Shown one piece after another: positions 1-64,000 of a DNA stretch of 64,000 bases (positions are counted from its first letter, which is position 1; each line of letters begins with the position of its first letter). The stretch lies in NCBI RefSeq assembly GCF_021631985.1, contig NZ_CP070225.1, forward strand, positions 2,666,001 through 2,730,000, written 5' to 3'. Both the position numbers and the translations under genes were made by a program. The stretch is from Sandaracinus amylolyticus. GTDB lineage: Bacteria > Myxococcota_A > Polyangia > Polyangiales > Sandaracinaceae. Under the pieces are notes generated by a model. It did not search any database and was not told where the DNA came from. It worked only from the letters and a program-made list of their open reading frames with translations.

Positions 1-1002
1 GGCGGGCGGCAGCTCGAGGATGCGGTGCAGCATCGTGGGCACCACCGCAGTCGTCGTGATCGCGTGCTCCTCGATCTTCGCGAGGGCGCGCTGCGCGTCG
101 AAGCGCGGCTCGATCACCACCGTGCCGCCGAGCACGAACGTGAACGACGCGAACCCGAACGCGGTCGTGTGATAGAGCGGGCACACCGCGAGGTGTCGAT
201 CGTCGTGGCGGATGTCGAGCTCGTCGATCGACTGCAGGAACGCGAGATGCGCGTCCTTCGGGAACCGGCGCACCGCGCCCTTCGGCTTCCCCGTCGTGCC
301 GCTCGTGTAGACGACCACCGCGGCGTCGTCGCCGCTCGCCTCGTCGACCGGCCGCACGCGCCCCGGCGCGACCAGCGCGTCGTAGCTCGTCGTGCCCGGG
401 TGCGTGCCGCCCACCGCGATCAAGTTCGCCTCGGGCACGCCCGTGAGCTTCGCGCGCGACGCGACGATCGGCGCCGCGAGCTCGGCCTCGACGAAGATCG
501 CGCGCGCGCCCGAGTGCGACGCGAGGAACTCGAGCTCCTCGGGCGTCGAGCGATAGCTCGCCGACACCGCCGCGCCGCCGAGGCGTGTCATCGCGGCCTG
601 CACCTCGACGAACTCCGCGCGGTTGTGCATCAGCAGGATCGCCGCATCGCCGCGACCGATCCCGTGCTGGTGGCGCAGGCGCGACGCGAGCCGATCGATG
701 CGCTCGTCGAGCGCGCGGTACGTGAGCCGCCGTCCCTCGCACACGATCGCGATCGCGTCGGGCGTGTTCGCCGCGTGCACGCGGAAGATCGTGGCGAGCC
801 CGAGCGAGCCCGAGAGCCGGGCGCGCGCGAGCGCGATCACGCCGCGCGGCGAGACGTCGAACGCGATTCCGCTGCGCACGCCGAGCCTCGTCGCGACCCT
901 GGCGAGGTCGATCGGCGCCCTCACGCGACGGACGGTCTCGCTCACGAGATTCCGGGCGGAGCGGATTCCTTCGCGGTTGCTAGAATTAATTCTGTTGACC
1001 AT
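1..1002 (-). CDS. AMP-dependent acyl-CoA ligase (3'-truncated by window edge)
   Basis: N-terminal 334 residues of an ANL-superfamily adenylate-forming enzyme, which activates a carboxylic (probably fatty) acid to acyl-AMP and then acyl-CoA. Seen: the family phosphate-binding loop YTSGTTGKPKG near residue 233, followed by PLYHTTAFGF, which is typical of the N-terminal subdomain. The C-terminal part lies outside the window. The ATG at 1002 has an upstream GAAGAGG. However, the first dozen codons include AGA, ATT, AAT, TCT, GAA and GGA, which are rare here, so the in-frame GTG at 939 is a real alternative start. A perfect 12-bp palindrome (982-993) overlaps codons 4-7. Transcribed divergently from the small protein at 1076. 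The substrate cannot be told from sequence. Confidence 0.9.
   Translation of the reverse strand, partial: MVNRINSSNREGIRSARNLVSETVRRVRAPIDLARVATRLGVRSGIAFDVSPRGVIALARARLSGSLGLATIFRVHAANTPDAIAIVCEGRRLTYRALDERIDRLASRLRHQHGIGRGDAAILLMHNRAEFVEVQAAMTRLGGAAVSASYRSTPEELEFLASHSGARAIFVEAELAAPIVASRAKLTGVPEANLIAVGGTHPGTTSYDALVAPGRVRPVDEASGDDAAVVVYTSGTTGKPKGAVRRFPKDAHLAFLQSIDELDIRHDDRHLAVCPLYHTTAFGFASFTFVLGGTVVIEPRFDAQRALAKIEEHAITTTAVVPTMLHRILELPPA
982..993. promoter_or_regulatory. 12-bp AT-rich palindrome, candidate operator
   Basis: AGAATTAATTCT is a perfect palindrome in a sequence that is otherwise almost all G and C. It sits 1 base before a TTGACC -35 element for the rightward small gene and at the 5' end of the leftward acyl-CoA ligase gene. 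That is where a TetR- or FadR-type regulator would bind. No regulator gene is in view, so function is inferred. Confidence 0.4.
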
Positions 1003-1024
1003 CCAAGCGCCTCTTCCCTACGAT
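995..1024 (+). promoter_or_regulatory. Sigma-70-like promoter for the small membrane protein
   Basis: TTGACC at 995-1000, an 18-base spacer, then TACGAT at 1019-1024. The predicted transcript starts near 1031 and gives a leader of about 45 nt containing GGAGGTG at 1065-1071. The spacing equals that of several other candidate promoters in the window. Confidence 0.45.
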
Positions 1025-1075
1025 GATGGCACGCGAACGCCGCTCGTTGGCCGTTGGCCGTGTGGAGGTGATCTC

Positions 1076-1234
1076 ATGGGTTTCTGGCAGGATGCGAGCC
1101 CCGTCGTGAAGGGCGCCATCGTCGTCGGTGGTCTCTTGATCGTGTACTTCCTCGTCGCGTGGGCCGTGGGCCTGCCGCCGTACGGCAGCCAGGTCGGCGA
1201 CGAGGTCCAGCAGACTCGCGGCATCCAGCCGTGA
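1076..1234 (+). CDS. Small single-span membrane protein (52 aa)
   Basis: A 52-residue protein starting MGFWQDASPVVKG, with one hydrophobic segment at about residues 13-31 (AIVVGGLLIVYFLVAWAVG) and a short polar tail. The GGAGGTG Shine-Dalgarno sequence at 1065-1071 lies 4 bases before the ATG and fixes this start over longer in-frame alternatives. I do not recognise a family. It is divergent from the acyl-CoA ligase gene and has its own likely promoter, so it is probably a real small gene and not an overlap artefact. Confidence 0.65.
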   Translation: MGFWQDASPVVKGAIVVGGLLIVYFLVAWAVGLPPYGSQVGDEVQQTRGIQP

Positions 1235-1293
1235 CGTGATCGCGAGGGGGCGCGTCGGCCGCGCCCCCGCTTCGCGTTCCCGCGCTCGAACGC

Positions 1294-2673
1294 TCAGCCC
1301 GCGCCGCCGCGCGCGGGCGCATCGAGCCGTCGCACGAACGCTTCGCCGACCGTCACGCAGGCCTCGCGCACTTCGACGCCCCCGCCGACCAGGATCGCGA
1401 GCGGTCGGATCTCGACCGAGACGATCTCGTCGCGGCGTCGATCGACGAAGGCCGTCAGGCGCAGCATCGCGTCGTCGATCGCTTCGAGCACGGTGCGGCG
1501 TCGCGCCGGCGTGCCCGCGAGCACGAGCTCGCTGCCGCGCAGCCGGGCGAGGGTGCGCTCGAGGCGCTCCGCGCTCGCCGGCAGCACGGTCCGCGTGCGA
1601 TCCGCCGACGCGAGGCCGTGCGGATCGGCGAACCCGATCTCCGCGAGCACCCATCCGCCCTCGAGCGGCATCGCGCGCACGCCGAGCAGCGCGATCGGCG
1701 TGGTGGTCGCGGTGACGGTCACGCCGAGCAGGCGCGCGTCGGGGCTGCGCTCGCTCGCCATGCTCATGATCTGCCGGAACACGTCGCGGACGCGCGCGGC
1801 GTTGTCGACGCCGTCGACCGCGAGATCGGGATGATCCCAGATGCGCAGGTCGGGCGAGGCGAGGGCGATGCGCACCGGGAACCCGATGCGCGCGGCCTCG
1901 GCGGCAGCGCGCGACGGGCTCGAGCACAGCTCTTCGACGGGCAGCGGGAGCCCGTAGGGCTGCAGCGCGGCCTTGCTCGCAGGATCGGAGAGAGCGCGCG
2001 GAGGGCCGAAGAGCACGTCGGTCGCGGCGCGCTCGTCGACGCCCTCCATCACCGCGCGACCGGGCGGCGTCGCGCCCGCGGCGTCGCGCATCGCACGCAG
2101 CGCCTCGCGCACGTCGCGCGGCTCGCCGAGCGCGATCAGCTCGCCCTGCGCGGCGCGTCCCCAGCCGATGCGACCATCGTCGAGCCGGGCGAGGCGACCC
2201 CCCGTCGATCCTCCGCCGCGCAGCTGCAGGCGCGCGCGATCGAGGGCCGGCACACCGCGCGTCGACGCCGACCACGGCTGCGTCGCGCCCGCGCGCATGA
2301 GCGCGAGCGCGGCGACCATCGGGCGCACCTCGTCGACCGCGACGATTCCGAGATCCGCGGCGATCGCCGCGCGATCCTCGATGTCGGCGCGCTCGCCGAG
2401 CCCCACGATCGCGCAGCTCGAGCCCGCCGCGAAGCACGCCCGCGCGAGCGTGACGAGCTCGATCGGCTCCGCCGCGCGAGAGAGCGCGACGCCGCAGGCG
2501 CGACCTTCGCCGAGGATCGTCGCGGCCTCTTCGATCGGCGCGCGCGAGACCGAGGGCGCGATCGCCAGATCGATCTCCGCGCCGAGTCGCGCGCACTCCA
2601 CCGCGAGATCCGCGTCGTCGCACACGACCGGGATCGGCGGAGGAGGAGAAGCGGACGCGCGTCGCTCGGCCAC
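1294..2673 (-). CDS. Degenerate ATP-grasp (ADP-forming acyl-CoA synthetase-like) protein
   Basis: A 459-residue protein. The C-terminal half follows the ATP-grasp_5 pattern of ADP-forming acetyl-CoA synthetases: a segment like 'SDPASKAALQPYGLPLP', then 'AARIGFPVRIALASPD', and near the end 'VSVEIRPLAIL' where the family has ELDINPL. The lysine expected after GxPV(V/A)(L/M) is alanine here, the HK that follows is replaced, and the acidic/Asn metal-site residues are changed. The N-terminal part looks like a small Rossmann/flavodoxin-like region. It is therefore probably a non-catalytic relative. The start is GTG, 6 bases after the stop of the upstream secreted-protein gene, suggesting co-transcription. 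Confidence 0.6.
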   Translation of the reverse strand: MAERRASASPPPPIPVVCDDADLAVECARLGAEIDLAIAPSVSRAPIEEAATILGEGRACGVALSRAAEPIELVTLARACFAAGSSCAIVGLGERADIEDRAAIAADLGIVAVDEVRPMVAALALMRAGATQPWSASTRGVPALDRARLQLRGGGSTGGRLARLDDGRIGWGRAAQGELIALGEPRDVREALRAMRDAAGATPPGRAVMEGVDERAATDVLFGPPRALSDPASKAALQPYGLPLPVEELCSSPSRAAAEAARIGFPVRIALASPDLRIWDHPDLAVDGVDNAARVRDVFRQIMSMASERSPDARLLGVTVTATTTPIALLGVRAMPLEGGWVLAEIGFADPHGLASADRTRTVLPASAERLERTLARLRGSELVLAGTPARRRTVLEAIDDAMLRLTAFVDRRRDEIVSVEIRPLAILVGGGVEVREACVTVGEAFVRRLDAPARGGAG

Positions 2674-2679
2674 GCTCGC

Positions 2680-3141
2680 TCAGCGCCCGCGGGCGCTCCC
2701 CGTGGCCGCGCTGCGCACGTCGGACGCGAGCATCAAGTAGCGGCCTCCGCGCTCGACCACCACGCCCGTGACCTCGATCGGCGCGCCCAGCCGCAGCGCG
2801 AGCACCGTCGCGATCGACGCGTCGCTCTTCGCGACGAAGATCGGCACGTTCGCCTCGCGCGTGCGCAGCTGGATCGCGATGCGGCTGCTCAGCCCCGCGC
2901 CCACCGCGAGATCGTCGAATTGGGGCTCGATGCGCTCGAGCTCGTCGACCAAGCGGATGGCGCGCCCGGTGTGACGCTCGGGGATCACGGCGAGCGCGCG
3001 CGGCGGGACCGGCACCGGCGCGCCGCTCGTCTCGCGGAGGATCCCGAACGGATCGACGCTCTGCGCGACCGCGAGCGACGCGACGAAGACGATCGTGCTC
3101 GCGAGCGCGATCCCCGGAGCGAGCGAGCGGAGCGGGCGCAT
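2680..3141 (-). CDS. Secreted protein with OB-fold-like end
   Basis: A 153-residue protein with a signal peptide (basic MRPLR start, hydrophobic stretch to about residue 26, AVAQ cleavage site). The C-terminus (APIEVTGVVVERGGRYLMLA) looks like an OB-fold strand pair, but this is weak. The start at 3141 places a signal peptide at the N-terminus; longer in-frame starts would run into the divergent gene at 3218. It is first in a probable two-gene unit with the ATP-grasp-like gene (6-bp gap). Function unknown. Confidence 0.7.
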   Translation of the reverse strand: MRPLRSLAPGIALASTIVFVASLAVAQSVDPFGILRETSGAPVPVPPRALAVIPERHTGRAIRLVDELERIEPQFDDLAVGAGLSSRIAIQLRTREANVPIFVAKSDASIATVLALRLGAPIEVTGVVVERGGRYLMLASDVRSAATGSARGR

Positions 3142-3217
3142 CGACACCTCGCGCTCATTGTTCCTTCCCTGCGCCACCCACGCCAAGTTCGTGGGGCGAC
3201 CGTGATATCGTGCCGAC

Positions 3218-4105
3218 GTGCGTCCAGCGCTCGTCGCCCTCGTCATCCTCGCGCTCCCGAGCGCGCTCTCGGCGCAGGAGACACCGCAGCCACCGCACGA
3301 CGCGACGGTCGCGGAGCAGGACGCCGACGTCGCGCGCCGCGCTCGCGCCGCGTTCGAGGCGGGCGTCGCGCACTTCGAGGCGCGCCGGTATCGCGATGCG
3401 ATCCACGAGTTCCAGGTCGCCGCGCAGCTCGTCCCGAGCGCCGACCTCTGGTTCAACGTCGCGCGCGCCCACGAGGAGCTCGGCGAGTGGGAGCAGGCGA
3501 TCGAGCACTATCGCCGTTACCTCCGAGATCGCGTGGATCCGCCCGATCGCGCGCAGGTCGAGGGCCACATCCGCGAGCTCGAGGAGCGCGCCGAGGCCGC
3601 GCGTGCTGCGCGCCTGACCCGGCCCACGACCGGCACGCTCACGGTCCGGGTCGACGTCGAGGGCGCCACCGTTCGCGTCGGTGACCGCGAGGTCGGCCAG
3701 AGCCCGATCGGCGACGAGCTCTCGCTCGATCCGGGCCGCCATCCGCTGCTCGTCACGCGCGAGGGCTATCTGCCGTTCCGCTCCGAGGTCGCGGTCGAGG
3801 CGGGCCTGCGCACCGCCGCGTACGTCGATCTGCAGCCCGAGACGCGTTATCGCGCGATCGAGGGCGAGCGCATCTTCACGTGGATCGCGTGGGGCCTCTC
3901 GGCGGCGTCGCTCGGCGTGGCGATCGGGCTCGGCGTCGAGGCGGGCTCGCGGCAGGGCAGCGATCTCGACAGCGCGCGCGAGTGGAGCGCGTGGTCGGAC
4001 GCCGCGCTCGGCGCGGCGATCGGCTTCGGTGCGCTCGGCGCGATCCTCTGGTTCCTCGAGGGTCGCGCGGTCGGCACCGAAGTGATCCCGCCGCCGAGCG
4101 AGTGA
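3218..4105 (+). CDS. TPR/PEGA-domain envelope protein
   Basis: A 295-residue protein with a signal peptide (MRPALVALVILALPSALSAQ). TPR-like helices at about residues 40-125 (AGVAHFEARRYRDAIHEFQ; LWFNVARAHEELGEWEQAI) are followed by a PEGA domain at about 133-205 (TGTLTVRVDVEGATVRVGD, then PGRHPLLVTREGY). Two hydrophobic segments lie near the C-terminus. PEGA domains are surface or periplasmic beta domains that are common in myxobacterial proteins. The start is GTG. Its 3' end meets the convergent deacetylase gene with only 4 bp between them, leaving no room for a terminator. Confidence 0.8.
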   Translation: MRPALVALVILALPSALSAQETPQPPHDATVAEQDADVARRARAAFEAGVAHFEARRYRDAIHEFQVAAQLVPSADLWFNVARAHEELGEWEQAIEHYRRYLRDRVDPPDRAQVEGHIRELEERAEAARAARLTRPTTGTLTVRVDVEGATVRVGDREVGQSPIGDELSLDPGRHPLLVTREGYLPFRSEVAVEAGLRTAAYVDLQPETRYRAIEGERIFTWIAWGLSAASLGVAIGLGVEAGSRQGSDLDSAREWSAWSDAALGAAIGFGALGAILWFLEGRAVGTEVIPPPSE

Positions 4106-4109
4106 CGAT

Positions 4110-5153
4110 CTACCGCAGCTCGGGCCGGTGCGGCGCGAGCGCGCGGATCGTGTGATCGAGCGCAGCCTGCGACGTGCCCGAGGTGCGTCCCTCGGGCAGC
4201 GCCACGCGCTCACCCAGCGCGGCGCGCACGGTCGCATCCACCGAGCTCTCGAGCGCCTGCAGATCGTACCCGCCCTCGAGCACGAACCCGACGCGCCCGT
4301 GCCCGAGCTGCTCCGCGACGTCGATCAGCGCGGTCGCCATCGCGCCGTAGCTCGCCGCATCGAGCCGCATCGACGCGAGCGGATCGGACGCGTGCGCGTC
4401 GTACCCCGCCGAGACCAGCACGAGATCGGGCGCGAACCCCGAGACCAGCGGGAGCACCACGCGCCGGAACGCCTGACCGTACTCCTCGGGCCCCGAGCCC
4501 GGCGGCATCGCGAGGTTCGCGGTCGTGCCCACGCCCGCGCCGCGTCCGATCTCGCCCGGCGCGCCGGTGCCCGGATAGAGCGGCCACTGGTGCAGGCTCA
4601 CGAACATCACCCGCGGATCCGCTTCGAACGCGTCCTGGGTGCCATTTCCGTGGTGCACGTCCCAGTCGACGATCGCCACCCGCTGCGCGCCCGCGTCGAG
4701 CGCCGCGGTCGCCGCGATCGCGACGTTGTTGAGCAGACAGAAGCCCATCGCGCGATCGCGCTCGGCGTGGTGCCCCGGGGGCCGCAGCAGCGCGAACCCG
4801 CGCTGCGCCCGATCCTCCATCAGCGCCCGTGCGAGCTCCGCCGCACCGCCCGCCGCCCGCCACGCCGCGGCCCGGCTGCCAGGCGCCACGTACGTGTCCG
4901 CGTCGATGCTCCCGAACGATCCGCGCAGCGCGTCCTCGAGCGCGCGAAGGTGCTCGCGCGAGTGCACCCGGAGGATCTCGTCCTCGCGCACCTCGCGCGC
5001 CGCGATCGTCGTGCGCGCCGCGCCGCCGAGCGCGCGTGCCACACCGCTGCGGGCCGCATCGAGCCGCTCCGGACACTCGACGTGCTTGCGGGGCGCGCGG
5101 TGCGCGTCGAAGCTCTCGTCGTCGACGACGGCGATCGTCTTGCTCGCGATCAT
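4110..5153 (-). CDS. Histone deacetylase family amidohydrolase
   Basis: A 347-residue zinc amidohydrolase of the arginase/deacetylase fold (HDAC class II / acetylpolyamine amidohydrolase / AcuC group). All key motifs are present: RPPGHHA at residues 124-130 (the His pair), DWDVHHGNGTQ from 163 (zinc Asp and His), SAGYDAH at 248-254 and EGGYDL at 293-298. It would remove acetyl groups from acetyl-lysine or acetylpolyamines in the cytoplasm; the substrate cannot be decided. The start is the ATG at 5153; an in-frame extension to 5210 adds a non-conserved tail. Confidence 0.92.
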   Translation of the reverse strand: MIASKTIAVVDDESFDAHRAPRKHVECPERLDAARSGVARALGGAARTTIAAREVREDEILRVHSREHLRALEDALRGSFGSIDADTYVAPGSRAAAWRAAGGAAELARALMEDRAQRGFALLRPPGHHAERDRAMGFCLLNNVAIAATAALDAGAQRVAIVDWDVHHGNGTQDAFEADPRVMFVSLHQWPLYPGTGAPGEIGRGAGVGTTANLAMPPGSGPEEYGQAFRRVVLPLVSGFAPDLVLVSAGYDAHASDPLASMRLDAASYGAMATALIDVAEQLGHGRVGFVLEGGYDLQALESSVDATVRAALGERVALPEGRTSGTSQAALDHTIRALAPHRPELR

Positions 5154-5199
5154 CCGCGAACACTGACGCGCGCGTACGTCATCGGACAAGTCGGCTCTA

Positions 5200-5229
5200 T
5201 TGACCCTCAAAGTCGCAGGGTGATATCCA
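5200..5229 (+). promoter_or_regulatory. Candidate sigma-70 promoter of the HAMP sensor gene
   Basis: TTGACC at 5200-5205, an 18-base spacer and TATCCA at 5224-5229, about 30 bp before the ATG at 5261. The -10 matches the consensus only in its first three bases. Confidence 0.35.
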
Positions 5230-5260
5230 CCTTTGCAGTCTCGGGGGGAGAACGCAGCGC

Positions 5261-6766
5261 ATGCGAACCAAGATCATCGCGGGAAATCTTGCTGCTGTCC
5301 TCGTCGTCGGGCTCGTGTCGTATGCGATGGTGAAGTCGAGCCTCGAGGCCGAGCTGGTCGGCGAGGTCGACACGCGGATCGTCTCCGACTACCGGCTGCT
5401 CGATCGCTCCTTCCGTCTCTCGGCGCGCGAGCTCTCGGAGCTCGACGACGAGCAGTCGCAGCAGCGCGCGATGATCGACATCTTCGTGAGCGCGCTCGAC
5501 GAAGCGAGCCGCCGGACGCGCGCCTACGAGGCCGCGGATCGTGTCGCGTCGTGGCTCGCCGATCCGTCGCGCCGCGGCGCGACCCCGGACATCGTCGTGG
5601 TCGTCGACGATCGCGGCAACGTCGTCGCGCGCAACGCGGATCGCAACCGCATGTACGGCCAGGATCTCGGGAGCACGGTGCCCGCGGTCCAGCGCGCGCT
5701 GCGCGGCGACACCGCGACCGGCATCTGGCAGAAGCAGGACGAGAACAAGGTCTTGCAGGTCGCGGTCGCGCCGATCCGCGGCGAGGATCACCGCGTCCTC
5801 GGCGCGCTGCTGATCGGCTACGACATCTCGAACGGCCTCGCGCGCGCGGAAGGTGAGCTGCTGGGTCGCGACGTCGCGTTCCTGCTCGGCGATCGCGTAT
5901 ACAGCTCGTCGCTCGCGGAGGGCGCGGTCAGCGAGGCGCTCGGCGCGCACCTCTTCGGGCCCGGTCAGGCCGCGGTCCAGGGGGCGATGCAGGGCAACCC
6001 GAGCGCGCCGTTCACGGTGCAGCTCGCGGGGGACGAGTACGTCGGCGTCGTGGGCCCGGTGCCCTCGGGCGGCGCGCAGACGCCGCTCGCGATGGTCGTG
6101 CTCGCGAACCGCAGCGCGCAGATCGGCAAGGCGGGCGCGACGAACGTCATCCTCCTGCTGACGGTGGTCGGTGCGATCGTCGTGCTCGTGTACGGCTTCC
6201 TGATCGGCACCAGCTTCATCCGCCCGATCGAGCAGATGGAAGAGGCGATCCTCGCGGTCATCAACGGCCGTACGGACACCCGCATCGAGCTCGAGAGCGC
6301 GGAGTACGGCGGTCTCGCGTACCGCATCAACCAGCTCCTGAACGTCTTCACCGGCACGCCGGAGGAGGACGACCAGGGCCGCGTCAGCTCGCCGCCGGGC
6401 GGCGGTGGACGCTGGCAGGACGACAGCATCGCGCAGAGCTCGATCGCCGAGCCCGGCGCGACGCCCCCGGCGACCGCGCCGGCCCCTCAGGGAACCGCGG
6501 GCGGCGAGGACGAGGTCGACCCCGCGGTGGCCGCGCAGCTCGCGTCGGAGCCCGAGGACGCCTACTACGCGCGCGTCTATCGCGAGTACGTCGCGGCGAA
6601 GCAGGCCGTGGGCGAGGACGTCAGCAACATCCCGCAGGACAAGTTCGTGCAGCGCCTGCGTGCGAACGAGCAGTCGCTCATCAAGAAGCACGATTGCCGG
6701 ATGGTTCGCTTCCAGGTACAGACCCGCGGCACGCAGGTGAACCTGAAGCCGGTGATCATCCGGTGA
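5261..6766 (+). CDS. Two-TM HAMP sensor-like protein with conserved C-terminal domain
   Basis: A 501-residue inner-membrane protein. TM1 is at residues 5-25. A periplasmic region of about 265 residues includes a Cache/PAS-like stretch (DIVVVVDDRGNVVARN). TM2 at about 292-316 is followed by a HAMP-like segment (FIRPIEQMEEAILAVINGR). A Pro/Ala/Gly linker runs at about 370-425, then a compact C-terminal domain (YYARVYREYVAAKQAVGED ... GTQVNLKPVIIR). There is no kinase or methyl-accepting region, so the output is through the C-terminal domain. The layout resembles the Myxococcus MXAN_5187-type proteins as I recall them; not checked by search. Confidence 0.75.
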   Translation: MRTKIIAGNLAAVLVVGLVSYAMVKSSLEAELVGEVDTRIVSDYRLLDRSFRLSARELSELDDEQSQQRAMIDIFVSALDEASRRTRAYEAADRVASWLADPSRRGATPDIVVVVDDRGNVVARNADRNRMYGQDLGSTVPAVQRALRGDTATGIWQKQDENKVLQVAVAPIRGEDHRVLGALLIGYDISNGLARAEGELLGRDVAFLLGDRVYSSSLAEGAVSEALGAHLFGPGQAAVQGAMQGNPSAPFTVQLAGDEYVGVVGPVPSGGAQTPLAMVVLANRSAQIGKAGATNVILLLTVVGAIVVLVYGFLIGTSFIRPIEQMEEAILAVINGRTDTRIELESAEYGGLAYRINQLLNVFTGTPEEDDQGRVSSPPGGGGRWQDDSIAQSSIAEPGATPPATAPAPQGTAGGEDEVDPAVAAQLASEPEDAYYARVYREYVAAKQAVGEDVSNIPQDKFVQRLRANEQSLIKKHDCRMVRFQVQTRGTQVNLKPVIIR

Positions 6767-6838
6767 TGCGCTGCTGAGCGCGCGACGGCGAGAGCGCCGG
6801 ACGCGCATCGGGGCCCACCGGAGCGGGAGAACGCTACG

Positions 6839-7558
6839 GTGGGCCTTTTCGATTTCTTCGGCAGCAAGAAGTCTCCGGTCGAGAAGCACGCGGGGCGCGT
6901 CGCGGATCGACGCGCGCAGGCGCCGGATCGGTGGGACTCGATCCAGGCGCTCGGCGCGCTGAAGTCGCCCGAGGCCGTCCAGGCGCTGCTCGCGCGGTTC
7001 ACGATCTACGCGGACCCGAGCATCACGGACCAGGAGGAGAAGGACGAGACCTTCCGCCTGATCGTCGAGACCGGCGCGCCCGCGATCGATCCCGTCGTCG
7101 CGTTCCTGCGGCGCAGCGAGTCGCTCGGCTGGCCCCTCAAGCTGCTCGACCGTCTCGTCCCCGCGGAGCGCGTCGTGACCGAGCTCCTCGCCGTCCTCGA
7201 GACGATGGACACCGAGTACCAGCGCGACCCCACGCGCAAGGTGCAGGTGCTCCAGACGCTCGAGGATCGACGCGACGTGCGCATCGCGCCGGCGGTCGCG
7301 CGCTTCCTCGAGGACGTCAACGAGACGGCGCGCTTCCACGCCATCGCGGCGCTCTTCGCACAGGAGGACCCGAGCCCGGCCCGCGCTGCCGCGCAGAAGG
7401 CGCTGAGCCGCGAGGACAGCGTGCGCGGGCGTACCCGACTGCTCGAGGCGTTCGCGGAGCGCGGATGGGACGTCGGGGAAGGGCGCGCCGCGATCGAGAA
7501 GACGCTCCCCGCCGGCTGGTCCCTCGACAAGGCGGGAGTGCCGCGCAAGAAGGGCTGA
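6839..7558 (+). CDS. HEAT-repeat protein
   Basis: A 239-residue soluble protein starting GTG (MGLFDFFGSKKS), with no signal peptide. HEAT-like alpha repeats are seen as ALGALKSPEAVQALLARF, FLRRSESLGWPLKLLDRL and HAIAALFAQEDPSPAR. It is probably a protein-protein scaffold in the cytoplasm. It lies 72 bp downstream of the HAMP sensor gene on the same strand and may be co-transcribed. A strong hairpin terminator follows at 7608-7639. Confidence 0.75.
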   Translation: MGLFDFFGSKKSPVEKHAGRVADRRAQAPDRWDSIQALGALKSPEAVQALLARFTIYADPSITDQEEKDETFRLIVETGAPAIDPVVAFLRRSESLGWPLKLLDRLVPAERVVTELLAVLETMDTEYQRDPTRKVQVLQTLEDRRDVRIAPAVARFLEDVNETARFHAIAALFAQEDPSPARAAAQKALSREDSVRGRTRLLEAFAERGWDVGEGRAAIEKTLPAGWSLDKAGVPRKKG

Positions 7559-7607
7559 GCGCGACTGCCACGCTCGATGCGAGCGACTGGCACGCTCGCT
7601 CCAAAAC

Positions 7608-7639
7608 GAAAACGGCCGGTGTCTCCACCGGCCGTTTTC
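7608..7639. terminator. Bidirectional intrinsic terminator
   Basis: A perfect 14-bp stem (GAAAACGGCCGGTG / CACCGGCCGTTTTC) with a TCTC loop. A-tracts on one side and T-tracts on the other let it work for both the HEAT gene (+) and the beta-barrel genes (-). Confidence 0.85.
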
Positions 7640-7664
7640 GCGTTCTACGCGACTGACGCGCTTC

Positions 7665-8570
7665 TCAGTCCGTGATCTGCACTTCCGTCGGCAGGTAGAT
7701 CACGATGCCGACGTTCAGCATCTGGTTGAACGTGGTGCGCGCGTCCGCGCCGTCGATCTGCTCGTCGGGGAAGCCGCTGCCGGGCGCGCCGTTCGCGTCC
7801 TCGCCGCTCTCGTCGAAGCCGCTCGCGCGCCACGAGAACGGGAACGCGCGCCACTCGATCTGCAGACCGATGAACTCGTTGAAGTACATGCTCAGACCGA
7901 CACCGAGCATCGGCGCGGGCAGGATGCGCGAGGTACGCGACTGCGTCGCGAGGCAGTCGGGCGCGCTCGACCCCGGCGGCTGCGGCTGATCGACGCAGGC
8001 CGCGCGGTACTGCTCGCGCGACACGTCCGAGCGCTCGTCGACGCCGAACAGACCGACACCCGCGAGGATGTAGAGGTCGGTGTCGACGAAGCCCGCCTGG
8101 AAGAGCGAGAGCTTGCCGCGGAGCGGGATGAAGAGGACGTGCAGCGACGCGCCCCAGCGGATGCGCCCGACCTGATCGGGGAAGCCATCCGCGCTCGGCA
8201 GGCTGAGACGGTTCTGCGGGCTCACCTGACCGTTCGACGCGATCTGCGAGGTGAGGTCGGTGTCGATGTCGATCGGCGCGCCGCCGCCCCACGCACCGAT
8301 TCCGAGCCAGTCGGTGAAGTGGAACCCGAGCGAGCCGCCGAAGAACAGCGCGCGCGAGAACTCGTCCTGCAGCGTGTAGCCGACCGACGGAGTGATGAAG
8401 AAGCGATTGACGCGGTATTGGCGCATGTGGCGCACCGCGGGCTGACCGGCGAGCGGGCCGGTGATCTGCACGTCCTGCGCGCTCGCAGCGCCGCTGAGCG
8501 TGGTGATCGCTGTCCCGAGCGCGAGCGCTGCGAGGACGCCGAGGAGGCGACGATTCTTCTGAGTGAGCAT
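7665..8570 (-). CDS. Outer-membrane beta-barrel protein (GltA/GltB-like paralogue 2)
   Basis: A 301-residue protein with a signal peptide (MLTQKNRRLLGVLAALALG ... ASAQ) followed by alternating aromatic/hydrophobic strands ending in 'MLNVGIVIYLP'. It resembles its neighbour at 8588: 'YRVNRFFITPSVGYTLQDEF' here and 'LRINRVEITPTASFSLNDPF' there, so the two are paralogues. The start at 8570 is set by the signal peptide; a longer in-frame reading overlaps the neighbour. It is second gene of the pair (17-bp gap). Barrel pairs like this accompany TPR/TonB-type motility machines in Myxococcus; that link is inference. Confidence 0.8.
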   Translation of the reverse strand: MLTQKNRRLLGVLAALALGTAITTLSGAASAQDVQITGPLAGQPAVRHMRQYRVNRFFITPSVGYTLQDEFSRALFFGGSLGFHFTDWLGIGAWGGGAPIDIDTDLTSQIASNGQVSPQNRLSLPSADGFPDQVGRIRWGASLHVLFIPLRGKLSLFQAGFVDTDLYILAGVGLFGVDERSDVSREQYRAACVDQPQPPGSSAPDCLATQSRTSRILPAPMLGVGLSMYFNEFIGLQIEWRAFPFSWRASGFDESGEDANGAPGSGFPDEQIDGADARTTFNQMLNVGIVIYLPTEVQITD

Positions 8571-8587
8571 GTCCAGCGCTCCTCTGG

Positions 8588-9598
8588 TCACCGCGGGAGG
8601 CGGTACTCGAAATCGAAGGGCAGGAAGATCGTCAGACCGAGGTGCGCCGTGACGTTGTTGATGAACGCCGGGCTGTTCTGGGTCCACGTGTCCGGATTCG
8701 TCCGCTCCGCGCCGAGCGCGACTTCGAGATTCTCGAGCTGCTCGAGATACATGTAGTCGCGCAGCTCGGCGACGATCGCGAGCCAGCGAGTCACGAACAC
8801 GCGCAGACCGATACCCACGTTGAACGCGACGCGGATGTCGAAGTTGAAGCTGCGGACCTCGGGGTCGATCACGGGGATCGGCCGCGTGTTCATCAGGCCC
8901 ACGCCGCCCAGCACGTAGATGTCGTACTGGAAGATGAACTCGTTGAACATCGCGAACTTGCCGTAAATCGGCACGTACGTGAACGCGAGGTGCGCGCCGA
9001 ACTGGTAGCTGTTGACCGGCACCGCGAGGCGCGTCGCGCGACGCACGAAATAGCCGATGTCCGACTCGTTCTCGAGGCCCTCGTACCAGATGAAGTTCAC
9101 GCCGAGCGCGAGAACGTTCGTCCACCAGTAGTTGAGCCCGACTCCGACGCCCGTGTGCTGGACGAAGGGATCGTTCAGCGAGAACGAGGCCGTCGGCGTG
9201 ATCTCGACGCGATTGATGCGCAGCGCATAGACCTGCTGGACGGCGAAGATCTCTTCGCGCGCTTCCTGCTGCTCAGTCGGCGCCTCGCGCGTCTCGGTCT
9301 GCTCCGCGGCCGTTTCGGTCGTCGCGAGATCGCCGATGACGTCGCCGCTGCCCGACTCTTGCGTCGGTTGCGTCTCGCCCTCTTCGAAGCTCATGTCCGC
9401 GCCTTCAGCCGAGCCTTCTTGCTGTGGCTGCTGCTCGGCCTCGTCGAGACTGAACTCCATGTCCTGCGCGTGCGCTGGACCCGCGAGCAGCACTGAGCCG
9501 CTGACGAGCGCCGCACCGGCGAGAAGCACTGCGCTGCGTGGCAGCGGCACTGCTCCCGCGAGTGCACGTGCGAGCAGCGCTACGGAAGCCTTCCTCAT
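8588..9598 (-). CDS. Outer-membrane beta-barrel protein (GltA/GltB-like paralogue 1)
   Basis: A 336-residue protein with a signal peptide ending in AHAQ, then an acidic Gln/Glu-rich segment with two copies of a DMxF motif (QDMEFSLDEA and ADMSFEEGE). A barrel of about 200 residues follows and ends FLPFDFEYRLPR. The first DMxF copy occurs at the same post-signal position in the TPR protein at 16023 (QDMVFSVED). AGGGGTTG lies just before the ATG at 9598. It is transcribed from a strong candidate promoter at 9722-9751 and is first in a two-gene unit with the paralogue at 7665. Confidence 0.82.
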   Translation of the reverse strand: MRKASVALLARALAGAVPLPRSAVLLAGAALVSGSVLLAGPAHAQDMEFSLDEAEQQPQQEGSAEGADMSFEEGETQPTQESGSGDVIGDLATTETAAEQTETREAPTEQQEAREEIFAVQQVYALRINRVEITPTASFSLNDPFVQHTGVGVGLNYWWTNVLALGVNFIWYEGLENESDIGYFVRRATRLAVPVNSYQFGAHLAFTYVPIYGKFAMFNEFIFQYDIYVLGGVGLMNTRPIPVIDPEVRSFNFDIRVAFNVGIGLRVFVTRWLAIVAELRDYMYLEQLENLEVALGAERTNPDTWTQNSPAFINNVTAHLGLTIFLPFDFEYRLPR

Positions 9599-9721
9599 CG
9601 CAACCCCTTGATTCGAGGCAGCCTCTCGAGACGCGACATCGTCTCTGCCAGAGGCGTTGTGCCGTGCTGCAAACATCTGGAATCGTTGAAGAAATCGCCA
9701 GTCTAGCGGAAGCTGGCCGGG

Positions 9722-9751
9722 ACTATACCACGCGCGAATTCGCGAATTCAA
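9722..9751 (-). promoter_or_regulatory. Sigma-70 promoter with palindrome for the beta-barrel pair
   Basis: Read on the minus strand: TTGAAT (9751-9746), an 18-base spacer, then TATAGT (9727-9722). The predicted leader is about 115 nt to the ATG at 9598. The perfect 14-bp palindrome GAATTCGCGAATTC (9736-9749) fills much of the spacer and overlaps the -35, as a repressor site would. Confidence 0.6.
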
Positions 9752-9762
9752 TGGCGACCGAA

Positions 9763-11088
9763 CTACGCCGCTGCGGTCTCGTCGTCGGGCTTTGCGAAGA
9801 GCGCCTGAACGAACGCGTCGGTATCGAACTCGCGTAGATCTTCGATGCGCTCGCCGATACCGACGTAGCGCACGGGAATGCGGTGCTCGTCGACGATGCC
9901 GAGCACGACACCGCCCTTGGCGGTGCCATCGAGCTTGGTGAGCACGATTCCGCTCACCGGAATCGCGTCCTTGAAGAGCTGGGCCTGCTGGATCGCGTTC
10001 TGCCCAGTGGTTGAGTCGAGCACGAGCAGGATTTCATCCACAGGGCGCTCGAGCGCCTTTTCTGCAGTGCGGACGACCTTCTTGAGCTCCTCCATCAAGT
10101 TCGACTTGGTGTGGAGTCGGCCCGCGGTGTCCGCGATGACCACGTCGGCGCCGTCGCCCTGCGCCTTCTTGATCGCCTCGAAGATCACCGACGCGGGATC
10201 CGCGCGATCCTTGCCCTTCACGATCTCGCATCCGACGCGCCGCGCCCACACCTCGAGCTGCAGCACCGCTGCCGCGCGGAATGTATCGCCGGCCGCGAGG
10301 ACGACCTTCTTTCCTTCTTCGTGAAAACGACTCGCGAGCTTGCCGATCGTCGTCGTCTTGCCCACGCCGTTCACGCCGACGACGAGGATCGTCGTGGGCT
10401 TCGAGCGCACTTCGATGCCGCCCGCCGATGCCCCGAGGATCGCGCGCGCCTCCTCGCGGATCGCCGACCAGACCGCGTCCTCGTCGCGCAGCTCCGCGCG
10501 CGCCATCTTCGCGCGCAACGTCTCGAGCATCTTCTCGCTCGTGCGCACGCCGATGTCCGCGGTGATCAGGACCTCCTGGATCTGATCCAGGAGCGCGGGA
10601 TCGATCTCCTTCTTGCCGCCGAAGATCTGCGCGAGGCGCGCGATGAACCCGCCGCGCGTCGACGCGAGCCCGCGGCGCAGCGCCGCGACCTGCTCCTTGC
10701 CGTCCGGCTTCTCCTTCGCGGGCGCGGCCGGCTTCGCGGGCTCGGCCTTCGCGACGGGCGCTTCGACCTTCGCCGGCTCGGGCTTCGCCGCGGGCGTCTC
10801 CACCTCGACGGGCTTCGCCTCGATGGGCTTCTCCGCCGCGGGCCGCGACGGCTCCGACTTCACCGGCTTCTTCTCCGGTGCGCCCTTGGCGGGCTCAGCG
10901 GCCTTGGCGGGCTCGGGCGCCTTCACCGGCGCAGGCTCCGCCTTCTTCTCCGGCGACGGCTTCGCAGGAGAGGGTGGAGTGGCTTCGCCACTCGGCGCTT
11001 CGGGTGCCTGACGGCGCATCGCGAACACGATCGCGACGACGATCAGGACCGCGACGACGACGATGGCGACGATCGTGCCCGGTTCCAT
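9763..11088 (-). CDS. ftsY: FtsY, signal recognition particle receptor
   Basis: A 441-residue SRP receptor GTPase that docks SRP-ribosome complexes at the inner membrane. It has an N-terminal TM anchor (residues 4-23) and a long Ala/Pro/Lys/Glu-rich linker (about 30-130) in place of the acidic A domain. The SRP54-type N domain is followed by the G domain: GVNGVGKTTTIGKL (about 237), DTAGRLHTK (about 319) and TKLDGTAKGG (about 382). The start is the ATG at 11088. It lies 49 bp downstream of the Ig-like membrane protein gene on the same strand. Confidence 0.97.
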   Translation of the reverse strand: MEPGTIVAIVVVAVLIVVAIVFAMRRQAPEAPSGEATPPSPAKPSPEKKAEPAPVKAPEPAKAAEPAKGAPEKKPVKSEPSRPAAEKPIEAKPVEVETPAAKPEPAKVEAPVAKAEPAKPAAPAKEKPDGKEQVAALRRGLASTRGGFIARLAQIFGGKKEIDPALLDQIQEVLITADIGVRTSEKMLETLRAKMARAELRDEDAVWSAIREEARAILGASAGGIEVRSKPTTILVVGVNGVGKTTTIGKLASRFHEEGKKVVLAAGDTFRAAAVLQLEVWARRVGCEIVKGKDRADPASVIFEAIKKAQGDGADVVIADTAGRLHTKSNLMEELKKVVRTAEKALERPVDEILLVLDSTTGQNAIQQAQLFKDAIPVSGIVLTKLDGTAKGGVVLGIVDEHRIPVRYVGIGERIEDLREFDTDAFVQALFAKPDDETAAA

Positions 11089-11137
11089 GGCGGGGCCGAC
11101 TATAGAGAGGCGAATCGACGCCGGTCAACGGTGGTCG

Positions 11138-12859
11138 TCAGCGACGTTCGAGCTCGCGCGGAGTCGAGCGCGGCGCACGCGCATCCATCTCCGCTTCGAT
11201 CGCGCGCGCAGCCTCTCGGATCGACTCCAGCTCGGCCTCGGCCGGGGGCTCCTCCGCGTACGCGGCGCGCTCGATCGATGCGATCAGCGAGGGCAGCGCC
11301 CGTGGGATCGGAGGCTTCGCGCGGGCTGCGCCCTCGAGATCCCGCGCGGTCCACACGCCGTAGAGATCGGCCGACGGCAGGAGACGCGCGGCGAGCGGCT
11401 CGAGCGGTGCCCACGCGAGCTCGCGCAGGCTCCGCAGCCGCACGACGATCGCCGACCACTCGCCGCGGTGCGGCAGCGTCGCGCGATGTCGCGACGCCTC
11501 GTATCCCGGCGCCTCGATCTCGAGGGTGTGCGCGCCCGCCGCCAACGTGATCGCGAAGCGCCCGCTCGCGTCGGTCTCGATCTCGATCGTCGATCCGTCG
11601 GCACGCCGCGCGCGCACCTTCGCCCCCGCGATCGCGTGCTCGCGCCGCGCGTCGATCACGCGCCCCGCGATCTCGATCGAGTCGGGCAGGAGGCTCCTGC
11701 GATCACCGAGCTCGAGCGCGGGCGCGACCACTGGGAGCGCAGCCGGGCTCGGCGCGGGCGCACGACGCCGGCGCCCCGCGAGCACGAATGCGAGTGCGCT
11801 CGCGGCGATCGACACCAGGATCCACGGCCACGGCGTGCCTCCCGGCGTTTCGACGCGCAGCGCGATCGGCGGTGCCTCGCTCGCGCCCCACCACGGCGCG
11901 TCGCTCTCGAAGCGGGCGGTGACCGCACCGTCGAACGCGCCGAGCTCGTCGAAGCCCAGCGTCGCGCGGTACGCGCCGGCGTCGTCGGTGAGCACGGTCG
12001 CGAGGTGTCGATCGCCCGCCCACAGACCGACCGCCTTGCGCGCGAGCGGGCCCTCGGAGCTGCGCAACGCGCCGCTGAACCGCACGCTCTCGCCGCGCCC
12101 GACCTGTGATCGATCGGCCTCGAGCGTCAGCGTCGTCCCGCGGAAGCGCACCACCGGCACCTCGGTCTGCGCGTCCGCACGATGCGCGTCCGCCGCCGAT
12201 CGCACGACGAGGCGCGCCGCGGAGGGCGTCGTGCCCAGCGCTTCGGTGCGGATCACCACGTCGAGCGATCCGTCCGCACGCGTCGTCCCGCGCGCGAGCT
12301 CGCGCTCGTTCTCGGTGATCGTCACCGCGAGATCGGCGCCGCCGGCCTCCGAGCTCGCGATCACCCGCAGCCGATGCTCGGCGCGATCGAGATCGAGCGT
12401 GGGCCCACCCGCGATGTCGATGTCGAGCCGGACGTGCGCGCGATCGAGCACGACCTGACGCACGACCGGCGGGTGCGGCCGGTGATGCTCGTCCCCGTCG
12501 AATTCGGCGCGCACCCACCAGCTCCCGAGCGGCAGCTCGAACACCGACGAGAACGATCCATCCGGCCCGGTGCGCACCTCGCGCGCGTCGCGCCGCACAC
12601 CGGTCGGACCGCCCTCGTGCACCGAGATCCGCACCTCGCGATCGGGCATCGGCGCGCCGAGATCGTCGCGCAGCACACCCTCGACGATCTGATGATCGGC
12701 ATCACGCCGCGGCCGCAGCTCGATGCGGGTCTCGGCGCGCACCTGCACCCGAGGCTGCGCGGCGAGCGACGCGGGCGCGATCGTGATCACGACGAGCGCG
12801 ACGAGCGCGAGAGATCGCCTTCCGATCGCGGCCCACACGAGCACCCGGGCACGATGCAC
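11138..12859 (-). CDS. Membrane protein with Ig-like and carboxypeptidase-regulatory domains
   Basis: A 573-residue protein. It has a signal peptide (residues 1-34, ...ASLAAQ) and several beta-sandwich segments of the carboxypeptidase-regulatory type (VEGVLRDDLGAPMPDREVR; SVRFSGALRSSEGPLARK). A TM at about 345-365 (WPWILVSIAASALAFVLAG) precedes another regulatory-like domain (IAGRVIDARREHAIAGAKV). The cytoplasmic tail has helices resembling those of DUF4129/transglutaminase-associated proteins (a weak call). The start is GTG. It may share a transcript with ftsY. Function unknown. Confidence 0.75.
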   Translation of the reverse strand: MHRARVLVWAAIGRRSLALVALVVITIAPASLAAQPRVQVRAETRIELRPRRDADHQIVEGVLRDDLGAPMPDREVRISVHEGGPTGVRRDAREVRTGPDGSFSSVFELPLGSWWVRAEFDGDEHHRPHPPVVRQVVLDRAHVRLDIDIAGGPTLDLDRAEHRLRVIASSEAGGADLAVTITENERELARGTTRADGSLDVVIRTEALGTTPSAARLVVRSAADAHRADAQTEVPVVRFRGTTLTLEADRSQVGRGESVRFSGALRSSEGPLARKAVGLWAGDRHLATVLTDDAGAYRATLGFDELGAFDGAVTARFESDAPWWGASEAPPIALRVETPGGTPWPWILVSIAASALAFVLAGRRRRAPAPSPAALPVVAPALELGDRRSLLPDSIEIAGRVIDARREHAIAGAKVRARRADGSTIEIETDASGRFAITLAAGAHTLEIEAPGYEASRHRATLPHRGEWSAIVVRLRSLRELAWAPLEPLAARLLPSADLYGVWTARDLEGAARAKPPIPRALPSLIASIERAAYAEEPPAEAELESIREAARAIEAEMDARAPRSTPRELERR

Positions 12860-12888
12860 GTGCGCTCTTTCGTCCGCAAGGAAAGCCG

Positions 12889-12918
12889 TTGATCCGCGTC
12901 GCGCGTTCGAGCGATACT
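12889..12918 (+). promoter_or_regulatory. Weak candidate sigma-70 promoter of the HEAT protein gene
   Basis: TTGATC at 12889-12894, an 18-base spacer and GATACT at 12913-12918, about 100 bp before the ATG at 13022. The rest of this 162-bp divergent gap holds GGGGGAGG at 13004-13011, a likely ribosome binding site. Confidence 0.3.
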
Positions 12919-13021
12919 CGTGCTCGCTCTCGTTCCGCAGCTCGGTGAAGATTCACCAGCGCTGCGCGTCAGAGCGGCGGGCTCCGGCGTAGGCTGACGG
13001 AGCGGGGGGAGGCGCGCGCGG

Positions 13022-13909
13022 ATGGTCCCTGGGCGGCTGCGCAGGCTCGCGATCGTCGTGATGGTGTCGGCGCTCCTCTCGGCGTTGCTCTCGGTGGGGA
13101 TCGCGCCGCTGCTCGCGCACGCCGACGCACGCACGGACTATCTCGTGCGACTCCTGCGCACGTCGGAGGCGTTCCGTGTGCGCGCGCAGGCAGCGCTCTC
13201 GCTCGGCTCGGTCACGCCCGAGCCGCAGGTGATCGACGCGCTCACGGCCGCGCTGCGAGATGACGAGGCGGCGGTGCGCGCCGCGGCGGCATCGTCGCTC
13301 GAGCGCCTCGGTGATCCTTCGGCGCTGCCCGCGCTCCGTGCAGCGTCGAGCGATCGCGAGCGTGCGGTCGCGGATGCGGCGCGCAGCGCGGTGCGCGCGC
13401 TCGAGCGTGTGGCGCGCACCGGCGGAGGATCGAGCGCCGGCACCACGACGGCGTCGACGGGCACCACGGTCGAGCCGCGCGGCACGCCTCGTTTCTACGT
13501 CGGCGTCGGCATGCCCGGCACCAAGGTCGCCGCGGTCGATCGCGCCGTGCTCGCGAGCGCGCGCGGCTTCATCGCGAGCCGCGTGCAGCAGCTCGAGGGC
13601 GTCGTGGTCGCGCCGGAGTCGGAGTCGCCGCGCCAGGCGCAGCAGGTGATCCGTCAGCGCTCGCTGACGGGCTTCTATCTCGACAGCTCGATCGTGAGCC
13701 TCGAGACGCGTCCCGACGGCGGCGTGCGTGCGCAGGTCTCGGTCGTCGTGCAGACGTACCCCGACCGCAACGTGCGCAGCATGCTCAACGGGGCGGCGAC
13801 GGTGATGGGCGAGACGGGCGTCGCTGCCCAGCGGGCCGCGATCGAAGGCGCGCTCAACGGCGCATTGCGGAACCTCGGGACCGCGATGGGCGCAGGGAGC
13901 CCGCGATGA
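13022..13909 (+). CDS. Secreted HEAT-repeat protein
   Basis: A 295-residue protein with a signal peptide or anchor (residues 1-36, ...LAHADA). HEAT repeats run at about 40-125 (RAQAALSLGSVTPEPQVIDAL; ALRDDEAAVRAAAASSLERL). A Gly/Thr linker is followed by a C-terminal alpha/beta domain (RFYVGVGMPGTKVAAVD ... SVVVQTYPDRNVRSMLNGAA) that I do not recognise. Export plus HEAT repeats suggests a periplasmic scaffold. Purine-rich GGGGGAGG upstream supports the ATG at 13022. The 117-bp gap to the next gene shows no terminator. Confidence 0.75.
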   Translation: MVPGRLRRLAIVVMVSALLSALLSVGIAPLLAHADARTDYLVRLLRTSEAFRVRAQAALSLGSVTPEPQVIDALTAALRDDEAAVRAAAASSLERLGDPSALPALRAASSDRERAVADAARSAVRALERVARTGGGSSAGTTTASTGTTVEPRGTPRFYVGVGMPGTKVAAVDRAVLASARGFIASRVQQLEGVVVAPESESPRQAQQVIRQRSLTGFYLDSSIVSLETRPDGGVRAQVSVVVQTYPDRNVRSMLNGAATVMGETGVAAQRAAIEGALNGALRNLGTAMGAGSPR

Positions 13910-14026
13910 TCGCCGACGAAGCGCCGCACCGCGCCGAAGAAATGGATCTCCGGGGGAGCCTCTCATACGATTCGTCTACGGCTGCAACTCCGCACGGAGC
14001 TGCAACGCCGTCTGGAGGGCAGTGAA

Positions 14027-14653
14027 ATGGCCGTCGACGCACAGAGCGCCGCCCCGCCTGGCGGACGAGCACAGCAGGGTGGCGGCCCGCCGAAGCGGCG
14101 TCTCCGCAACTACCTGCTCGATCCCGGCTTCCAGCTGAAGTACACGGGCTACGTCGTGATCGTGACCGTGCTGGTCGCGGGGACGCTCGGTTATCTCGCG
14201 TACCAGCAGTCGCACGCGCAGACCGAGATGCTCTCGATCGGCTGGGCGATGCAGGGCGAGACCGAGGCCTTCATCGAGCAGCAGGCCGCCGAGTACGATC
14301 GGAACCTGCTCACCGCGATCGTCGGTGGCGTGCTCGTGCTGACCCTCGCGCTCGGCATCGTCGGCATCTTCATCACGCATCGCGTGGTCGGCCCCGCGTA
14401 CAAGATGAAGCTGCTCTTCCAGCACGTGACCGAGGGGCACCTCTCGCTCAAGGGGAGGCTGCGCAAGGGCGACGAGCTGCAGGACGTCTTCCTCGTCTTC
14501 GAGAAGATGATCGAGACGCTCCGCGAGCGTCAGCGCGAAGAGATCGGATTGCTCGAGACGGGCATCGAGCGCGCGCGGGCCGCGGGGGCCAGCGAGGAAG
14601 CGGTGCGCGATCTCGTGGCGCTCAAGGAGCGCATGGAACGCGCGCTCGACTGA
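14027..14653 (+). CDS. Two-TM HAMP-domain protein
   Basis: A 208-residue inner-membrane protein. It has a basic N-terminus (KRRLRNYLLDPGFQLKY), TM1 at about residues 41-59, a short periplasmic loop, and TM2 at about 97-121. A HAMP-like region (THRVVGPAYKMKLLFQHVTE) and a coiled-coil tail (EKMIETLRERQREEIGLLE) follow. There is no enzymatic output domain. The FQLKYTG opening and HRVVGPAYK segment recur in short HAMP proteins of deltaproteobacterial lineages. GGAGGGCAGTGAA precedes the ATG. It ends at a strong shared terminator. Confidence 0.8.
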   Translation: MAVDAQSAAPPGGRAQQGGGPPKRRLRNYLLDPGFQLKYTGYVVIVTVLVAGTLGYLAYQQSHAQTEMLSIGWAMQGETEAFIEQQAAEYDRNLLTAIVGGVLVLTLALGIVGIFITHRVVGPAYKMKLLFQHVTEGHLSLKGRLRKGDELQDVFLVFEKMIETLRERQREEIGLLETGIERARAAGASEEAVRDLVALKERMERALD

Positions 14654-14669
14654 GCTCAGCGACCGAACG

Positions 14670-14716
14670 CGACGAAGCCCCTCCGCGCGATCTGCGCCGA
14701 GGGGCTTCGTCGTTTC
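14670..14716. terminator. Intrinsic terminator shared by convergent genes
   Basis: A perfect 14-bp stem (CGACGAAGCCCCTC at 14670-14683, GAGGGGCTTCGTCG at 14699-14712) with a 15-nt loop, followed by TTTC. It lies between the HAMP gene (+) and the YraN-family gene (-) and overlaps the last codons of the latter at 14715. Confidence 0.75.
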
Positions 14717-15068
14717 AGAACGCCTCTTCGTAGTACTCGATGCGCGGCGGATCCTGATCGAACACGACGCTCGCCGCGTCGAACCGCACGCTCACGCCGC
14801 CGAGCCCCGCGGTCGTCAGCCACTGCGCCGTCGCGCGTCGGATGCGCGAGATCTTCGCGCGATCGATCGACTCGACGGGCTCCGCGATCCGCGCGTTCGA
14901 TCGCGCGCGCACCTCGCACACCACGATCATCGATCCACGGCGCGCGATCACGTCGAGCTCGAGCCGACCGACGCGAACGTTGCGGCCCAGAATTGCGAAG
15001 CCCTGGCTCGCGAGCTTCGCCGCGACCAGGGCCTCTGCTTCGTTGCCCGTCTGTGCGCGAGTGCGCAT
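14715..15068 (-). CDS. YraN/UPF0102 family nuclease-fold protein
   Basis: A 117-residue member of the UPF0102 family with the PD-(D/E)xK nuclease-like core: GNEAEALVAAKLASQGFAIL, then LELDVIARRG and VVCEVRARS. Relatives usually read GEIDLIA and EVK; here the last catalytic-like Lys is Arg (EVR), so nuclease activity is uncertain. The ATG at 15068 is preferred; a GTG three codons upstream (15077) is possible. The cellular role of the family is not settled. Confidence 0.85.
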   Translation of the reverse strand: MRTRAQTGNEAEALVAAKLASQGFAILGRNVRVGRLELDVIARRGSMIVVCEVRARSNARIAEPVESIDRAKISRIRRATAQWLTTAGLGGVSVRFDAASVVFDQDPPRIEYYEEAF

Positions 15069-15094
15069 CACGAGCACATCTTATCCGAATTCGC

Positions 15095-15634
15095 TCAGGT
15101 CGCGTTCGTCGCGCAGACGCCGCCCGCCTCGAGATTGCAGCGGCCCGACGCGCAGTCCTCGTCGGCCGTGCAGAGCTCGTTGGGCACGCAGTAGCCACCG
15201 CGAACACCCGCGCCGCCCGCCGTGAGGACGTCGACGCAGTGGAATCCGTCGCTGCAGTCGCAGAGCGGAGTGTTGCTGTCGCCGTCGGTCGCGCTGCAGC
15301 GGCACGTGCAGAACACGCGCTCCGCGCTGTTCGAGACGCTGACGGGGAGGGCGCGATCGACGCAGCCCGCCGTGCCCGCGGGGCACGTCTCTTCGCCGAC
15401 GACCTTGGACGGATCACCCGAGAGCCGGAACACCATGCAGGTGCGCGTGCGGCACTGCACCGAGCTCGTCTCGACGTAGATCTCGCGCTGATCGAAGCCA
15501 CCGGCCGGAATGGCCTCGGGCACGCATGGATCACCGATGCCGCGCGCCGGGCAGCCCGACATCATCGCCCCGAGCAGGATGACTCCTGCGATCGTCACGA
15601 CCTGGAGCGATCCGGTCCTCACGCTTCGCTGCAT
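15095..15634 (-). CDS. Cysteine-rich lipoprotein
   Basis: A 179-residue protein with a lipoprotein signal (hydrophobic VVTIAGVILLGAMM, lipobox MSGC at about residue 28). The mature part has about 20 cysteines in EGF/sushi-like spacing (CRTRTCMV, CTCRCSA, CDCSDGFHC, CTADEDCASGRC). Disulfide-rich lipoproteins of this type are abundant in Polyangiales. It is likely exposed on the outer membrane. The start is the ATG at 15634. Function unknown. Confidence 0.85.
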   Translation of the reverse strand: MQRSVRTGSLQVVTIAGVILLGAMMSGCPARGIGDPCVPEAIPAGGFDQREIYVETSSVQCRTRTCMVFRLSGDPSKVVGEETCPAGTAGCVDRALPVSVSNSAERVFCTCRCSATDGDSNTPLCDCSDGFHCVDVLTAGGAGVRGGYCVPNELCTADEDCASGRCNLEAGGVCATNAT

Positions 15635-16022
15635 TCTCGTTCACCTCGTTCGAGTGCCGCCCTGCACGACTCGTCGCGAAGTCGACGGAGTCTGTCGATG
15701 ACACTCGAGGACGTTTCCAGTCGAGCGCGGACCGTACGTGGCCGTCCGCGAGCATGTCAAGCGTGACGTTGGAACGCGCGCGAGCGGGTCGCGACGCACC
15801 GTGGCGCGCTGGACGTTGCCTATTGACAAAGACGGCACGTGCTTTCTATCATCGCGCACACTCTGATTGTAACTTCTCGATTTTGCTCCGGTTTTTGCCC
15901 GCGCAGAACACTCTCGAAGGCGAGCCGGAAGCTTCGTGGATCAGACGCTCCTTCGATCAGCGCGGTGTTCGATCGTCTGTGATCGTCCCACCGGCACGTG
16001 AACTCTCGGAGAGGAAAGCCCC
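15635..16022. other. 388-bp gap holding a promoter and a structured leader
   Basis: No plausible gene is seen here. It separates the divergent lipoprotein (-) and TPR (+) genes. It holds the strong promoter at 15823-15852. The leader of about 160 nt contains an AT-rich patch around 15860-15900 and an inverted repeat GATCAGACG (15939-15947) / CGTCTG-TG-ATC (15974-15984). AGAGGAAAG just before 16023 is the likely ribosome binding site. Confidence 0.6.
15823..15852 (+). promoter_or_regulatory. Strong sigma-70 promoter of the TPR/FHA block
   Basis: TTGACA (15823-15828) is a perfect -35. An 18-base spacer is followed by TATCAT (15847-15852), matching 5 of 6 consensus bases. It is the best promoter match in the window. 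The predicted start is near 15859, giving a leader of about 160 nt before the ATG at 16023. Confidence 0.75.
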
Positions 16023-17678
16023 ATGCGGCGTGATCGAGTCTTCCTGTGGGTGCTCCCGCTCGTCGCGGCGTCGACGCTCGCGTCGTCACGCGTGAGCGCG
16101 CAAGACATGGTGTTCAGCGTCGAGGACACAGGCGCTCCGGCCGCACCGCCGGCGGAAGGTCCACCGTCCGAAGCCCTCGCGAACGCGCTCCGGCTGTATC
16201 AGCAGGAGCGCTACATGGAGGCCTCGGTACAGTTCCAGCGCGTGGTCGGTGGTGAGACCGACGACGCGCCTGCGAACGTGCAGAAGGCGCAGTTCTTCCT
16301 GGGCAAGGCCCTCTACCACCTGCGCTATTACCAGTCGGCCCTCGCGATCTTCGACGAGATCACGCAGCAGGGGCAGGCGCACCTCTACTTCGGCCAGACG
16401 CTGCAGTGGCTCGCGCAGCTCGCGTCGCAGCTGCCGGAGCCCGCGGGCATCATCGAGCGCGTCGGTCGCTACGGCACCGATCAGCTCGATCAGTTCAACA
16501 CCGCGGAGAGCGCCGATCTGTACAACCAGCTCCTCTTCCTGATGGGCCGGTTCAAGTACAACCAGGGCGAGTTCGAGGAGGCGATCGGCCTCTTCCAGCG
16601 CGTCGATCGCCGCTCGCGCTTCTACGTCAACGCGAAGTTCTTCGAGGGCATCTCGCAGGTCCGCCTCCGCCGCGCGTCGCCGGCCGTCGAGGCGTTCCGC
16701 GCGATCATCGAGGCGATCGACTCGGGCGTCGAGGGCGTCGAGGACACGCAGCGCATGCGCAACCTCGCGTGGATCTCGCTCGCTCGCGTCTACTACACCG
16801 CCGCGAACCGCACCGACGCGGAGACTGGTGAGCGCGCGATCGACGGCCGCCTGCTCGGCAACGCGGTCGAGGCGTGGAACCGCGTGGGTCAGGACAGCGA
16901 GTACTGGCTCGACGCGCTCTTCGAGGAGAGCTGGGCGTTCTTCCTCGCGGACGAGTACGCGCGCTCGATGGGCAACATCCACACGCTGTTCTCGCCGTAC
17001 TTCGACGACGCGTATTACCCGGAGGCGCTCGTCCTCAAGTCCGTCGTCTTCTTCTCGGCGTGCCAGATCGAGAACGCGAGCGCGATGGTCTCGCAGTTCC
17101 ACGAGCGTTACGACCCGGTCGCGACCGAGCTGAACGCGACGCTCGAGCAGTTCCAGGACAACCAGCAGTTCTTCGAGTTCCTCCAGCGCGTCCGCAGCGG
17201 TGAGGCGCAGCTCAGCCCGCGCATCCGCGGCATCGTCGCCTCGGCGCTCTCGGATCGCACGCTGCTGCGCAACCTCGAGTACGTGCGTCTCCTCGAGAGC
17301 GAGGAGCAGCGCCTCGAGCAGTCGCCCGCGGAGTTCAAGAACAGCTCGCTCGGCGCGCGTATCCTCCAGGACATCTTCGTGGCGAAGTCGTTCGCGATCG
17401 ACCAGACCGGCGATCTCGCGCGCGCTCGCTACAACCGCCTCATCGACGAGCTCAACGAGCTCATGACGCAGGTGGACACGGTCGAGCTCGAGATCGCGAC
17501 CTACCAGCGCGGTCAGCTCGATGCCGAGGCGCAGCAGCAGATGACCGAGCTCGCGCGCAGCGCGGGTCTGACGGTCAACGTCGACGAAGAGCACCAGATG
17601 TGGCCCTTCGACGGCGAGTACTGGCGCGACGAGCTGGGCTTCTACCGACAGCAGGTCACGTCGCAGTGCGGTCGCTGA
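16023..17678 (+). CDS. Periplasmic TPR protein (GltC-like)
   Basis: A 551-residue protein with a signal peptide (...RVSAQ). The mature N-terminus QDMVFSVED resembles that of the beta-barrel protein at 8588. TPR helices follow throughout: LANALRLYQQERYMEASVQF, KALYHLRYYQSALAIF, FLMGRFKYNQGEFEEAIGLF. The C-terminus carries a WPFDGEYWRDELGFY segment and a single late Cys. The size and place of a periplasmic TPR protein next to barrel and FHA/TonB genes suggest a GltC-like part of a gliding-type envelope complex (inference). It is first gene of the 22-kb block. Confidence 0.75.
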   Translation: MRRDRVFLWVLPLVAASTLASSRVSAQDMVFSVEDTGAPAAPPAEGPPSEALANALRLYQQERYMEASVQFQRVVGGETDDAPANVQKAQFFLGKALYHLRYYQSALAIFDEITQQGQAHLYFGQTLQWLAQLASQLPEPAGIIERVGRYGTDQLDQFNTAESADLYNQLLFLMGRFKYNQGEFEEAIGLFQRVDRRSRFYVNAKFFEGISQVRLRRASPAVEAFRAIIEAIDSGVEGVEDTQRMRNLAWISLARVYYTAANRTDAETGERAIDGRLLGNAVEAWNRVGQDSEYWLDALFEESWAFFLADEYARSMGNIHTLFSPYFDDAYYPEALVLKSVVFFSACQIENASAMVSQFHERYDPVATELNATLEQFQDNQQFFEFLQRVRSGEAQLSPRIRGIVASALSDRTLLRNLEYVRLLESEEQRLEQSPAEFKNSSLGARILQDIFVAKSFAIDQTGDLARARYNRLIDELNELMTQVDTVELEIATYQRGQLDAEAQQQMTELARSAGLTVNVDEEHQMWPFDGEYWRDELGFYRQQVTSQCGR

Positions 17679-17695
17679 TCTAAAAAACGACGAAA

Positions 17696-17729
17696 GAGGG
17701 CGGTAGGGGATCCAACCTGCCGCCCTCTG
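17696..17729 (+). terminator. Hairpin after the first TPR gene (weak terminator or attenuator)
   Basis: A 13-bp stem AGAGGGCGGTAGG / CCTGCCGCCCTCT with one G-T pair and an 8-nt loop. No T-tract follows, so it may only reduce read-through into the next TPR gene. Confidence 0.45.
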
Positions 17730-17773
17730 GTGGTTCCAAGGCTCCGCGCGCGCGTGCGTGTGAGTCGAAATCA

Positions 17774-17801
17774 GGAACTCGTGACCGGCACGCTCCTCTA
17801 A
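17774..17801 (+). promoter_or_regulatory. Candidate ECF-sigma-type promoter
   Basis: GGAACT (17774-17779) and TCTAA (17797-17801) are 17 bases apart, close to the GGAACTT / TCTAA form of sigma-E promoters. The site overlaps a direct repeat of CCGGCACGCT (17785-17794 and 17807-17816, 22 bp apart, two helical turns). It lies 73 bp before the start at 17875. Confidence 0.35.
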
Positions 17802-17874
17802 GATCGCCGGCACGCTTTTGTTCGAGTCGCTTGAGACGAATCCCCTCCTCGAGAGAGCAAGAAGGGTGGCAAGG

Positions 17875-20800
17875 ATGGGTCGCAATCGAACGCCGGGGCG
17901 CGGCTCCCGGCTGGCACTCCTCGCGGTCGCGTCGTTGATCGCAGGCGGGCTGCCGCTCGCGGTCGGCGCGCAAGAAGGTGCGCGTTCGTCGTCGCCCGCG
18001 TGGGGCGGTATGTGCATGTCGCCCGCGGCGCGACAGCGCGTCGACGAGTGCCCGACGGGCGCACCGCCTCCGAGCCAGCGCGCCGGTGCGGGCGCGTCGG
18101 CGCCGGCGACGCACCTGACGCAGACGAAGCGTCGCGAAGAGGAGAAGAAGCAGGGCCCGACCGGTCCGTCGATCGAGATCGACGCGGCGACCGCGCGTGG
18201 TCGTGAGGCGGTCGCGGCGCGCGCGCTCGATCTCCTCAACCGCGAGGTGCAGACGACGGAGCGAATCATCGGCCGCATGCGCGACGACGATCCGCGCGGC
18301 GCCGACTACCTCCTTCGTCTCGCGGAGACCTACTTCGAGCTCCAGACCTACTGGCGCACTCGTGCCGGCTCGCTCGACCAGCCGATCTTCGAGGCGGAGC
18401 AGTCGGGCAATCGCGATCAGCTGCAGCAGCTGCAGCGCCAGCGTCAGGAGGCCAATGGCCACCTCGACGAGGCGCGACAGGCGGCGATCCGCACGTATGC
18501 GCGCCTGGTCCAGAACTATCCGAACTACTCGCGCATGGACGAGGTGCTCTTCTCGCTGGCCTTCGGCCTCGAGGAAATGCGCCAGTTCGAGCGCGCGCGA
18601 CAGGTCTACTTCCGGCTGATCAAGGGATATCCGGAGTCGCGCTTCATCCCGTACGCGTATCTCTCGTTCGCCGAGTACTACTTCGGCGAGGGCCAGATGC
18701 GCGAGGCCCAGCAGTTCTATACGAAGGTCACGGAGTTCCCGCCGGAGCGCAACCCGGTCTACGGCTACGCGCTCTACAAGCAGGCCTGGGCGCTCTACAA
18801 CCTCGAGGACTTCCGCGGCGCGCTGCAGCAGTTCGCGCGAACCGTCGAGTTCGCGACGCAGAACCCGGACGCGCGTGACGCCGCGAACCTCGCGCGCCAG
18901 TCGCGCCGCGAGATGGTGCTGCCCTACGCCCGCGTCGGTCGACCGAACCAAGCGCTGCAGTTCTTCCGACGATACGCGGAGAACGACGCCCAAGCGTACG
19001 AGATGCTCGAAGCGCTGGGCGAGCTCTACTACGACACCGGTCAATGGCCCGAGACCATCGGCATCTATCACGAGCTGATGGCGGAGCAGGCCAGTAGCGA
19101 CAGGCTCTGTTACTGGCAGTCTCGCGTCACGAACGCGATCGTGTCGTCTCGGCCGAAGCCCGAGCAGGTGACGGAGATCCGCCGCCTGATCGACATGTAC
19201 AACACCTATCGTCAGCAGTCGCACCCGCAGGAGGCGCTCAACGAGTGCCGCAGTGCGACCGCGTCGGTCCTCGTCGAGCTCTCGACGGCGTGGCACCGCG
19301 AGGCGATCGGCACCGACGAGCAGCCCGGTACGAACGACCGGAACACGATGAACCAGGCGTCGCAGCTGTACCGGCTGACGCTGGACACTTTCCCCGACAT
19401 GGACGGGATGGAGTTCCCGGACATCGATCGCCGGGACTGGCCGACGACCTACCGCGTCTCGTACTTCTACGCGGAGCTCCTCTGGCGCATGGAGGACTGG
19501 AGCCAGTGCGGTCCGGCCTTCGATCGCGTCGTCGAGCTGAACCCCCAGGGTGAGTTCACGAGCGACGCCGCGTACGCCGCGGTGCTCTGTTACAACAACC
19601 TCTACCAGCAGCAGTACGCGGGCAACGAGCGCGACGTTCGTGGCCGCAGCGGCGAGCAGCAGGAAGAGGAGGGCGGACGCGGCGGTCGTCGTGGTCGTCG
19701 TGGTCGCCGCGCTCAGCAGGAGCAGGCGGAGGCGGCGCCGACGTTCGAGCCCCAGGAGTTCACGCCGGTGCAGGAGGGCATGCTGCGCGCCTTCCAGCGC
19801 TTCGTGTGCTTCGTCCAGGACAGCGAGGAGCTGCCGACGGTCAAGTACCGCCGCGCCCGCATCTACTACGAGACGAACCACTTCGAAGAGGCCGCGATCC
19901 TGTTCCGCGACATCGCGTGGAACCATCGCGACAGCGAGCTCGCCGAGTTCGCGGCGAACCTCTACCTCGACTCGCTCAACATGATGGGCACCCGCGTCGG
20001 GCAGGGGAATCCGCAGTGCATCACGGAGCTCGAGCAGTCGCTCGATCCGATGCACGGCTTCTACTGCGGCACGCCCGAGCAGCGTGATGCGCACCCCGAC
20101 CTCTGCGAGGTCGTCGTGAACCTGCGCTGCGACGTCGTCCGCCTCCAGGCCGAGACGCTCGCGCGCCAGAACCGCCACCGCGAAGCTGCGGACGCGTACC
20201 GCCGGATCATCCGTCAGTACCGCGAGTGCGGCCGGCTCGACGAGGTCATCTACAACCTCGCGATCGAGTACGAGGCGGCGCGTCTGCTCGGCCGCGCGAT
20301 CCAGGCGCGTACGACGCTGATCGAGCGCTTCCCCGAGAGCCCGCTCGCCAAGCGCGCGGTGTATCTCGTCGGCGCGAACTACCACGCGCTCGCGATCTAC
20401 TCGCGCGCTGCGGACTACTACGAGCAGTTCGCCACTCGTTATCCGGGTGAGGACGGCTCGGAGTGCACCGAGGCGGAGCGCACGGCGGGCACCTGCGCCA
20501 TCGCGCACGCCGCGCTCGAAAACGCAGTCTTCTTCCGACTCGGTCTCGGCGAAGAAGAGCGTGCCATCGAGGACGTGCGTCTCTACGAGCGCAACTATCG
20601 CCGCAGCCGTGCGCGCGAGACCTCGCAGGTCGTGTTCTCGCTCGGGTCGATCTACGAGCGCCAGGGCAACTGGGGCCGCGTGTTCGATCACTACCGCTCG
20701 TTCCTGCGCCAGTACGGTCGTCAGGCACTGCCGCACGAAGTGATTCGCGCGAACGTGCAGATGGGCCGTGCCCAGTGGGAGCTCGAGGAGCGCGGTCAGG

Positions 20801-21636
20801 CGGAGGGCTACTTCCGCACTGCGACGCAGGTCTGGACGCGTGGTGCGGGCGAGGCGATCAACCGCGCCGAGGGCACCGACGAGGAGCGTTCGCTCTGGCT
20901 GGCGCGTGCGCGTGACGCGACGAGCGAAGCGCTCTTCTATCTCGCCGAGTACCGGTTCGCCGAGTTCCGCGCGATCCACTTCCCGCGCCTGCCCTCGACC
21001 CGCACGCTGGCCTCGGTCACGCGCTGGTCGACGGAGGACCTCGCGCCCTGGCTGCAGCGCAAGCGCGAGGCGCTCGTGACGGCGGAGCAGGCGTACAACC
21101 TGATCGCCGAGCTCAACGTGCCGCAGTGGCAGATCGCGGGTGCCGCGCGCATCGGCGAGATGTACCAGCGCATCGTCGACGACATGCGCAGCGCTCCGAT
21201 CCCCGAGGAGATCGAGCGTGACGACGAGCTCTACGGCATCTACGTCGACGCGCTCGAAGGCGCGCTGAACGGCTCGGGCCCCGGCCCGGATGGTCGTCCG
21301 TTCACGCCCGACGACATCGCGTGTCAGCCCGAGTCGACCGAGCCCCAGTGCGTGAACGCGCCGGTGCGCCAGGCGATGAGCAAGTTCGAGTTCTGCCTCA
21401 CGCTCGCGACGCGCGTGCGCTGGTTCAACGAGTTCTCGCAGCAGTGCGAGGTCCAGCTGAACCGCCTCGATGCGCAGCGCTATCCGCTCGCCGCCGAGCT
21501 CCGCGGCACCGCGAGCTTCATCCAGGACCAGATCGCCACGCCCGAGCCGATCGAGCTCACGACGGACGCCGAAGAGGCGGACGCCGAGGGCGCGGCATCG
21601 GGTGACGCAGCGGCCACCGGCGGCGGCTCGACCTGA
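17875..21636 (+). CDS. Large periplasmic TPR protein (GltD/AgmU-like)
   Basis: A 1253-residue exported TPR protein with a signal peptide ending near residue 32 (AVGAQ). TPR units run through most of the length, for example DEVLFSLAFGLEEMRQFERA, YAYLSFAEYYFGEGQMREAQ and YALYKQAWALYNLEDFRGAL. A low-complexity Arg/Gly/Glu insert lies at about residues 583-620 (GRGGRRGRRGRR). AgmU/GltD of Myxococcus is a periplasmic TPR protein of similar size next to gltE and gltG, so synteny supports the call. The ATG at 17875 puts the signal peptide at the start; an in-frame start at 17818 adds an unlikely extension. The next gene follows after 35 bp. Confidence 0.78.
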   Translation: MGRNRTPGRGSRLALLAVASLIAGGLPLAVGAQEGARSSSPAWGGMCMSPAARQRVDECPTGAPPPSQRAGAGASAPATHLTQTKRREEEKKQGPTGPSIEIDAATARGREAVAARALDLLNREVQTTERIIGRMRDDDPRGADYLLRLAETYFELQTYWRTRAGSLDQPIFEAEQSGNRDQLQQLQRQRQEANGHLDEARQAAIRTYARLVQNYPNYSRMDEVLFSLAFGLEEMRQFERARQVYFRLIKGYPESRFIPYAYLSFAEYYFGEGQMREAQQFYTKVTEFPPERNPVYGYALYKQAWALYNLEDFRGALQQFARTVEFATQNPDARDAANLARQSRREMVLPYARVGRPNQALQFFRRYAENDAQAYEMLEALGELYYDTGQWPETIGIYHELMAEQASSDRLCYWQSRVTNAIVSSRPKPEQVTEIRRLIDMYNTYRQQSHPQEALNECRSATASVLVELSTAWHREAIGTDEQPGTNDRNTMNQASQLYRLTLDTFPDMDGMEFPDIDRRDWPTTYRVSYFYAELLWRMEDWSQCGPAFDRVVELNPQGEFTSDAAYAAVLCYNNLYQQQYAGNERDVRGRSGEQQEEEGGRGGRRGRRGRRAQQEQAEAAPTFEPQEFTPVQEGMLRAFQRFVCFVQDSEELPTVKYRRARIYYETNHFEEAAILFRDIAWNHRDSELAEFAANLYLDSLNMMGTRVGQGNPQCITELEQSLDPMHGFYCGTPEQRDAHPDLCEVVVNLRCDVVRLQAETLARQNRHREAADAYRRIIRQYRECGRLDEVIYNLAIEYEAARLLGRAIQARTTLIERFPESPLAKRAVYLVGANYHALAIYSRAADYYEQFATRYPGEDGSECTEAERTAGTCAIAHAALENAVFFRLGLGEEERAIEDVRLYERNYRRSRARETSQVVFSLGSIYERQGNWGRVFDHYRSFLRQYGRQALPHEVIRANVQMGRAQWELEERGQAEGYFRTATQVWTRGAGEAINRAEGTDEERSLWLARARDATSEALFYLAEYRFAEFRAIHFPRLPSTRTLASVTRWSTEDLAPWLQRKREALVTAEQAYNLIAELNVPQWQIAGAARIGEMYQRIVDDMRSAPIPEEIERDDELYGIYVDALEGALNGSGPGPDGRPFTPDDIACQPESTEPQCVNAPVRQAMSKFEFCLTLATRVRWFNEFSQQCEVQLNRLDAQRYPLAAELRGTASFIQDQIATPEPIELTTDAEEADAEGAASGDAAATGGGST

Positions 21637-21671
21637 GACCCAGGCGACAGAGAACGAGAAGGAACGGAACG

Positions 21672-23276
21672 ATGCGTACTCTCCGGACCACGATGTTCCT
21701 CGCGATCGCGACGGGTCTGCTCGGCGCGATCGCCGCGGGCTGCGGCGGTGGTGGCGCGGGCGGAGGCCCCGGTGGGGGCCCCGGCGGCCCCGGCACTGCG
21801 GGTGGCGAGGGCGTGACGACGCCCGCGGGCACCGCGGTGAGCGAGTCGGATCGCCAGCGCTGGGCGGCCGCGATGGAGCTCTTCAACTCGTCGGCCGCGG
21901 GCGGCTGGACCGAGGAGGAGTGCTCCACCGTCATCTCGCGCTTCGATCAGGTCAACAGCCAGCACTCGGGCGGGACCTTCACGGAAGCGATCTACATGAT
22001 CGGCGTGACGCACGAGCGCTGCGGCCACGCGGATCAGGCGCGCGAGTTCTACAACCGCACGCTGCAGGCGAACGAGCGCTTCTGCGGCGCGCGCGTGGCG
22101 CTCGGCGTCGAGCACTATCGCGCGGGCCGTGTGCAGCAGGCGCGCTCGGAGTTCGAGCGCGCGGTGCGCGACGACTCGCGCTGCACCGAGGGCTACACGA
22201 ACCTCGCGATCCTGCAGCGCCGTGATCCCAGCACGCAGGCGGAGGCGCTCAACAACCTGCGCCGCGCGCTCGCGATCCAGTCGTCGTACCTGCCGGCGTT
22301 CAACCAGATGGCGCTGCTCTATCTCGACTCGGCGATCCGCCGTGCGCAGAGCGGTGGCGCGAGCACGGCGACCGTCGCGGGCGGAACGGCCGCGGCGTCG
22401 GGTCAGCCGCAGCAACAGCAGCAGGAGGACGAGAGCACCGTCGCCGCGCGTCGTGCGGCGGCGCGTCGCGCCCAGGCCTCGCAGATGCTCGATCTCGCCG
22501 AGGTCGTGTGCCGTCAGGCGCAGCTGATCGATGGCGGATACGCCCCGATCTACAACACCTGGGGCCTCATCAACGTCCAGCAGGGCAACATCATCGCGGC
22601 CCTCGCGAAGTTCGAGCGAGCGTTCAACCTCGATCCGAACCTCTTCGAGGCCTACATGAACTTCGGCGAGCTGACGCTCTCGTTCCGCGGCTACGAGGAC
22701 GCGGGCCGTGCGTTCACGCGCGCGACCGAGCTGCGCAGCGACAGCTACGACGCGTGGCTCGGTCTCGGCGCGGCGCTCCGTGGCCTTCGTCAGACCGAGC
22801 AGGCGCAGGCGGCGTACGAGCGCGCGATCGCGATCGATGCCAATCGCCCGGAGGCCTATTTCAACCTGGGCCTTCTCCACAACGACTACATGGGTGGCAG
22901 CGAGGCGGATCTCCGCCGCGCGCAGCAGTACTACCGCGACTTCGCGCAGCGCGCGGGCAGCCGTCCCGAGCTCGCCGACGTCGTGCAGAGCGTGAACCGC
23001 ACCTGCGGCTGCGAGCACGAGCAGCAGCAGGGCGGAGCGCGTCGCAGCGCGCGTCGTGCCCGCGCGGCAGCGCGTGGCTACGGCCGCCGTCGTGCGTGCC
23101 AGTCGGGCCGCGTCGAAGCGATCGAGTGCAACATCCGCCTCCAGGCCGAGCTCGCGCAGATGCAGGCCGACGCGGAGCGCATGGCGCGCGAGATCGAGGC
23201 GCAGGCCGCGCAGCAGCAACAGCAGCAGGAAGCGACGCCGCCCCCCGAGGGCCAGACGCCGCCGCCCGCGCAGTGA
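21672..23276 (+). CDS. TPR lipoprotein (GltE-like)
   Basis: A 534-residue lipoprotein: hydrophobic signal with lipobox AAGC at residues 21-24, then a Gly-rich stretch. TPRs include ARVALGVEHYRAGRVQQARS, IYNTWGLINVQQGNIIAALA and AYFNLGLLHNDYMGGSEADL. A Gln-rich insert lies near residue 240. An Arg-rich patch ([19 protein letters not shown]) precedes a Cys-bounded segment and a coiled, Gln-rich tail. AAGGAACGGAACG precedes the ATG. It is followed by a strong terminator and then a paralogue of its own second half. In Myxococcus a TPR lipoprotein (GltE/AglT) sits beside AgmU; orthology here is inferred. Confidence 0.78.
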   Translation: MRTLRTTMFLAIATGLLGAIAAGCGGGGAGGGPGGGPGGPGTAGGEGVTTPAGTAVSESDRQRWAAAMELFNSSAAGGWTEEECSTVISRFDQVNSQHSGGTFTEAIYMIGVTHERCGHADQAREFYNRTLQANERFCGARVALGVEHYRAGRVQQARSEFERAVRDDSRCTEGYTNLAILQRRDPSTQAEALNNLRRALAIQSSYLPAFNQMALLYLDSAIRRAQSGGASTATVAGGTAAASGQPQQQQQEDESTVAARRAAARRAQASQMLDLAEVVCRQAQLIDGGYAPIYNTWGLINVQQGNIIAALAKFERAFNLDPNLFEAYMNFGELTLSFRGYEDAGRAFTRATELRSDSYDAWLGLGAALRGLRQTEQAQAAYERAIAIDANRPEAYFNLGLLHNDYMGGSEADLRRAQQYYRDFAQRAGSRPELADVVQSVNRTCGCEHEQQQGGARRSARRARAAARGYGRRRACQSGRVEAIECNIRLQAELAQMQADAERMAREIEAQAAQQQQQQEATPPPEGQTPPPAQ

Positions 23277-23302
23277 TCGTCACGCGCAGGTGATTCGACG
23301 AG

Positions 23303-23336
23303 ACGGCCGGTCCCGCGAGGGGCCGGCCGTTTTCCC
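23303..23336 (+). terminator. Intrinsic terminator with GCGA tetraloop
   Basis: A 12-bp stem (ACGGCCGGTCCC / GGGGCCGGCCGT, one G-T pair) is closed by a GCGA loop and followed by TTTCCC. It would end most transcripts of the GltC/D/E-like genes. Confidence 0.85.
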
Positions 23337-23338
23337 TT

Positions 23339-24319
23339 GTGCAGGACGCCGTGCGAGTCGTCGTTCGAACGTTGCTCCTCGCCGTCGCGCTCGTGGCGTG
23401 CGCGCGAGTCGCGACTCGTGAGCCGGTTGCGAGGACGCCGGCTCCGATTGCGGCTCGAGAGCCTGGGTCGCGGGACACGATCCCGAGCGCGGAGGTGCCG
23501 CGCGATCTGCGCGAGGACGAGCAAGGCCTCGTCGCGCTCGCGCATGAGCACTTCTCGCGTGGTCGGCTCGACCTCGCCGACGCGACCCTCGATCGCGCGC
23601 TCGCGATCGCGCCGGCCCACGCACCGGCGTTCATCGCGCGCGCCATGATCGCGAGCGCACGCGGCAACGTGCACGCCGCGCTCGACGCGCTCGATCGGGC
23701 GGTCGCGATCGACGCAGACCTCTTCGAGGCGCGGATGGTGCGCGGCGCGCTCCTCCTCTCCGCTCGCGCCCACGAAGACGCCGAGCGCGATCACCGACGC
23801 GCCGTCGAGCTCCGGCCTGCTGCGTACGAAGCGTGGCTGGGGCTCGGCGTGTCGTTGCGCGGCGCGCAGCGGATCGAGGAGGCGAGGGCCGCGTATGAGC
23901 GGGCGATCGAGATCGCACCCGAACGCCCCGAGGCCTACTACGACCTCGGCATCCTCTACGATGACTTCGGTTCCGGCAGCGAGGCCGACGCGCGGCGCGC
24001 CGTCCATCTGTACCGGCGTTTTCTCGGTCTCGCGCGAGGCCGCGCCGACCTTCATGCCGCAATCGCCGACGTTTCGGCCGAGTGTGGGTGCGGCGATCTC
24101 TTCGCGGCCCGAGGTGCCATCAGGAGATCGGTGAGTCAGCGGTGTCGCAGGCCATCGAGGGTGACTCCCGATGGCTGCATCCGAGGGCGCATCGAGCGCG
24201 CGGAGTGCAACGTCGTGCTGCAACCCGAGCTGGCTTGCATGCAGCTCGAGGCGGAGCGAATGGCGCGCGAGATCGAGGAGGCGGCACGTCAGCGCGAGCA
24301 ATCGCCACGGGTCGAGTGA
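23339..24319 (+). CDS. TPR lipoprotein, tandem paralogue of the GltE-like gene
   Basis: A 326-residue protein with a lipoprotein signal (lipobox LVAC at about residues 18-21). Its TPR region matches the upstream protein: AYEAWLGLGVSLRGAQRIEE against SYDAWLGLGAALRGLRQTEQ. Its end (ERAECNVVLQPELACMQLEA) matches EAIECNIRLQAELAQMQADA. It lacks the Gln-rich insert and the first TPRs, so it is a diverged, shorter duplicate with an intact frame. The GTG at 23339 directly follows the terminator; the GTG at 23351 (MRVVVRTLLL) is an equally good start for the signal. Confidence 0.72.
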   Translation: MQDAVRVVVRTLLLAVALVACARVATREPVARTPAPIAAREPGSRDTIPSAEVPRDLREDEQGLVALAHEHFSRGRLDLADATLDRALAIAPAHAPAFIARAMIASARGNVHAALDALDRAVAIDADLFEARMVRGALLLSARAHEDAERDHRRAVELRPAAYEAWLGLGVSLRGAQRIEEARAAYERAIEIAPERPEAYYDLGILYDDFGSGSEADARRAVHLYRRFLGLARGRADLHAAIADVSAECGCGDLFAARGAIRRSVSQRCRRPSRVTPDGCIRGRIERAECNVVLQPELACMQLEAERMAREIEEAARQREQSPRVE

Positions 24320-24358
24320 AGCGACCCAAACACGTGCGTTCTCGCGCGTCGAAGGCCA

Positions 24359-24388
24359 TTGACCGTCTCGCCAGCCCTTCTGTATTGT
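24359..24388 (+). promoter_or_regulatory. Sigma-70 promoter of the small protein and FHA gene
   Basis: TTGACC (24359-24364), an 18-base spacer and TATTGT (24383-24388). It lies about 50 bp before the ATG at 24440, with GGAGG just upstream of that start. Confidence 0.55.
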
Positions 24389-24439
24389 GTCGCGCTGTCT
24401 CGCGTCCCCGTGATTTCGCGGGGTTCTCGGAGGATCTCC

Positions 24440-24697
24440 ATGCGCAATCTGCTGATGTCCCTGTCCGTTGCGTTCGCCATGACCGTCGCTTTCGGAGCGA
24501 GCGGGTTCGTGGCGCAGGCGAGCGCGCAGGACGGCGAGGCGACCACCTACGACTTCGAGGACGATCTCGTTCAGGGCGACCTCGTTCGCCCCGATGGTGA
24601 GCTCCTCAACGTGCGTCGTCGCGGTCGCCGCGCGTCGCTGATCCGCGTCCGTGAGCACTTCATCCCGGAGATGCTCAAGTCGGTCGAGAACCTCTGA
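24440..24697 (+). CDS. Small secreted protein of the TPR/FHA block
   Basis: An 85-residue protein with a signal peptide (MRNLLMSLSVAFAMTVAFG ... ASAQ). The mature part of about 55 residues starts acidic (TTYDFEDDLVQGDLVRPDGE), turns basic (LNVRRRGRRASLIRVR) and ends FIPEMLKSVENL. GGAGGATCTCC before the ATG fixes the start over a longer in-frame reading from 24359. Its place between the TPR lipoproteins and the FHA/TonB gene, with its own promoter, suggests a small periplasmic part of the same machine. I do not know its function. Confidence 0.7.
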   Translation: MRNLLMSLSVAFAMTVAFGASGFVAQASAQDGEATTYDFEDDLVQGDLVRPDGELLNVRRRGRRASLIRVREHFIPEMLKSVENL

Positions 24698-24735
24698 TTC
24701 GCTTTCTCCATCACGATTTCCACCGAGTCGGACTT

Positions 24736-24770
24736 TCACTGGAACCCGCGGGACGAGCGGGTGTCAGTGA
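24736..24770 (+). promoter_or_regulatory. Imperfect hairpin before the FHA gene
   Basis: TCACTG-GA-ACCCGC (24736-24749) pairs with GCGGGT-GT-CAGTGA (24757-24770) around a 7-nt loop and a 2x2 internal loop. No T-tract follows. It may be an mRNA processing or attenuation structure between the small-protein and FHA genes. Confidence 0.35.
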
Positions 24771-24874
24771 CCGAGGCAGGCGCGGCGGGCGTGGATGAGG
24801 GTGCTGGGTCTTTTCCGCAGCGTGTCTTTGGATCTGGTCCTTTCTAGGAACCGCGTGCCTACCAGGAGGCGGCA

Positions 24875-26950
24875 GTGAGTCAGGCGAACGGTAAGGTCTC
24901 GATGACGTTCCAGATCTTCCACGGGGAAGAGCTGGTCCGCACGGAGACGCTGACCCAGGACATCATCAAGGTCGGCAAGCTGCCTTCGAGCCACCTGCGC
25001 ATCGAGGACGAGAACGTCTCTCGAATGCACGCGGTGATCGAGGTCACCGGCCCGGACGAGATCTACATCATCGATCTCGGTTCGGCCGCGGGCACGATCG
25101 TCAACGGCAAGAAGGTCAACAAGACGAAGCTGCAGAACGGCGACGAGGTCGTCCTCGGCGGCACGCGCGTGGTCGTCGAGATCGGTGCCGCGGGCGCCAG
25201 CGACGACGACGACATCACGATGATGGCAGCGCGCAGCGAGGTCGTGGCCGCGAAGGCCGCGCCCGAGCCCGCGAAGCCGCCTCCGCCCCCCGCACCGCCG
25301 GTCGCGAATCCGTTCGCGGCGCCTGCGGCTGCGGCGGCGAATCCGTTCGCTGCGGGCGGGGCCCTGCCGAATCCGTTCGCGGCGCCCGCGGCGGTGACGC
25401 CTGCGCCGGCGCACGGCGGCGGTGGTCACGGCCACGGTCACGACGAGGACGAGGACTCGGAGAACATCCGCTACGGCATCGCCGCGAGCGGTCCTCCGGT
25501 GAACCCCGCGGACGTCGAGAGCGCTGCGACGGCGGTCGAGGTCACGCTCATGTGGGGCGACCTCAGCATCCTCCACGTCGCGCACCTCTCGCCGCCGCGC
25601 ACGTTCTACATCGGTGAGAAGTCGGCGACGGCCGCGCCCGACTACCTCGTCGGCAGCGAGGTGCTGGGCGCCGATCGCATGCCGCTCGTGGTCGAGGTCG
25701 GCGGCAACAGCGCCGTCGTCGTCCCGCAGGGCGCCGAGGGCGCGGTCACGGTCGGCGAGCAGTCGATGTCGTGGGACGACCTCAAGGCGTCCGGCAAGCT
25801 GCAGCCGTGCTCCGAGATGGCGGGCGCGATGCAGTACGTCCTGCCTCAGGGCGCGCTCGCGAGCGTGAAGTACAAGGGCTTCACCTGGATGGTGAAGCCG
25901 ACGTCGGCCGGCAAGCGCGTCGGAGTCGGCGGCGGCCCGAGCGTCAACTGGGGCTATCACACCTGGACGGCAGTCTCGCTCGCGGTCCACGCGGCGTTCC
26001 TGCTGATGTTCTACTTCCTCCCGCCGCGCCCGGCGTCGCTCTCGCTGGATCTGCTCAACGCGGACTCGCGTCTCGTGCAGTACCTGATGGAGCCGCCGGA
26101 GACGCAGGAAGAGGAGACGCCCGACTGGCTCGAGCAGCAGGAGCAGCAGGACGACGCCGAGGGCGGCACCGGCAAGCGTCACAAGGGTGACGAGGGCCAG
26201 ATGGGCGACGAGAGCGCCCAGAAGTCGAAGAACCGCTACGGCATCGAGGGCCCCGCGGACAACCCGGACCCGCACATGGCGCGTCAGGAGGCCCGTGAGC
26301 AGGCGGCGACGGCCGGCGCGATCGGCGTCCTCCAGGCGATGACCGGCGCGTGGAACTCGCCGACGTCGCCGTACGGCCAGGACACTGCGCTCGGCAGCGA
26401 TCCCATGAGCGCGCTCGGCGCCCTGATGGGTGATCAGATCGGCTCGAACTTCGGCTTCGGCGGCCTCGGTCTCCGCGGCACCGGTCGCGGCGGCGGCGGC
26501 ACCGGCGAAGGCACGATCGGTCTCGGCAACCTCGGCACGATCGGCCACGGCGCGGGCACCGGCACGGGCTCCGGCTACGGCAGCGGCGCGGGTGGGTTCA
26601 GCGGTCGTCGCTCGACGGTTCCGCGTATCCGCACCGGTGACGCGGACGTCCGCGGCTCGCTCTCGCGCGAGGTCATCCGCCGCGTCATCCGCCGTCACAT
26701 CAACGAGGTCCGGTTCTGCTACGAGCAGGAGCTCGCGAACCGTCCCGATCTCGCGGGCCGCATCACGGTCAGCTTCATCATCTCGGCGACCGGCGCGGTG
26801 CAGACCGCGACGGTGTCGAACACCACGCTGAGCAACGCGCGCGTCGAAGGCTGCGTCACGCAGGCAGTTCGTCGCTGGACCTTCCCGGCGCCCGACGGCG
26901 GCGGCGTGGTCGGCGTCAACTACCCGTTCGTGCTCGACAGCTCGGGCTGA
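24875..26950 (+). CDS. FHA / AgmX-PglI / TonB-like trans-envelope protein (GltG-like)
   Basis: A 691-residue protein. An N-terminal FHA domain (about 25-105: VGKLPSSHLRI, SRMHAVIE, GTIVNGKKV) binds phosphothreonine in the cytoplasm. Three NPFAA repeats start at residues 145, 156 and 166, followed by a His/Asp-rich patch (about 178-195). An AgmX-type middle domain lies at about 205-350, then one TM at about 363-382. A Gln/Glu region and a Gly-rich region follow. The periplasmic TonB-like C-domain (about 590-691) carries HINEVRFCYEQEL and ends near NYPFVL. This order matches Myxococcus GltG (no zinc ribbon or GYF domain, unlike GltJ/AgmX). The start is the GTG at 24875 with AGGAGG at 24864-24869. 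Confidence 0.85.
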   Translation: MSQANGKVSMTFQIFHGEELVRTETLTQDIIKVGKLPSSHLRIEDENVSRMHAVIEVTGPDEIYIIDLGSAAGTIVNGKKVNKTKLQNGDEVVLGGTRVVVEIGAAGASDDDDITMMAARSEVVAAKAAPEPAKPPPPPAPPVANPFAAPAAAAANPFAAGGALPNPFAAPAAVTPAPAHGGGGHGHGHDEDEDSENIRYGIAASGPPVNPADVESAATAVEVTLMWGDLSILHVAHLSPPRTFYIGEKSATAAPDYLVGSEVLGADRMPLVVEVGGNSAVVVPQGAEGAVTVGEQSMSWDDLKASGKLQPCSEMAGAMQYVLPQGALASVKYKGFTWMVKPTSAGKRVGVGGGPSVNWGYHTWTAVSLAVHAAFLLMFYFLPPRPASLSLDLLNADSRLVQYLMEPPETQEEETPDWLEQQEQQDDAEGGTGKRHKGDEGQMGDESAQKSKNRYGIEGPADNPDPHMARQEAREQAATAGAIGVLQAMTGAWNSPTSPYGQDTALGSDPMSALGALMGDQIGSNFGFGGLGLRGTGRGGGGTGEGTIGLGNLGTIGHGAGTGTGSGYGSGAGGFSGRRSTVPRIRTGDADVRGSLSREVIRRVIRRHINEVRFCYEQELANRPDLAGRITVSFIISATGAVQTATVSNTTLSNARVEGCVTQAVRRWTFPAPDGGGVVGVNYPFVLDSSG

Positions 26951-26986
26951 TTCGATCGGGTAGGCAGGCTACCCAAGGACGAGGAG

Positions 26987-27020
26987 CGGGGCGGGTCCGA
27001 GAGGACCTGCCCCGTTCGCG
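26987..27020 (+). terminator. Intrinsic terminator with GAGA tetraloop
   Basis: A 12-bp stem CGGGGCGGGTCC / GGACCTGCCCCG (one G-T pair) is closed by GAGA and followed by TTCGCGTTCC. It ends the FHA-gene transcript. Confidence 0.75.
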
Positions 27021-27075
27021 TTCCGTCGACTCGATCAATAGCTCGGTCGCTCGGGTTTTCGGCTTGCGTTTGCCC

Positions 27076-27105
27076 TTGAGACGCGACGCGACGCTCACGT
27101 AGTAT
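27076..27105 (+). promoter_or_regulatory. Sigma-70-like promoter of the 289-residue TPR gene
   Basis: TTGAGA (27076-27081), an 18-base spacer and TAGTAT (27100-27105), 30 bp before the ATG at 27135. The ribosome binding site GGGAGGAGTGA precedes the start. Confidence 0.55.
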
Positions 27106-27134
27106 CGCAACCTCTCCGTGTCCGGGAGGAGTGA

Positions 27135-28004
27135 ATGAGTCGGCTTCGAGCGGTCGCCCTCGCGGCGTTTGTCATGGTCTCGTTGGTCGGTGGTCAGTGC
27201 TCGCGCGCCCGCGTGGAGTCGCTGACGCGGATGAACGAAGGTGTCGTGCTCGCCGCGCAGAAGCAGTACCTCGCTGCGGTCGAGAAGCTGCAGAGCGCTG
27301 CGGCGATCGATCCCACGAACGACCAGGCATATTGGAACCTCGCGATCGTGCACATGGAGATGCAGCGCTTCGATGCCGCTGCCGATGATCTCCGTCGTGC
27401 GATCGACATCAATCCTCAAGCTGCCGGCTATCACGAGAAGCTCGGCACGGTGCTGATGGAGCTCGAGCAGTGGGATCAGGCGCGCGAGTCGTTCGAGCGC
27501 GCGATCGAGATCGATACCCACCTGTTCAAGGCCTACTACAAGCTCGGTCAGATCGCGGAGCGCCAGGACGATCCGCAGACCGCGCTGCAGCGCTACGACC
27601 AGGCCGTTCGTGAGGGCCCGCGCTTCATCCAGGGCTATCGCGCGCTCGGCCGTCTCTACGCAGATCTCGGCTATCAGGGCGAGGCCGTGCAGGTGCTGCA
27701 GGCGGGCCTCCAGGTCGTGATCCCGGGGACCGAGGACGAGGCGGAGCTGCACCACCTGCTCGGCACCGTCTATCAGCAGCAGCGCAACTACGATGGTGCG
27801 GTCGAGCAGTTCCGCGCCGCGCTGCAGATCCAGCCGGCGATGCGCGAAGCTCTCTTCTCGCTCGGTTGGACGTACGGGCTCCAGAACAACCGCGAAGAGG
27901 CTCGTCGATACCTCAAGCGGTACATCGATCTCGCCGGTGCCGAGGCGCCGGCGCACTACCTCAAGGCCGCCCAGGATCGCCTGGGCCAACTCGAGGGCCC
28001 CTGA
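27135..28004 (+). CDS. Exported TPR protein
   Basis: A 289-residue protein with a hydrophobic N-terminus (MSRLRAVALAAFVMVSLVGG) followed by QC. The residues before Cys are Gly-Gln, not a canonical lipobox, so lipidation is doubtful. At least six TPRs follow (AYWNLAIVHMEMQRFDAAAD, AYYKLGQIAERQDDPQTALQ, LHHLLGTVYQQQRNYDGAVE). It lies between the FHA/TonB gene and the giant TPR gene and is likely part of the same envelope complex. It has its own promoter after the FHA-gene terminator. Confidence 0.75.
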   Translation: MSRLRAVALAAFVMVSLVGGQCSRARVESLTRMNEGVVLAAQKQYLAAVEKLQSAAAIDPTNDQAYWNLAIVHMEMQRFDAAADDLRRAIDINPQAAGYHEKLGTVLMELEQWDQARESFERAIEIDTHLFKAYYKLGQIAERQDDPQTALQRYDQAVREGPRFIQGYRALGRLYADLGYQGEAVQVLQAGLQVVIPGTEDEAELHHLLGTVYQQQRNYDGAVEQFRAALQIQPAMREALFSLGWTYGLQNNREEARRYLKRYIDLAGAEAPAHYLKAAQDRLGQLEGP

Positions 28005-28024
28005 GCGCGCTCTCGAAACAACGG

Positions 28025-28080
28025 TGCTCGGACTCGTGTGCTCGAATCGAGCATTCGAGTCCATGAGCATCGGACTCGCA
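28025..28080. repeat. Nested direct and inverted repeats before the giant TPR gene
   Basis: This segment holds TGCTCGAATCGAGCA (28039-28053, a palindrome with a central A), CTCGAAT-N5-ATTCGAG (28041-28059), and GGACTCG twice (28030-28036, 28072-28078) with its inverse CGAGTCC at 28056-28062. It ends 35 bp before the GTG at 28115. It could be an operator or an alternative-hairpin switch; function unknown. Confidence 0.5.
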
Positions 28081-28114
28081 GCGCGCGGATGAGGGTCGGT
28101 CTCGGGAGGTCAGA

Positions 28115-31100
28115 GTGGACGCGGGGAATCAGCAGGTGACGCGAGAGCTGTCGGATCAGGATCGGGCGCGGCTCGCCGAGCTCGACGAGGCGATCACGAA
28201 GTTCGAGGGCCAGAAGCGATGGTCCGACGTGATCAAGAGCATCCTCGCGAAGGCCGAGATCGTCGTCGAGCCGGGCGACAAGATCGGACTGCTCTCGCAG
28301 GCCGGTCAGATGTACCTCGAGAAGAGCTCGAACCAGGCCGAGGCCATCAAGTGCTTCGAGCAGGTGATCGAGCTCGATCAGCACAACATCGAGGCGCTGA
28401 CGTCTCTCAAGGAGATGTACGAGAAGCGTCGCGATTGGGAGAAGCTGGTCCGCGCGATGGAGCGCGAGGCCGAGCTGCTCGATCCCGCTGATCGCGGCCT
28501 CCGGTACATCGAGATGGCGCAGCTCGCGACCGAGCGTCTGCGCAAGCCCGAGATCTGCATCGATCTCTGGCAGAAGGTCCTCCGCTACGACGGGGAGAAC
28601 GCGGACGCGCTCGGCGCGCTCGCGGGCCTCTACGAGCGTGCGCGCGAGTGGCAGCCGCTCGCCGACGTGCTCGAGAAGCAGTCGGCGCACGTGTCGGGCG
28701 CGGAGGAGCAGAAGGCGCTGCTCACGAAGCTCGGCATGATCTACGCCGACAAGCTGAACGACGATCGCGGTGCGGTCAGCGCGTTCCAGCGTCTGCTCGC
28801 GATCGACCCCGACGATCGCCGCGCGCAGGAGCAGCTCAAGCGTCGCTACGTCGCGCTGAAGGCGTGGGACGATCTCGAGGGCTTCTACCAGGCCACCGGG
28901 AAGATCGACGAGCTCATCCGCACGCTCGAGCGCGAGGCCGGCAACAAGGACGCGCCGGCGGCGGAGCAGATCGATCTGATGTTCCGCGTCGCACGCCTGT
29001 GGATGCAGTCGGAGAAGGCCGACCGCGCCGCGCGTGCGTACGAGAAGGTCCTCGACCTCGATCCGACGAGCCACGACGCGGCGGTCGCGCTCGCGCCGCT
29101 CTACGAGGCGGCGGGTGACGCGAAGAAGCTCGCGGGCGTGATCGAAGTGCGCCTCGGGCACGTGCAGGATCCCGAGGAGCGCATCGTGCTGCTCCGCGAG
29201 GTCGCGGTGCTCTACGAGGAGAAGCTGCGCCGTCCGCAGGACGCGTTCGCGCGCTTCCTCGAGGCGTTCGCGCTCGATCCGATGCGCGAGGTGCTGCGCG
29301 AGGACGTCGCGCGGCTCGCGCCTGGCGTCGACGGCTGGTCGCAGGTGATCGCGACCTACCGCAAGGCGATCGAGAGCGGCACCGACGAGGACGCGCAGAT
29401 CGAGCTGCGCCTCAGCCTCGGCGCGGTGCTCGAGCAGGTCGGGCAGATCGACGAGAGCATCGCGCAGTACCGCGCGGTCTACGACGCGCGCAGCGATCAC
29501 ATGGGCGCGATCGAGGCGCTCGAGCGCCTGTATCGCCAGACCGGCCGTCACTCGGATCTCCTCGAGGTCTACGACCGCCGCATGGAGCTCGAGCAGGATC
29601 CCGACGCGCGCCGCCGCATGGCGTACGGGCGGGCCTCGCTGCTCGAGACCGAGATCGCCGACGCCGACAAGGCGATCGAGGCGTACCAGTCGATCCTCGC
29701 GGAGTGGGGCGACGAGGAGCAGGACGCGTATCGCGCGCTCGACGCGCTCTTCGAGAAGCAGAACCGTTACAGCGATCTCGCGGCGACGCTCGAGCGCCGG
29801 ATCGATCTCGGTCCTGCGAGCGACGAAGAGCTCGCGTCCCTCAAGTTCCGTCTCGCGCGCGTCAGCGAGCTGCACCTCGACGACAAGGCGAAGGCGCTCG
29901 AGCTGCTGCGCGAGGTCGTGACGATCGTCCCCGAGCACGACGGCGGTCGCCTCGCGCTCGAGGCGATGCTGAGCGACGCGAAGCTCGGCGGCGCCGCGGC
30001 GCAGATCCTCGAGCCGATCTACGAGGTGCGCGGCGACTGGACGTCGCTGATCCGCGCGCTCGAGGTGCTCGTCGGCACCGCGCAGGAAGGCGAGCGCAAG
30101 CTCGAGCTCCTGACGAAGGTCGGCGAGGTCGCGCTCGTCCAGCTCGAGGACGCGAAGCAGGCGTTCGGCGCGTATTCGCGCGGTCTGCGCGCGGTGCCGG
30201 AGCACGAGGAGACGCTGGAGCGCCTCGAGGCGATCGCGCTCGAGCACACGTGGTTCGCCGAGCTCGTGAAGCTCGTCGAGGAGCTCGCGGGTGACGCGGG
30301 CGATCCCGCGCTCGCGCGTCGTCTCTGGATCCGCGCGGCGCGCATGCACGACGCGCAGCTCGGCGCGGTGGACGCGGCGGTCGCCGCGTACGCGAAGGTG
30401 CTCGATCAGGAGCCGGGCGACGCCGAGGTCCTCGACGCGCTCGACGAGCTCTATCGCCGCACCGAGCGCTATCGCGATCTCGTCGGCGTGCTGCGCCGCA
30501 AAGCGGAGCTCTCGGGCGAGCTCGCGACGCAGGAGCAGCTGCTCTCGCAGGTCGCCGACATCCACGAGCAGATGCTCGGTGAGCCGGCGAGCGCGATCTC
30601 GATCTACCGCGAGATCCTCGAGCTCGATCCGACGAGCCGCACCGCGCTCTCGTCGCTCGATCGGCTCTTCGAGAAGCAGGAGCTCTGGAGCGATCTCGCC
30701 GACAACATCGGCCGTCAGCTGACGATCTCGGAGGAGCCCGAGGAGCAGACGCGGCTGATGCTGCGCCTCGCGTCGCTGCGCGAGACCCGCATGAGCGCGG
30801 TCGAGGCGGCGATCGAGATCTACCGCGAGGTGCTCGAGCGCGACGCGGCCAACGCGGAGGCGCTCGCGGCGCTCGAGCGCCTGCTCGCGACGCCGGCGCA
30901 CCAGCCGGTGATCACCGAGATCCTCGAGCCGCTCTATCGCGACGCGAACGAGTTCGCGAAGCTGATCGGGATCCACGAGATCCAGGCGACGATCGCGAGC
31001 GCCTCGGAGCGCCGCGTCGAGCTGCTGCACCGCATCGCGGAGCTCTACGAGATCGCGCTCGACGACGCACCGAAGGCGTTCGAGAGCTTCGCGCGCGCGC

Positions 31101-34100
31101 TCGGCGAGGACGCGAGCAATGCGACCACGCAGGAGCAGCTCGAGCGCATCGCCGGGATGACCGGCGACTACGACGCGCTCGCGGCGGTGTACGAGCACCG
31201 CGTCGCGCGCTTCTACGAGGAGAACGAGAGCGGTCGTCCGAGCGAGGAGGAAGTGCCCCTCGCGACGCACCTGCTCACGAAGGCGGCGCAGATCCGCGAG
31301 GACAACCTCGCGGACGTCGAGACCGCGATCGCGCACCACCAGCGCGTGCTCGATCTCGACGCGACGCACCTCGGCGCGGCGAGCTCGCTCGAGCGGCTCT
31401 TCCAGCAGACCGAGCGCTACGAGCCCCTCGCGCACATCCTCCTCGTGAAGGCGGCGATGCTCGAGTCGCCCGACGAGCAGAAGGAGCACCTCTTCCGCGC
31501 GGCGGCGATCCACGAGGATCTGCTCGAGCGTCCGACCGACGCGATCGACGTCTACAAGAAGGTCCTCGACGTCGACTCCGAGGATCTCCAGGCGCTCGAC
31601 AAGCTCGTCGAGAACTACCTGAAGCTCGAGAAGTGGTCGGAGCTGCTCGACGTCTACACGCGCAAGGCGGACGTCGTCGTCGATCCCGACGAGAAGAAGC
31701 GCCTCTACCTCGAGGTCGGCGCGGTCTACGAGCGCGAGCTCAACGACGGCGCGAAGGCGATCGACACCTACCAGCGCATCCTCGAGATCGATCCCGACGA
31801 CCTGATGGCGATCGGGCGCCTCGACGCGCTCTATCAGGCGGCGGGCAACTGGCAGGAGCTGCGCTCGATCCTCGAGCGCGAGGCAGAGCTCGCGAGCGAT
31901 CCGAACGAGGTCATCTCGTACCGGTTCCGCATCGCCGATCTCTACGACCACAAGCTCGACGACGCGGCGCGCGCGGTCGAGGGCTACCAGGAGATCCTCG
32001 GCGTCGCGCCGGATCACCAGCCCACGCTCGACGCGCTCGAGGCGATGATCGCGGCGCGCAAGCTGCCGGTCGCGGCCGCGCTCGTGCTCGAGCCGATCTA
32101 CCAGCAGTTCGGCGAGTGGGCGAAGCTCGTCGCGGTCCTCGAGGTGCAGGCCGCGCACGCCGAGGACGCGCGACAGAAGGTCGAGCTCCTCCACCGAATC
32201 GCGCAGCTGCAGGAGATCCAGCTCGAGAGCGCTCGCGCTGCGTTCGACGCGTACGCGCGCGCGCTGCCGTTCGACAACGGCGATCCCGACACGCTCACGA
32301 ACCTCGAGCGCCTCGCCGGTGATCTCGATGCGTTCGGCGAGGTCGCACGGCTCTACGACATCGAGGTCGAGAAGCTCGCGGATCAGCCCGACCGCCGCGT
32401 CGAGCTCGCGCTGCGCGTCGCGCAGCTCTACGAGGTGCAGCTCGGCGACGTCGACTCGGCGATCGTTCGCTACAACGTCGTCGCGGCCGCCGACGAGACG
32501 CACCAGCAGGCGATCGAAGCACTCGATCGTCTGTACGAGGCGACCTCGCGCTGGGGTGAGCTCGCGACGACGCTCGCGAAGGAGATCCAGCTCGCGGCGA
32601 GCCCCGAGGCGATGCTCGATCTGCAGTTCCGCCTCGGTCAGGTGCACCAGCTGCACCTCGGCCAGGTCGATCGCGCGATCGAGCAGTACAAGGAGATCCT
32701 CGCCGCCGCGCCGGAGCACGCGCCCGCGCTCGACGCGCTCGAGGGCCTCTTCGCCGAGGGCGTGCAGCCGCTCGTGATCGGCGAGATCCTCGAGCCGCTC
32801 TACCGCATGCAGGAGGCGTGGGAGCGCCTCATCGGCGTGCAGCAGGCGCTGCTCGAGCACCAGAGCGACGCACACGAGCGCGTCGCGATGATGCACCGCG
32901 TGGCGGAGATCGCCGAGGATCGCGCGGCCGAGCCGCAGATCGCGTTCGAGTGGCACCAGCGTGTGCTCCTCGAGGATCCGCTCAACGAGCAGTCGACCGC
33001 GGAGACCGAGCGTCTCGCGGGCCAGCTCGGCAACTGGGAGCAGCTCGCGAGCACGCTCGCGGACGTGCTCGAGCAGCGCGCGACCGCCGAGGTCCGCGTG
33101 CCGGTCGGCAAGCGTCTCGCGCGCGTGTACGAGACGGAAGTCGGCGACATCCAGCGCGCGGTCGAGGCGCACCTCTTCGTGCTCGGCGCGTCGCCGAAGG
33201 AGCACGAGTCGCTCGAGTCGCTCGATCGCATCTACAGCGAGCACGGCGCGAGCGAGGCGCTCCAGGAGATCCTCGCGAAGCGCATCACGGCGACCGAAGA
33301 TCCGCGCGATCTGATCGAGCTGCACTTCCGCCGCGCGCAGGTGCTCGAGAACGATCTCGGGCGCATCGACGAGGCGGTCGGCGTCTACACGCACGTGCTC
33401 GATCGTCTCGACGCGGAGCACGAGGGATCGATCAAGTCCCTCGCGAACATCTACGTCGAGAAGCAGGACTGGACGAGTCTCTACGCGACGTTCGATCGCG
33501 AGCTGAAGGTCGCTCTCGGCGACACCGGCCGCGCGGACGTGCTCGCGAAGATGGCGCGCGTGGCCGAGGATCACCTCGGCGACGACGCGCGCTCCATCCA
33601 GCTCTGGAAGGACGTGCTCGAGCTGCGCGGCGAGGATCACGAGGCGCTCAACGCGCTCGGTGAGCTCTTCGCGAAGGGCGAGCGCTGGACCGAGCTCGTC
33701 GACATCCTCGACCGCGAGGCGGCGATCGTCCTCGAGGACGAGCAGCGCGTGCAGATCTTCAGCGACCTCGGTCGCGTCTGGTACGCGAAGCTCCGCAACG
33801 AGCGCAACGCCGTCGACAACTGGCAGCGCGTCCTCGACATCGATCCGACGAACACGACCGCGCTCTTCGCGCTCGCGGAGATCCACCGCGCGGCCGGTCA
33901 CACGCAGGACCTCGTCGACACGCTGCACCGCGTGATCGACGTGGGCGCGGCGACGCTCGACGACGGGACGCTCGAGACCGTCTACATGCAGCTCGGCGAG
34001 CTCTACGAGCGCACGCTGCAGCAGCCGATGGACGCGGTCGACGCCTACAACAAGGCGCTCGATCTGAACCCGCGCAACTTCGCCGCGATGGACGCCCTCG

Positions 34101-37100
34101 AGGGCATCCACTCGAGCGAGTCGCAGTGGGTCGACAAGGTCCAGGTGATGGAGCGCCGCGTCGACGGGCTCGACGACGAGGAGCAGAAGATCACCGTGCT
34201 CCTCGCGATCGCCCAGACCTGGGCGGAGAAGCAGGAGCAGCCCGACCGCGGCACGAGCGCGTACGAGCGCATCCTCGGCCTCGACCCGCGCCACGAGTAC
34301 GCCTTCGCGAAGCTCGACGAGCTCCACCGCGCCGCCGGACGCTGGGAGAACCTCGTCGAGATGTTCATCACGCGCACCGAGACCGCGGAGAGCACCGCGG
34401 AGCGCGTGGATCTCCTGCGTCGCATCGCCGAGGTCCAGGACCAGCGCCTCGACGACAAGCTGCAGGCCTTCGACACGCTCCTCCTCGCGTGGGAGGAGGA
34501 CTACACCGACAAGAAGACCGCCGACGATCTCGAGAAGGTCACTGCCGCGACGCGGAAGTGGAACGACCTCCTCAACACGGCGAACACCGCGCTCACCGCG
34601 ACGACCGATCCGAACGTCAAGATCGCGATCTGTCTGCGCTGCGCGAAGTGGTACTCGCTCGAGCTCGGTCACCCCGAGTACGCGATCCCGTACTACCAGC
34701 AGATCCAGCAGCTCGATCCGGGCAACGTCCCGGCGCAGCAGCAGCTCGCGGATCTCTATCGCAGCACGCAGCAGTGGCAGCTGCTCGCGCAGACGCTGGG
34801 GATCATCGTCGGGCTCACCAACGACCCGCGCGTGAAGGCCGAGACCTTCGTGCAGATGGGTGAGCTCTGCGAGACGCACCTCAACATCGCGGATCAGGCC
34901 CGCAGCTACTACCTGCAGGCCGTCGACGCCGACCCGAGCTACGTGCCCGGGCTCGAGGCGCTCGAGAAGGTCTATCGCAACGGTCAGGAGTGGGAGTCGC
35001 TCCTCGACATCCAGCAGCGCAAGGTCGGCGCGCTCTCGGACGCCGAGGCGCTGATCGAGGCGAAGCTCGCAGTCGCGGAGACCTACGAAGACCGTCTCGG
35101 CAACGTCGAAGAGGCGATCGAGACGTACCGCCAGGTGCTCGAGGCGGACGGACTCAACCTCCGTGCGCTGAAGGGCCTCGAGCGTCTCTACGCGCAGCGT
35201 GAGCGCTGGCAGGACCTGCTCAACATCCTCGAGCGCCAGTTCGAGGTCGTCACGACCGAGAAGGAGCGCATCACGATCCTCCTGCGCGTCGCGTCGATGT
35301 GGGAGGAGGAGTTCGTCAAGCCCGACAAGGCGGCGGAGCGCCTCGAGAAGGTCGTCGAGATCGACTCGGGCAACGACGCTGCGCTGCGTGGCCTCGAGCG
35401 CCTCTACCGCAACATGCAGCGGTGGGATCAGCTCATCGACACGTACGAGCGCCACGTCTCGGCGACGCCGGATCGCAACGAGAAGCAGGAGCTGTATCTC
35501 GCGATCGGCGACGTGTTCTCGGTCGAGCTGAGCGATCTCGATCGCGCGGTCGACGCGTACCTGAACATCCTCTCGCTGAACTCGAACAACGCGCGTGCGC
35601 TCGAGGCGCTCTCGAAGATCTACGAGCGCCGCGGTGATCACGGCCAGGCGTTCGACACGATGCAGCAGCTCTCGCGGCTGCTGAACGATCCGCAGCAGGT
35701 CGTCGATCTGCGCTTCCGCATGGGCAAGCTGCTCGACGAGCAGCTCGGCGATCGGAGCGCGGCGGTCGACCAGTACCAGAGCGCGCTCGACGTCGAGCCG
35801 GGGCACCTCGCGTCGCTCGAGGCGATGCGGAAGATCCACCTCGACTCGGGCGACTGGCTCGCGGCCGCGAAGGTGCTCGAGCAGGAGTCGCAGTACCAGC
35901 AGCAGCCCCGCCTGGTCGCGAAGCTGCTCGTCGAGCTCGGTCGTCTCTATGACGAGCGTCTCGACGAGCACGACCGCGCGATCAACGTGTGGGAGGCCGC
36001 GCTCAAGCAGGACGCGGACAACGAGGACGCGTCGCTCCCGCTCGCCGAGGAGTACACGAAGACGCAGCGCTGGGCGGACGCCGTGCCGCTCCTCGACGCG
36101 CTCGTGAAGCGCTCGGCGAAGCGCGACGCGTCGGAGCAGCACCGCCTCGCGTTCATGCTCGGTGAAGCGGCGCTGAAGACCGGCGACACCGACGCGGCGA
36201 TCAAGGCGCTGAGCAAGGCGTCGCAGCTCGATCAGCAGCACCTGCCCACGCTGCTCGCGCTCTCGAGCGCCTACTTCCAGGCGTCGAACTGGGACCAGGC
36301 GTTCAAGTACTACCAGATGCTCCTCGTCCACCACCGCGACGCGCTCGCGAAGGACGAGATCACCGACGTCTTCTTCAAGCTCGGCGTGGTCAAGCGCGAG
36401 CAGGGTGATCGCCGCAAGGCGCTCAACATGTTCGACAAGGCGCTCGAGGAGGACGCGCAGCATCGTCCGACGCTCGAGGCAGTGGTCGGCCTCTACCAGT
36501 CGAGCAGCGACTGGGAGCAGGTGATCCACTTCAAGAAGAAGATCCTCGAGCAGCTCGACGGTGACGAGCGCTTCACGATGCTCGACGAGATCGGCGATCT
36601 CTGGAACGAGAAGCTGAAGAACCCGCAGAAGTCGATCGAGAGCTACGCGGACGCGGCCGAGATGCGTCCGAAGGATCACAAGATCCTCCACAAGCTGCTG
36701 ATGCTCTACATGAGCACCAAGCAGTCGGAGCCGGCGATCGAGATCATCCAGCGGGTCAGCGATCTCGACGACCGCGCCGCGTCGAAGTCGAAGTACGCGT
36801 ACACGATCGCCGTCATCCTCCGAGACGACGTCAAGGACCTCGACCGGGCGATCGACTACTTCAACAAGTCGCTCGATCTCGACTCGACGCAGCTCAAGGC
36901 GTTCGAGGCGATCAACAAGATCCTCAACGCGAAGAAGGACTGGAAGCAGCTCGAGCGTGCGTACCGGAAGATGCTCCTTCGCCTGAAGGACTCGACCGAC
37001 ACGGACCTCAAGTTCAACCTCGCGCACGCGCTCGGCGTCATCTACCGCGACCGCATGAAGCAGCCCGAGCAGGCGGTCGACGTGTTCAAGATCGCGCTCG

Positions 37101-38188
37101 CGTACCAGCCCGACAACGCGCAGGAGCACCAGATCCTCGCGGAGCTCTACGCGGTGATCCCGGGCCGCACCGACGACGCGATCGCGGAGCACCAGTGGCT
37201 GCTCCGTCAGGACCCGTATCGCGTCGACTCGTACCAGGCGCTCTACAAGCTCTATTTCGACGCGCGCCAGTACGACAAGGCGTGGTGCCTCGCGTCGACG
37301 CTGGTCTTCCTCAAGAAGGCCGACGCCGAGCAGAACCAGTTCTTCGAGCAGTACCGCCAGAAGGGCCCGATCCGTCCGAGCTCGCGCCTCGACAACGAGC
37401 GCTGGCTGAAGGATCTGGCGCATCCGGACCAGGACCTCGTCACGTCGAAGATCTTCGAGGTGATCTGGCCCGCGGTGCTCAGCCTGAAGGGCAAGGCCGA
37501 CAAGGACGCGAACCTCGCGCCCAAGTACCAGGTCGATCCGGCGAACAGCACCGTGACCCTCGCGCGCACCTATGGGTTCGTGGCGCAGGTGCTCGGCATG
37601 CAGTCGCCGCGGCTCTTCCTGCGACAGGACGTGCCCGGCGGCCTCACGCACCTGCCGGTGTGGCCGCAGGCATCGCTCTGCGGATCGACGCTGCTGCAGG
37701 GCTTCCAGCCGCAGGATCTGATGTTCGTCTGCGGTCGTCACCTCAGCGACTACCGCGGTGAGCACTTCATCCGCACGCTGCTCCCGTCGAACTCGGAGCT
37801 GAAGACGGTGCTGATGGCGGGCCTCGCGATCGCCGGTCTCGTGCCGGCGAACGATCCCGCGATCCAGACGACGGTGCAGACCCTCGCGCCGAAGCTCAAC
37901 GCCGCGCAGATCGACGCGCTGCGCTCGCTCGGCAAGCGCTTCCTCGAGGCGGGCGCGCGCACCGACATCAAGCGCTGGCTGCAGTGTGTCGAGCTCACGG
38001 CGTGCCGCGCGGGCTTCCTGATCTGCAACGATCTGGAGACCGCCGCGCGCATGGTCACGGCGCTCGGCCCGGCGGGCCCGGTGGATCTGGCGCCGAAGGA
38101 GAAGGTGAAGGAGCTCGTGCTCTTCTCGGTGAGCGAGGAGTACTTCCGCCTTCGCCAGGCCCTCGGGATCCAGCTCTCGGTCGCCTGA
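28115..38188 (+). CDS. Giant cytoplasmic TPR protein (GltI/AgmK-like)
   Basis: A 3357-residue protein without signal peptide or TM, built of dozens of tandem TPR-like units of about 35-40 residues (consensus like AIEAYQSILxxxPDxxxALxALxxLYxxxxRWxxLxxxLExxxE) up to about residue 3085. A different C-terminal domain of about 270 residues follows (LVTSKIFEVIWPAVLSLKGK ... VCGRHLSDYRGEHFIRTLLP). Myxococcus AgmK/GltI is likewise a cytoplasmic TPR giant downstream of GltG, so size and synteny agree. It probably scaffolds cytoplasmic partners of the trans-envelope machine. The start is the GTG at 28115. Confidence 0.82.
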   Translation: MDAGNQQVTRELSDQDRARLAELDEAITKFEGQKRWSDVIKSILAKAEIVVEPGDKIGLLSQAGQMYLEKSSNQAEAIKCFEQVIELDQHNIEALTSLKEMYEKRRDWEKLVRAMEREAELLDPADRGLRYIEMAQLATERLRKPEICIDLWQKVLRYDGENADALGALAGLYERAREWQPLADVLEKQSAHVSGAEEQKALLTKLGMIYADKLNDDRGAVSAFQRLLAIDPDDRRAQEQLKRRYVALKAWDDLEGFYQATGKIDELIRTLEREAGNKDAPAAEQIDLMFRVARLWMQSEKADRAARAYEKVLDLDPTSHDAAVALAPLYEAAGDAKKLAGVIEVRLGHVQDPEERIVLLREVAVLYEEKLRRPQDAFARFLEAFALDPMREVLREDVARLAPGVDGWSQVIATYRKAIESGTDEDAQIELRLSLGAVLEQVGQIDESIAQYRAVYDARSDHMGAIEALERLYRQTGRHSDLLEVYDRRMELEQDPDARRRMAYGRASLLETEIADADKAIEAYQSILAEWGDEEQDAYRALDALFEKQNRYSDLAATLERRIDLGPASDEELASLKFRLARVSELHLDDKAKALELLREVVTIVPEHDGGRLALEAMLSDAKLGGAAAQILEPIYEVRGDWTSLIRALEVLVGTAQEGERKLELLTKVGEVALVQLEDAKQAFGAYSRGLRAVPEHEETLERLEAIALEHTWFAELVKLVEELAGDAGDPALARRLWIRAARMHDAQLGAVDAAVAAYAKVLDQEPGDAEVLDALDELYRRTERYRDLVGVLRRKAELSGELATQEQLLSQVADIHEQMLGEPASAISIYREILELDPTSRTALSSLDRLFEKQELWSDLADNIGRQLTISEEPEEQTRLMLRLASLRETRMSAVEAAIEIYREVLERDAANAEALAALERLLATPAHQPVITEILEPLYRDANEFAKLIGIHEIQATIASASERRVELLHRIAELYEIALDDAPKAFESFARALGEDASNATTQEQLERIAGMTGDYDALAAVYEHRVARFYEENESGRPSEEEVPLATHLLTKAAQIREDNLADVETAIAHHQRVLDLDATHLGAASSLERLFQQTERYEPLAHILLVKAAMLESPDEQKEHLFRAAAIHEDLLERPTDAIDVYKKVLDVDSEDLQALDKLVENYLKLEKWSELLDVYTRKADVVVDPDEKKRLYLEVGAVYERELNDGAKAIDTYQRILEIDPDDLMAIGRLDALYQAAGNWQELRSILEREAELASDPNEVISYRFRIADLYDHKLDDAARAVEGYQEILGVAPDHQPTLDALEAMIAARKLPVAAALVLEPIYQQFGEWAKLVAVLEVQAAHAEDARQKVELLHRIAQLQEIQLESARAAFDAYARALPFDNGDPDTLTNLERLAGDLDAFGEVARLYDIEVEKLADQPDRRVELALRVAQLYEVQLGDVDSAIVRYNVVAAADETHQQAIEALDRLYEATSRWGELATTLAKEIQLAASPEAMLDLQFRLGQVHQLHLGQVDRAIEQYKEILAAAPEHAPALDALEGLFAEGVQPLVIGEILEPLYRMQEAWERLIGVQQALLEHQSDAHERVAMMHRVAEIAEDRAAEPQIAFEWHQRVLLEDPLNEQSTAETERLAGQLGNWEQLASTLADVLEQRATAEVRVPVGKRLARVYETEVGDIQRAVEAHLFVLGASPKEHESLESLDRIYSEHGASEALQEILAKRITATEDPRDLIELHFRRAQVLENDLGRIDEAVGVYTHVLDRLDAEHEGSIKSLANIYVEKQDWTSLYATFDRELKVALGDTGRADVLAKMARVAEDHLGDDARSIQLWKDVLELRGEDHEALNALGELFAKGERWTELVDILDREAAIVLEDEQRVQIFSDLGRVWYAKLRNERNAVDNWQRVLDIDPTNTTALFALAEIHRAAGHTQDLVDTLHRVIDVGAATLDDGTLETVYMQLGELYERTLQQPMDAVDAYNKALDLNPRNFAAMDALEGIHSSESQWVDKVQVMERRVDGLDDEEQKITVLLAIAQTWAEKQEQPDRGTSAYERILGLDPRHEYAFAKLDELHRAAGRWENLVEMFITRTETAESTAERVDLLRRIAEVQDQRLDDKLQAFDTLLLAWEEDYTDKKTADDLEKVTAATRKWNDLLNTANTALTATTDPNVKIAICLRCAKWYSLELGHPEYAIPYYQQIQQLDPGNVPAQQQLADLYRSTQQWQLLAQTLGIIVGLTNDPRVKAETFVQMGELCETHLNIADQARSYYLQAVDADPSYVPGLEALEKVYRNGQEWESLLDIQQRKVGALSDAEALIEAKLAVAETYEDRLGNVEEAIETYRQVLEADGLNLRALKGLERLYAQRERWQDLLNILERQFEVVTTEKERITILLRVASMWEEEFVKPDKAAERLEKVVEIDSGNDAALRGLERLYRNMQRWDQLIDTYERHVSATPDRNEKQELYLAIGDVFSVELSDLDRAVDAYLNILSLNSNNARALEALSKIYERRGDHGQAFDTMQQLSRLLNDPQQVVDLRFRMGKLLDEQLGDRSAAVDQYQSALDVEPGHLASLEAMRKIHLDSGDWLAAAKVLEQESQYQQQPRLVAKLLVELGRLYDERLDEHDRAINVWEAALKQDADNEDASLPLAEEYTKTQRWADAVPLLDALVKRSAKRDASEQHRLAFMLGEAALKTGDTDAAIKALSKASQLDQQHLPTLLALSSAYFQASNWDQAFKYYQMLLVHHRDALAKDEITDVFFKLGVVKREQGDRRKALNMFDKALEEDAQHRPTLEAVVGLYQSSSDWEQVIHFKKKILEQLDGDERFTMLDEIGDLWNEKLKNPQKSIESYADAAEMRPKDHKILHKLLMLYMSTKQSEPAIEIIQRVSDLDDRAASKSKYAYTIAVILRDDVKDLDRAIDYFNKSLDLDSTQLKAFEAINKILNAKKDWKQLERAYRKMLLRLKDSTDTDLKFNLAHALGVIYRDRMKQPEQAVDVFKIALAYQPDNAQEHQILAELYAVIPGRTDDAIAEHQWLLRQDPYRVDSYQALYKLYFDARQYDKAWCLASTLVFLKKADAEQNQFFEQYRQKGPIRPSSRLDNERWLKDLAHPDQDLVTSKIFEVIWPAVLSLKGKADKDANLAPKYQVDPANSTVTLARTYGFVAQVLGMQSPRLFLRQDVPGGLTHLPVWPQASLCGSTLLQGFQPQDLMFVCGRHLSDYRGEHFIRTLLPSNSELKTVLMAGLAIAGLVPANDPAIQTTVQTLAPKLNAAQIDALRSLGKRFLEAGARTDIKRWLQCVELTACRAGFLICNDLETAARMVTALGPAGPVDLAPKEKVKELVLFSVSEEYFRLRQALGIQLSVA

Positions 38189-38200
38189 TTCTTCGATGAG

Positions 38201-38241
38201 CGGCGCGCTGCCTCTCCGTGAGGCGGCGCGCCGTTCGTCTT
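38201..38241 (+). terminator. Intrinsic terminator after the giant TPR gene
   Basis: A 13-bp stem CGGCGCGCTGCCT / AGGCGGCGCGCCG (one G-T pair) with a 7-nt loop, followed by TTCGTCTT. It marks the end of the TPR/FHA block. Confidence 0.75.
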
Positions 38242-38263
38242 CCGTCGCGCTATACGAGCACGC

Positions 38264-38737
38264 GTGCAGATCGAGCTGCCCACGCGCCGCGCGATGCGCC
38301 GCTTCGGTGCGCGCCTCGCGTCGCTGCTGCGACCCGGCGACGTCGTCTTCCTCGAAGGGCCGCTCGGCGCGGGCAAGACGTTCCTCGTGCGCGCGATCGC
38401 GCGTGGCCTCGGCGTGCCCGAGCGCGAGCCGATCACCTCGCCGACGTTCACGCTCGTGCACGAGATCACGAGCGGGCGCGTCGCGATCACCCACGCCGAT
38501 CTCTATCGCCTCGACGACCCCGGCGAGCTCGACGCGCTCGGTCTGCCCGAGGCGATCACGCGCTCGATCACGATCATCGAGTGGGGCGCGCGCTTCGCGG
38601 AGCATCTCGCGCCCGACGGGATCGTCATCAGGATCGCGGGCCGCGACGCCGCGCGCGGGCGGCACGTGACGATCGCGTCGCGTGGTCCGCGCGGCGCCGC
38701 GATCACCGACGCGCTGCGCGCTCCGGAAGCTGAGTGA
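38264..38737 (+). CDS. tsaE: TsaE, tRNA t6A biosynthesis ATPase
   Basis: A 157-residue ATPase that works with TsaB and TsaD in making N6-threonylcarbamoyladenosine at tRNA position 37. Seen: the P-loop [20 protein letters not shown], the family motif [23 protein letters not shown], and the Walker-B-like [10 protein letters not shown]. Length is normal for the family. The start is GTG. It stands alone between the giant TPR gene and carB. Confidence 0.93.
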
Positions 38738-38831
38738 TTCCCGGCGTTCGCGCGCGTTCGTGCGCGTGATCGCGAGCACGTGCGCTTCGCCTTGTCATCA
38801 CCGCCTCCGGCTGGTAATCCGCGCGCCCGAC

Positions 38832-42184
<3,353 letters not shown>

Positions 42185-42188
<4 letters not shown>

Positions 42189-43096
42189 CGCGCGCGGCGT
42201 GCGCCGTGATCGCGATCGTCGCTCTGACGATCGCGATGGTGCCGCCGGGCGCGAGCTCGCAGGCGCAGTCGCGCTCGGAGGCGGTGCACCACCGCCACCT
42301 GCGCGTCGACGCGCCATGGGGCTCCGAGCGTGTGCTCGTGATGTTCCCGCGGCTCGGTGGAGGGCGCGAGATCCCGCGCGATCACCGATGGTCGGTGCTG
42401 GTCGCGCTGCACGGTCAGGGCGAGGCGCGCCGCGGGCCCGAGCGCGGCTACCTCGGATGGTCGGTCGACTATCGACTTCCCGACGCGTTCGCCGCGCTGC
42501 TCCGAGGGCGTCTCTTGCCGCGCGACTTCGGCGGCATGGTGCGGCTCGATCACCTCGCGATCGTCAACGCGCAGCTCGCGCGCGATCGCTTCGAGGGCCT
42601 GATGGTCGTGTGCCCGTACACGCCCGATCTGATGCCCGAGACGCCCGGCAGCGAGCGCATCCGCGCGTGGGGCGACTGGGTCGCGGGCCCGATGCTCGAG
42701 CAGGTGCGCGCGCAGCTCCCGGGCGCGGCGCACGGTCGTGCGTCGACGGGCATCGACGGCGTGTCGCTCGGGGGCATGCTCGCGCTCGAGGTCGGGCTGC
42801 GTCATCCCGAGACGTTCTCCACGGTCGGCGCGATGCAGCCCGCGATCCGCAACCGCGAGGACGCGATCGCAGCGATCGCGCCCACCGATGGATCGCAGCG
42901 CATCCGCCTGCTCACGAGCGATCAGGATCCCTTCCGCGCACCGACCGAGCAGCTCTCGGAGCGCCTGCGCGCGCGCCAGGTCGCGCACGATCTCGCGGTC
43001 GTTCCGGGCCCGCACGACTACTCGTTCAACCGCGGCCCGGGTGCGCTCGAGATGCTGCTCTTCCACGAGCACGAGCTGGTCGACGAGCCGCTCTGA
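42185..43096 (+). CDS. Secreted alpha/beta-hydrolase (esterase D-like)
   Basis: A 303-residue exported hydrolase. Signal peptide [20 protein letters not shown] ... SSQA. Nucleophile elbow GVSLGG (Ser at about 194), candidate acid at TSDQDPF (about 246) and His at [10 protein letters not shown] (about 275), in the order of the putative-esterase (esterase D/Fes) family. The substrate is unknown. Its ATG overlaps the carB stop by 4 bases, so translation is probably coupled, though no metabolic link to carB is evident. Confidence 0.8.
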
Positions 43097-43182
43097 TCGA
43101 CGTCGATCGGTGCCGGATGAAACCTTGCTCGCCGCGCGGGCCCGTCGTATGTCGGAGGCTCGCGTCGCGATAGGTAAGCACC

Positions 43183-43656
43183 ATGGAAAAGGTCCCGATG
43201 ACACCCGAAGGGCACGCGGCCCTGTCGGAGGAGCTCAGCCACCTCAAGTCCGTGGAGCGCCCGAAGATCTCGAAGGAGATCGGCGTCGCGCGCGAGCACG
43301 GCGACCTGCGCGAGAACGCCGAGTACCACGCGGCGAAAGAGAAGCAGGGCATGATCGAGGCGCGCATCAACGAGATCGAGGACAAGCTCTCGCGCGCCGA
43401 GGTGATCGATCCGTCGTCGTTCACCGGCGAGAAGGTCCGCTTCGGCGCGCACGTGACGATGGAGGACGTCGACTCCGGCAAGGTGCTCGACTACCGCATC
43501 GTCGGCCCCGACGAAGCCGACCTCGAGAAGGGCACGATCTCGGTTACGTCGCCCGTCGCGCGCGCGCTGATCGGACGTGAGCCCGGCGACGAGGTCACGG
43601 TCAACGCGCCCGGCGGCAAGAAGACGTACGAGATCACGAAGGTGCGTTGGCGGTGA
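43183..43656 (+). CDS. greA: Transcription elongation factor GreA
   Basis: A 157-residue factor that rescues backtracked RNA polymerase by stimulating transcript cleavage. It has the N-terminal coiled coil with the GreA signature [17 protein letters not shown] and the acidic tip residues, then the FKBP-like C-terminal domain ([20 protein letters not shown]). Length is typical. Its stop codon overlaps the GTG of the next gene (GTGA). Confidence 0.96.
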
Positions 43657-44093
43657 GCCAGGACCGCATCGTGTTCACGCAGGAGATCGCCGCGTCTCCT
43701 GACCAGGTGTGGGCCGCGATCAACGATCACGAGGGCATGTCGCGCTGGATGGACGCGCGCGTGACGGTGCTCGCGCGTCGTGAGGGCACGGGCGTCGGCA
43801 CGGTGCGTCGCATCCGCGCGCGGGGCGTGGTCACGATCGACGAAGAGGTCGTCTACGCGGACGCGCCCGCCGAAGGGCGCAACGGGCGCCTCGTGTACCG
43901 CATCGTCCGCGGCGTGCCGGTGAGCTTCCACCGCGGCGAGATGATCGTCGAGAAGCTCGGTGAGCACAGCACGCGGCTCACCTGGGACATCGTGCTCGCG
44001 TCACCGATCCCCGGGCTCGCTCGGGTCGCTGGCCTCGCGCTCCGTCCCGCGATCCGCGGCGGTCTCCGGAAGCTCTCGCGACAGCTCGCCTGA
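43653..44093 (+). CDS. SRPBCC (START-like) family protein
   Basis: A 146-residue helix-grip protein of the polyketide cyclase / SRPBCC family: [33 protein letters not shown], then [13 protein letters not shown]. It has a hydrophobic ligand cavity; the ligand is unknown. The GTG at 43653 overlaps the greA stop; a TTG two codons upstream is possible. Its last 93 bases (44001-44093) overlap the 3' end of the convergent membrane-protein gene on the other strand. Confidence 0.82.
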
Positions 44094-45236
44094 GCGCTGC
44101 GCCACGCCCGAGCCGGGGAGCAGCGCGCCGCTCGCGTGCGCGTCGCAGAGCGTGAGCGCGACCTCGGCGGGCACGCCGAGGAACGCCTCGTCATAGGTGA
44201 TCGGCGGTCCGTCCTTGCGCTTGATGACGAGCGCGCGGTGGATCGCCCAGCCTTCGATCGGCGAGAGACGGCCGCGCGTGTCGATGCTCAGGCGCTGCAG
44301 GCTCGGCCAGCGCACGCGCAGCACGCCGCCGCGCGTGCGCATGAGCAGCTCCGCGGGCGTCAGCACCATCGCGAGCCCCTGGCGCGGCGCGATCGATCGG
44401 CGCGTGAGCCAGACCCAGACGATCGGCGTCAGCACGAGCGCCATGCCCGCGGTGAACACGACGGCGGCGCCGAGCGCATCGCGCTCTTCGGGGCTCGCGC
44501 GCAGGAAGCCCTCGACGATCGCGACGCCGAGCAGCACCGTGGCCCAGGGGCCGCGACGCATCCAGCCGTCGCCGTGCTGGATCACGAGCGTCCCGGGATC
44601 GCGGATCCCACGCGCCGCGTCGTCGTACACCTTGCTCGCGAGCGATGCCGGAGCAGGGAACTGCGGCTCCTCGGGCAGCTCGACCGCGCCGCGCCAGCGC
44701 ATGAGTCGCTCGGCGAGCACGCCGGGGGTCGCGTCGAAGATCGGCGGCAGCTCGACGTGCGTGCGCATCGGGCTCGCGACGACGACGTAGACCGGGCTGT
44801 AGCGACGTCCCGCGCTCCGCGACTGCCACACACCGCGCTCGGTCACGCCGACGATCTCGTCCTTGTCGACCGCCGCTTCCTCGTCGGCGAGGCGCGCGTA
44901 GAGGCCCTCGGGCGCGAGCACGAGCGTGCTCGACCTCGCGCTCGACCACACACGCACGCGTTGCCACAGCTCGCGCAGGAAGAGCACCGCGCGCACCGTC
45001 ATCGCGAGCGCGACGAGGCGCATGAAGAGCGCGAGCGGATCGAGCGGGGTGCCCGCGACCATCTCGCGGAACACCGCGCCCGCCCACGCGATCACCGCGA
45101 CCATCGTCGCGAGCAGGCCGCGCACCGACTCGGCGTCGATCAGGGCAGGGCGCTCGCCGCGGATCACCTGCCATCCTGCGGGCGCCTCGCGCGTGCCGCG
45201 CGCGACCGCGCGCGCCGTCTCGATCCACTCGCTCAC
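44001..45236 (-). CDS. Membrane protein of unknown function
   Basis: A 411-residue protein with two pairs of hydrophobic segments: at about residues 31-50 and 60-85 (MVAVIAWAGAVFREMVAG; FMRLVALAMTVRAVLFL), then around 225-270 (GPWATVLLGVAIVEGFL; VVFTAGMALVLTPIVWVWL). Each pair is followed by a PH-like beta region (STLVLAPEGLYARLADEE; LAMVLTPAELLMRTRGG), suggesting an internal duplication. The hydrophilic tail of about 35 residues is the part overlapping the SRPBCC gene. The GTG at 45236 overlaps the stop of the upstream lipoprotein gene. Not recognised. Confidence 0.65.
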   Translation of the reverse strand: MSEWIETARAVARGTREAPAGWQVIRGERPALIDAESVRGLLATMVAVIAWAGAVFREMVAGTPLDPLALFMRLVALAMTVRAVLFLRELWQRVRVWSSARSSTLVLAPEGLYARLADEEAAVDKDEIVGVTERGVWQSRSAGRRYSPVYVVVASPMRTHVELPPIFDATPGVLAERLMRWRGAVELPEEPQFPAPASLASKVYDDAARGIRDPGTLVIQHGDGWMRRGPWATVLLGVAIVEGFLRASPEERDALGAAVVFTAGMALVLTPIVWVWLTRRSIAPRQGLAMVLTPAELLMRTRGGVLRVRWPSLQRLSIDTRGRLSPIEGWAIHRALVIKRKDGPPITYDEAFLGVPAEVALTLCDAHASGALLPGSGVAQRSGELSRELPETAADRGTEREASDPSEPGDR

Positions 45237-45583
45237 GACGGGGGCTCCTCGCATGCCGGCTCGGCGCGGCACGCACCACAACGCGCCTCGGCGCGCTCGC
45301 AGCGCGCGAGCGCGTCGCGATCCTGGCTGTCTCGCGCGAGCTCGCAGAGCGTGCTCGTCGCGTCGCAGATCTCGTCGCACTCGCTCGCGCGCATCACGCA
45401 GTCGTCGTGCTCGTCGCGTGCCGTGGCAGCGTGCTCGATGCGCGCCTCTTCGACCTGGATGCGCGCGAACGTCTCGTCGAGATCGCGCTGCGGCGCGCCG
45501 CCACATGCGCCGAACACGACGAAGCAGAGCATGAGCACGCGCGATTCCCGTTTCGGCGACGTGCCTCGTTTCGGTTGGTCCAT
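45233..45583 (-). CDS. Small cysteine-rich lipoprotein
   Basis: A 116-residue protein with a lipoprotein-like signal (RVLMLCFVVFGAC, lipobox FGAC). An alpha-helical mature part has regularly spaced cysteines (CVMRASECDEICDATSTLC; CERAEARCGACRAEPAC). The ATG at 45583 or an internal ATG at 45532 could start it; the second gives a more standard signal. It is followed by and overlaps the membrane-protein gene (GTGA), so the two are probably expressed together. Divergent from the MglA-like gene. Confidence 0.7.
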   Translation of the reverse strand: MDQPKRGTSPKRESRVLMLCFVVFGACGGAPQRDLDETFARIQVEEARIEHAATARDEHDDCVMRASECDEICDATSTLCELARDSQDRDALARCERAEARCGACRAEPACEEPPS

Positions 45584-45663
45584 TCGGTCCCGTGCGAGGC
45601 CGTTTTACAACGCGCCCGAGGTCGGGTACGGGTACAACTTCGGTCTCCGCGCCGCAATCCCCG

Positions 45664-46383
45664 ATGCCGCTCGTCCAGCACGCTCGCCGCGAGCTCCACT
45701 TGAAGATCGTCTACTACGGCCCGGGTCTGGGCGGGAAGACGACCAACTTGGAGTACATCCACGCGAACAGCCGTCCCGACCGGCGCGGGAAGCTGATCTC
45801 GCTGGCGGCGGAGAGCGAGCGGACGCTGTTCTTCGACCTGCTCCCGGTCGAGCTCGGCGAGTTCAAGGGCTACCAGGTGCGCCTGCACCTCTGCACGGTC
45901 CCCGGCCAGATCGCGCACGATCGCACGCGGCAGCTGGTGCTGCGGCACGTCGACGGGATCGTGTTCGTCGTCGACTCGCAGCAGGCGCGCTTCGAGCAGA
46001 ACATCGAGAGCATCATCAACCTCGAGCAGAACCTGCGGCGCCAGGGCGACGACCCCGACCGGCTGCCGCTGGTCGTGCAGTACAACAAGCGCGATCTGCC
46101 CGACATCTCGAGCGTCGACGAGCTGCGCGAGGCGCTGCGCGTGCCCGCCGGTGTCGCGGAATTCGAAGCGGTCGCGGTGCGCGGCATCGGCGTGACCGAG
46201 ACGCTGAAGACGGTGCTGAAGCAGTGCCTCGCGCTGGTCGGCGATCCCACGAAGGCGCGGGAAGGGCGATCGCCCTCGATCCTCCCGGGGCGACGCGCGT
46301 CGATGTACCCGCGTGCGACCACCGAGGAAGGCCCGGTGATTCCGCCGCCGCCCAAGGTGCCGGCCGTCGGCGACGAGGACTGA
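45664..46383 (+). CDS. MglA-family Ras-like GTPase
   Basis: A 239-residue small GTPase of the bacterial MglA group, which sets the leading pole in gliding Myxococcus. Seen: P-loop YYGPGLGGKTTNLEYI, switch region ISLAAESERTLFFDLLP, TVPGQ at the G3 site, and NKRDLP (G4). Compared with Myxococcus MglA (about 195 residues) it has a C-terminal extension of about 40 residues rich in Pro and basic residues, and a changed segment after TVPGQ (IAHDRTRQLVLRHVDG). No MglB partner lies beside it. The start is MPLVQHARRELHLK at 45664. It overlaps the next gene's ATG by one base. Confidence 0.88.
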   Translation: MPLVQHARRELHLKIVYYGPGLGGKTTNLEYIHANSRPDRRGKLISLAAESERTLFFDLLPVELGEFKGYQVRLHLCTVPGQIAHDRTRQLVLRHVDGIVFVVDSQQARFEQNIESIINLEQNLRRQGDDPDRLPLVVQYNKRDLPDISSVDELREALRVPAGVAEFEAVAVRGIGVTETLKTVLKQCLALVGDPTKAREGRSPSILPGRRASMYPRATTEEGPVIPPPPKVPAVGDED

Positions 46384-47534
46384 TGCGCGCGCGGGTGGTG
46401 ATCGACGGACGCGCGATCCTGCTCGCGCGTCGCGACGATCTGCCGCTCGGGGAACGCTGGGATCTGCCGCGCGGCGGCGCGCCGATCGGGCGGGTGATCG
46501 ACGAGCGCGACGATCTGGTGATCGAGCGAGTCGACTCGGCGAGCGAGCATCCGGTCGCGTCGCCGCTCGCATGGCACGCGCTCGACGCGCTGCGCACGCA
46601 GTGGGGCAGGGCGGAGATCACGCTCACCGCGGACGCGGCGAGCGTGGTGCGCGGGATCGCGCGCGATGCGATCGCCCTCGCGCCGATCGAGGGTGAGACG
46701 TCGATCGAGATCGCACCGTCGCTGCGGATGATCGCGGTGCGCACGCCGACGTTGCCGCCCGCGCAGCACACGAACCTGTTCGTGATCGGCGCGCGCGATG
46801 CGCTCCTGATCGAGCCCGCGACCCCCGATCGCGGCGAGCTCGATCGCGTCGCGGAGTGGGTGGGCGCGCTCGAGGCCAGCGGGATCACGCTGCGCGCGAT
46901 CGCCGCGACCCATCATCACGTCGATCACGTCTCGGGCGCGCGCGCGCTGCGCGAAGCGCTCGGTGCGCCGCTGGTCGCGCATCCCGAGACCGCGAGCCGC
47001 ACGCCGCGTGGGATCACGTTCGAGCCGCGCCTCGCGGACGGCGCCCGCATCGAGCTCGATGGGCCCGAGCCGATCTCGCTGCGCGCGGTGCTCACGCCGG
47101 GGCACGCGCCGGGGCACCTGTGCTTCCTCGACGAGCGCTCGGGCGCGCTGATCGCGGGCGACATGATCGCCGGTGTGGGCACGATCCTCGTCGAGCCGGG
47201 CGACGGAGACATGGCGCTCTACCTCGAGTCGCTGCGCCGCCTCGCTGCCCTCGATGCGCGCGCGATCGTCCCGGCGCACGGCGGCGTGATGCGACCGCCG
47301 GGGATCGTGCTCGAGCGCTACGTCGAGCACCGGCTCGCGCGCGAGCGTCGCGTGCTCGATGCCCTCGCCGCGCACGACACACCGGTGCGCCCGGGCGATC
47401 TGCTCCCGATGGCCTACGCCGACGCACCGCGATCGGCGTGGCCGCTCGCGGCGCTCTCGACCGAGGCCCACCTGATCAAGCTCGAGCACGACGGCCGCGC
47501 GAAGCGCACCGAGCGCGGCTGGATCGCGCTCTAG
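46383..47534 (+). CDS. MBL-fold hydrolase with Nudix-like N-terminus
   Basis: A 383-residue protein. The first 150 residues contain a reduced Nudix-like pattern (LLARRDDLPLGERWDLPRGG) without a full Nudix box. The second half is a metallo-beta-lactamase-fold hydrolase with THHHVDHVSG (about 177-186), TPGHAPGHLC, and IAGDMIAG for the metal centre. It resembles LACTB2-type enzymes, some of which carry an N-terminal Nudix region and act on RNA or thioesters. Its ATG shares one base with the stop of the MglA-like gene (TGATG), so they are co-translated. Confidence 0.85.
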   Translation: MRARVVIDGRAILLARRDDLPLGERWDLPRGGAPIGRVIDERDDLVIERVDSASEHPVASPLAWHALDALRTQWGRAEITLTADAASVVRGIARDAIALAPIEGETSIEIAPSLRMIAVRTPTLPPAQHTNLFVIGARDALLIEPATPDRGELDRVAEWVGALEASGITLRAIAATHHHVDHVSGARALREALGAPLVAHPETASRTPRGITFEPRLADGARIELDGPEPISLRAVLTPGHAPGHLCFLDERSGALIAGDMIAGVGTILVEPGDGDMALYLESLRRLAALDARAIVPAHGGVMRPPGIVLERYVEHRLARERRVLDALAAHDTPVRPGDLLPMAYADAPRSAWPLAALSTEAHLIKLEHDGRAKRTERGWIAL

Positions 47535-47535
47535 C

Positions 47536-50310
47536 TCACCACGCTTCGCGCGCGACGCGGACGCGGAACGGCTCGCCCTCGCGCTCGAGATCGAGCACCG
47601 CGCTCACACCGTCGGCGCCGCGGAGGAGACGCTCGGCGTCCTCGGCGTGCTCCACGAGCTCACCGTCGATCGCGAGGAGCACGTCGCCCGCGCGCAGCCC
47701 TGCCTGTCCGGCGCGACCCGACGCGCTCGAGACGCGCACCACACCGTCGCCGTCCTCGACCTCGATCGCGACGCCGCGGCGGATCGCCCGTTCGCTCGCG
47801 GCCTCGTCCGGGTCGTAGCGCTGCGGCAGACGCATCACGATCGCCGACGGATCGCGCATGGCGCGCACCTGGATCGTGCGCGTCACCTCGCCTGCTGCGG
47901 GATGCGCCGCGAGGATCACGAACGATCCTTCGCCGAGCCCGTCGAGCACGAAGCGTCCGTGCGCGTCGGTGCGCGTGGCGCGCGCGGGATCGCCGTCGAC
48001 GCTCACGCTCGCACCGCGCACGACCGCGCCCAGCGCGTCCACGACCTCGCCCTCGAGCCGCGCGCCCGGCGTCAGCTCGATCGCATCGAGCTCGATCTCT
48101 CCGCCCCGCGTCGCGCTCACCGCGATCTCCCCGCGCCACGCCGCGAACCCCGGCGCGCTCACGGTCGCGACGTAGCTCGCGGGCACCGCGCGCGGGATCA
48201 CGAACGATCCTTCGGCATCGCTGCGCGTATCGCGCGAGAGCGGAGGTCCCTCGGCGCGCTCGATCACGATCGATGCGCCTTCGATCGCCTCGCCGCTCAT
48301 CGCGTCGACGACGCGCCCACGCACGTTCGCGCCGGCTCGCACCACCACGCGCAGCTCGCCCTCGATCGTGTCGAGGTCCACGGGATCGCCCTGCGCGTAG
48401 TCGGCGTGATCCGCGCTGACACGCCACGGCCCGGGCGGCGCATCGTCGATCGCGAATCGCCCGCGCTCGTCGCTGAACACCACGCGCGGCGCGCTCTCGC
48501 CGGGCGCCATCGACTCCACCCGCACCTGCACGCTCGCGACCTCGCGCCCTCGCTCGTCGACGGTGCGGCCCTCGATGCTGGGCCCCGGCGCGGGCAGCAC
48601 GACACGCACGCGCTCGCGCCCGCCCGCGCTCACGTCGACCCGCACCTGCACCGGCGCGCGCCCCGCGACGTTCGCGCGGATCGTCACCGCGCCCGCCACG
48701 TCCTCCAGCACGAAGCGCCCGCTCGCGTCCGACACCGTGACCCGCGGCCAGGGCTCGGCGTCCGAGCGATGCTCGATCATCGCGCTCGCGACCTCGTCGC
48801 CGCGCTCGTCGACGACCTCACCCTCGATCCGTCCCGAGGGCTCGAGCACGATCTCGATGCGGTCGCGCTCGCGCCCCGCCCCGACCCACACGCGCTCCGA
48901 GCTCCCCGGGGCGAACCCCGCTTTGCGCGCGACGAGCTGCACGTGCCCCGGCGGCACGCCCTCGATGCGGAAGGTCCCATCCGACGCGGTGACGAACCCC
49001 GAGGCGATCGCGCCCATCCGCGGCGCGGCGGGCGCACTGGTGCTCGCGAGCTCGACCGGCGCCTCGTACGCGGCCGGGGCGAGGGGAATCGGCGGCACGT
49101 CGCTCGTCACCTCGAGCGCGCCGAGCGAGGCCGGCGGGCCGGCCCCGAGCGCCTGCTCGTGCGCACGGAACACCTCGGCGCGGAACGCGACGCTCGCTCC
49201 GTCCATCGCGATCGGCTGGCGATCGCCCGACTCGCCGAGCACCTCCAGCCGCGCGCCCTCGACCGGCCGGCGACGAGCATCGAGCACGATCCCGCTCAGC
49301 ACCGCGCCGCGCTCCATCGTCAGGCGCAGCGGCTCGCCGGGGGTCCATCGCGCGCCGACGACCGGCACGTAGCCCTCGGCGTGCACCGTCACGTGATGAT
49401 CGCCGCTCGCGAGCCCCGCGACGCGGAACGCCCCTTCGCCGTTGCTCCGCAGCGCCCGCGGCGCGATCGCGAGCTCGCCCTCGGCGACGACGATCTGGGC
49501 GCCCGCGATCGGCGCGTCGGTCTCGCCGTCGATCACCTGCCCGACCATCGTCGCGCCGGGCTCGAGGTGGAACGTGAGGTACGCGCGCCCGCCCGCTTCG
49601 ATGACGAGCCCACGACGCGGCGGCGCAGCGCCGGTGCTCGCGTGGGCCTGCACCTCGTAGACGCCGGGCGGCACGTCCTCGAGCACGAAGCGCCCGTCGG
49701 CACCGGTCTGCATCGTGCGCGCGGGCCACACGCCGCTGCCCGCGAGCACGATCTCCGCGCCCGAGACGGGCGCGCCGTCGATGCCCATCACCTGTCCGGC
49801 CACGCGCGCGACCGGCGCGATCGTGAGGACGAGCGCTTCGCTGCTCCCCGGCACGTCGCGAACCGTGGCGCTGGCTCCGAACCCCGACGCGCTCGCGCGC
49901 AGCGTCCACCGCCCCGTGGGCAGCTCGGACAGGACGAACGCGCCGTCGGCCCCGCTGCGCACCTCGCGCATCACGTCGCCGTCCACGTCCTCGCGCACGG
50001 CCTGCACCCGTGCTTCCGGCACGCCGCGCCCCTCGGGATCGACCACGCGCCCCGCGAGCTCGCGATCGCCGCGTGCGGGACGCGGCCCCACGGGTGCGCT
50101 GGGCACCGCTGGCGTCGCCGTCGCAGCGCTGTCGGTCTCCGTCGCCCCACCCGGTCGCGCCACCGGATCGCCGGGCACGAGGGCGATCGTGGCCGCGAGG
50201 AGCACGCAAGCGACCACGGCCGCGCGTCCGCCGGGCGGTCGCGACGGCCCTTCGCTCGTTCCCCCCGGCTTCGTCGGAGGCGTCGCGCGTGCGGGCGGAG
50301 GAGATCTCAT
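47536..50310 (-). CDS. Large surface protein: carboxypeptidase-regulatory repeats plus PDZ
   Basis: A 924-residue protein. The N-terminal cytoplasmic Pro-rich stretch is followed by a signal anchor (AAVVACVLLAATIALVPG, about 29-46). Eight or so tandem beta-sandwich domains of the carboxypeptidase-regulatory type follow (repeated pattern GRVVDxxGxxVxxAxVxxxxxxxxxxTxxDGxFxLxxLPxG). A C-terminal PDZ domain (about 850-924, GQAGLRAGDVLLAIDGELVE) closes the protein. Probably periplasmic and adhesion- or scaffold-like. The start is the ATG at 50310; longer readings run through rpmB on the other strand. No strong Shine-Dalgarno is seen. Confidence 0.8.
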   Translation of the reverse strand: MRSPPPARATPPTKPGGTSEGPSRPPGGRAAVVACVLLAATIALVPGDPVARPGGATETDSAATATPAVPSAPVGPRPARGDRELAGRVVDPEGRGVPEARVQAVREDVDGDVMREVRSGADGAFVLSELPTGRWTLRASASGFGASATVRDVPGSSEALVLTIAPVARVAGQVMGIDGAPVSGAEIVLAGSGVWPARTMQTGADGRFVLEDVPPGVYEVQAHASTGAAPPRRGLVIEAGGRAYLTFHLEPGATMVGQVIDGETDAPIAGAQIVVAEGELAIAPRALRSNGEGAFRVAGLASGDHHVTVHAEGYVPVVGARWTPGEPLRLTMERGAVLSGIVLDARRRPVEGARLEVLGESGDRQPIAMDGASVAFRAEVFRAHEQALGAGPPASLGALEVTSDVPPIPLAPAAYEAPVELASTSAPAAPRMGAIASGFVTASDGTFRIEGVPPGHVQLVARKAGFAPGSSERVWVGAGRERDRIEIVLEPSGRIEGEVVDERGDEVASAMIEHRSDAEPWPRVTVSDASGRFVLEDVAGAVTIRANVAGRAPVQVRVDVSAGGRERVRVVLPAPGPSIEGRTVDERGREVASVQVRVESMAPGESAPRVVFSDERGRFAIDDAPPGPWRVSADHADYAQGDPVDLDTIEGELRVVVRAGANVRGRVVDAMSGEAIEGASIVIERAEGPPLSRDTRSDAEGSFVIPRAVPASYVATVSAPGFAAWRGEIAVSATRGGEIELDAIELTPGARLEGEVVDALGAVVRGASVSVDGDPARATRTDAHGRFVLDGLGEGSFVILAAHPAAGEVTRTIQVRAMRDPSAIVMRLPQRYDPDEAASERAIRRGVAIEVEDGDGVVRVSSASGRAGQAGLRAGDVLLAIDGELVEHAEDAERLLRGADGVSAVLDLEREGEPFRVRVAREAW

Positions 50311-50396
50311 CGAGGCGGGAGAGGAAAAGCGTGCCACGACCCAGCGTCGAGCCCAAACCGACAGCGCACCGCGCGCCATTCCCGTTCCCCGGGGCG

Positions 50397-50475
50397 GGGT
50401 CCCGGGACCCAGATCCGGAAACCGACCCGGAGCCGGTCCGGTCCCGCGAGCGGACCCGGACCCCGACCCGGGTCC
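50397..50475. repeat. GC-rich palindrome cluster upstream of rpmB
   Basis: A perfect 14-bp palindrome GGGTCCCGGGACCC (50397-50410), an inverted repeat GGTCCGGTCC (50435-50444) / GGACCCGGACC (50452-50462), and a 10-bp palindrome GACCCGGGTC (50465-50474) share a GACCCGG core. They lie in the 222-bp divergent gap between the PDZ-protein gene and rpmB, which otherwise holds a pyrimidine-rich tract. Confidence 0.55.
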
Positions 50476-50532
50476 TTGCTCCTTCTCTCTCCCTCTGCTA
50501 CCCCTCCGCCCCTCTCGGAGTCGAAGGAAATC

Positions 50533-50724
50533 ATGGCCTACCGCTGTGCCGTCTGCGAAAAGGGCGCCCAGGCAGCCCACAACGTCAGCCACTCGAACCG
50601 CAAGTCGCGGAAGTGGCAGCAGCCCAACCTGCAGTCCGTGCACGTCATGATCGACGGCACCCCGAAGCACGTCCGCGTCTGCACGCGCTGCATTCGCTCC
50701 GGGAAGATCATCAAGGCCGCGTGA
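50533..50724 (+). CDS. rpmB: 50S ribosomal protein L28
   Basis: A 63-residue ribosomal protein with typical L28 features: MAYRCAVCEKGAQAAHNVSH, SNRKSRKWQQPNLQSV, and CTRCIRSGKI. CxxC pairs at residues 5-8 and 50-53 make it a zinc-ribbon (C+) form. GAAGGAAA upstream serves as ribosome binding site. The pseudouridine synthase gene follows after 25 bp, so the two may be co-transcribed. Confidence 0.96.
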   Translation: MAYRCAVCEKGAQAAHNVSHSNRKSRKWQQPNLQSVHVMIDGTPKHVRVCTRCIRSGKIIKAA

Positions 50725-50749
50725 CTCCGATCGTGAGGGCCCTCGGGTG

Positions 50750-51766
50750 ATGCGTACCCGGCCCTCGAGAGGCAGCCCGGTGACCAAGGTGCCGCGTTCC
50801 CACGCGGCCGTGCCTCCGGGCTGCGATCCCGACTCCGTGGTGCTCGCGTTCCGCGTGCCCAACGAGCTCGACGGGCAGCGCCTCGATCGCTTCGTGCACT
50901 GGCGCATCCCGCGCCTCACGCGCGAGAGAGCGAACGAGATCGTCGTCCACTGCGCATACCGGGACGACGGCTCGCGCCGCGTCCCGAGCGAGCGCGTGCG
51001 CGCCGGCGAGATCGTGCTGCTCGTCCGCGAGCGCTTCGTCGAGCCCGAGACGCCGCAGAGCTTCGGCGTGCTCTACCAGGACGAGGCGATCACCGTCGTC
51101 GACAAGCCCGCCGGCCTGCCGGTGCATCCGTCGGCGACCTACCACAAGAACACGCTCACCAGCATGCTGCGCGCGCGCTGGGGCGCGAACGGGCCGCACA
51201 TCTGCCATCGCCTCGATCGCGAGACGAGCGGCGTCGTGGTCTGCGCGATCCCCGGGCCCGACGAGGTCGCGGTGAAGCGTCAGTTCGAGACGCGGATCGT
51301 CGCCAAGGAGTACCTCGCGATCGTGCGCGGCCGCGTCGAGGCCGACGAGATGCGCATCGATCGCCCGCTCCGCCGCGCGAGCGAGGGCCTGCACCTGCGG
51401 ATGGAGCCCCACGACGACGGCCTGCCCGCGCTGACCGGGCTGCGCGTCGTCGAGCGTCGCGGCGATCGCACCCTCGTGCACCTCGAGCCGCACACCGGGC
51501 GCCAGCACCAGCTGCGGGTGCACCTCGCCGCGATCGGACATCCGATCGTGGGCGACAAGCTCTACGGCCCGGGCACGAGCAGCGAGTTCGTCGAGTGGGT
51601 CGAGACCGGCATGACCGACGCGCTGCGCGGCCGGCTCGGCCACGAGCGCCACGCGCTGCACGCGTATCGCTGCACGATCGAGCACCCGCGCACCGGCGCG
51701 CGCATGACGTTCACGGCACCCCTCGCGTCGGATCTCGAAGCGCTGTGGGCGTCCGTCGAACCTTGA
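50750..51766 (+). CDS. RluA-family pseudouridine synthase
   Basis: A 338-residue enzyme that converts uridine to pseudouridine in RNA. An S4-like N-terminal part (LDGQRLDRFVHWRIPRLTRE) precedes the RluA core: VVDKPAGLPVHPS, the catalytic motif HRLDRETSG (Asp at about residue 155), and GRQHQLRVHLAAIGHPIVGD. The target base in rRNA or tRNA cannot be named. The ATG at 50750 is chosen; the GTG one codon upstream is possible. Confidence 0.94.
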   Translation: MRTRPSRGSPVTKVPRSHAAVPPGCDPDSVVLAFRVPNELDGQRLDRFVHWRIPRLTRERANEIVVHCAYRDDGSRRVPSERVRAGEIVLLVRERFVEPETPQSFGVLYQDEAITVVDKPAGLPVHPSATYHKNTLTSMLRARWGANGPHICHRLDRETSGVVVCAIPGPDEVAVKRQFETRIVAKEYLAIVRGRVEADEMRIDRPLRRASEGLHLRMEPHDDGLPALTGLRVVERRGDRTLVHLEPHTGRQHQLRVHLAAIGHPIVGDKLYGPGTSSEFVEWVETGMTDALRGRLGHERHALHAYRCTIEHPRTGARMTFTAPLASDLEALWASVEP

Positions 51767-51798
51767 CCGCGTCGCGCGCAACGAATACCTCGACGATC

Positions 51799-52431
51799 AT
51801 GCGCCAGACCGTACGCGCTCTCCTCGCGATCACGCTCACCGTCTCCTCGTTCGCGGCCGGATGCGGCGGACCGAGCACGCCGGTGATCCAGGTGACGGGG
51901 CCCTTCACCGACGAGCACGCCGTCGCGTTCGACAACGCGATCGACTACATCGACGACCCCTCGATCCTCGAGGGCTCGTGGCTCCGCTCGTGGGAAGAGG
52001 ACGTCGATCGCCGCGTGACGCTCGCCGACGCGGTCGCGCTGGTGACGGTGACGACGCTGCGCACCGACGTCGATCTCGATCGCCACGAGACGCTGCGGCT
52101 CGTCGCGCACGTCGACCGCGAGCGCCACGGCGATCTGCCCGACGAGGTGACGCTCACCGTGCGGCAGACCGATCCCGGCTTCGCGACGGTGCAGGGCAAC
52201 GACGAGCGAATCCTGAACCAGCACTTCGTCGCGTTCGTGAAGTGGGCCGACGAAGAGGGGCGCGTGATCGCGCGCTGGCACCTCTCGCCCGCCGCCGAGC
52301 GCGTGATGCGCCGCGTGAACACGCTCATCGAGCGCCGCCACGTCGATCCCGACGATCGTCGCCGCGTGATCATCCACGAGCACGAGGCCGAGGGCAGCGG
52401 CGCAGACGAAGGCGAGGACGACGACTTCTGA
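51799..52431 (+). CDS. Lipoprotein of unknown function
   Basis: A 210-residue protein with a lipoprotein signal (MRQTVRALLAITLTVSSFAAGC, lipobox AAGC). The mature domain of about 170 residues has no recognised motif (FDNAIDYIDDPSILEGSWL; ADAVALVTVTTLRTDVDLDR; VAFVKWADEEGRVIARWHLS) and an acidic tail (GADEGEDDDF). It lies 32 bp after the pseudouridine synthase gene and converges on the exonuclease gene with 3 bp between their ends. Confidence 0.78.
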   Translation: MRQTVRALLAITLTVSSFAAGCGGPSTPVIQVTGPFTDEHAVAFDNAIDYIDDPSILEGSWLRSWEEDVDRRVTLADAVALVTVTTLRTDVDLDRHETLRLVAHVDRERHGDLPDEVTLTVRQTDPGFATVQGNDERILNQHFVAFVKWADEEGRVIARWHLSPAAERVMRRVNTLIERRHVDPDDRRRVIIHEHEAEGSGADEGEDDDF

Positions 52432-52434
52432 TCG

Positions 52435-53316
52435 TCAGCGGAACCGAGGGACGCGCGACACGAAGTCGGCGTCCCCGAGCTCCGCGCAGAGATCCGCGAG
52501 CGCGGTCCGATCGGCGCCGCGCCACTCGAGGTCGTCGATCGACTCGGCGACCGGCGCGTCGATGCGCAGCGTCGCGAGCGTTCGATAGAGCATCGCGTCG
52601 GCGCGTCGCTCGCGCAGGCTCGTCGCCAGCGCGTCGGCGCCGCGCACGGAGAGGCCCCACGTCTTCGCGTCGTCGGGGATGTCCTCGAGGCGGCGGAACT
52701 TCGCGAGCACCGCCGACGCGCTCTTCTCGCCCCACCGCGGCACGCCGGGGATGCCGTCCGCGGTGTCGCCCACGAGCGCCAGCCAGTCGGGGATCGACGC
52801 CGGCTCGATGCCGAACTTCGCGCGCACGCCGTCGGTGTCCATCGTCGTCTTGCGGCGCCGATCGAGGCACACGACCTTCGGGCCGACGCACTGCGCGAGA
52901 TCCTTGTCGGGCGAGCAGAGCACCACGCGCTCGACCTCGGGGCGCGACGCCCAGCGCGCTGCGCCGGTCGCGAGCGCGTCGTCCGCCTCGAATTCGATCA
53001 TCGACCAGGTGACGATCCCGAGGGCGCGCGCAGCCCGCTCCGCGAGCGGGAACTGCGCCCAGAGCGCGGGATCGATCCCCTCGCCCGTCTTGTATCCGGC
53101 GAAGAGCTCGTTGCGGAACGACTCGATCACGGTGTCGAACGCGATCGCGACGTGCGTCGCGCCGCCATCGGCGCGCCCGGGCTCGAGGAGCGCGAGCAGC
53201 GTGCGCAGGATGCCGCGCGTCGCGCCGACCTCGCGGCCGTGTGCGTCCTTCGAAGAAGGTGCGCCGAAGAACGAGCGGAAGAGCTCGTAGGTCCCGTCGA
53301 CGAGGTGGATCTGCAT
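52435..53316 (-). CDS. 5'-3' exonuclease (Pol I N-terminal-like, stand-alone)
   Basis: A 293-residue flap/5'-3' exonuclease of the PIN/FEN superfamily. Seen: IHLVDGTYELFRSFF at the N-terminus, the acidic metal motif IEFEADDALATGA, CSPDKDLAQCV, and the helix-hairpin-helix region ALVGDTADGIPGVPRWGEKSA (cut short here). It may process RNA primers or flaps, or back up the Pol I domain. The ATG at 53316 is the natural start; an in-frame extension is not conserved in type. Confidence 0.9.
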   Translation of the reverse strand: MQIHLVDGTYELFRSFFGAPSSKDAHGREVGATRGILRTLLALLEPGRADGGATHVAIAFDTVIESFRNELFAGYKTGEGIDPALWAQFPLAERAARALGIVTWSMIEFEADDALATGAARWASRPEVERVVLCSPDKDLAQCVGPKVVCLDRRRKTTMDTDGVRAKFGIEPASIPDWLALVGDTADGIPGVPRWGEKSASAVLAKFRRLEDIPDDAKTWGLSVRGADALATSLRERRADAMLYRTLATLRIDAPVAESIDDLEWRGADRTALADLCAELGDADFVSRVPRFR

Positions 53317-53335
53317 CGGAAGCTCGCAGCCTGGA

Positions 53336-54736
53336 TCAGCGCGGCGGGCCGCGCCGCGGATCTGCGACCACCGTCTTCTCGTTGTGGATCGGATCGTTGG
53401 GATCGCCCGCGGGCGCGCCACGACCTCCGGTGGCGGGGCGTGCGGCGCGCGGCGGAGGCGGAACGCGCGGCGGCGGAGGCGGGCGCTGCGAGCCGACGGG
53501 CGGCTTCGGCGGCGGCGGCGCGGTGCCGGGCCGTCCTCCGCTCTTCGGCGCCGGCGGCCGCGGGCGCATCGCGGCAGCGAGCTGCTGCGCGCGGGCGTCG
53601 AGGATCTCGGTCTTCGCGTGGTGCACCGCGTCGTCGGCGTCGTTCGCGCCGTCCTTCGCCGCGGTCGAGCGCGTGGGGCTCGGGCTGAAGCGGCTGAACG
53701 GCGCGTCGGGCCCGAGCGCGCCCGCGATGAGGTTCTTGCCGAGATCCGCGGGCGCGACCGCGCTCACGTCGACGACGTAGTCCTCCATCGCGCGCAGCTC
53801 GCGCTCGATCTCGTCGCGCCACACGCGCTTCATGAACTGCGCGAGCTTGTTGCGGCGGTAGCTCGGGTTGTAGCGGCGCAGGAACGTGAGGAGCGCGTTG
53901 CGGAACTCGAGCGCGCTCTGGAAACGCGCCGAGCGCGAGCGCGCCATCGCCTTCTCGATGATCTTCGCGAGCGCCTCGGGGACCGCGGGGTTCACCTCGC
54001 GCGCCGGCGTCGGGTTCGCCTCGCGCACCGCGAAGATCAGATCGATCTCGTTGGGCGCGCTGAAGGGCGCCTGGTGCGTCGAGAGCTCGTAGAGCACCGA
54101 GCCCGCGCTGAACACGTCGCTGCGCCAGTCGAGCTTCCGGCCGAAGGCCTGCTCGGGCGACATGTACTTGACCTTGCCCTTGATGATCCCGGTCTTGGTC
54201 TGGATGCGGTTGTGCGTCGCCTTCGCGATCCCGAAGTCGCACAGCTTCACGGTGCCGTCGTAGCCGAGCAGCACGTTCGACGGCGAGAAGTCGCGGTGCA
54301 CGATGCGCAGCGGCTCGTTCTTCGGATCGCGCGCGACGTGCGCGTGGTGCAGCCCCTCGAGGCTGCGCGCGACCACGTAGACCACGTCGTCGAGCGCGAG
54401 CGAGAGGCCTTGCTCCTTCGCCTTCTCGACGGTGGATCGCAGGTCTTTCCCGTCGACGTACTCCATCGAGATGATGAGCGCGTCGTCGAGCTCGACCAGC
54501 TCGTACACCTCGGCGATGTTCGGGTGCTTGAGGTAGCTGACGAGCTTGAACTCGTCGGTGAGCATGTCGACGAACGACTTGTCCTCGCGGAAGTGCGGGA
54601 GCAGCCGCTTGATCGCGACGTTGAGCTGGTGTCCGTCGACGTCGTCGAACGTGAATGCCCGGAAGAGCTCGGCCATCCCACCGAACGCGATCCGGTAGGT
54701 CAGGTGGTAGCGGCCGAGACGGCGCGTCCTGCGCAT
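53336..54736 (-). CDS. Serine/threonine protein kinase, soluble
   Basis: A 466-residue Hanks-type kinase. Glycine-rich loop IAFGGMAELFRA, VAIKRLLPH (catalytic Lys), HRDFSPSNVLLG (catalytic loop with the HRDxSPxN form common in myxobacteria), CDFGIAK, MSPEQ. No TM follows. The C-terminal 120 residues are low-complexity Pro/Arg/Ala-rich and hold TEILD and KTVV, possible autophosphorylation or FHA-binding threonines (inference). It starts at the ATG at 54736 and ends 19 bp before the exonuclease start. Confidence 0.92.
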   Translation of the reverse strand: MRRTRRLGRYHLTYRIAFGGMAELFRAFTFDDVDGHQLNVAIKRLLPHFREDKSFVDMLTDEFKLVSYLKHPNIAEVYELVELDDALIISMEYVDGKDLRSTVEKAKEQGLSLALDDVVYVVARSLEGLHHAHVARDPKNEPLRIVHRDFSPSNVLLGYDGTVKLCDFGIAKATHNRIQTKTGIIKGKVKYMSPEQAFGRKLDWRSDVFSAGSVLYELSTHQAPFSAPNEIDLIFAVREANPTPAREVNPAVPEALAKIIEKAMARSRSARFQSALEFRNALLTFLRRYNPSYRRNKLAQFMKRVWRDEIERELRAMEDYVVDVSAVAPADLGKNLIAGALGPDAPFSRFSPSPTRSTAAKDGANDADDAVHHAKTEILDARAQQLAAAMRPRPPAPKSGGRPGTAPPPPKPPVGSQRPPPPPRVPPPPRAARPATGGRGAPAGDPNDPIHNEKTVVADPRRGPPR

Positions 54737-54815
54737 CGTGTCCGTGGAGAGTGCCAGAATCGGCCCCCGATCCGCGAGTGGGTCGTGGCTCCGCGTGCTA
54801 GATGGTGCGCCCGGA

Positions 54816-56218
<1,403 letters not shown>

Positions 56219-56222
<4 letters not shown>

Positions 56223-56875
56223 CGACGACGCTGTCGATCGAGGACGCGCTCGCGCGCTTCGCGCACGTCGACGGTCGCTTCGCCGAGCTGCGCTGGCGTC
56301 GCGACGGCGCGCTCGAGCTCGCGATCGCGACCTATCCGTGGTGGGAGCACCCGAAGGTGCGCGATGCGATCGCACGGCGCGCGCAGTGGAACGTGCTCGC
56401 GCCGGACGAGGCGCAGCGCGAGATCGTGGTGCGCGCGATCGGATGCCGTGAAGTCAGCGTGCGCGGCGCGCCGGGCTGCGAGATCGTCGATCTCGAGGTG
56501 CTCGACGAGGGCCCGATGCTCTGGGCCCACGGCGCGCGCGTGACGCTCTCGATCGAGGATCCGATGAGCCGCGAGGTGCACGGCGAGATCCTCGCGCGCG
56601 TCGCGGGCGCGGCGGGGCACTGGTCGTACGAGACCGGCGCGCTCTCGGTGCTCGAGCCAGGGCGCGCGCCCTTCGTGTGGCGCGACCTGCCGCGCGCGAT
56701 CGCCGACATCGTGCTCGAGATCGGCGCGCAGCACGGCATCGAGGTGCGCGTGCTCGACGAGCACCGACCGCGCGGCTGCCGCGCGCTCGTGCTGGACCAG
56801 AGCGACTTCGTGATCGCCGAGCGCTTCGAGGTCGACGTGCCCGACTTCGTGCACCTCGACGCGTGGGCGAGGTGA
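56219..56875 (+). CDS. Protein of unknown function, start uncertain
   Basis: About 218 codons with coding-like use follow the oxidase gene. No ATG, GTG or TTG lies near the upstream boundary in this frame. The first candidate is a CTG overlapping the oxidase stop (CTGA at 56219), and the first GTG is at 56357. The protein reads LSIEDALARFAHVDGRFAEL ... WWEHPKVRDAIARRAQWNV ... LDQSDFVIAERFEVDVPDFV. I recognise no family. If real, it is translationally coupled to the oxidase and may begin at a rare CTG. It converges on the PilZ gene. Confidence 0.6.
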
Positions 56876-56978
56876 GCGCGGGTCCAACATCGGCTCGCCG
56901 GCGCAGCGCCCTCCCGTCCGCGTGCGCCGAACGCTCCCGTGCGCGCCCTCCGCCAGCGAGCACTCCAGCCGGACTGGC

Positions 56979-57380
56979 TCAGGCGTCGTCGTCGCCGCGG
57001 CGCCGACGGCCCACGAGCTTGTCGTAGATCACGGGGCCGAGGCTCTCGGTCATCAGGCGCTCGACGTGGTTCGCGATGCGCTCGCGCTCCGCCTCGCTCT
57101 CCCAGAGGAAGCCGATGCCCATGCCCGCTTCCTGATCGGACGTCGCCTGCGCGACCTCGACGATCCACTGGACGCGCCCGCGCAGCGCGAGCGGCTCGCC
57201 CAGCCCCGGCACGTTCAGCTTGAACACGAAGTCCGTGCCGATCGCGAGCGGCTTGTCGGTGCGGATGAAAGTCCCACCACGGCTGATGTTCTTCGTGTAG
57301 TCCGCGAAGAACGCGTTCAGTCGCTTGTATTCGACGCTCAGCTCGATCGCCATGCGAGGGGACTGCCGCCGTTCGGCCAC
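56979..57380 (-). CDS. PilZ-domain protein
   Basis: A 133-residue PilZ domain protein, a likely cyclic-di-GMP receptor. Seen: the RxxxR motif (ERRQSPRMAIEL) near the N-terminus and the second motif as NISRGGTFIRTDKPLAIGTD, followed by LRGRVQWIV. This is the compact variant common in myxobacteria. It ends with a basic/acidic tail. The GTG at 57380 is chosen since a start at the internal ATG would remove the first Arg motif. Divergent from the sigma factor gene. Confidence 0.87.
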   Translation of the reverse strand: MAERRQSPRMAIELSVEYKRLNAFFADYTKNISRGGTFIRTDKPLAIGTDFVFKLNVPGLGEPLALRGRVQWIVEVAQATSDQEAGMGIGFLWESEAERERIANHVERLMTESLGPVIYDKLVGRRRRGDDDA

Positions 57381-57491
57381 GGGCCCGATGATGCATCGAG
57401 TTGCAGGCCGCGCGCCATGTTTCGCACATCGGCCCGCCCAAGGTCGACCGCGGGGCGCGTGGTCGGAGCGTGCAGAACGATGCGTGCTCGG

Positions 57492-57520
57492 TTGTCCCTG
57501 CCCCGTGGCTGGCCTACGAT
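57492..57520 (+). promoter_or_regulatory. Candidate promoter of the sigma factor operon
   Basis: TTGTCC (57492-57497), 17 bases, TACGAT (57515-57520), about 90 bp before the ATG at 57612, in the 231-bp divergent gap beside the PilZ gene. Nothing else stands out in this gap. Confidence 0.4.
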
Positions 57521-57611
57521 GCGTCGCGTTGCCGGAAGGCACGGCGCGGAGGGGTCGCCGTCCCGACCGCGCCCGCGTCCGAGACGCGGCGTCGGCAGCG
57601 ACACCCGCCCG

Positions 57612-58247
57612 ATGGTCGAGCGCCCGATGGTCGAGCCCAGTGAGTCCGAGCTGATCGAGCGCGCGAAGCGCGGCGAGAAGGCGGCGTTCGGGCGCCTGCT
57701 GCGGATGCACCAGCGGCGCGTGTACGCGTGCGCGATCCACATGCTCGGGGATCGCGGTGAGGCCGAGGACGCGGTGCAGGAGACCTTCCTGCGCGCGTGG
57801 CGCGCGATCGATCGCTTCGATGGTCGCGCCGAGCTCTCGACCTGGCTCTATCGCATCTGCATCAACGTCTCGCTGAACACCCTGCGGCGCCGCAAGCGGG
57901 TGGACGCGGCGGACATCTCGGATCCGCGGGTGCCCGAGCCGGCGGCCGATCCGACGCAGGGCCAGAACGATCCGCGTCATTCGGCGCAGGCGGCGCAGCT
58001 CTACGGGCGGCTCGCGAAGGCGCTCGACGATCTCTCGCCCTCGCTGCGCGCGACGGTGGTGCTCGTGCTGCTCGAGGGTGTGCCGCAGAAGGAAGCGAGC
58101 GAAGTGCTCGGGTGCTCGGAAGGGACGATCGCGTGGCGCGTGCACGAGGCGCGCAGGCGCTTGCGGCTCGTGCTCGGTGATCATCTCGAGGAGAGCAGCG
58201 AGGAAGGCCCCGCGGTGAGCGCGGCAGCGACGGGGAGGCGCGCATGA
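57612..58247 (+). CDS. ECF-type RNA polymerase sigma factor
   Basis: A 211-residue ECF sigma factor. Region 2: LLRMHQRRVYACAIHMLGDR, EDAVQETFLRAWRAID, and FDGRAELSTWLYRICIN. Region 4: LPS-like SPSLRATVVLVLLEG, then the helix-turn-helix KEASEVLGCSEGTIAWRVHE. The ATG at 57612 or one at 57627 starts it. Its stop overlaps the ATG of the next gene (ATGA), the usual sigma/anti-sigma coupling. Confidence 0.93.
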   Translation: MVERPMVEPSESELIERAKRGEKAAFGRLLRMHQRRVYACAIHMLGDRGEAEDAVQETFLRAWRAIDRFDGRAELSTWLYRICINVSLNTLRRRKRVDAADISDPRVPEPAADPTQGQNDPRHSAQAAQLYGRLAKALDDLSPSLRATVVLVLLEGVPQKEASEVLGCSEGTIAWRVHEARRRLRLVLGDHLEESSEEGPAVSAAATGRRA

Positions 58248-59635
58248 GAGAGGATCTCCAGCGTCGCATCTCCGCCGCGCTCGACGCGCCCGATGGGATC
58301 GACGGTGACCCCGGGCTGCGCGAGGTGCTCGAGGGCGATCCCCAGGCCGCGGCGTACGCGCACGACGTGGCGCGCCTCGGTCGTCTGATGCGCGAGTGGC
58401 CGCTGCCCGAGCCGGACGGCGCAGCGTTCGAGGCGCTCGCAGCGCGCATCGAGCAGCGGCTCGACGAGACGCTCCCGCGCGGCGGCGACCTCACCGCGGC
58501 CCCGCAGTTCGACGACGACGACGATCTGCGCGACGCGACGGCGGGCTTGCTCGGGCCGGTGATCACGAGCGGCGAGTTCCAGGTCGAAGAGCTCGAGAGC
58601 ATCCCGCCCGGCGTGATCGCGCCCAAGTCGAACGCCGCGCCGCCTCCGCCGCCGAGCGCGCGTTCGCTGCCGGCGCCCGTGGCGCGCGAGATCCCGAAGC
58701 TCGCGCCGGCCTCCGATCAGGCGGTGGATCGGCTCTCGTTCCCGTCGATCCCGCCCGCGCCGGGCGCCTCGTCGCTCCAGCAGGCGCCGGTGGTCCCGCT
58801 CCGCAAGCGCGAGCGCGGTCGTTACGGGTGGCTCGCGGGCCTCGCGGCGGCGGCCGCGGTCGGGCTCGGCGTCTTCACGAGCACGCAGATCTACCAGAAC
58901 GCGCCCAGCGCGGAGAGCGCGGCAGCGCCCGCACAGACCGTCGCGCCCGGCGCGACGGCGGCGATTCCGGCCGAAGGAGCGGCGGTGTACGAGATGGCCG
59001 CGGTCGAGGAGCCCGCGCCCGCTCCGACCACGCCGATGCCGGCCGCGCCCATGCAGCGCGCCGAGCCCATGGCGGCACCGCGGGAGGCCCCGCCGCCTCC
59101 GCCCCGTCCGGCAGCCGCATCGACCGAGGCCTACGCGTTCGACGGGATGCTGGGCGGTGCGCTCGCCTCGGGCGGTGCTCCCACCGACGAGAGGCCCGCG
59201 CGTCGGCGCGCTGCTTCGAGCGACGGCGCGTACGCGCGCGGCGCTGCGGGAGGTGGTGGTGCGATCGGCGCCGGAGCGACCACTCGCGCCGACGACGCAG
59301 AGGAGACGCCGCGGAGCGCCCCCCGCCCGACCGTCGCTGCGGCACCGGCGGCCGCGGAGCCCGACGAAGATCTCCCCGCGACGCCCGACCGCGGCGCGGT
59401 GCTCGCAGCGATCCAGGCCGTCGAGCCCGCGGTGCGTGCCTGCGCCGAGGCCGAGCACGGCGTCGCCTCGGTGCGCATCGTCGTCGCCAACACCGGCCGC
59501 GTCACCACCGCGACGGTCGGCGGGCAGTTCGCGGGCACGCCCGTCGGAAGCTGTGTCGCGCGCGCCGTGCGCACCGCTCGCTTCCCGCGCTTCGCGAGCG
59601 AGCGGTTCGAGGTCACGTACCCCTTCCAGCTCTGA
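58244..59635 (+). CDS. Anti-sigma-like membrane protein with TonB/AgmX-like C-terminus
   Basis: A 463-residue protein. The N-terminal cytoplasmic segment (about 1-90: LREVLEGDPQAAAYAHDVAR) sits where an anti-sigma domain would be but lacks the HxxxCxxC zinc motif. A Pro-rich linker leads to a TM at about 195-213 (YGWLAGLAAAAAVGLGVF). A long Ala/Pro-rich outer region follows. The C-terminal domain (about 385-463: VEPAVRACAEAEHGVASVRI, then SCVARAVRTARFPRF and VTYPFQL) resembles the TonB-like end of the FHA protein at 24875. Coupled to the sigma gene, it probably senses the envelope; this is inference. Confidence 0.75.
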   Translation: MREDLQRRISAALDAPDGIDGDPGLREVLEGDPQAAAYAHDVARLGRLMREWPLPEPDGAAFEALAARIEQRLDETLPRGGDLTAAPQFDDDDDLRDATAGLLGPVITSGEFQVEELESIPPGVIAPKSNAAPPPPPSARSLPAPVAREIPKLAPASDQAVDRLSFPSIPPAPGASSLQQAPVVPLRKRERGRYGWLAGLAAAAAVGLGVFTSTQIYQNAPSAESAAAPAQTVAPGATAAIPAEGAAVYEMAAVEEPAPAPTTPMPAAPMQRAEPMAAPREAPPPPPRPAAASTEAYAFDGMLGGALASGGAPTDERPARRRAASSDGAYARGAAGGGGAIGAGATTRADDAEETPRSAPRPTVAAAPAAAEPDEDLPATPDRGAVLAAIQAVEPAVRACAEAEHGVASVRIVVANTGRVTTATVGGQFAGTPVGSCVARAVRTARFPRFASERFEVTYPFQL

Positions 59636-59668
59636 TCGCGCAGGCGGATCGAGTACCTTTTCTCCCCC

Positions 59669-63664
<3,996 letters not shown>

Positions 63665-63703
63665 GCGCGCGCGATCGCGTGCACGATCTCGCGCGATCGC
63701 CGT

Positions 63704-63732
63704 TTGACTCCGAAACGACTGCAACTTAGTCT
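63704..63732 (+). promoter_or_regulatory. Candidate promoter before the last gene
   Basis: TTGACT (63704-63709), 17 bases, TAGTCT (63727-63732), about 40 bp before the ATG at 63771. The -10 is poor. Confidence 0.35.
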
Positions 63733-63770
63733 GCCGGCCCCGCCGAGACCGTGCGGAACAGGCGCGAGCG

Positions 63771-64000
63771 ATGACGGAAGAGAACGGTACCGTGACCACG
63801 ACCGACGGCGGTGAGCGCAACGCTCCTCCGGCCGACAACGCGCCCGAGCGCGAGCGCACCGAGGCGATCGCGGTCGAGGCGCAGCAGCAGACGCAGGCGA
63901 GCGCCGAGGAGCAGGGCGAGGCCGACGCGGGCGAAGGCGACGAGTCGGAGGGCGAGGGCGAAGCCACCGCCGAAGGCCAGCCCGGCGCCGAGGGCGCGAA
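63771..64000 (+). CDS. Acidic low-complexity protein, 3'-truncated by window edge
   Basis: The first 76 residues of a protein starting MTEENGTVTTTDGGERNAPP. The visible part is Glu/Ala/Gly-rich (ASAEEQGEADAGEGDE; GEGEATAEGQPGAEG) with no signal peptide. Only a disordered N-terminal tail is in view, so no function can be given. Confidence 0.65.
   Translation, partial: MTEENGTVTTTDGGERNAPPADNAPERERTEAIAVEAQQQTQASAEEQGEADAGEGDESEGEGEATAEGQPGAEGA

Follow-up and report, generated by a model that had tools for sequence, protein, structure and literature searches.

Anti-sigma factors are classed according to the sensory domains that they carry. In class-I domains, three helices lie on region sigma-4 of the sigma factor and a fourth on sigma-2; members without a zinc motif are known (e.g. 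RseA and RskA), and the C-terminal domains of the class have been surveyed by Pfam in a text that does not mention TonB (PMC7406223). In FecR-type anti-sigma factors, the C-terminal domain reads an outer-membrane partner and the sigma factor is released through proteolysis by Prc (S41 type) and RseP (PMC9249621, PMC11637429), an outer-membrane transducer protein shielding the anti-sigma factor from this proteolysis (PMC11637429). GltG and GltJ, from the gliding machinery of Myxococcus, are motor-linked TolA/TonB-like proteins (PMC5349195). A literature search, leaving figures and most subscription papers outside its scope, revealed no description of a class-I anti-sigma factor with a TonB/TolA-type tail. 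Here, we present a gene pair from the 64-kb window (the whole stretch of DNA analysed) that combines these two elements and appears to be an undescribed route by which the condition of the cell envelope is signalled to transcription.

The pair consists of an ECF sigma factor, P0003, whose assignment is firm given its Pfam regions 2 and 4, and of P0001, which would be its cognate membrane anti-sigma factor. The two genes are coupled as the sequence-only reading had described, the start codon of P0001 lying over the stop codon of P0003 in an ATGA at positions 58244-58247. The pair and the predicted parts of P0001 are as follows.

57612..58247, + strand: ECF sigma factor gene (P0003, 211 aa; Pfam Sigma70_r2 1.1e-21, Sigma70_r4_2 6.4e-10)
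58244..59635, + strand: putative anti-sigma gene (P0001, 463 aa), overlapping the stop of the sigma gene
58244..58468, + strand: predicted class-I anti-sigma domain, residues 1-75, without zinc motif (AlphaFold2, profile match, RseA_N bridge)
58487..58522, + strand: conserved motif D-x-[T/L]-x-x-P-x-F, residues 82-93, after helix 4 (ortholog alignment)
58826..58882, + strand: predicted single transmembrane helix, residues 195-213, without SxxxH (hydropathy, charge pattern, motif check)
58883..59365, + strand: Pro/Ala/Gly/Ser-rich periplasmic tether of ~161 residues (composition)
59390..59632, + strand: predicted AgmX/PglI (TonB/TolA-CTD-like) C-terminal domain, residues 383-463 (NF033768, AlphaFold2, PDB matches)
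59441-59443 and 59552-59554, + strand: invariant Cys400 and Cys437

A Pfam scan of P0001 returned no domain match anywhere in the protein, and its N-terminus was therefore characterized through its family, using a profile (A1) built from ten orthologs. This profile matched 52 genomes of the order, and in all of the 51 fetched loci with a match the corresponding gene immediately followed a same-strand ECF gene, which it usually overlapped by 4 bases. An ECF gene was also found upstream in 19 of 19 loci of a further set, which shares a few genes with the first one and comprises weak matches outside the order, other classes of the phylum included. Among these weak relatives, one (L163) matched Pfam RseA_N at 3.9e-9 and others matched zf-HC2. 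Profile-profile comparison of the N-domain family with ten such anti-sigma domains, including RseA_N and zf-HC2 members recognized by Pfam, gave a probability of 97% (E 5.7e-11 over 81 columns). The AlphaFold2 model predicts helices at residues 3-14, 23-31, 33-50 and 59-73 (mean pLDDT 79; block-mean pLDDT >80), a four-helix arrangement that fits the class-I layout given in PMC7406223. No neighbour of this model was detected in the PDB by Foldseek, which says nothing on the fold; likewise, the N-domain profile gave only weak and unrelated matches among PDB sequences, and the whole P0001 sequence gave none.

By these comparisons, namely the A1 loci, the RseA_N and zf-HC2 relatives and the profile-profile match, the P0001 N-terminus belongs to the class-I anti-sigma family and would presumably bind the sigma factor; the objection raised in advance, that it does not, did not materialize. 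The earlier remark that anti-sigma factors usually carry zinc-finger or RskA-type parts calls for caution. P0001 has neither: the Hx3Cx2C zinc motif is absent, residues 1-399 being devoid of any cysteine, and no RskA C-terminal domain was matched by Pfam. The share of class-I domains without the zinc motif is reported to be about 44% (PMC7406223), making its absence in P0001 ordinary. Furthermore, in a mirror-tree analysis that serves as a rough internal control (24 related pairs, short domains), sigma distances correlated with those of the N-domain at r 0.82 and with those of the tail at r 0.53, with partial correlations of 0.74 and 0.02, respectively, suggesting that sigma divergence tracks the N-domain and not the tail. 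This co-divergence is an indirect sign that P0001 would bind and inhibit its cognate sigma factor. We are highly confident that P0001 is an anti-sigma factor, and it very probably keeps the ECF sigma factor P0003 inactive.

At the other end of the protein, the tail matched the NCBIfam model NF033768 (E 2.8e-9), as did the C-terminal domain of the protein encoded at 24875 in the window (E 7.1e-32). Judged by its scores against the 40-bit cut-off (41.9 when the tail is scored alone and 41.2 when the genome is searched, but 37 when the entire protein is scored), membership of the tail in this family is borderline, and profile comparison upholds it. The resemblance between the two C-terminal domains, noticed by eye in the sequence-only reading, was recovered by BLASTP (31% identity over 97 columns, 32 bits, both cysteines aligned) and persisted where it might have vanished, in profile-profile comparison (97% probability, E 1e-10, vs 0.3% for an unrelated profile pair). 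The pattern noted at that time included one conserved cysteine; its conservation was confirmed and its number corrected to two, C400 and C437 being invariant in 26 aligned orthologs and the sole cysteines of the protein in 26 of 31. According to phmmer, the closest tails are those of AgmX-like zinc-ribbon/GYF proteins encoded elsewhere in the genome, not that of the GltG-like protein at 24875.

Structure prediction points in the same direction. The tail was modelled as alpha-beta-beta-alpha-beta (AlphaFold2, pLDDT 86), and a Foldseek search against the PDB returned TonB, TolA, FusB and HasB C-terminal domains at ranks 1 to 23 (best E 6.9e-3). VIA-align also retrieved TonB/TolA-type C-terminal domains with Z up to 7.9 (rmsd 2.9, 80 residues), its top rows covering 80-83 residues at rmsd 2.4-3.1; taken by themselves, these Z values are moderate, but they form a consistent list, with a single DUF5043 chain (Z 6.2) among the rows. 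Searched against PDB sequences, the tail profile gave weak TolA matches (E ~0.6). A TonB/TolA-like fold is thus predicted for the P0001 tail with high confidence, and both halves of the original description, an anti-sigma-like protein and an AgmX/TonB-type outer domain, were supported by profile comparisons.

Between these two ends, the single transmembrane segment previously announced was predicted at residues 195-213; its positive side is N-terminal, and for 26 of 31 orthologs the charge pattern predicts an N-in orientation. It is followed by a tether composed of 16% Pro and 60% Pro, Ala, Gly and Ser, which ranges from 102 to 258 residues in 31 orthologs. On the cytoplasmic side, D82 and P87 of the D-x-[T/L]-x-x-P-x-F motif are invariant in 24 orthologs, and Polyangiaceae orthologs display a related LxAPx motif after helix 4; the D-x-[T/L]-x-x-P-x-F motif is perhaps an additional contact with the sigma factor.

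The earlier proposal that P0001 couples transcription to a Glt-like machine was not sustained. The GltG-like FHA protein of the window (24875-26950) carries an S-x3-H type motif (SLAVH) in its transmembrane helix and is probably motor-coupled, and this type of motif was also identified in five other tail proteins of the genome. The TonB/GltG-type SxxxH motif is absent from the P0001 transmembrane helix, and a histidine occurs in or near this helix in only 2 of 43 orthologs. In addition, P0001 has no FHA, zinc-ribbon or GYF domain according to Pfam, and scored 21 bits with the GltJ model, vs a cut-off of 450. GltG-family matches were obtained in all 177 genomes of the order that were searched, including some lacking the module, and several lineages, for instance the f4/g9 genomes, yielded no sigma ortholog. 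A specific Glt link is therefore unsupported and specific coupling was rejected as a candidate, GltG-like genes being universal in the order and the P0001 helix lacking the motor motif; an indirect link of the module to Glt is possible.

Because a scan of genome contigs with P0001 found no relative, the sigma alignment was used in its place. Sigma orthologs scoring at least 256 bits were detected in 98 of 183 genomes of the order. The two-cysteine tail was present in 31/31 complete anti-sigma factors of the first set, in 19/19 non-truncated Polyangiaceae loci of the second and in several loci from other families of the class. In the sigma tree (FastTree, branch supports left aside), the tail-bearing loci fill a clade that includes Sorangium cellulosum, Polyangium fumosum and Labilithrix, the apparent exceptions being three contig ends (L064, L071, L072), a probable frame error in L153, which has almost identical relatives that do carry the tail, and one sister lineage (L193-L200, L283, L285, L286, L297) devoid of an adjacent anti-sigma gene. 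Essentially every complete locus of the orthologous sigma clade thus appears to end in the tail and, as judged from these loci, the sigma/anti-sigma pair has been kept together as a module of two genes throughout a large group of myxobacteria.

The surroundings of this module are more variable. Two conserved neighbours and one promoter-like element were identified around the pair.

56979..57353, - strand: divergent PilZ-domain gene, conserved neighbour (Pfam PilZ 5.9e-13)
57491..57523, + strand: promoter-like element conserved ahead of the sigma gene, with TTGTCC at 57492-57497 and TACGAT at 57515-57520, 17 bp apart
59669..63664, + strand: Ser/Thr kinase gene with AAA and TPR-like parts (Pkinase 1.4e-35, AAA_16 2.2e-24)

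A PilZ gene is the divergent neighbour of the sigma gene in Sandaracinaceae and in a number of related families, in many of which the pair is followed by a large Ser/Thr kinase; orthologs of the kinase located directly downstream in the window occupy the same place in the Sandaracinaceae-type loci (f1 and f4). Other divergent neighbours include NadA in other families, an HlyD/ABC/MacB exporter in many Polyangiaceae and, in just one sub-lineage formed by Sorangium- and Polyangium-type loci (L148, L153, L154, L161, L185, L259, L263, L264, L269, L275), an S41/PDZ (Prc/Ctp-like) protease. Neighbours vary by family, and the core is therefore the sigma/anti-sigma pair. The S41 neighbour is suggestive, since Prc and RseP process FecR-type anti-sigma factors (PMC9249621, PMC11637429), and it represents a candidate processing protease; S41 and M50 proteases are also encoded in the Sandaracinus genome itself. 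No outer-membrane partner gene linked to the module was seen at the loci, nor any TonB-dependent receptor gene next to P0001.

The promoter-like element, of the form nTTGTC...N18...TAnnnT, precedes the sigma gene in 52 loci and is rare elsewhere in these loci, its sole site in the window being the one before the sigma gene. Across 28 non-identical sites, some of which were found with a matrix built from the first seven, neither TTGT nor TAnnnT varies. The element is conserved over the whole class and its spacer contains a partly conserved GTGTTCG. It could be either a housekeeping promoter or an autoregulatory one, and an exact-pattern regulon search of two genomes of the genus yielded no second shared site with a clear meaning. 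The candidate promoter at 17774, formerly considered as a target of this sigma factor, does not match the conserved element (PWM score of -1.2 vs 19.0 for the sigma-gene promoter) and was set aside; this mismatch is not decisive, as the conserved element may be read by another sigma factor.

Considering these elements together, we propose that P0001 is a motorless docking sensor spanning the periplasm, and put the probability of the whole chain, from anti-sigma identity to docking sensor, as well as that of the sensor itself, at about 0.6. The N-domain would sequester the sigma factor as in class-I complexes, its helices 1-3 contacting sigma-4 and its helix 4 contacting sigma-2. The tail would act as a passive, motorless input domain that reaches across the periplasm and docks, probably through beta-strand addition in the manner of TonB and TolA, onto a partner in the outer membrane or the periplasm. 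A change in docking would then expose P0001 to regulated proteolysis, by a Prc/Ctp-type S41 protease and subsequently by an RseP-type M50 protease, and free the sigma factor. Such a scheme would work like FecR/PupR cell-surface signalling, with an AgmX-type tail in place of the STN-like end. The Prc/RseP-type release is the more tentative part of the proposal, for which we would not claim even odds.

Other readings of the same protein were weighed against this docking sensor. P0001 might not be an anti-sigma factor at all and represent instead a structural AgmX-like envelope protein that shares an operon with an ECF gene, as the tail is common to motility proteins and many tail proteins of the genome are encoded away from ECF genes. 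Such an accidental association hardly accounts for same-strand ECF adjacency in 51/51 loci and an upstream ECF gene in 19/19, nor for the homology to RseA_N/zf-HC2-type domains, the predicted four-helix fold and the co-divergence of the N-domain with sigma, leaving this reading highly improbable. The tail could also belong to a motor-driven mechanosensor, in which an AglRQS/ExbBD/TolQR-type motor would pull on the transmembrane helix and the load on the tail would be reported to sigma. This idea, close to that of the sequence-only reading, draws on the TonB/TolA-CTD fold and on the motor-linked GltG and GltJ, which have the same type of tail (PMC5349195), but conflicts with a transmembrane helix lacking the S-x3-H motif seen in the GltG-like and five other tail proteins, with the scarcity of histidines in or near this helix (2/43 orthologs) and with the occurrence of GltG-like genes in 177/177 genomes of the order, including those of f4/g9, in which the search recovered no sigma ortholog; we consider it quite unlikely.

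The two remaining alternatives keep the anti-sigma function and change its input. In one of them, Cys400 and Cys437 would form a periplasmic thiol switch; upon reduction, the tail would unfold and trigger the release of sigma. The invariance of both residues and their status as sole cysteines in 26/31 orthologs speak for such a redox sensor, but almost every AgmX-type tail encoded in the genome has this pair, motility and lipoprotein contexts included, which suggests a disulfide with a structural role in the domain family and makes the switch improbable. In the other, the signal would come from the cytoplasm, with the downstream kinase or a c-di-GMP/PilZ signal acting on the linker or on the DxTxxPxF motif and the tail being reduced to an anchor. 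The kinase and PilZ genes are indeed conserved neighbours in the f1 and f4 loci, and the motif contains a Thr in most f1 orthologs. Most Polyangiaceae loci nevertheless retain the pair without these neighbours, and phosphorylation of Thr84 by the downstream kinase is weakened by the replacement of this residue in many orthologs, some of them accompanied by the kinase, while D82 and P87 are kept. Cytoplasmic input is accordingly a long shot, and the motorless docking sensor is the reading that we favour.

This docking sensor might not be an isolated case. The genome contains 36 NF033768 matches, and the cytoplasmic partners of these tails include FHA, zinc-ribbon/GYF and Ser/Thr kinase domains. 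Among the tail proteins inspected with their flanks, only P0001 and L304 follow an ECF gene. The latter (L304 2681-5010, own genome, C1:3423500-3430000) belongs to a second ECF/anti-sigma pair that associates zf-HC2, a transmembrane helix, FecR and the tail, an independent combination in favour of reading this tail as the part through which anti-sigma factors receive their input. Two Ser/Thr kinases with a transmembrane helix and an AgmX-type tail (L318 1007-2824, - strand; L323 2315-4291, + strand) are possibly receptors whose input end is TonB-like. At L065 (316-2285), another ECF gene precedes a tail protein in which no anti-sigma domain was detected; this may be a third combination. Whether the myxobacteria have recruited a motorless TonB/TolA fold as a general periplasmic input domain on cytoplasmic signalling modules is a wager that we would place just short of even. 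If true, P0001, L304 and the L318 and L323 kinases would constitute a family of envelope-reading receptors beside the motor-coupled GltG type, of which the present sigma/anti-sigma pair would be an ancient and conserved member.

Our results suggest that one ECF lineage, conserved throughout a large myxobacterial group, relies on a docking domain of the TonB/TolA type. As Pfam scans miss this tail, such proteins would read as "no domain" in surveys. The pair would also offer a testable route from the state of the outer membrane to transcription that does not involve a TonB-dependent receptor.

Compared with the class-I anti-sigma factors (RseA, RsiW, ChrR, RskA), P0001 shares the predicted four-helix N-domain, a gene located 3' of the ECF gene with a stop/start overlap and the usual single transmembrane helix, but differs by its long Pro/Ala tether and its TonB/TolA-CTD-like tail in the periplasm. 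The organization into a cytoplasmic anti-sigma domain, one transmembrane helix and a periplasmic C-terminal domain is that of FecR, PupR and FoxR; by the features tested, however, P0001 is not a FecR-type member, as Pfam detects no FecR domain and its end is TonB/TolA-CTD-like, not STN-like. With TonB and TolA, it has in common the predicted C-terminal fold and a long periplasmic tether, while its large cytoplasmic domain, the absence of a motor-binding motif and the lack of a known motor partner set it apart. Finally, P0001 resembles GltG (PglI) and GltJ (AgmX) of Myxococcus gliding in its single transmembrane helix and NF033768/TonB-CTD type C-terminal domain, and departs from them by its cytoplasmic anti-sigma domain, the absence of SxxxH and a presence independent of Glt. 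P0001 and the motor-coupled GltG thus provide a natural comparison within one cell, the same type of tail occurring without and with the motor motif.
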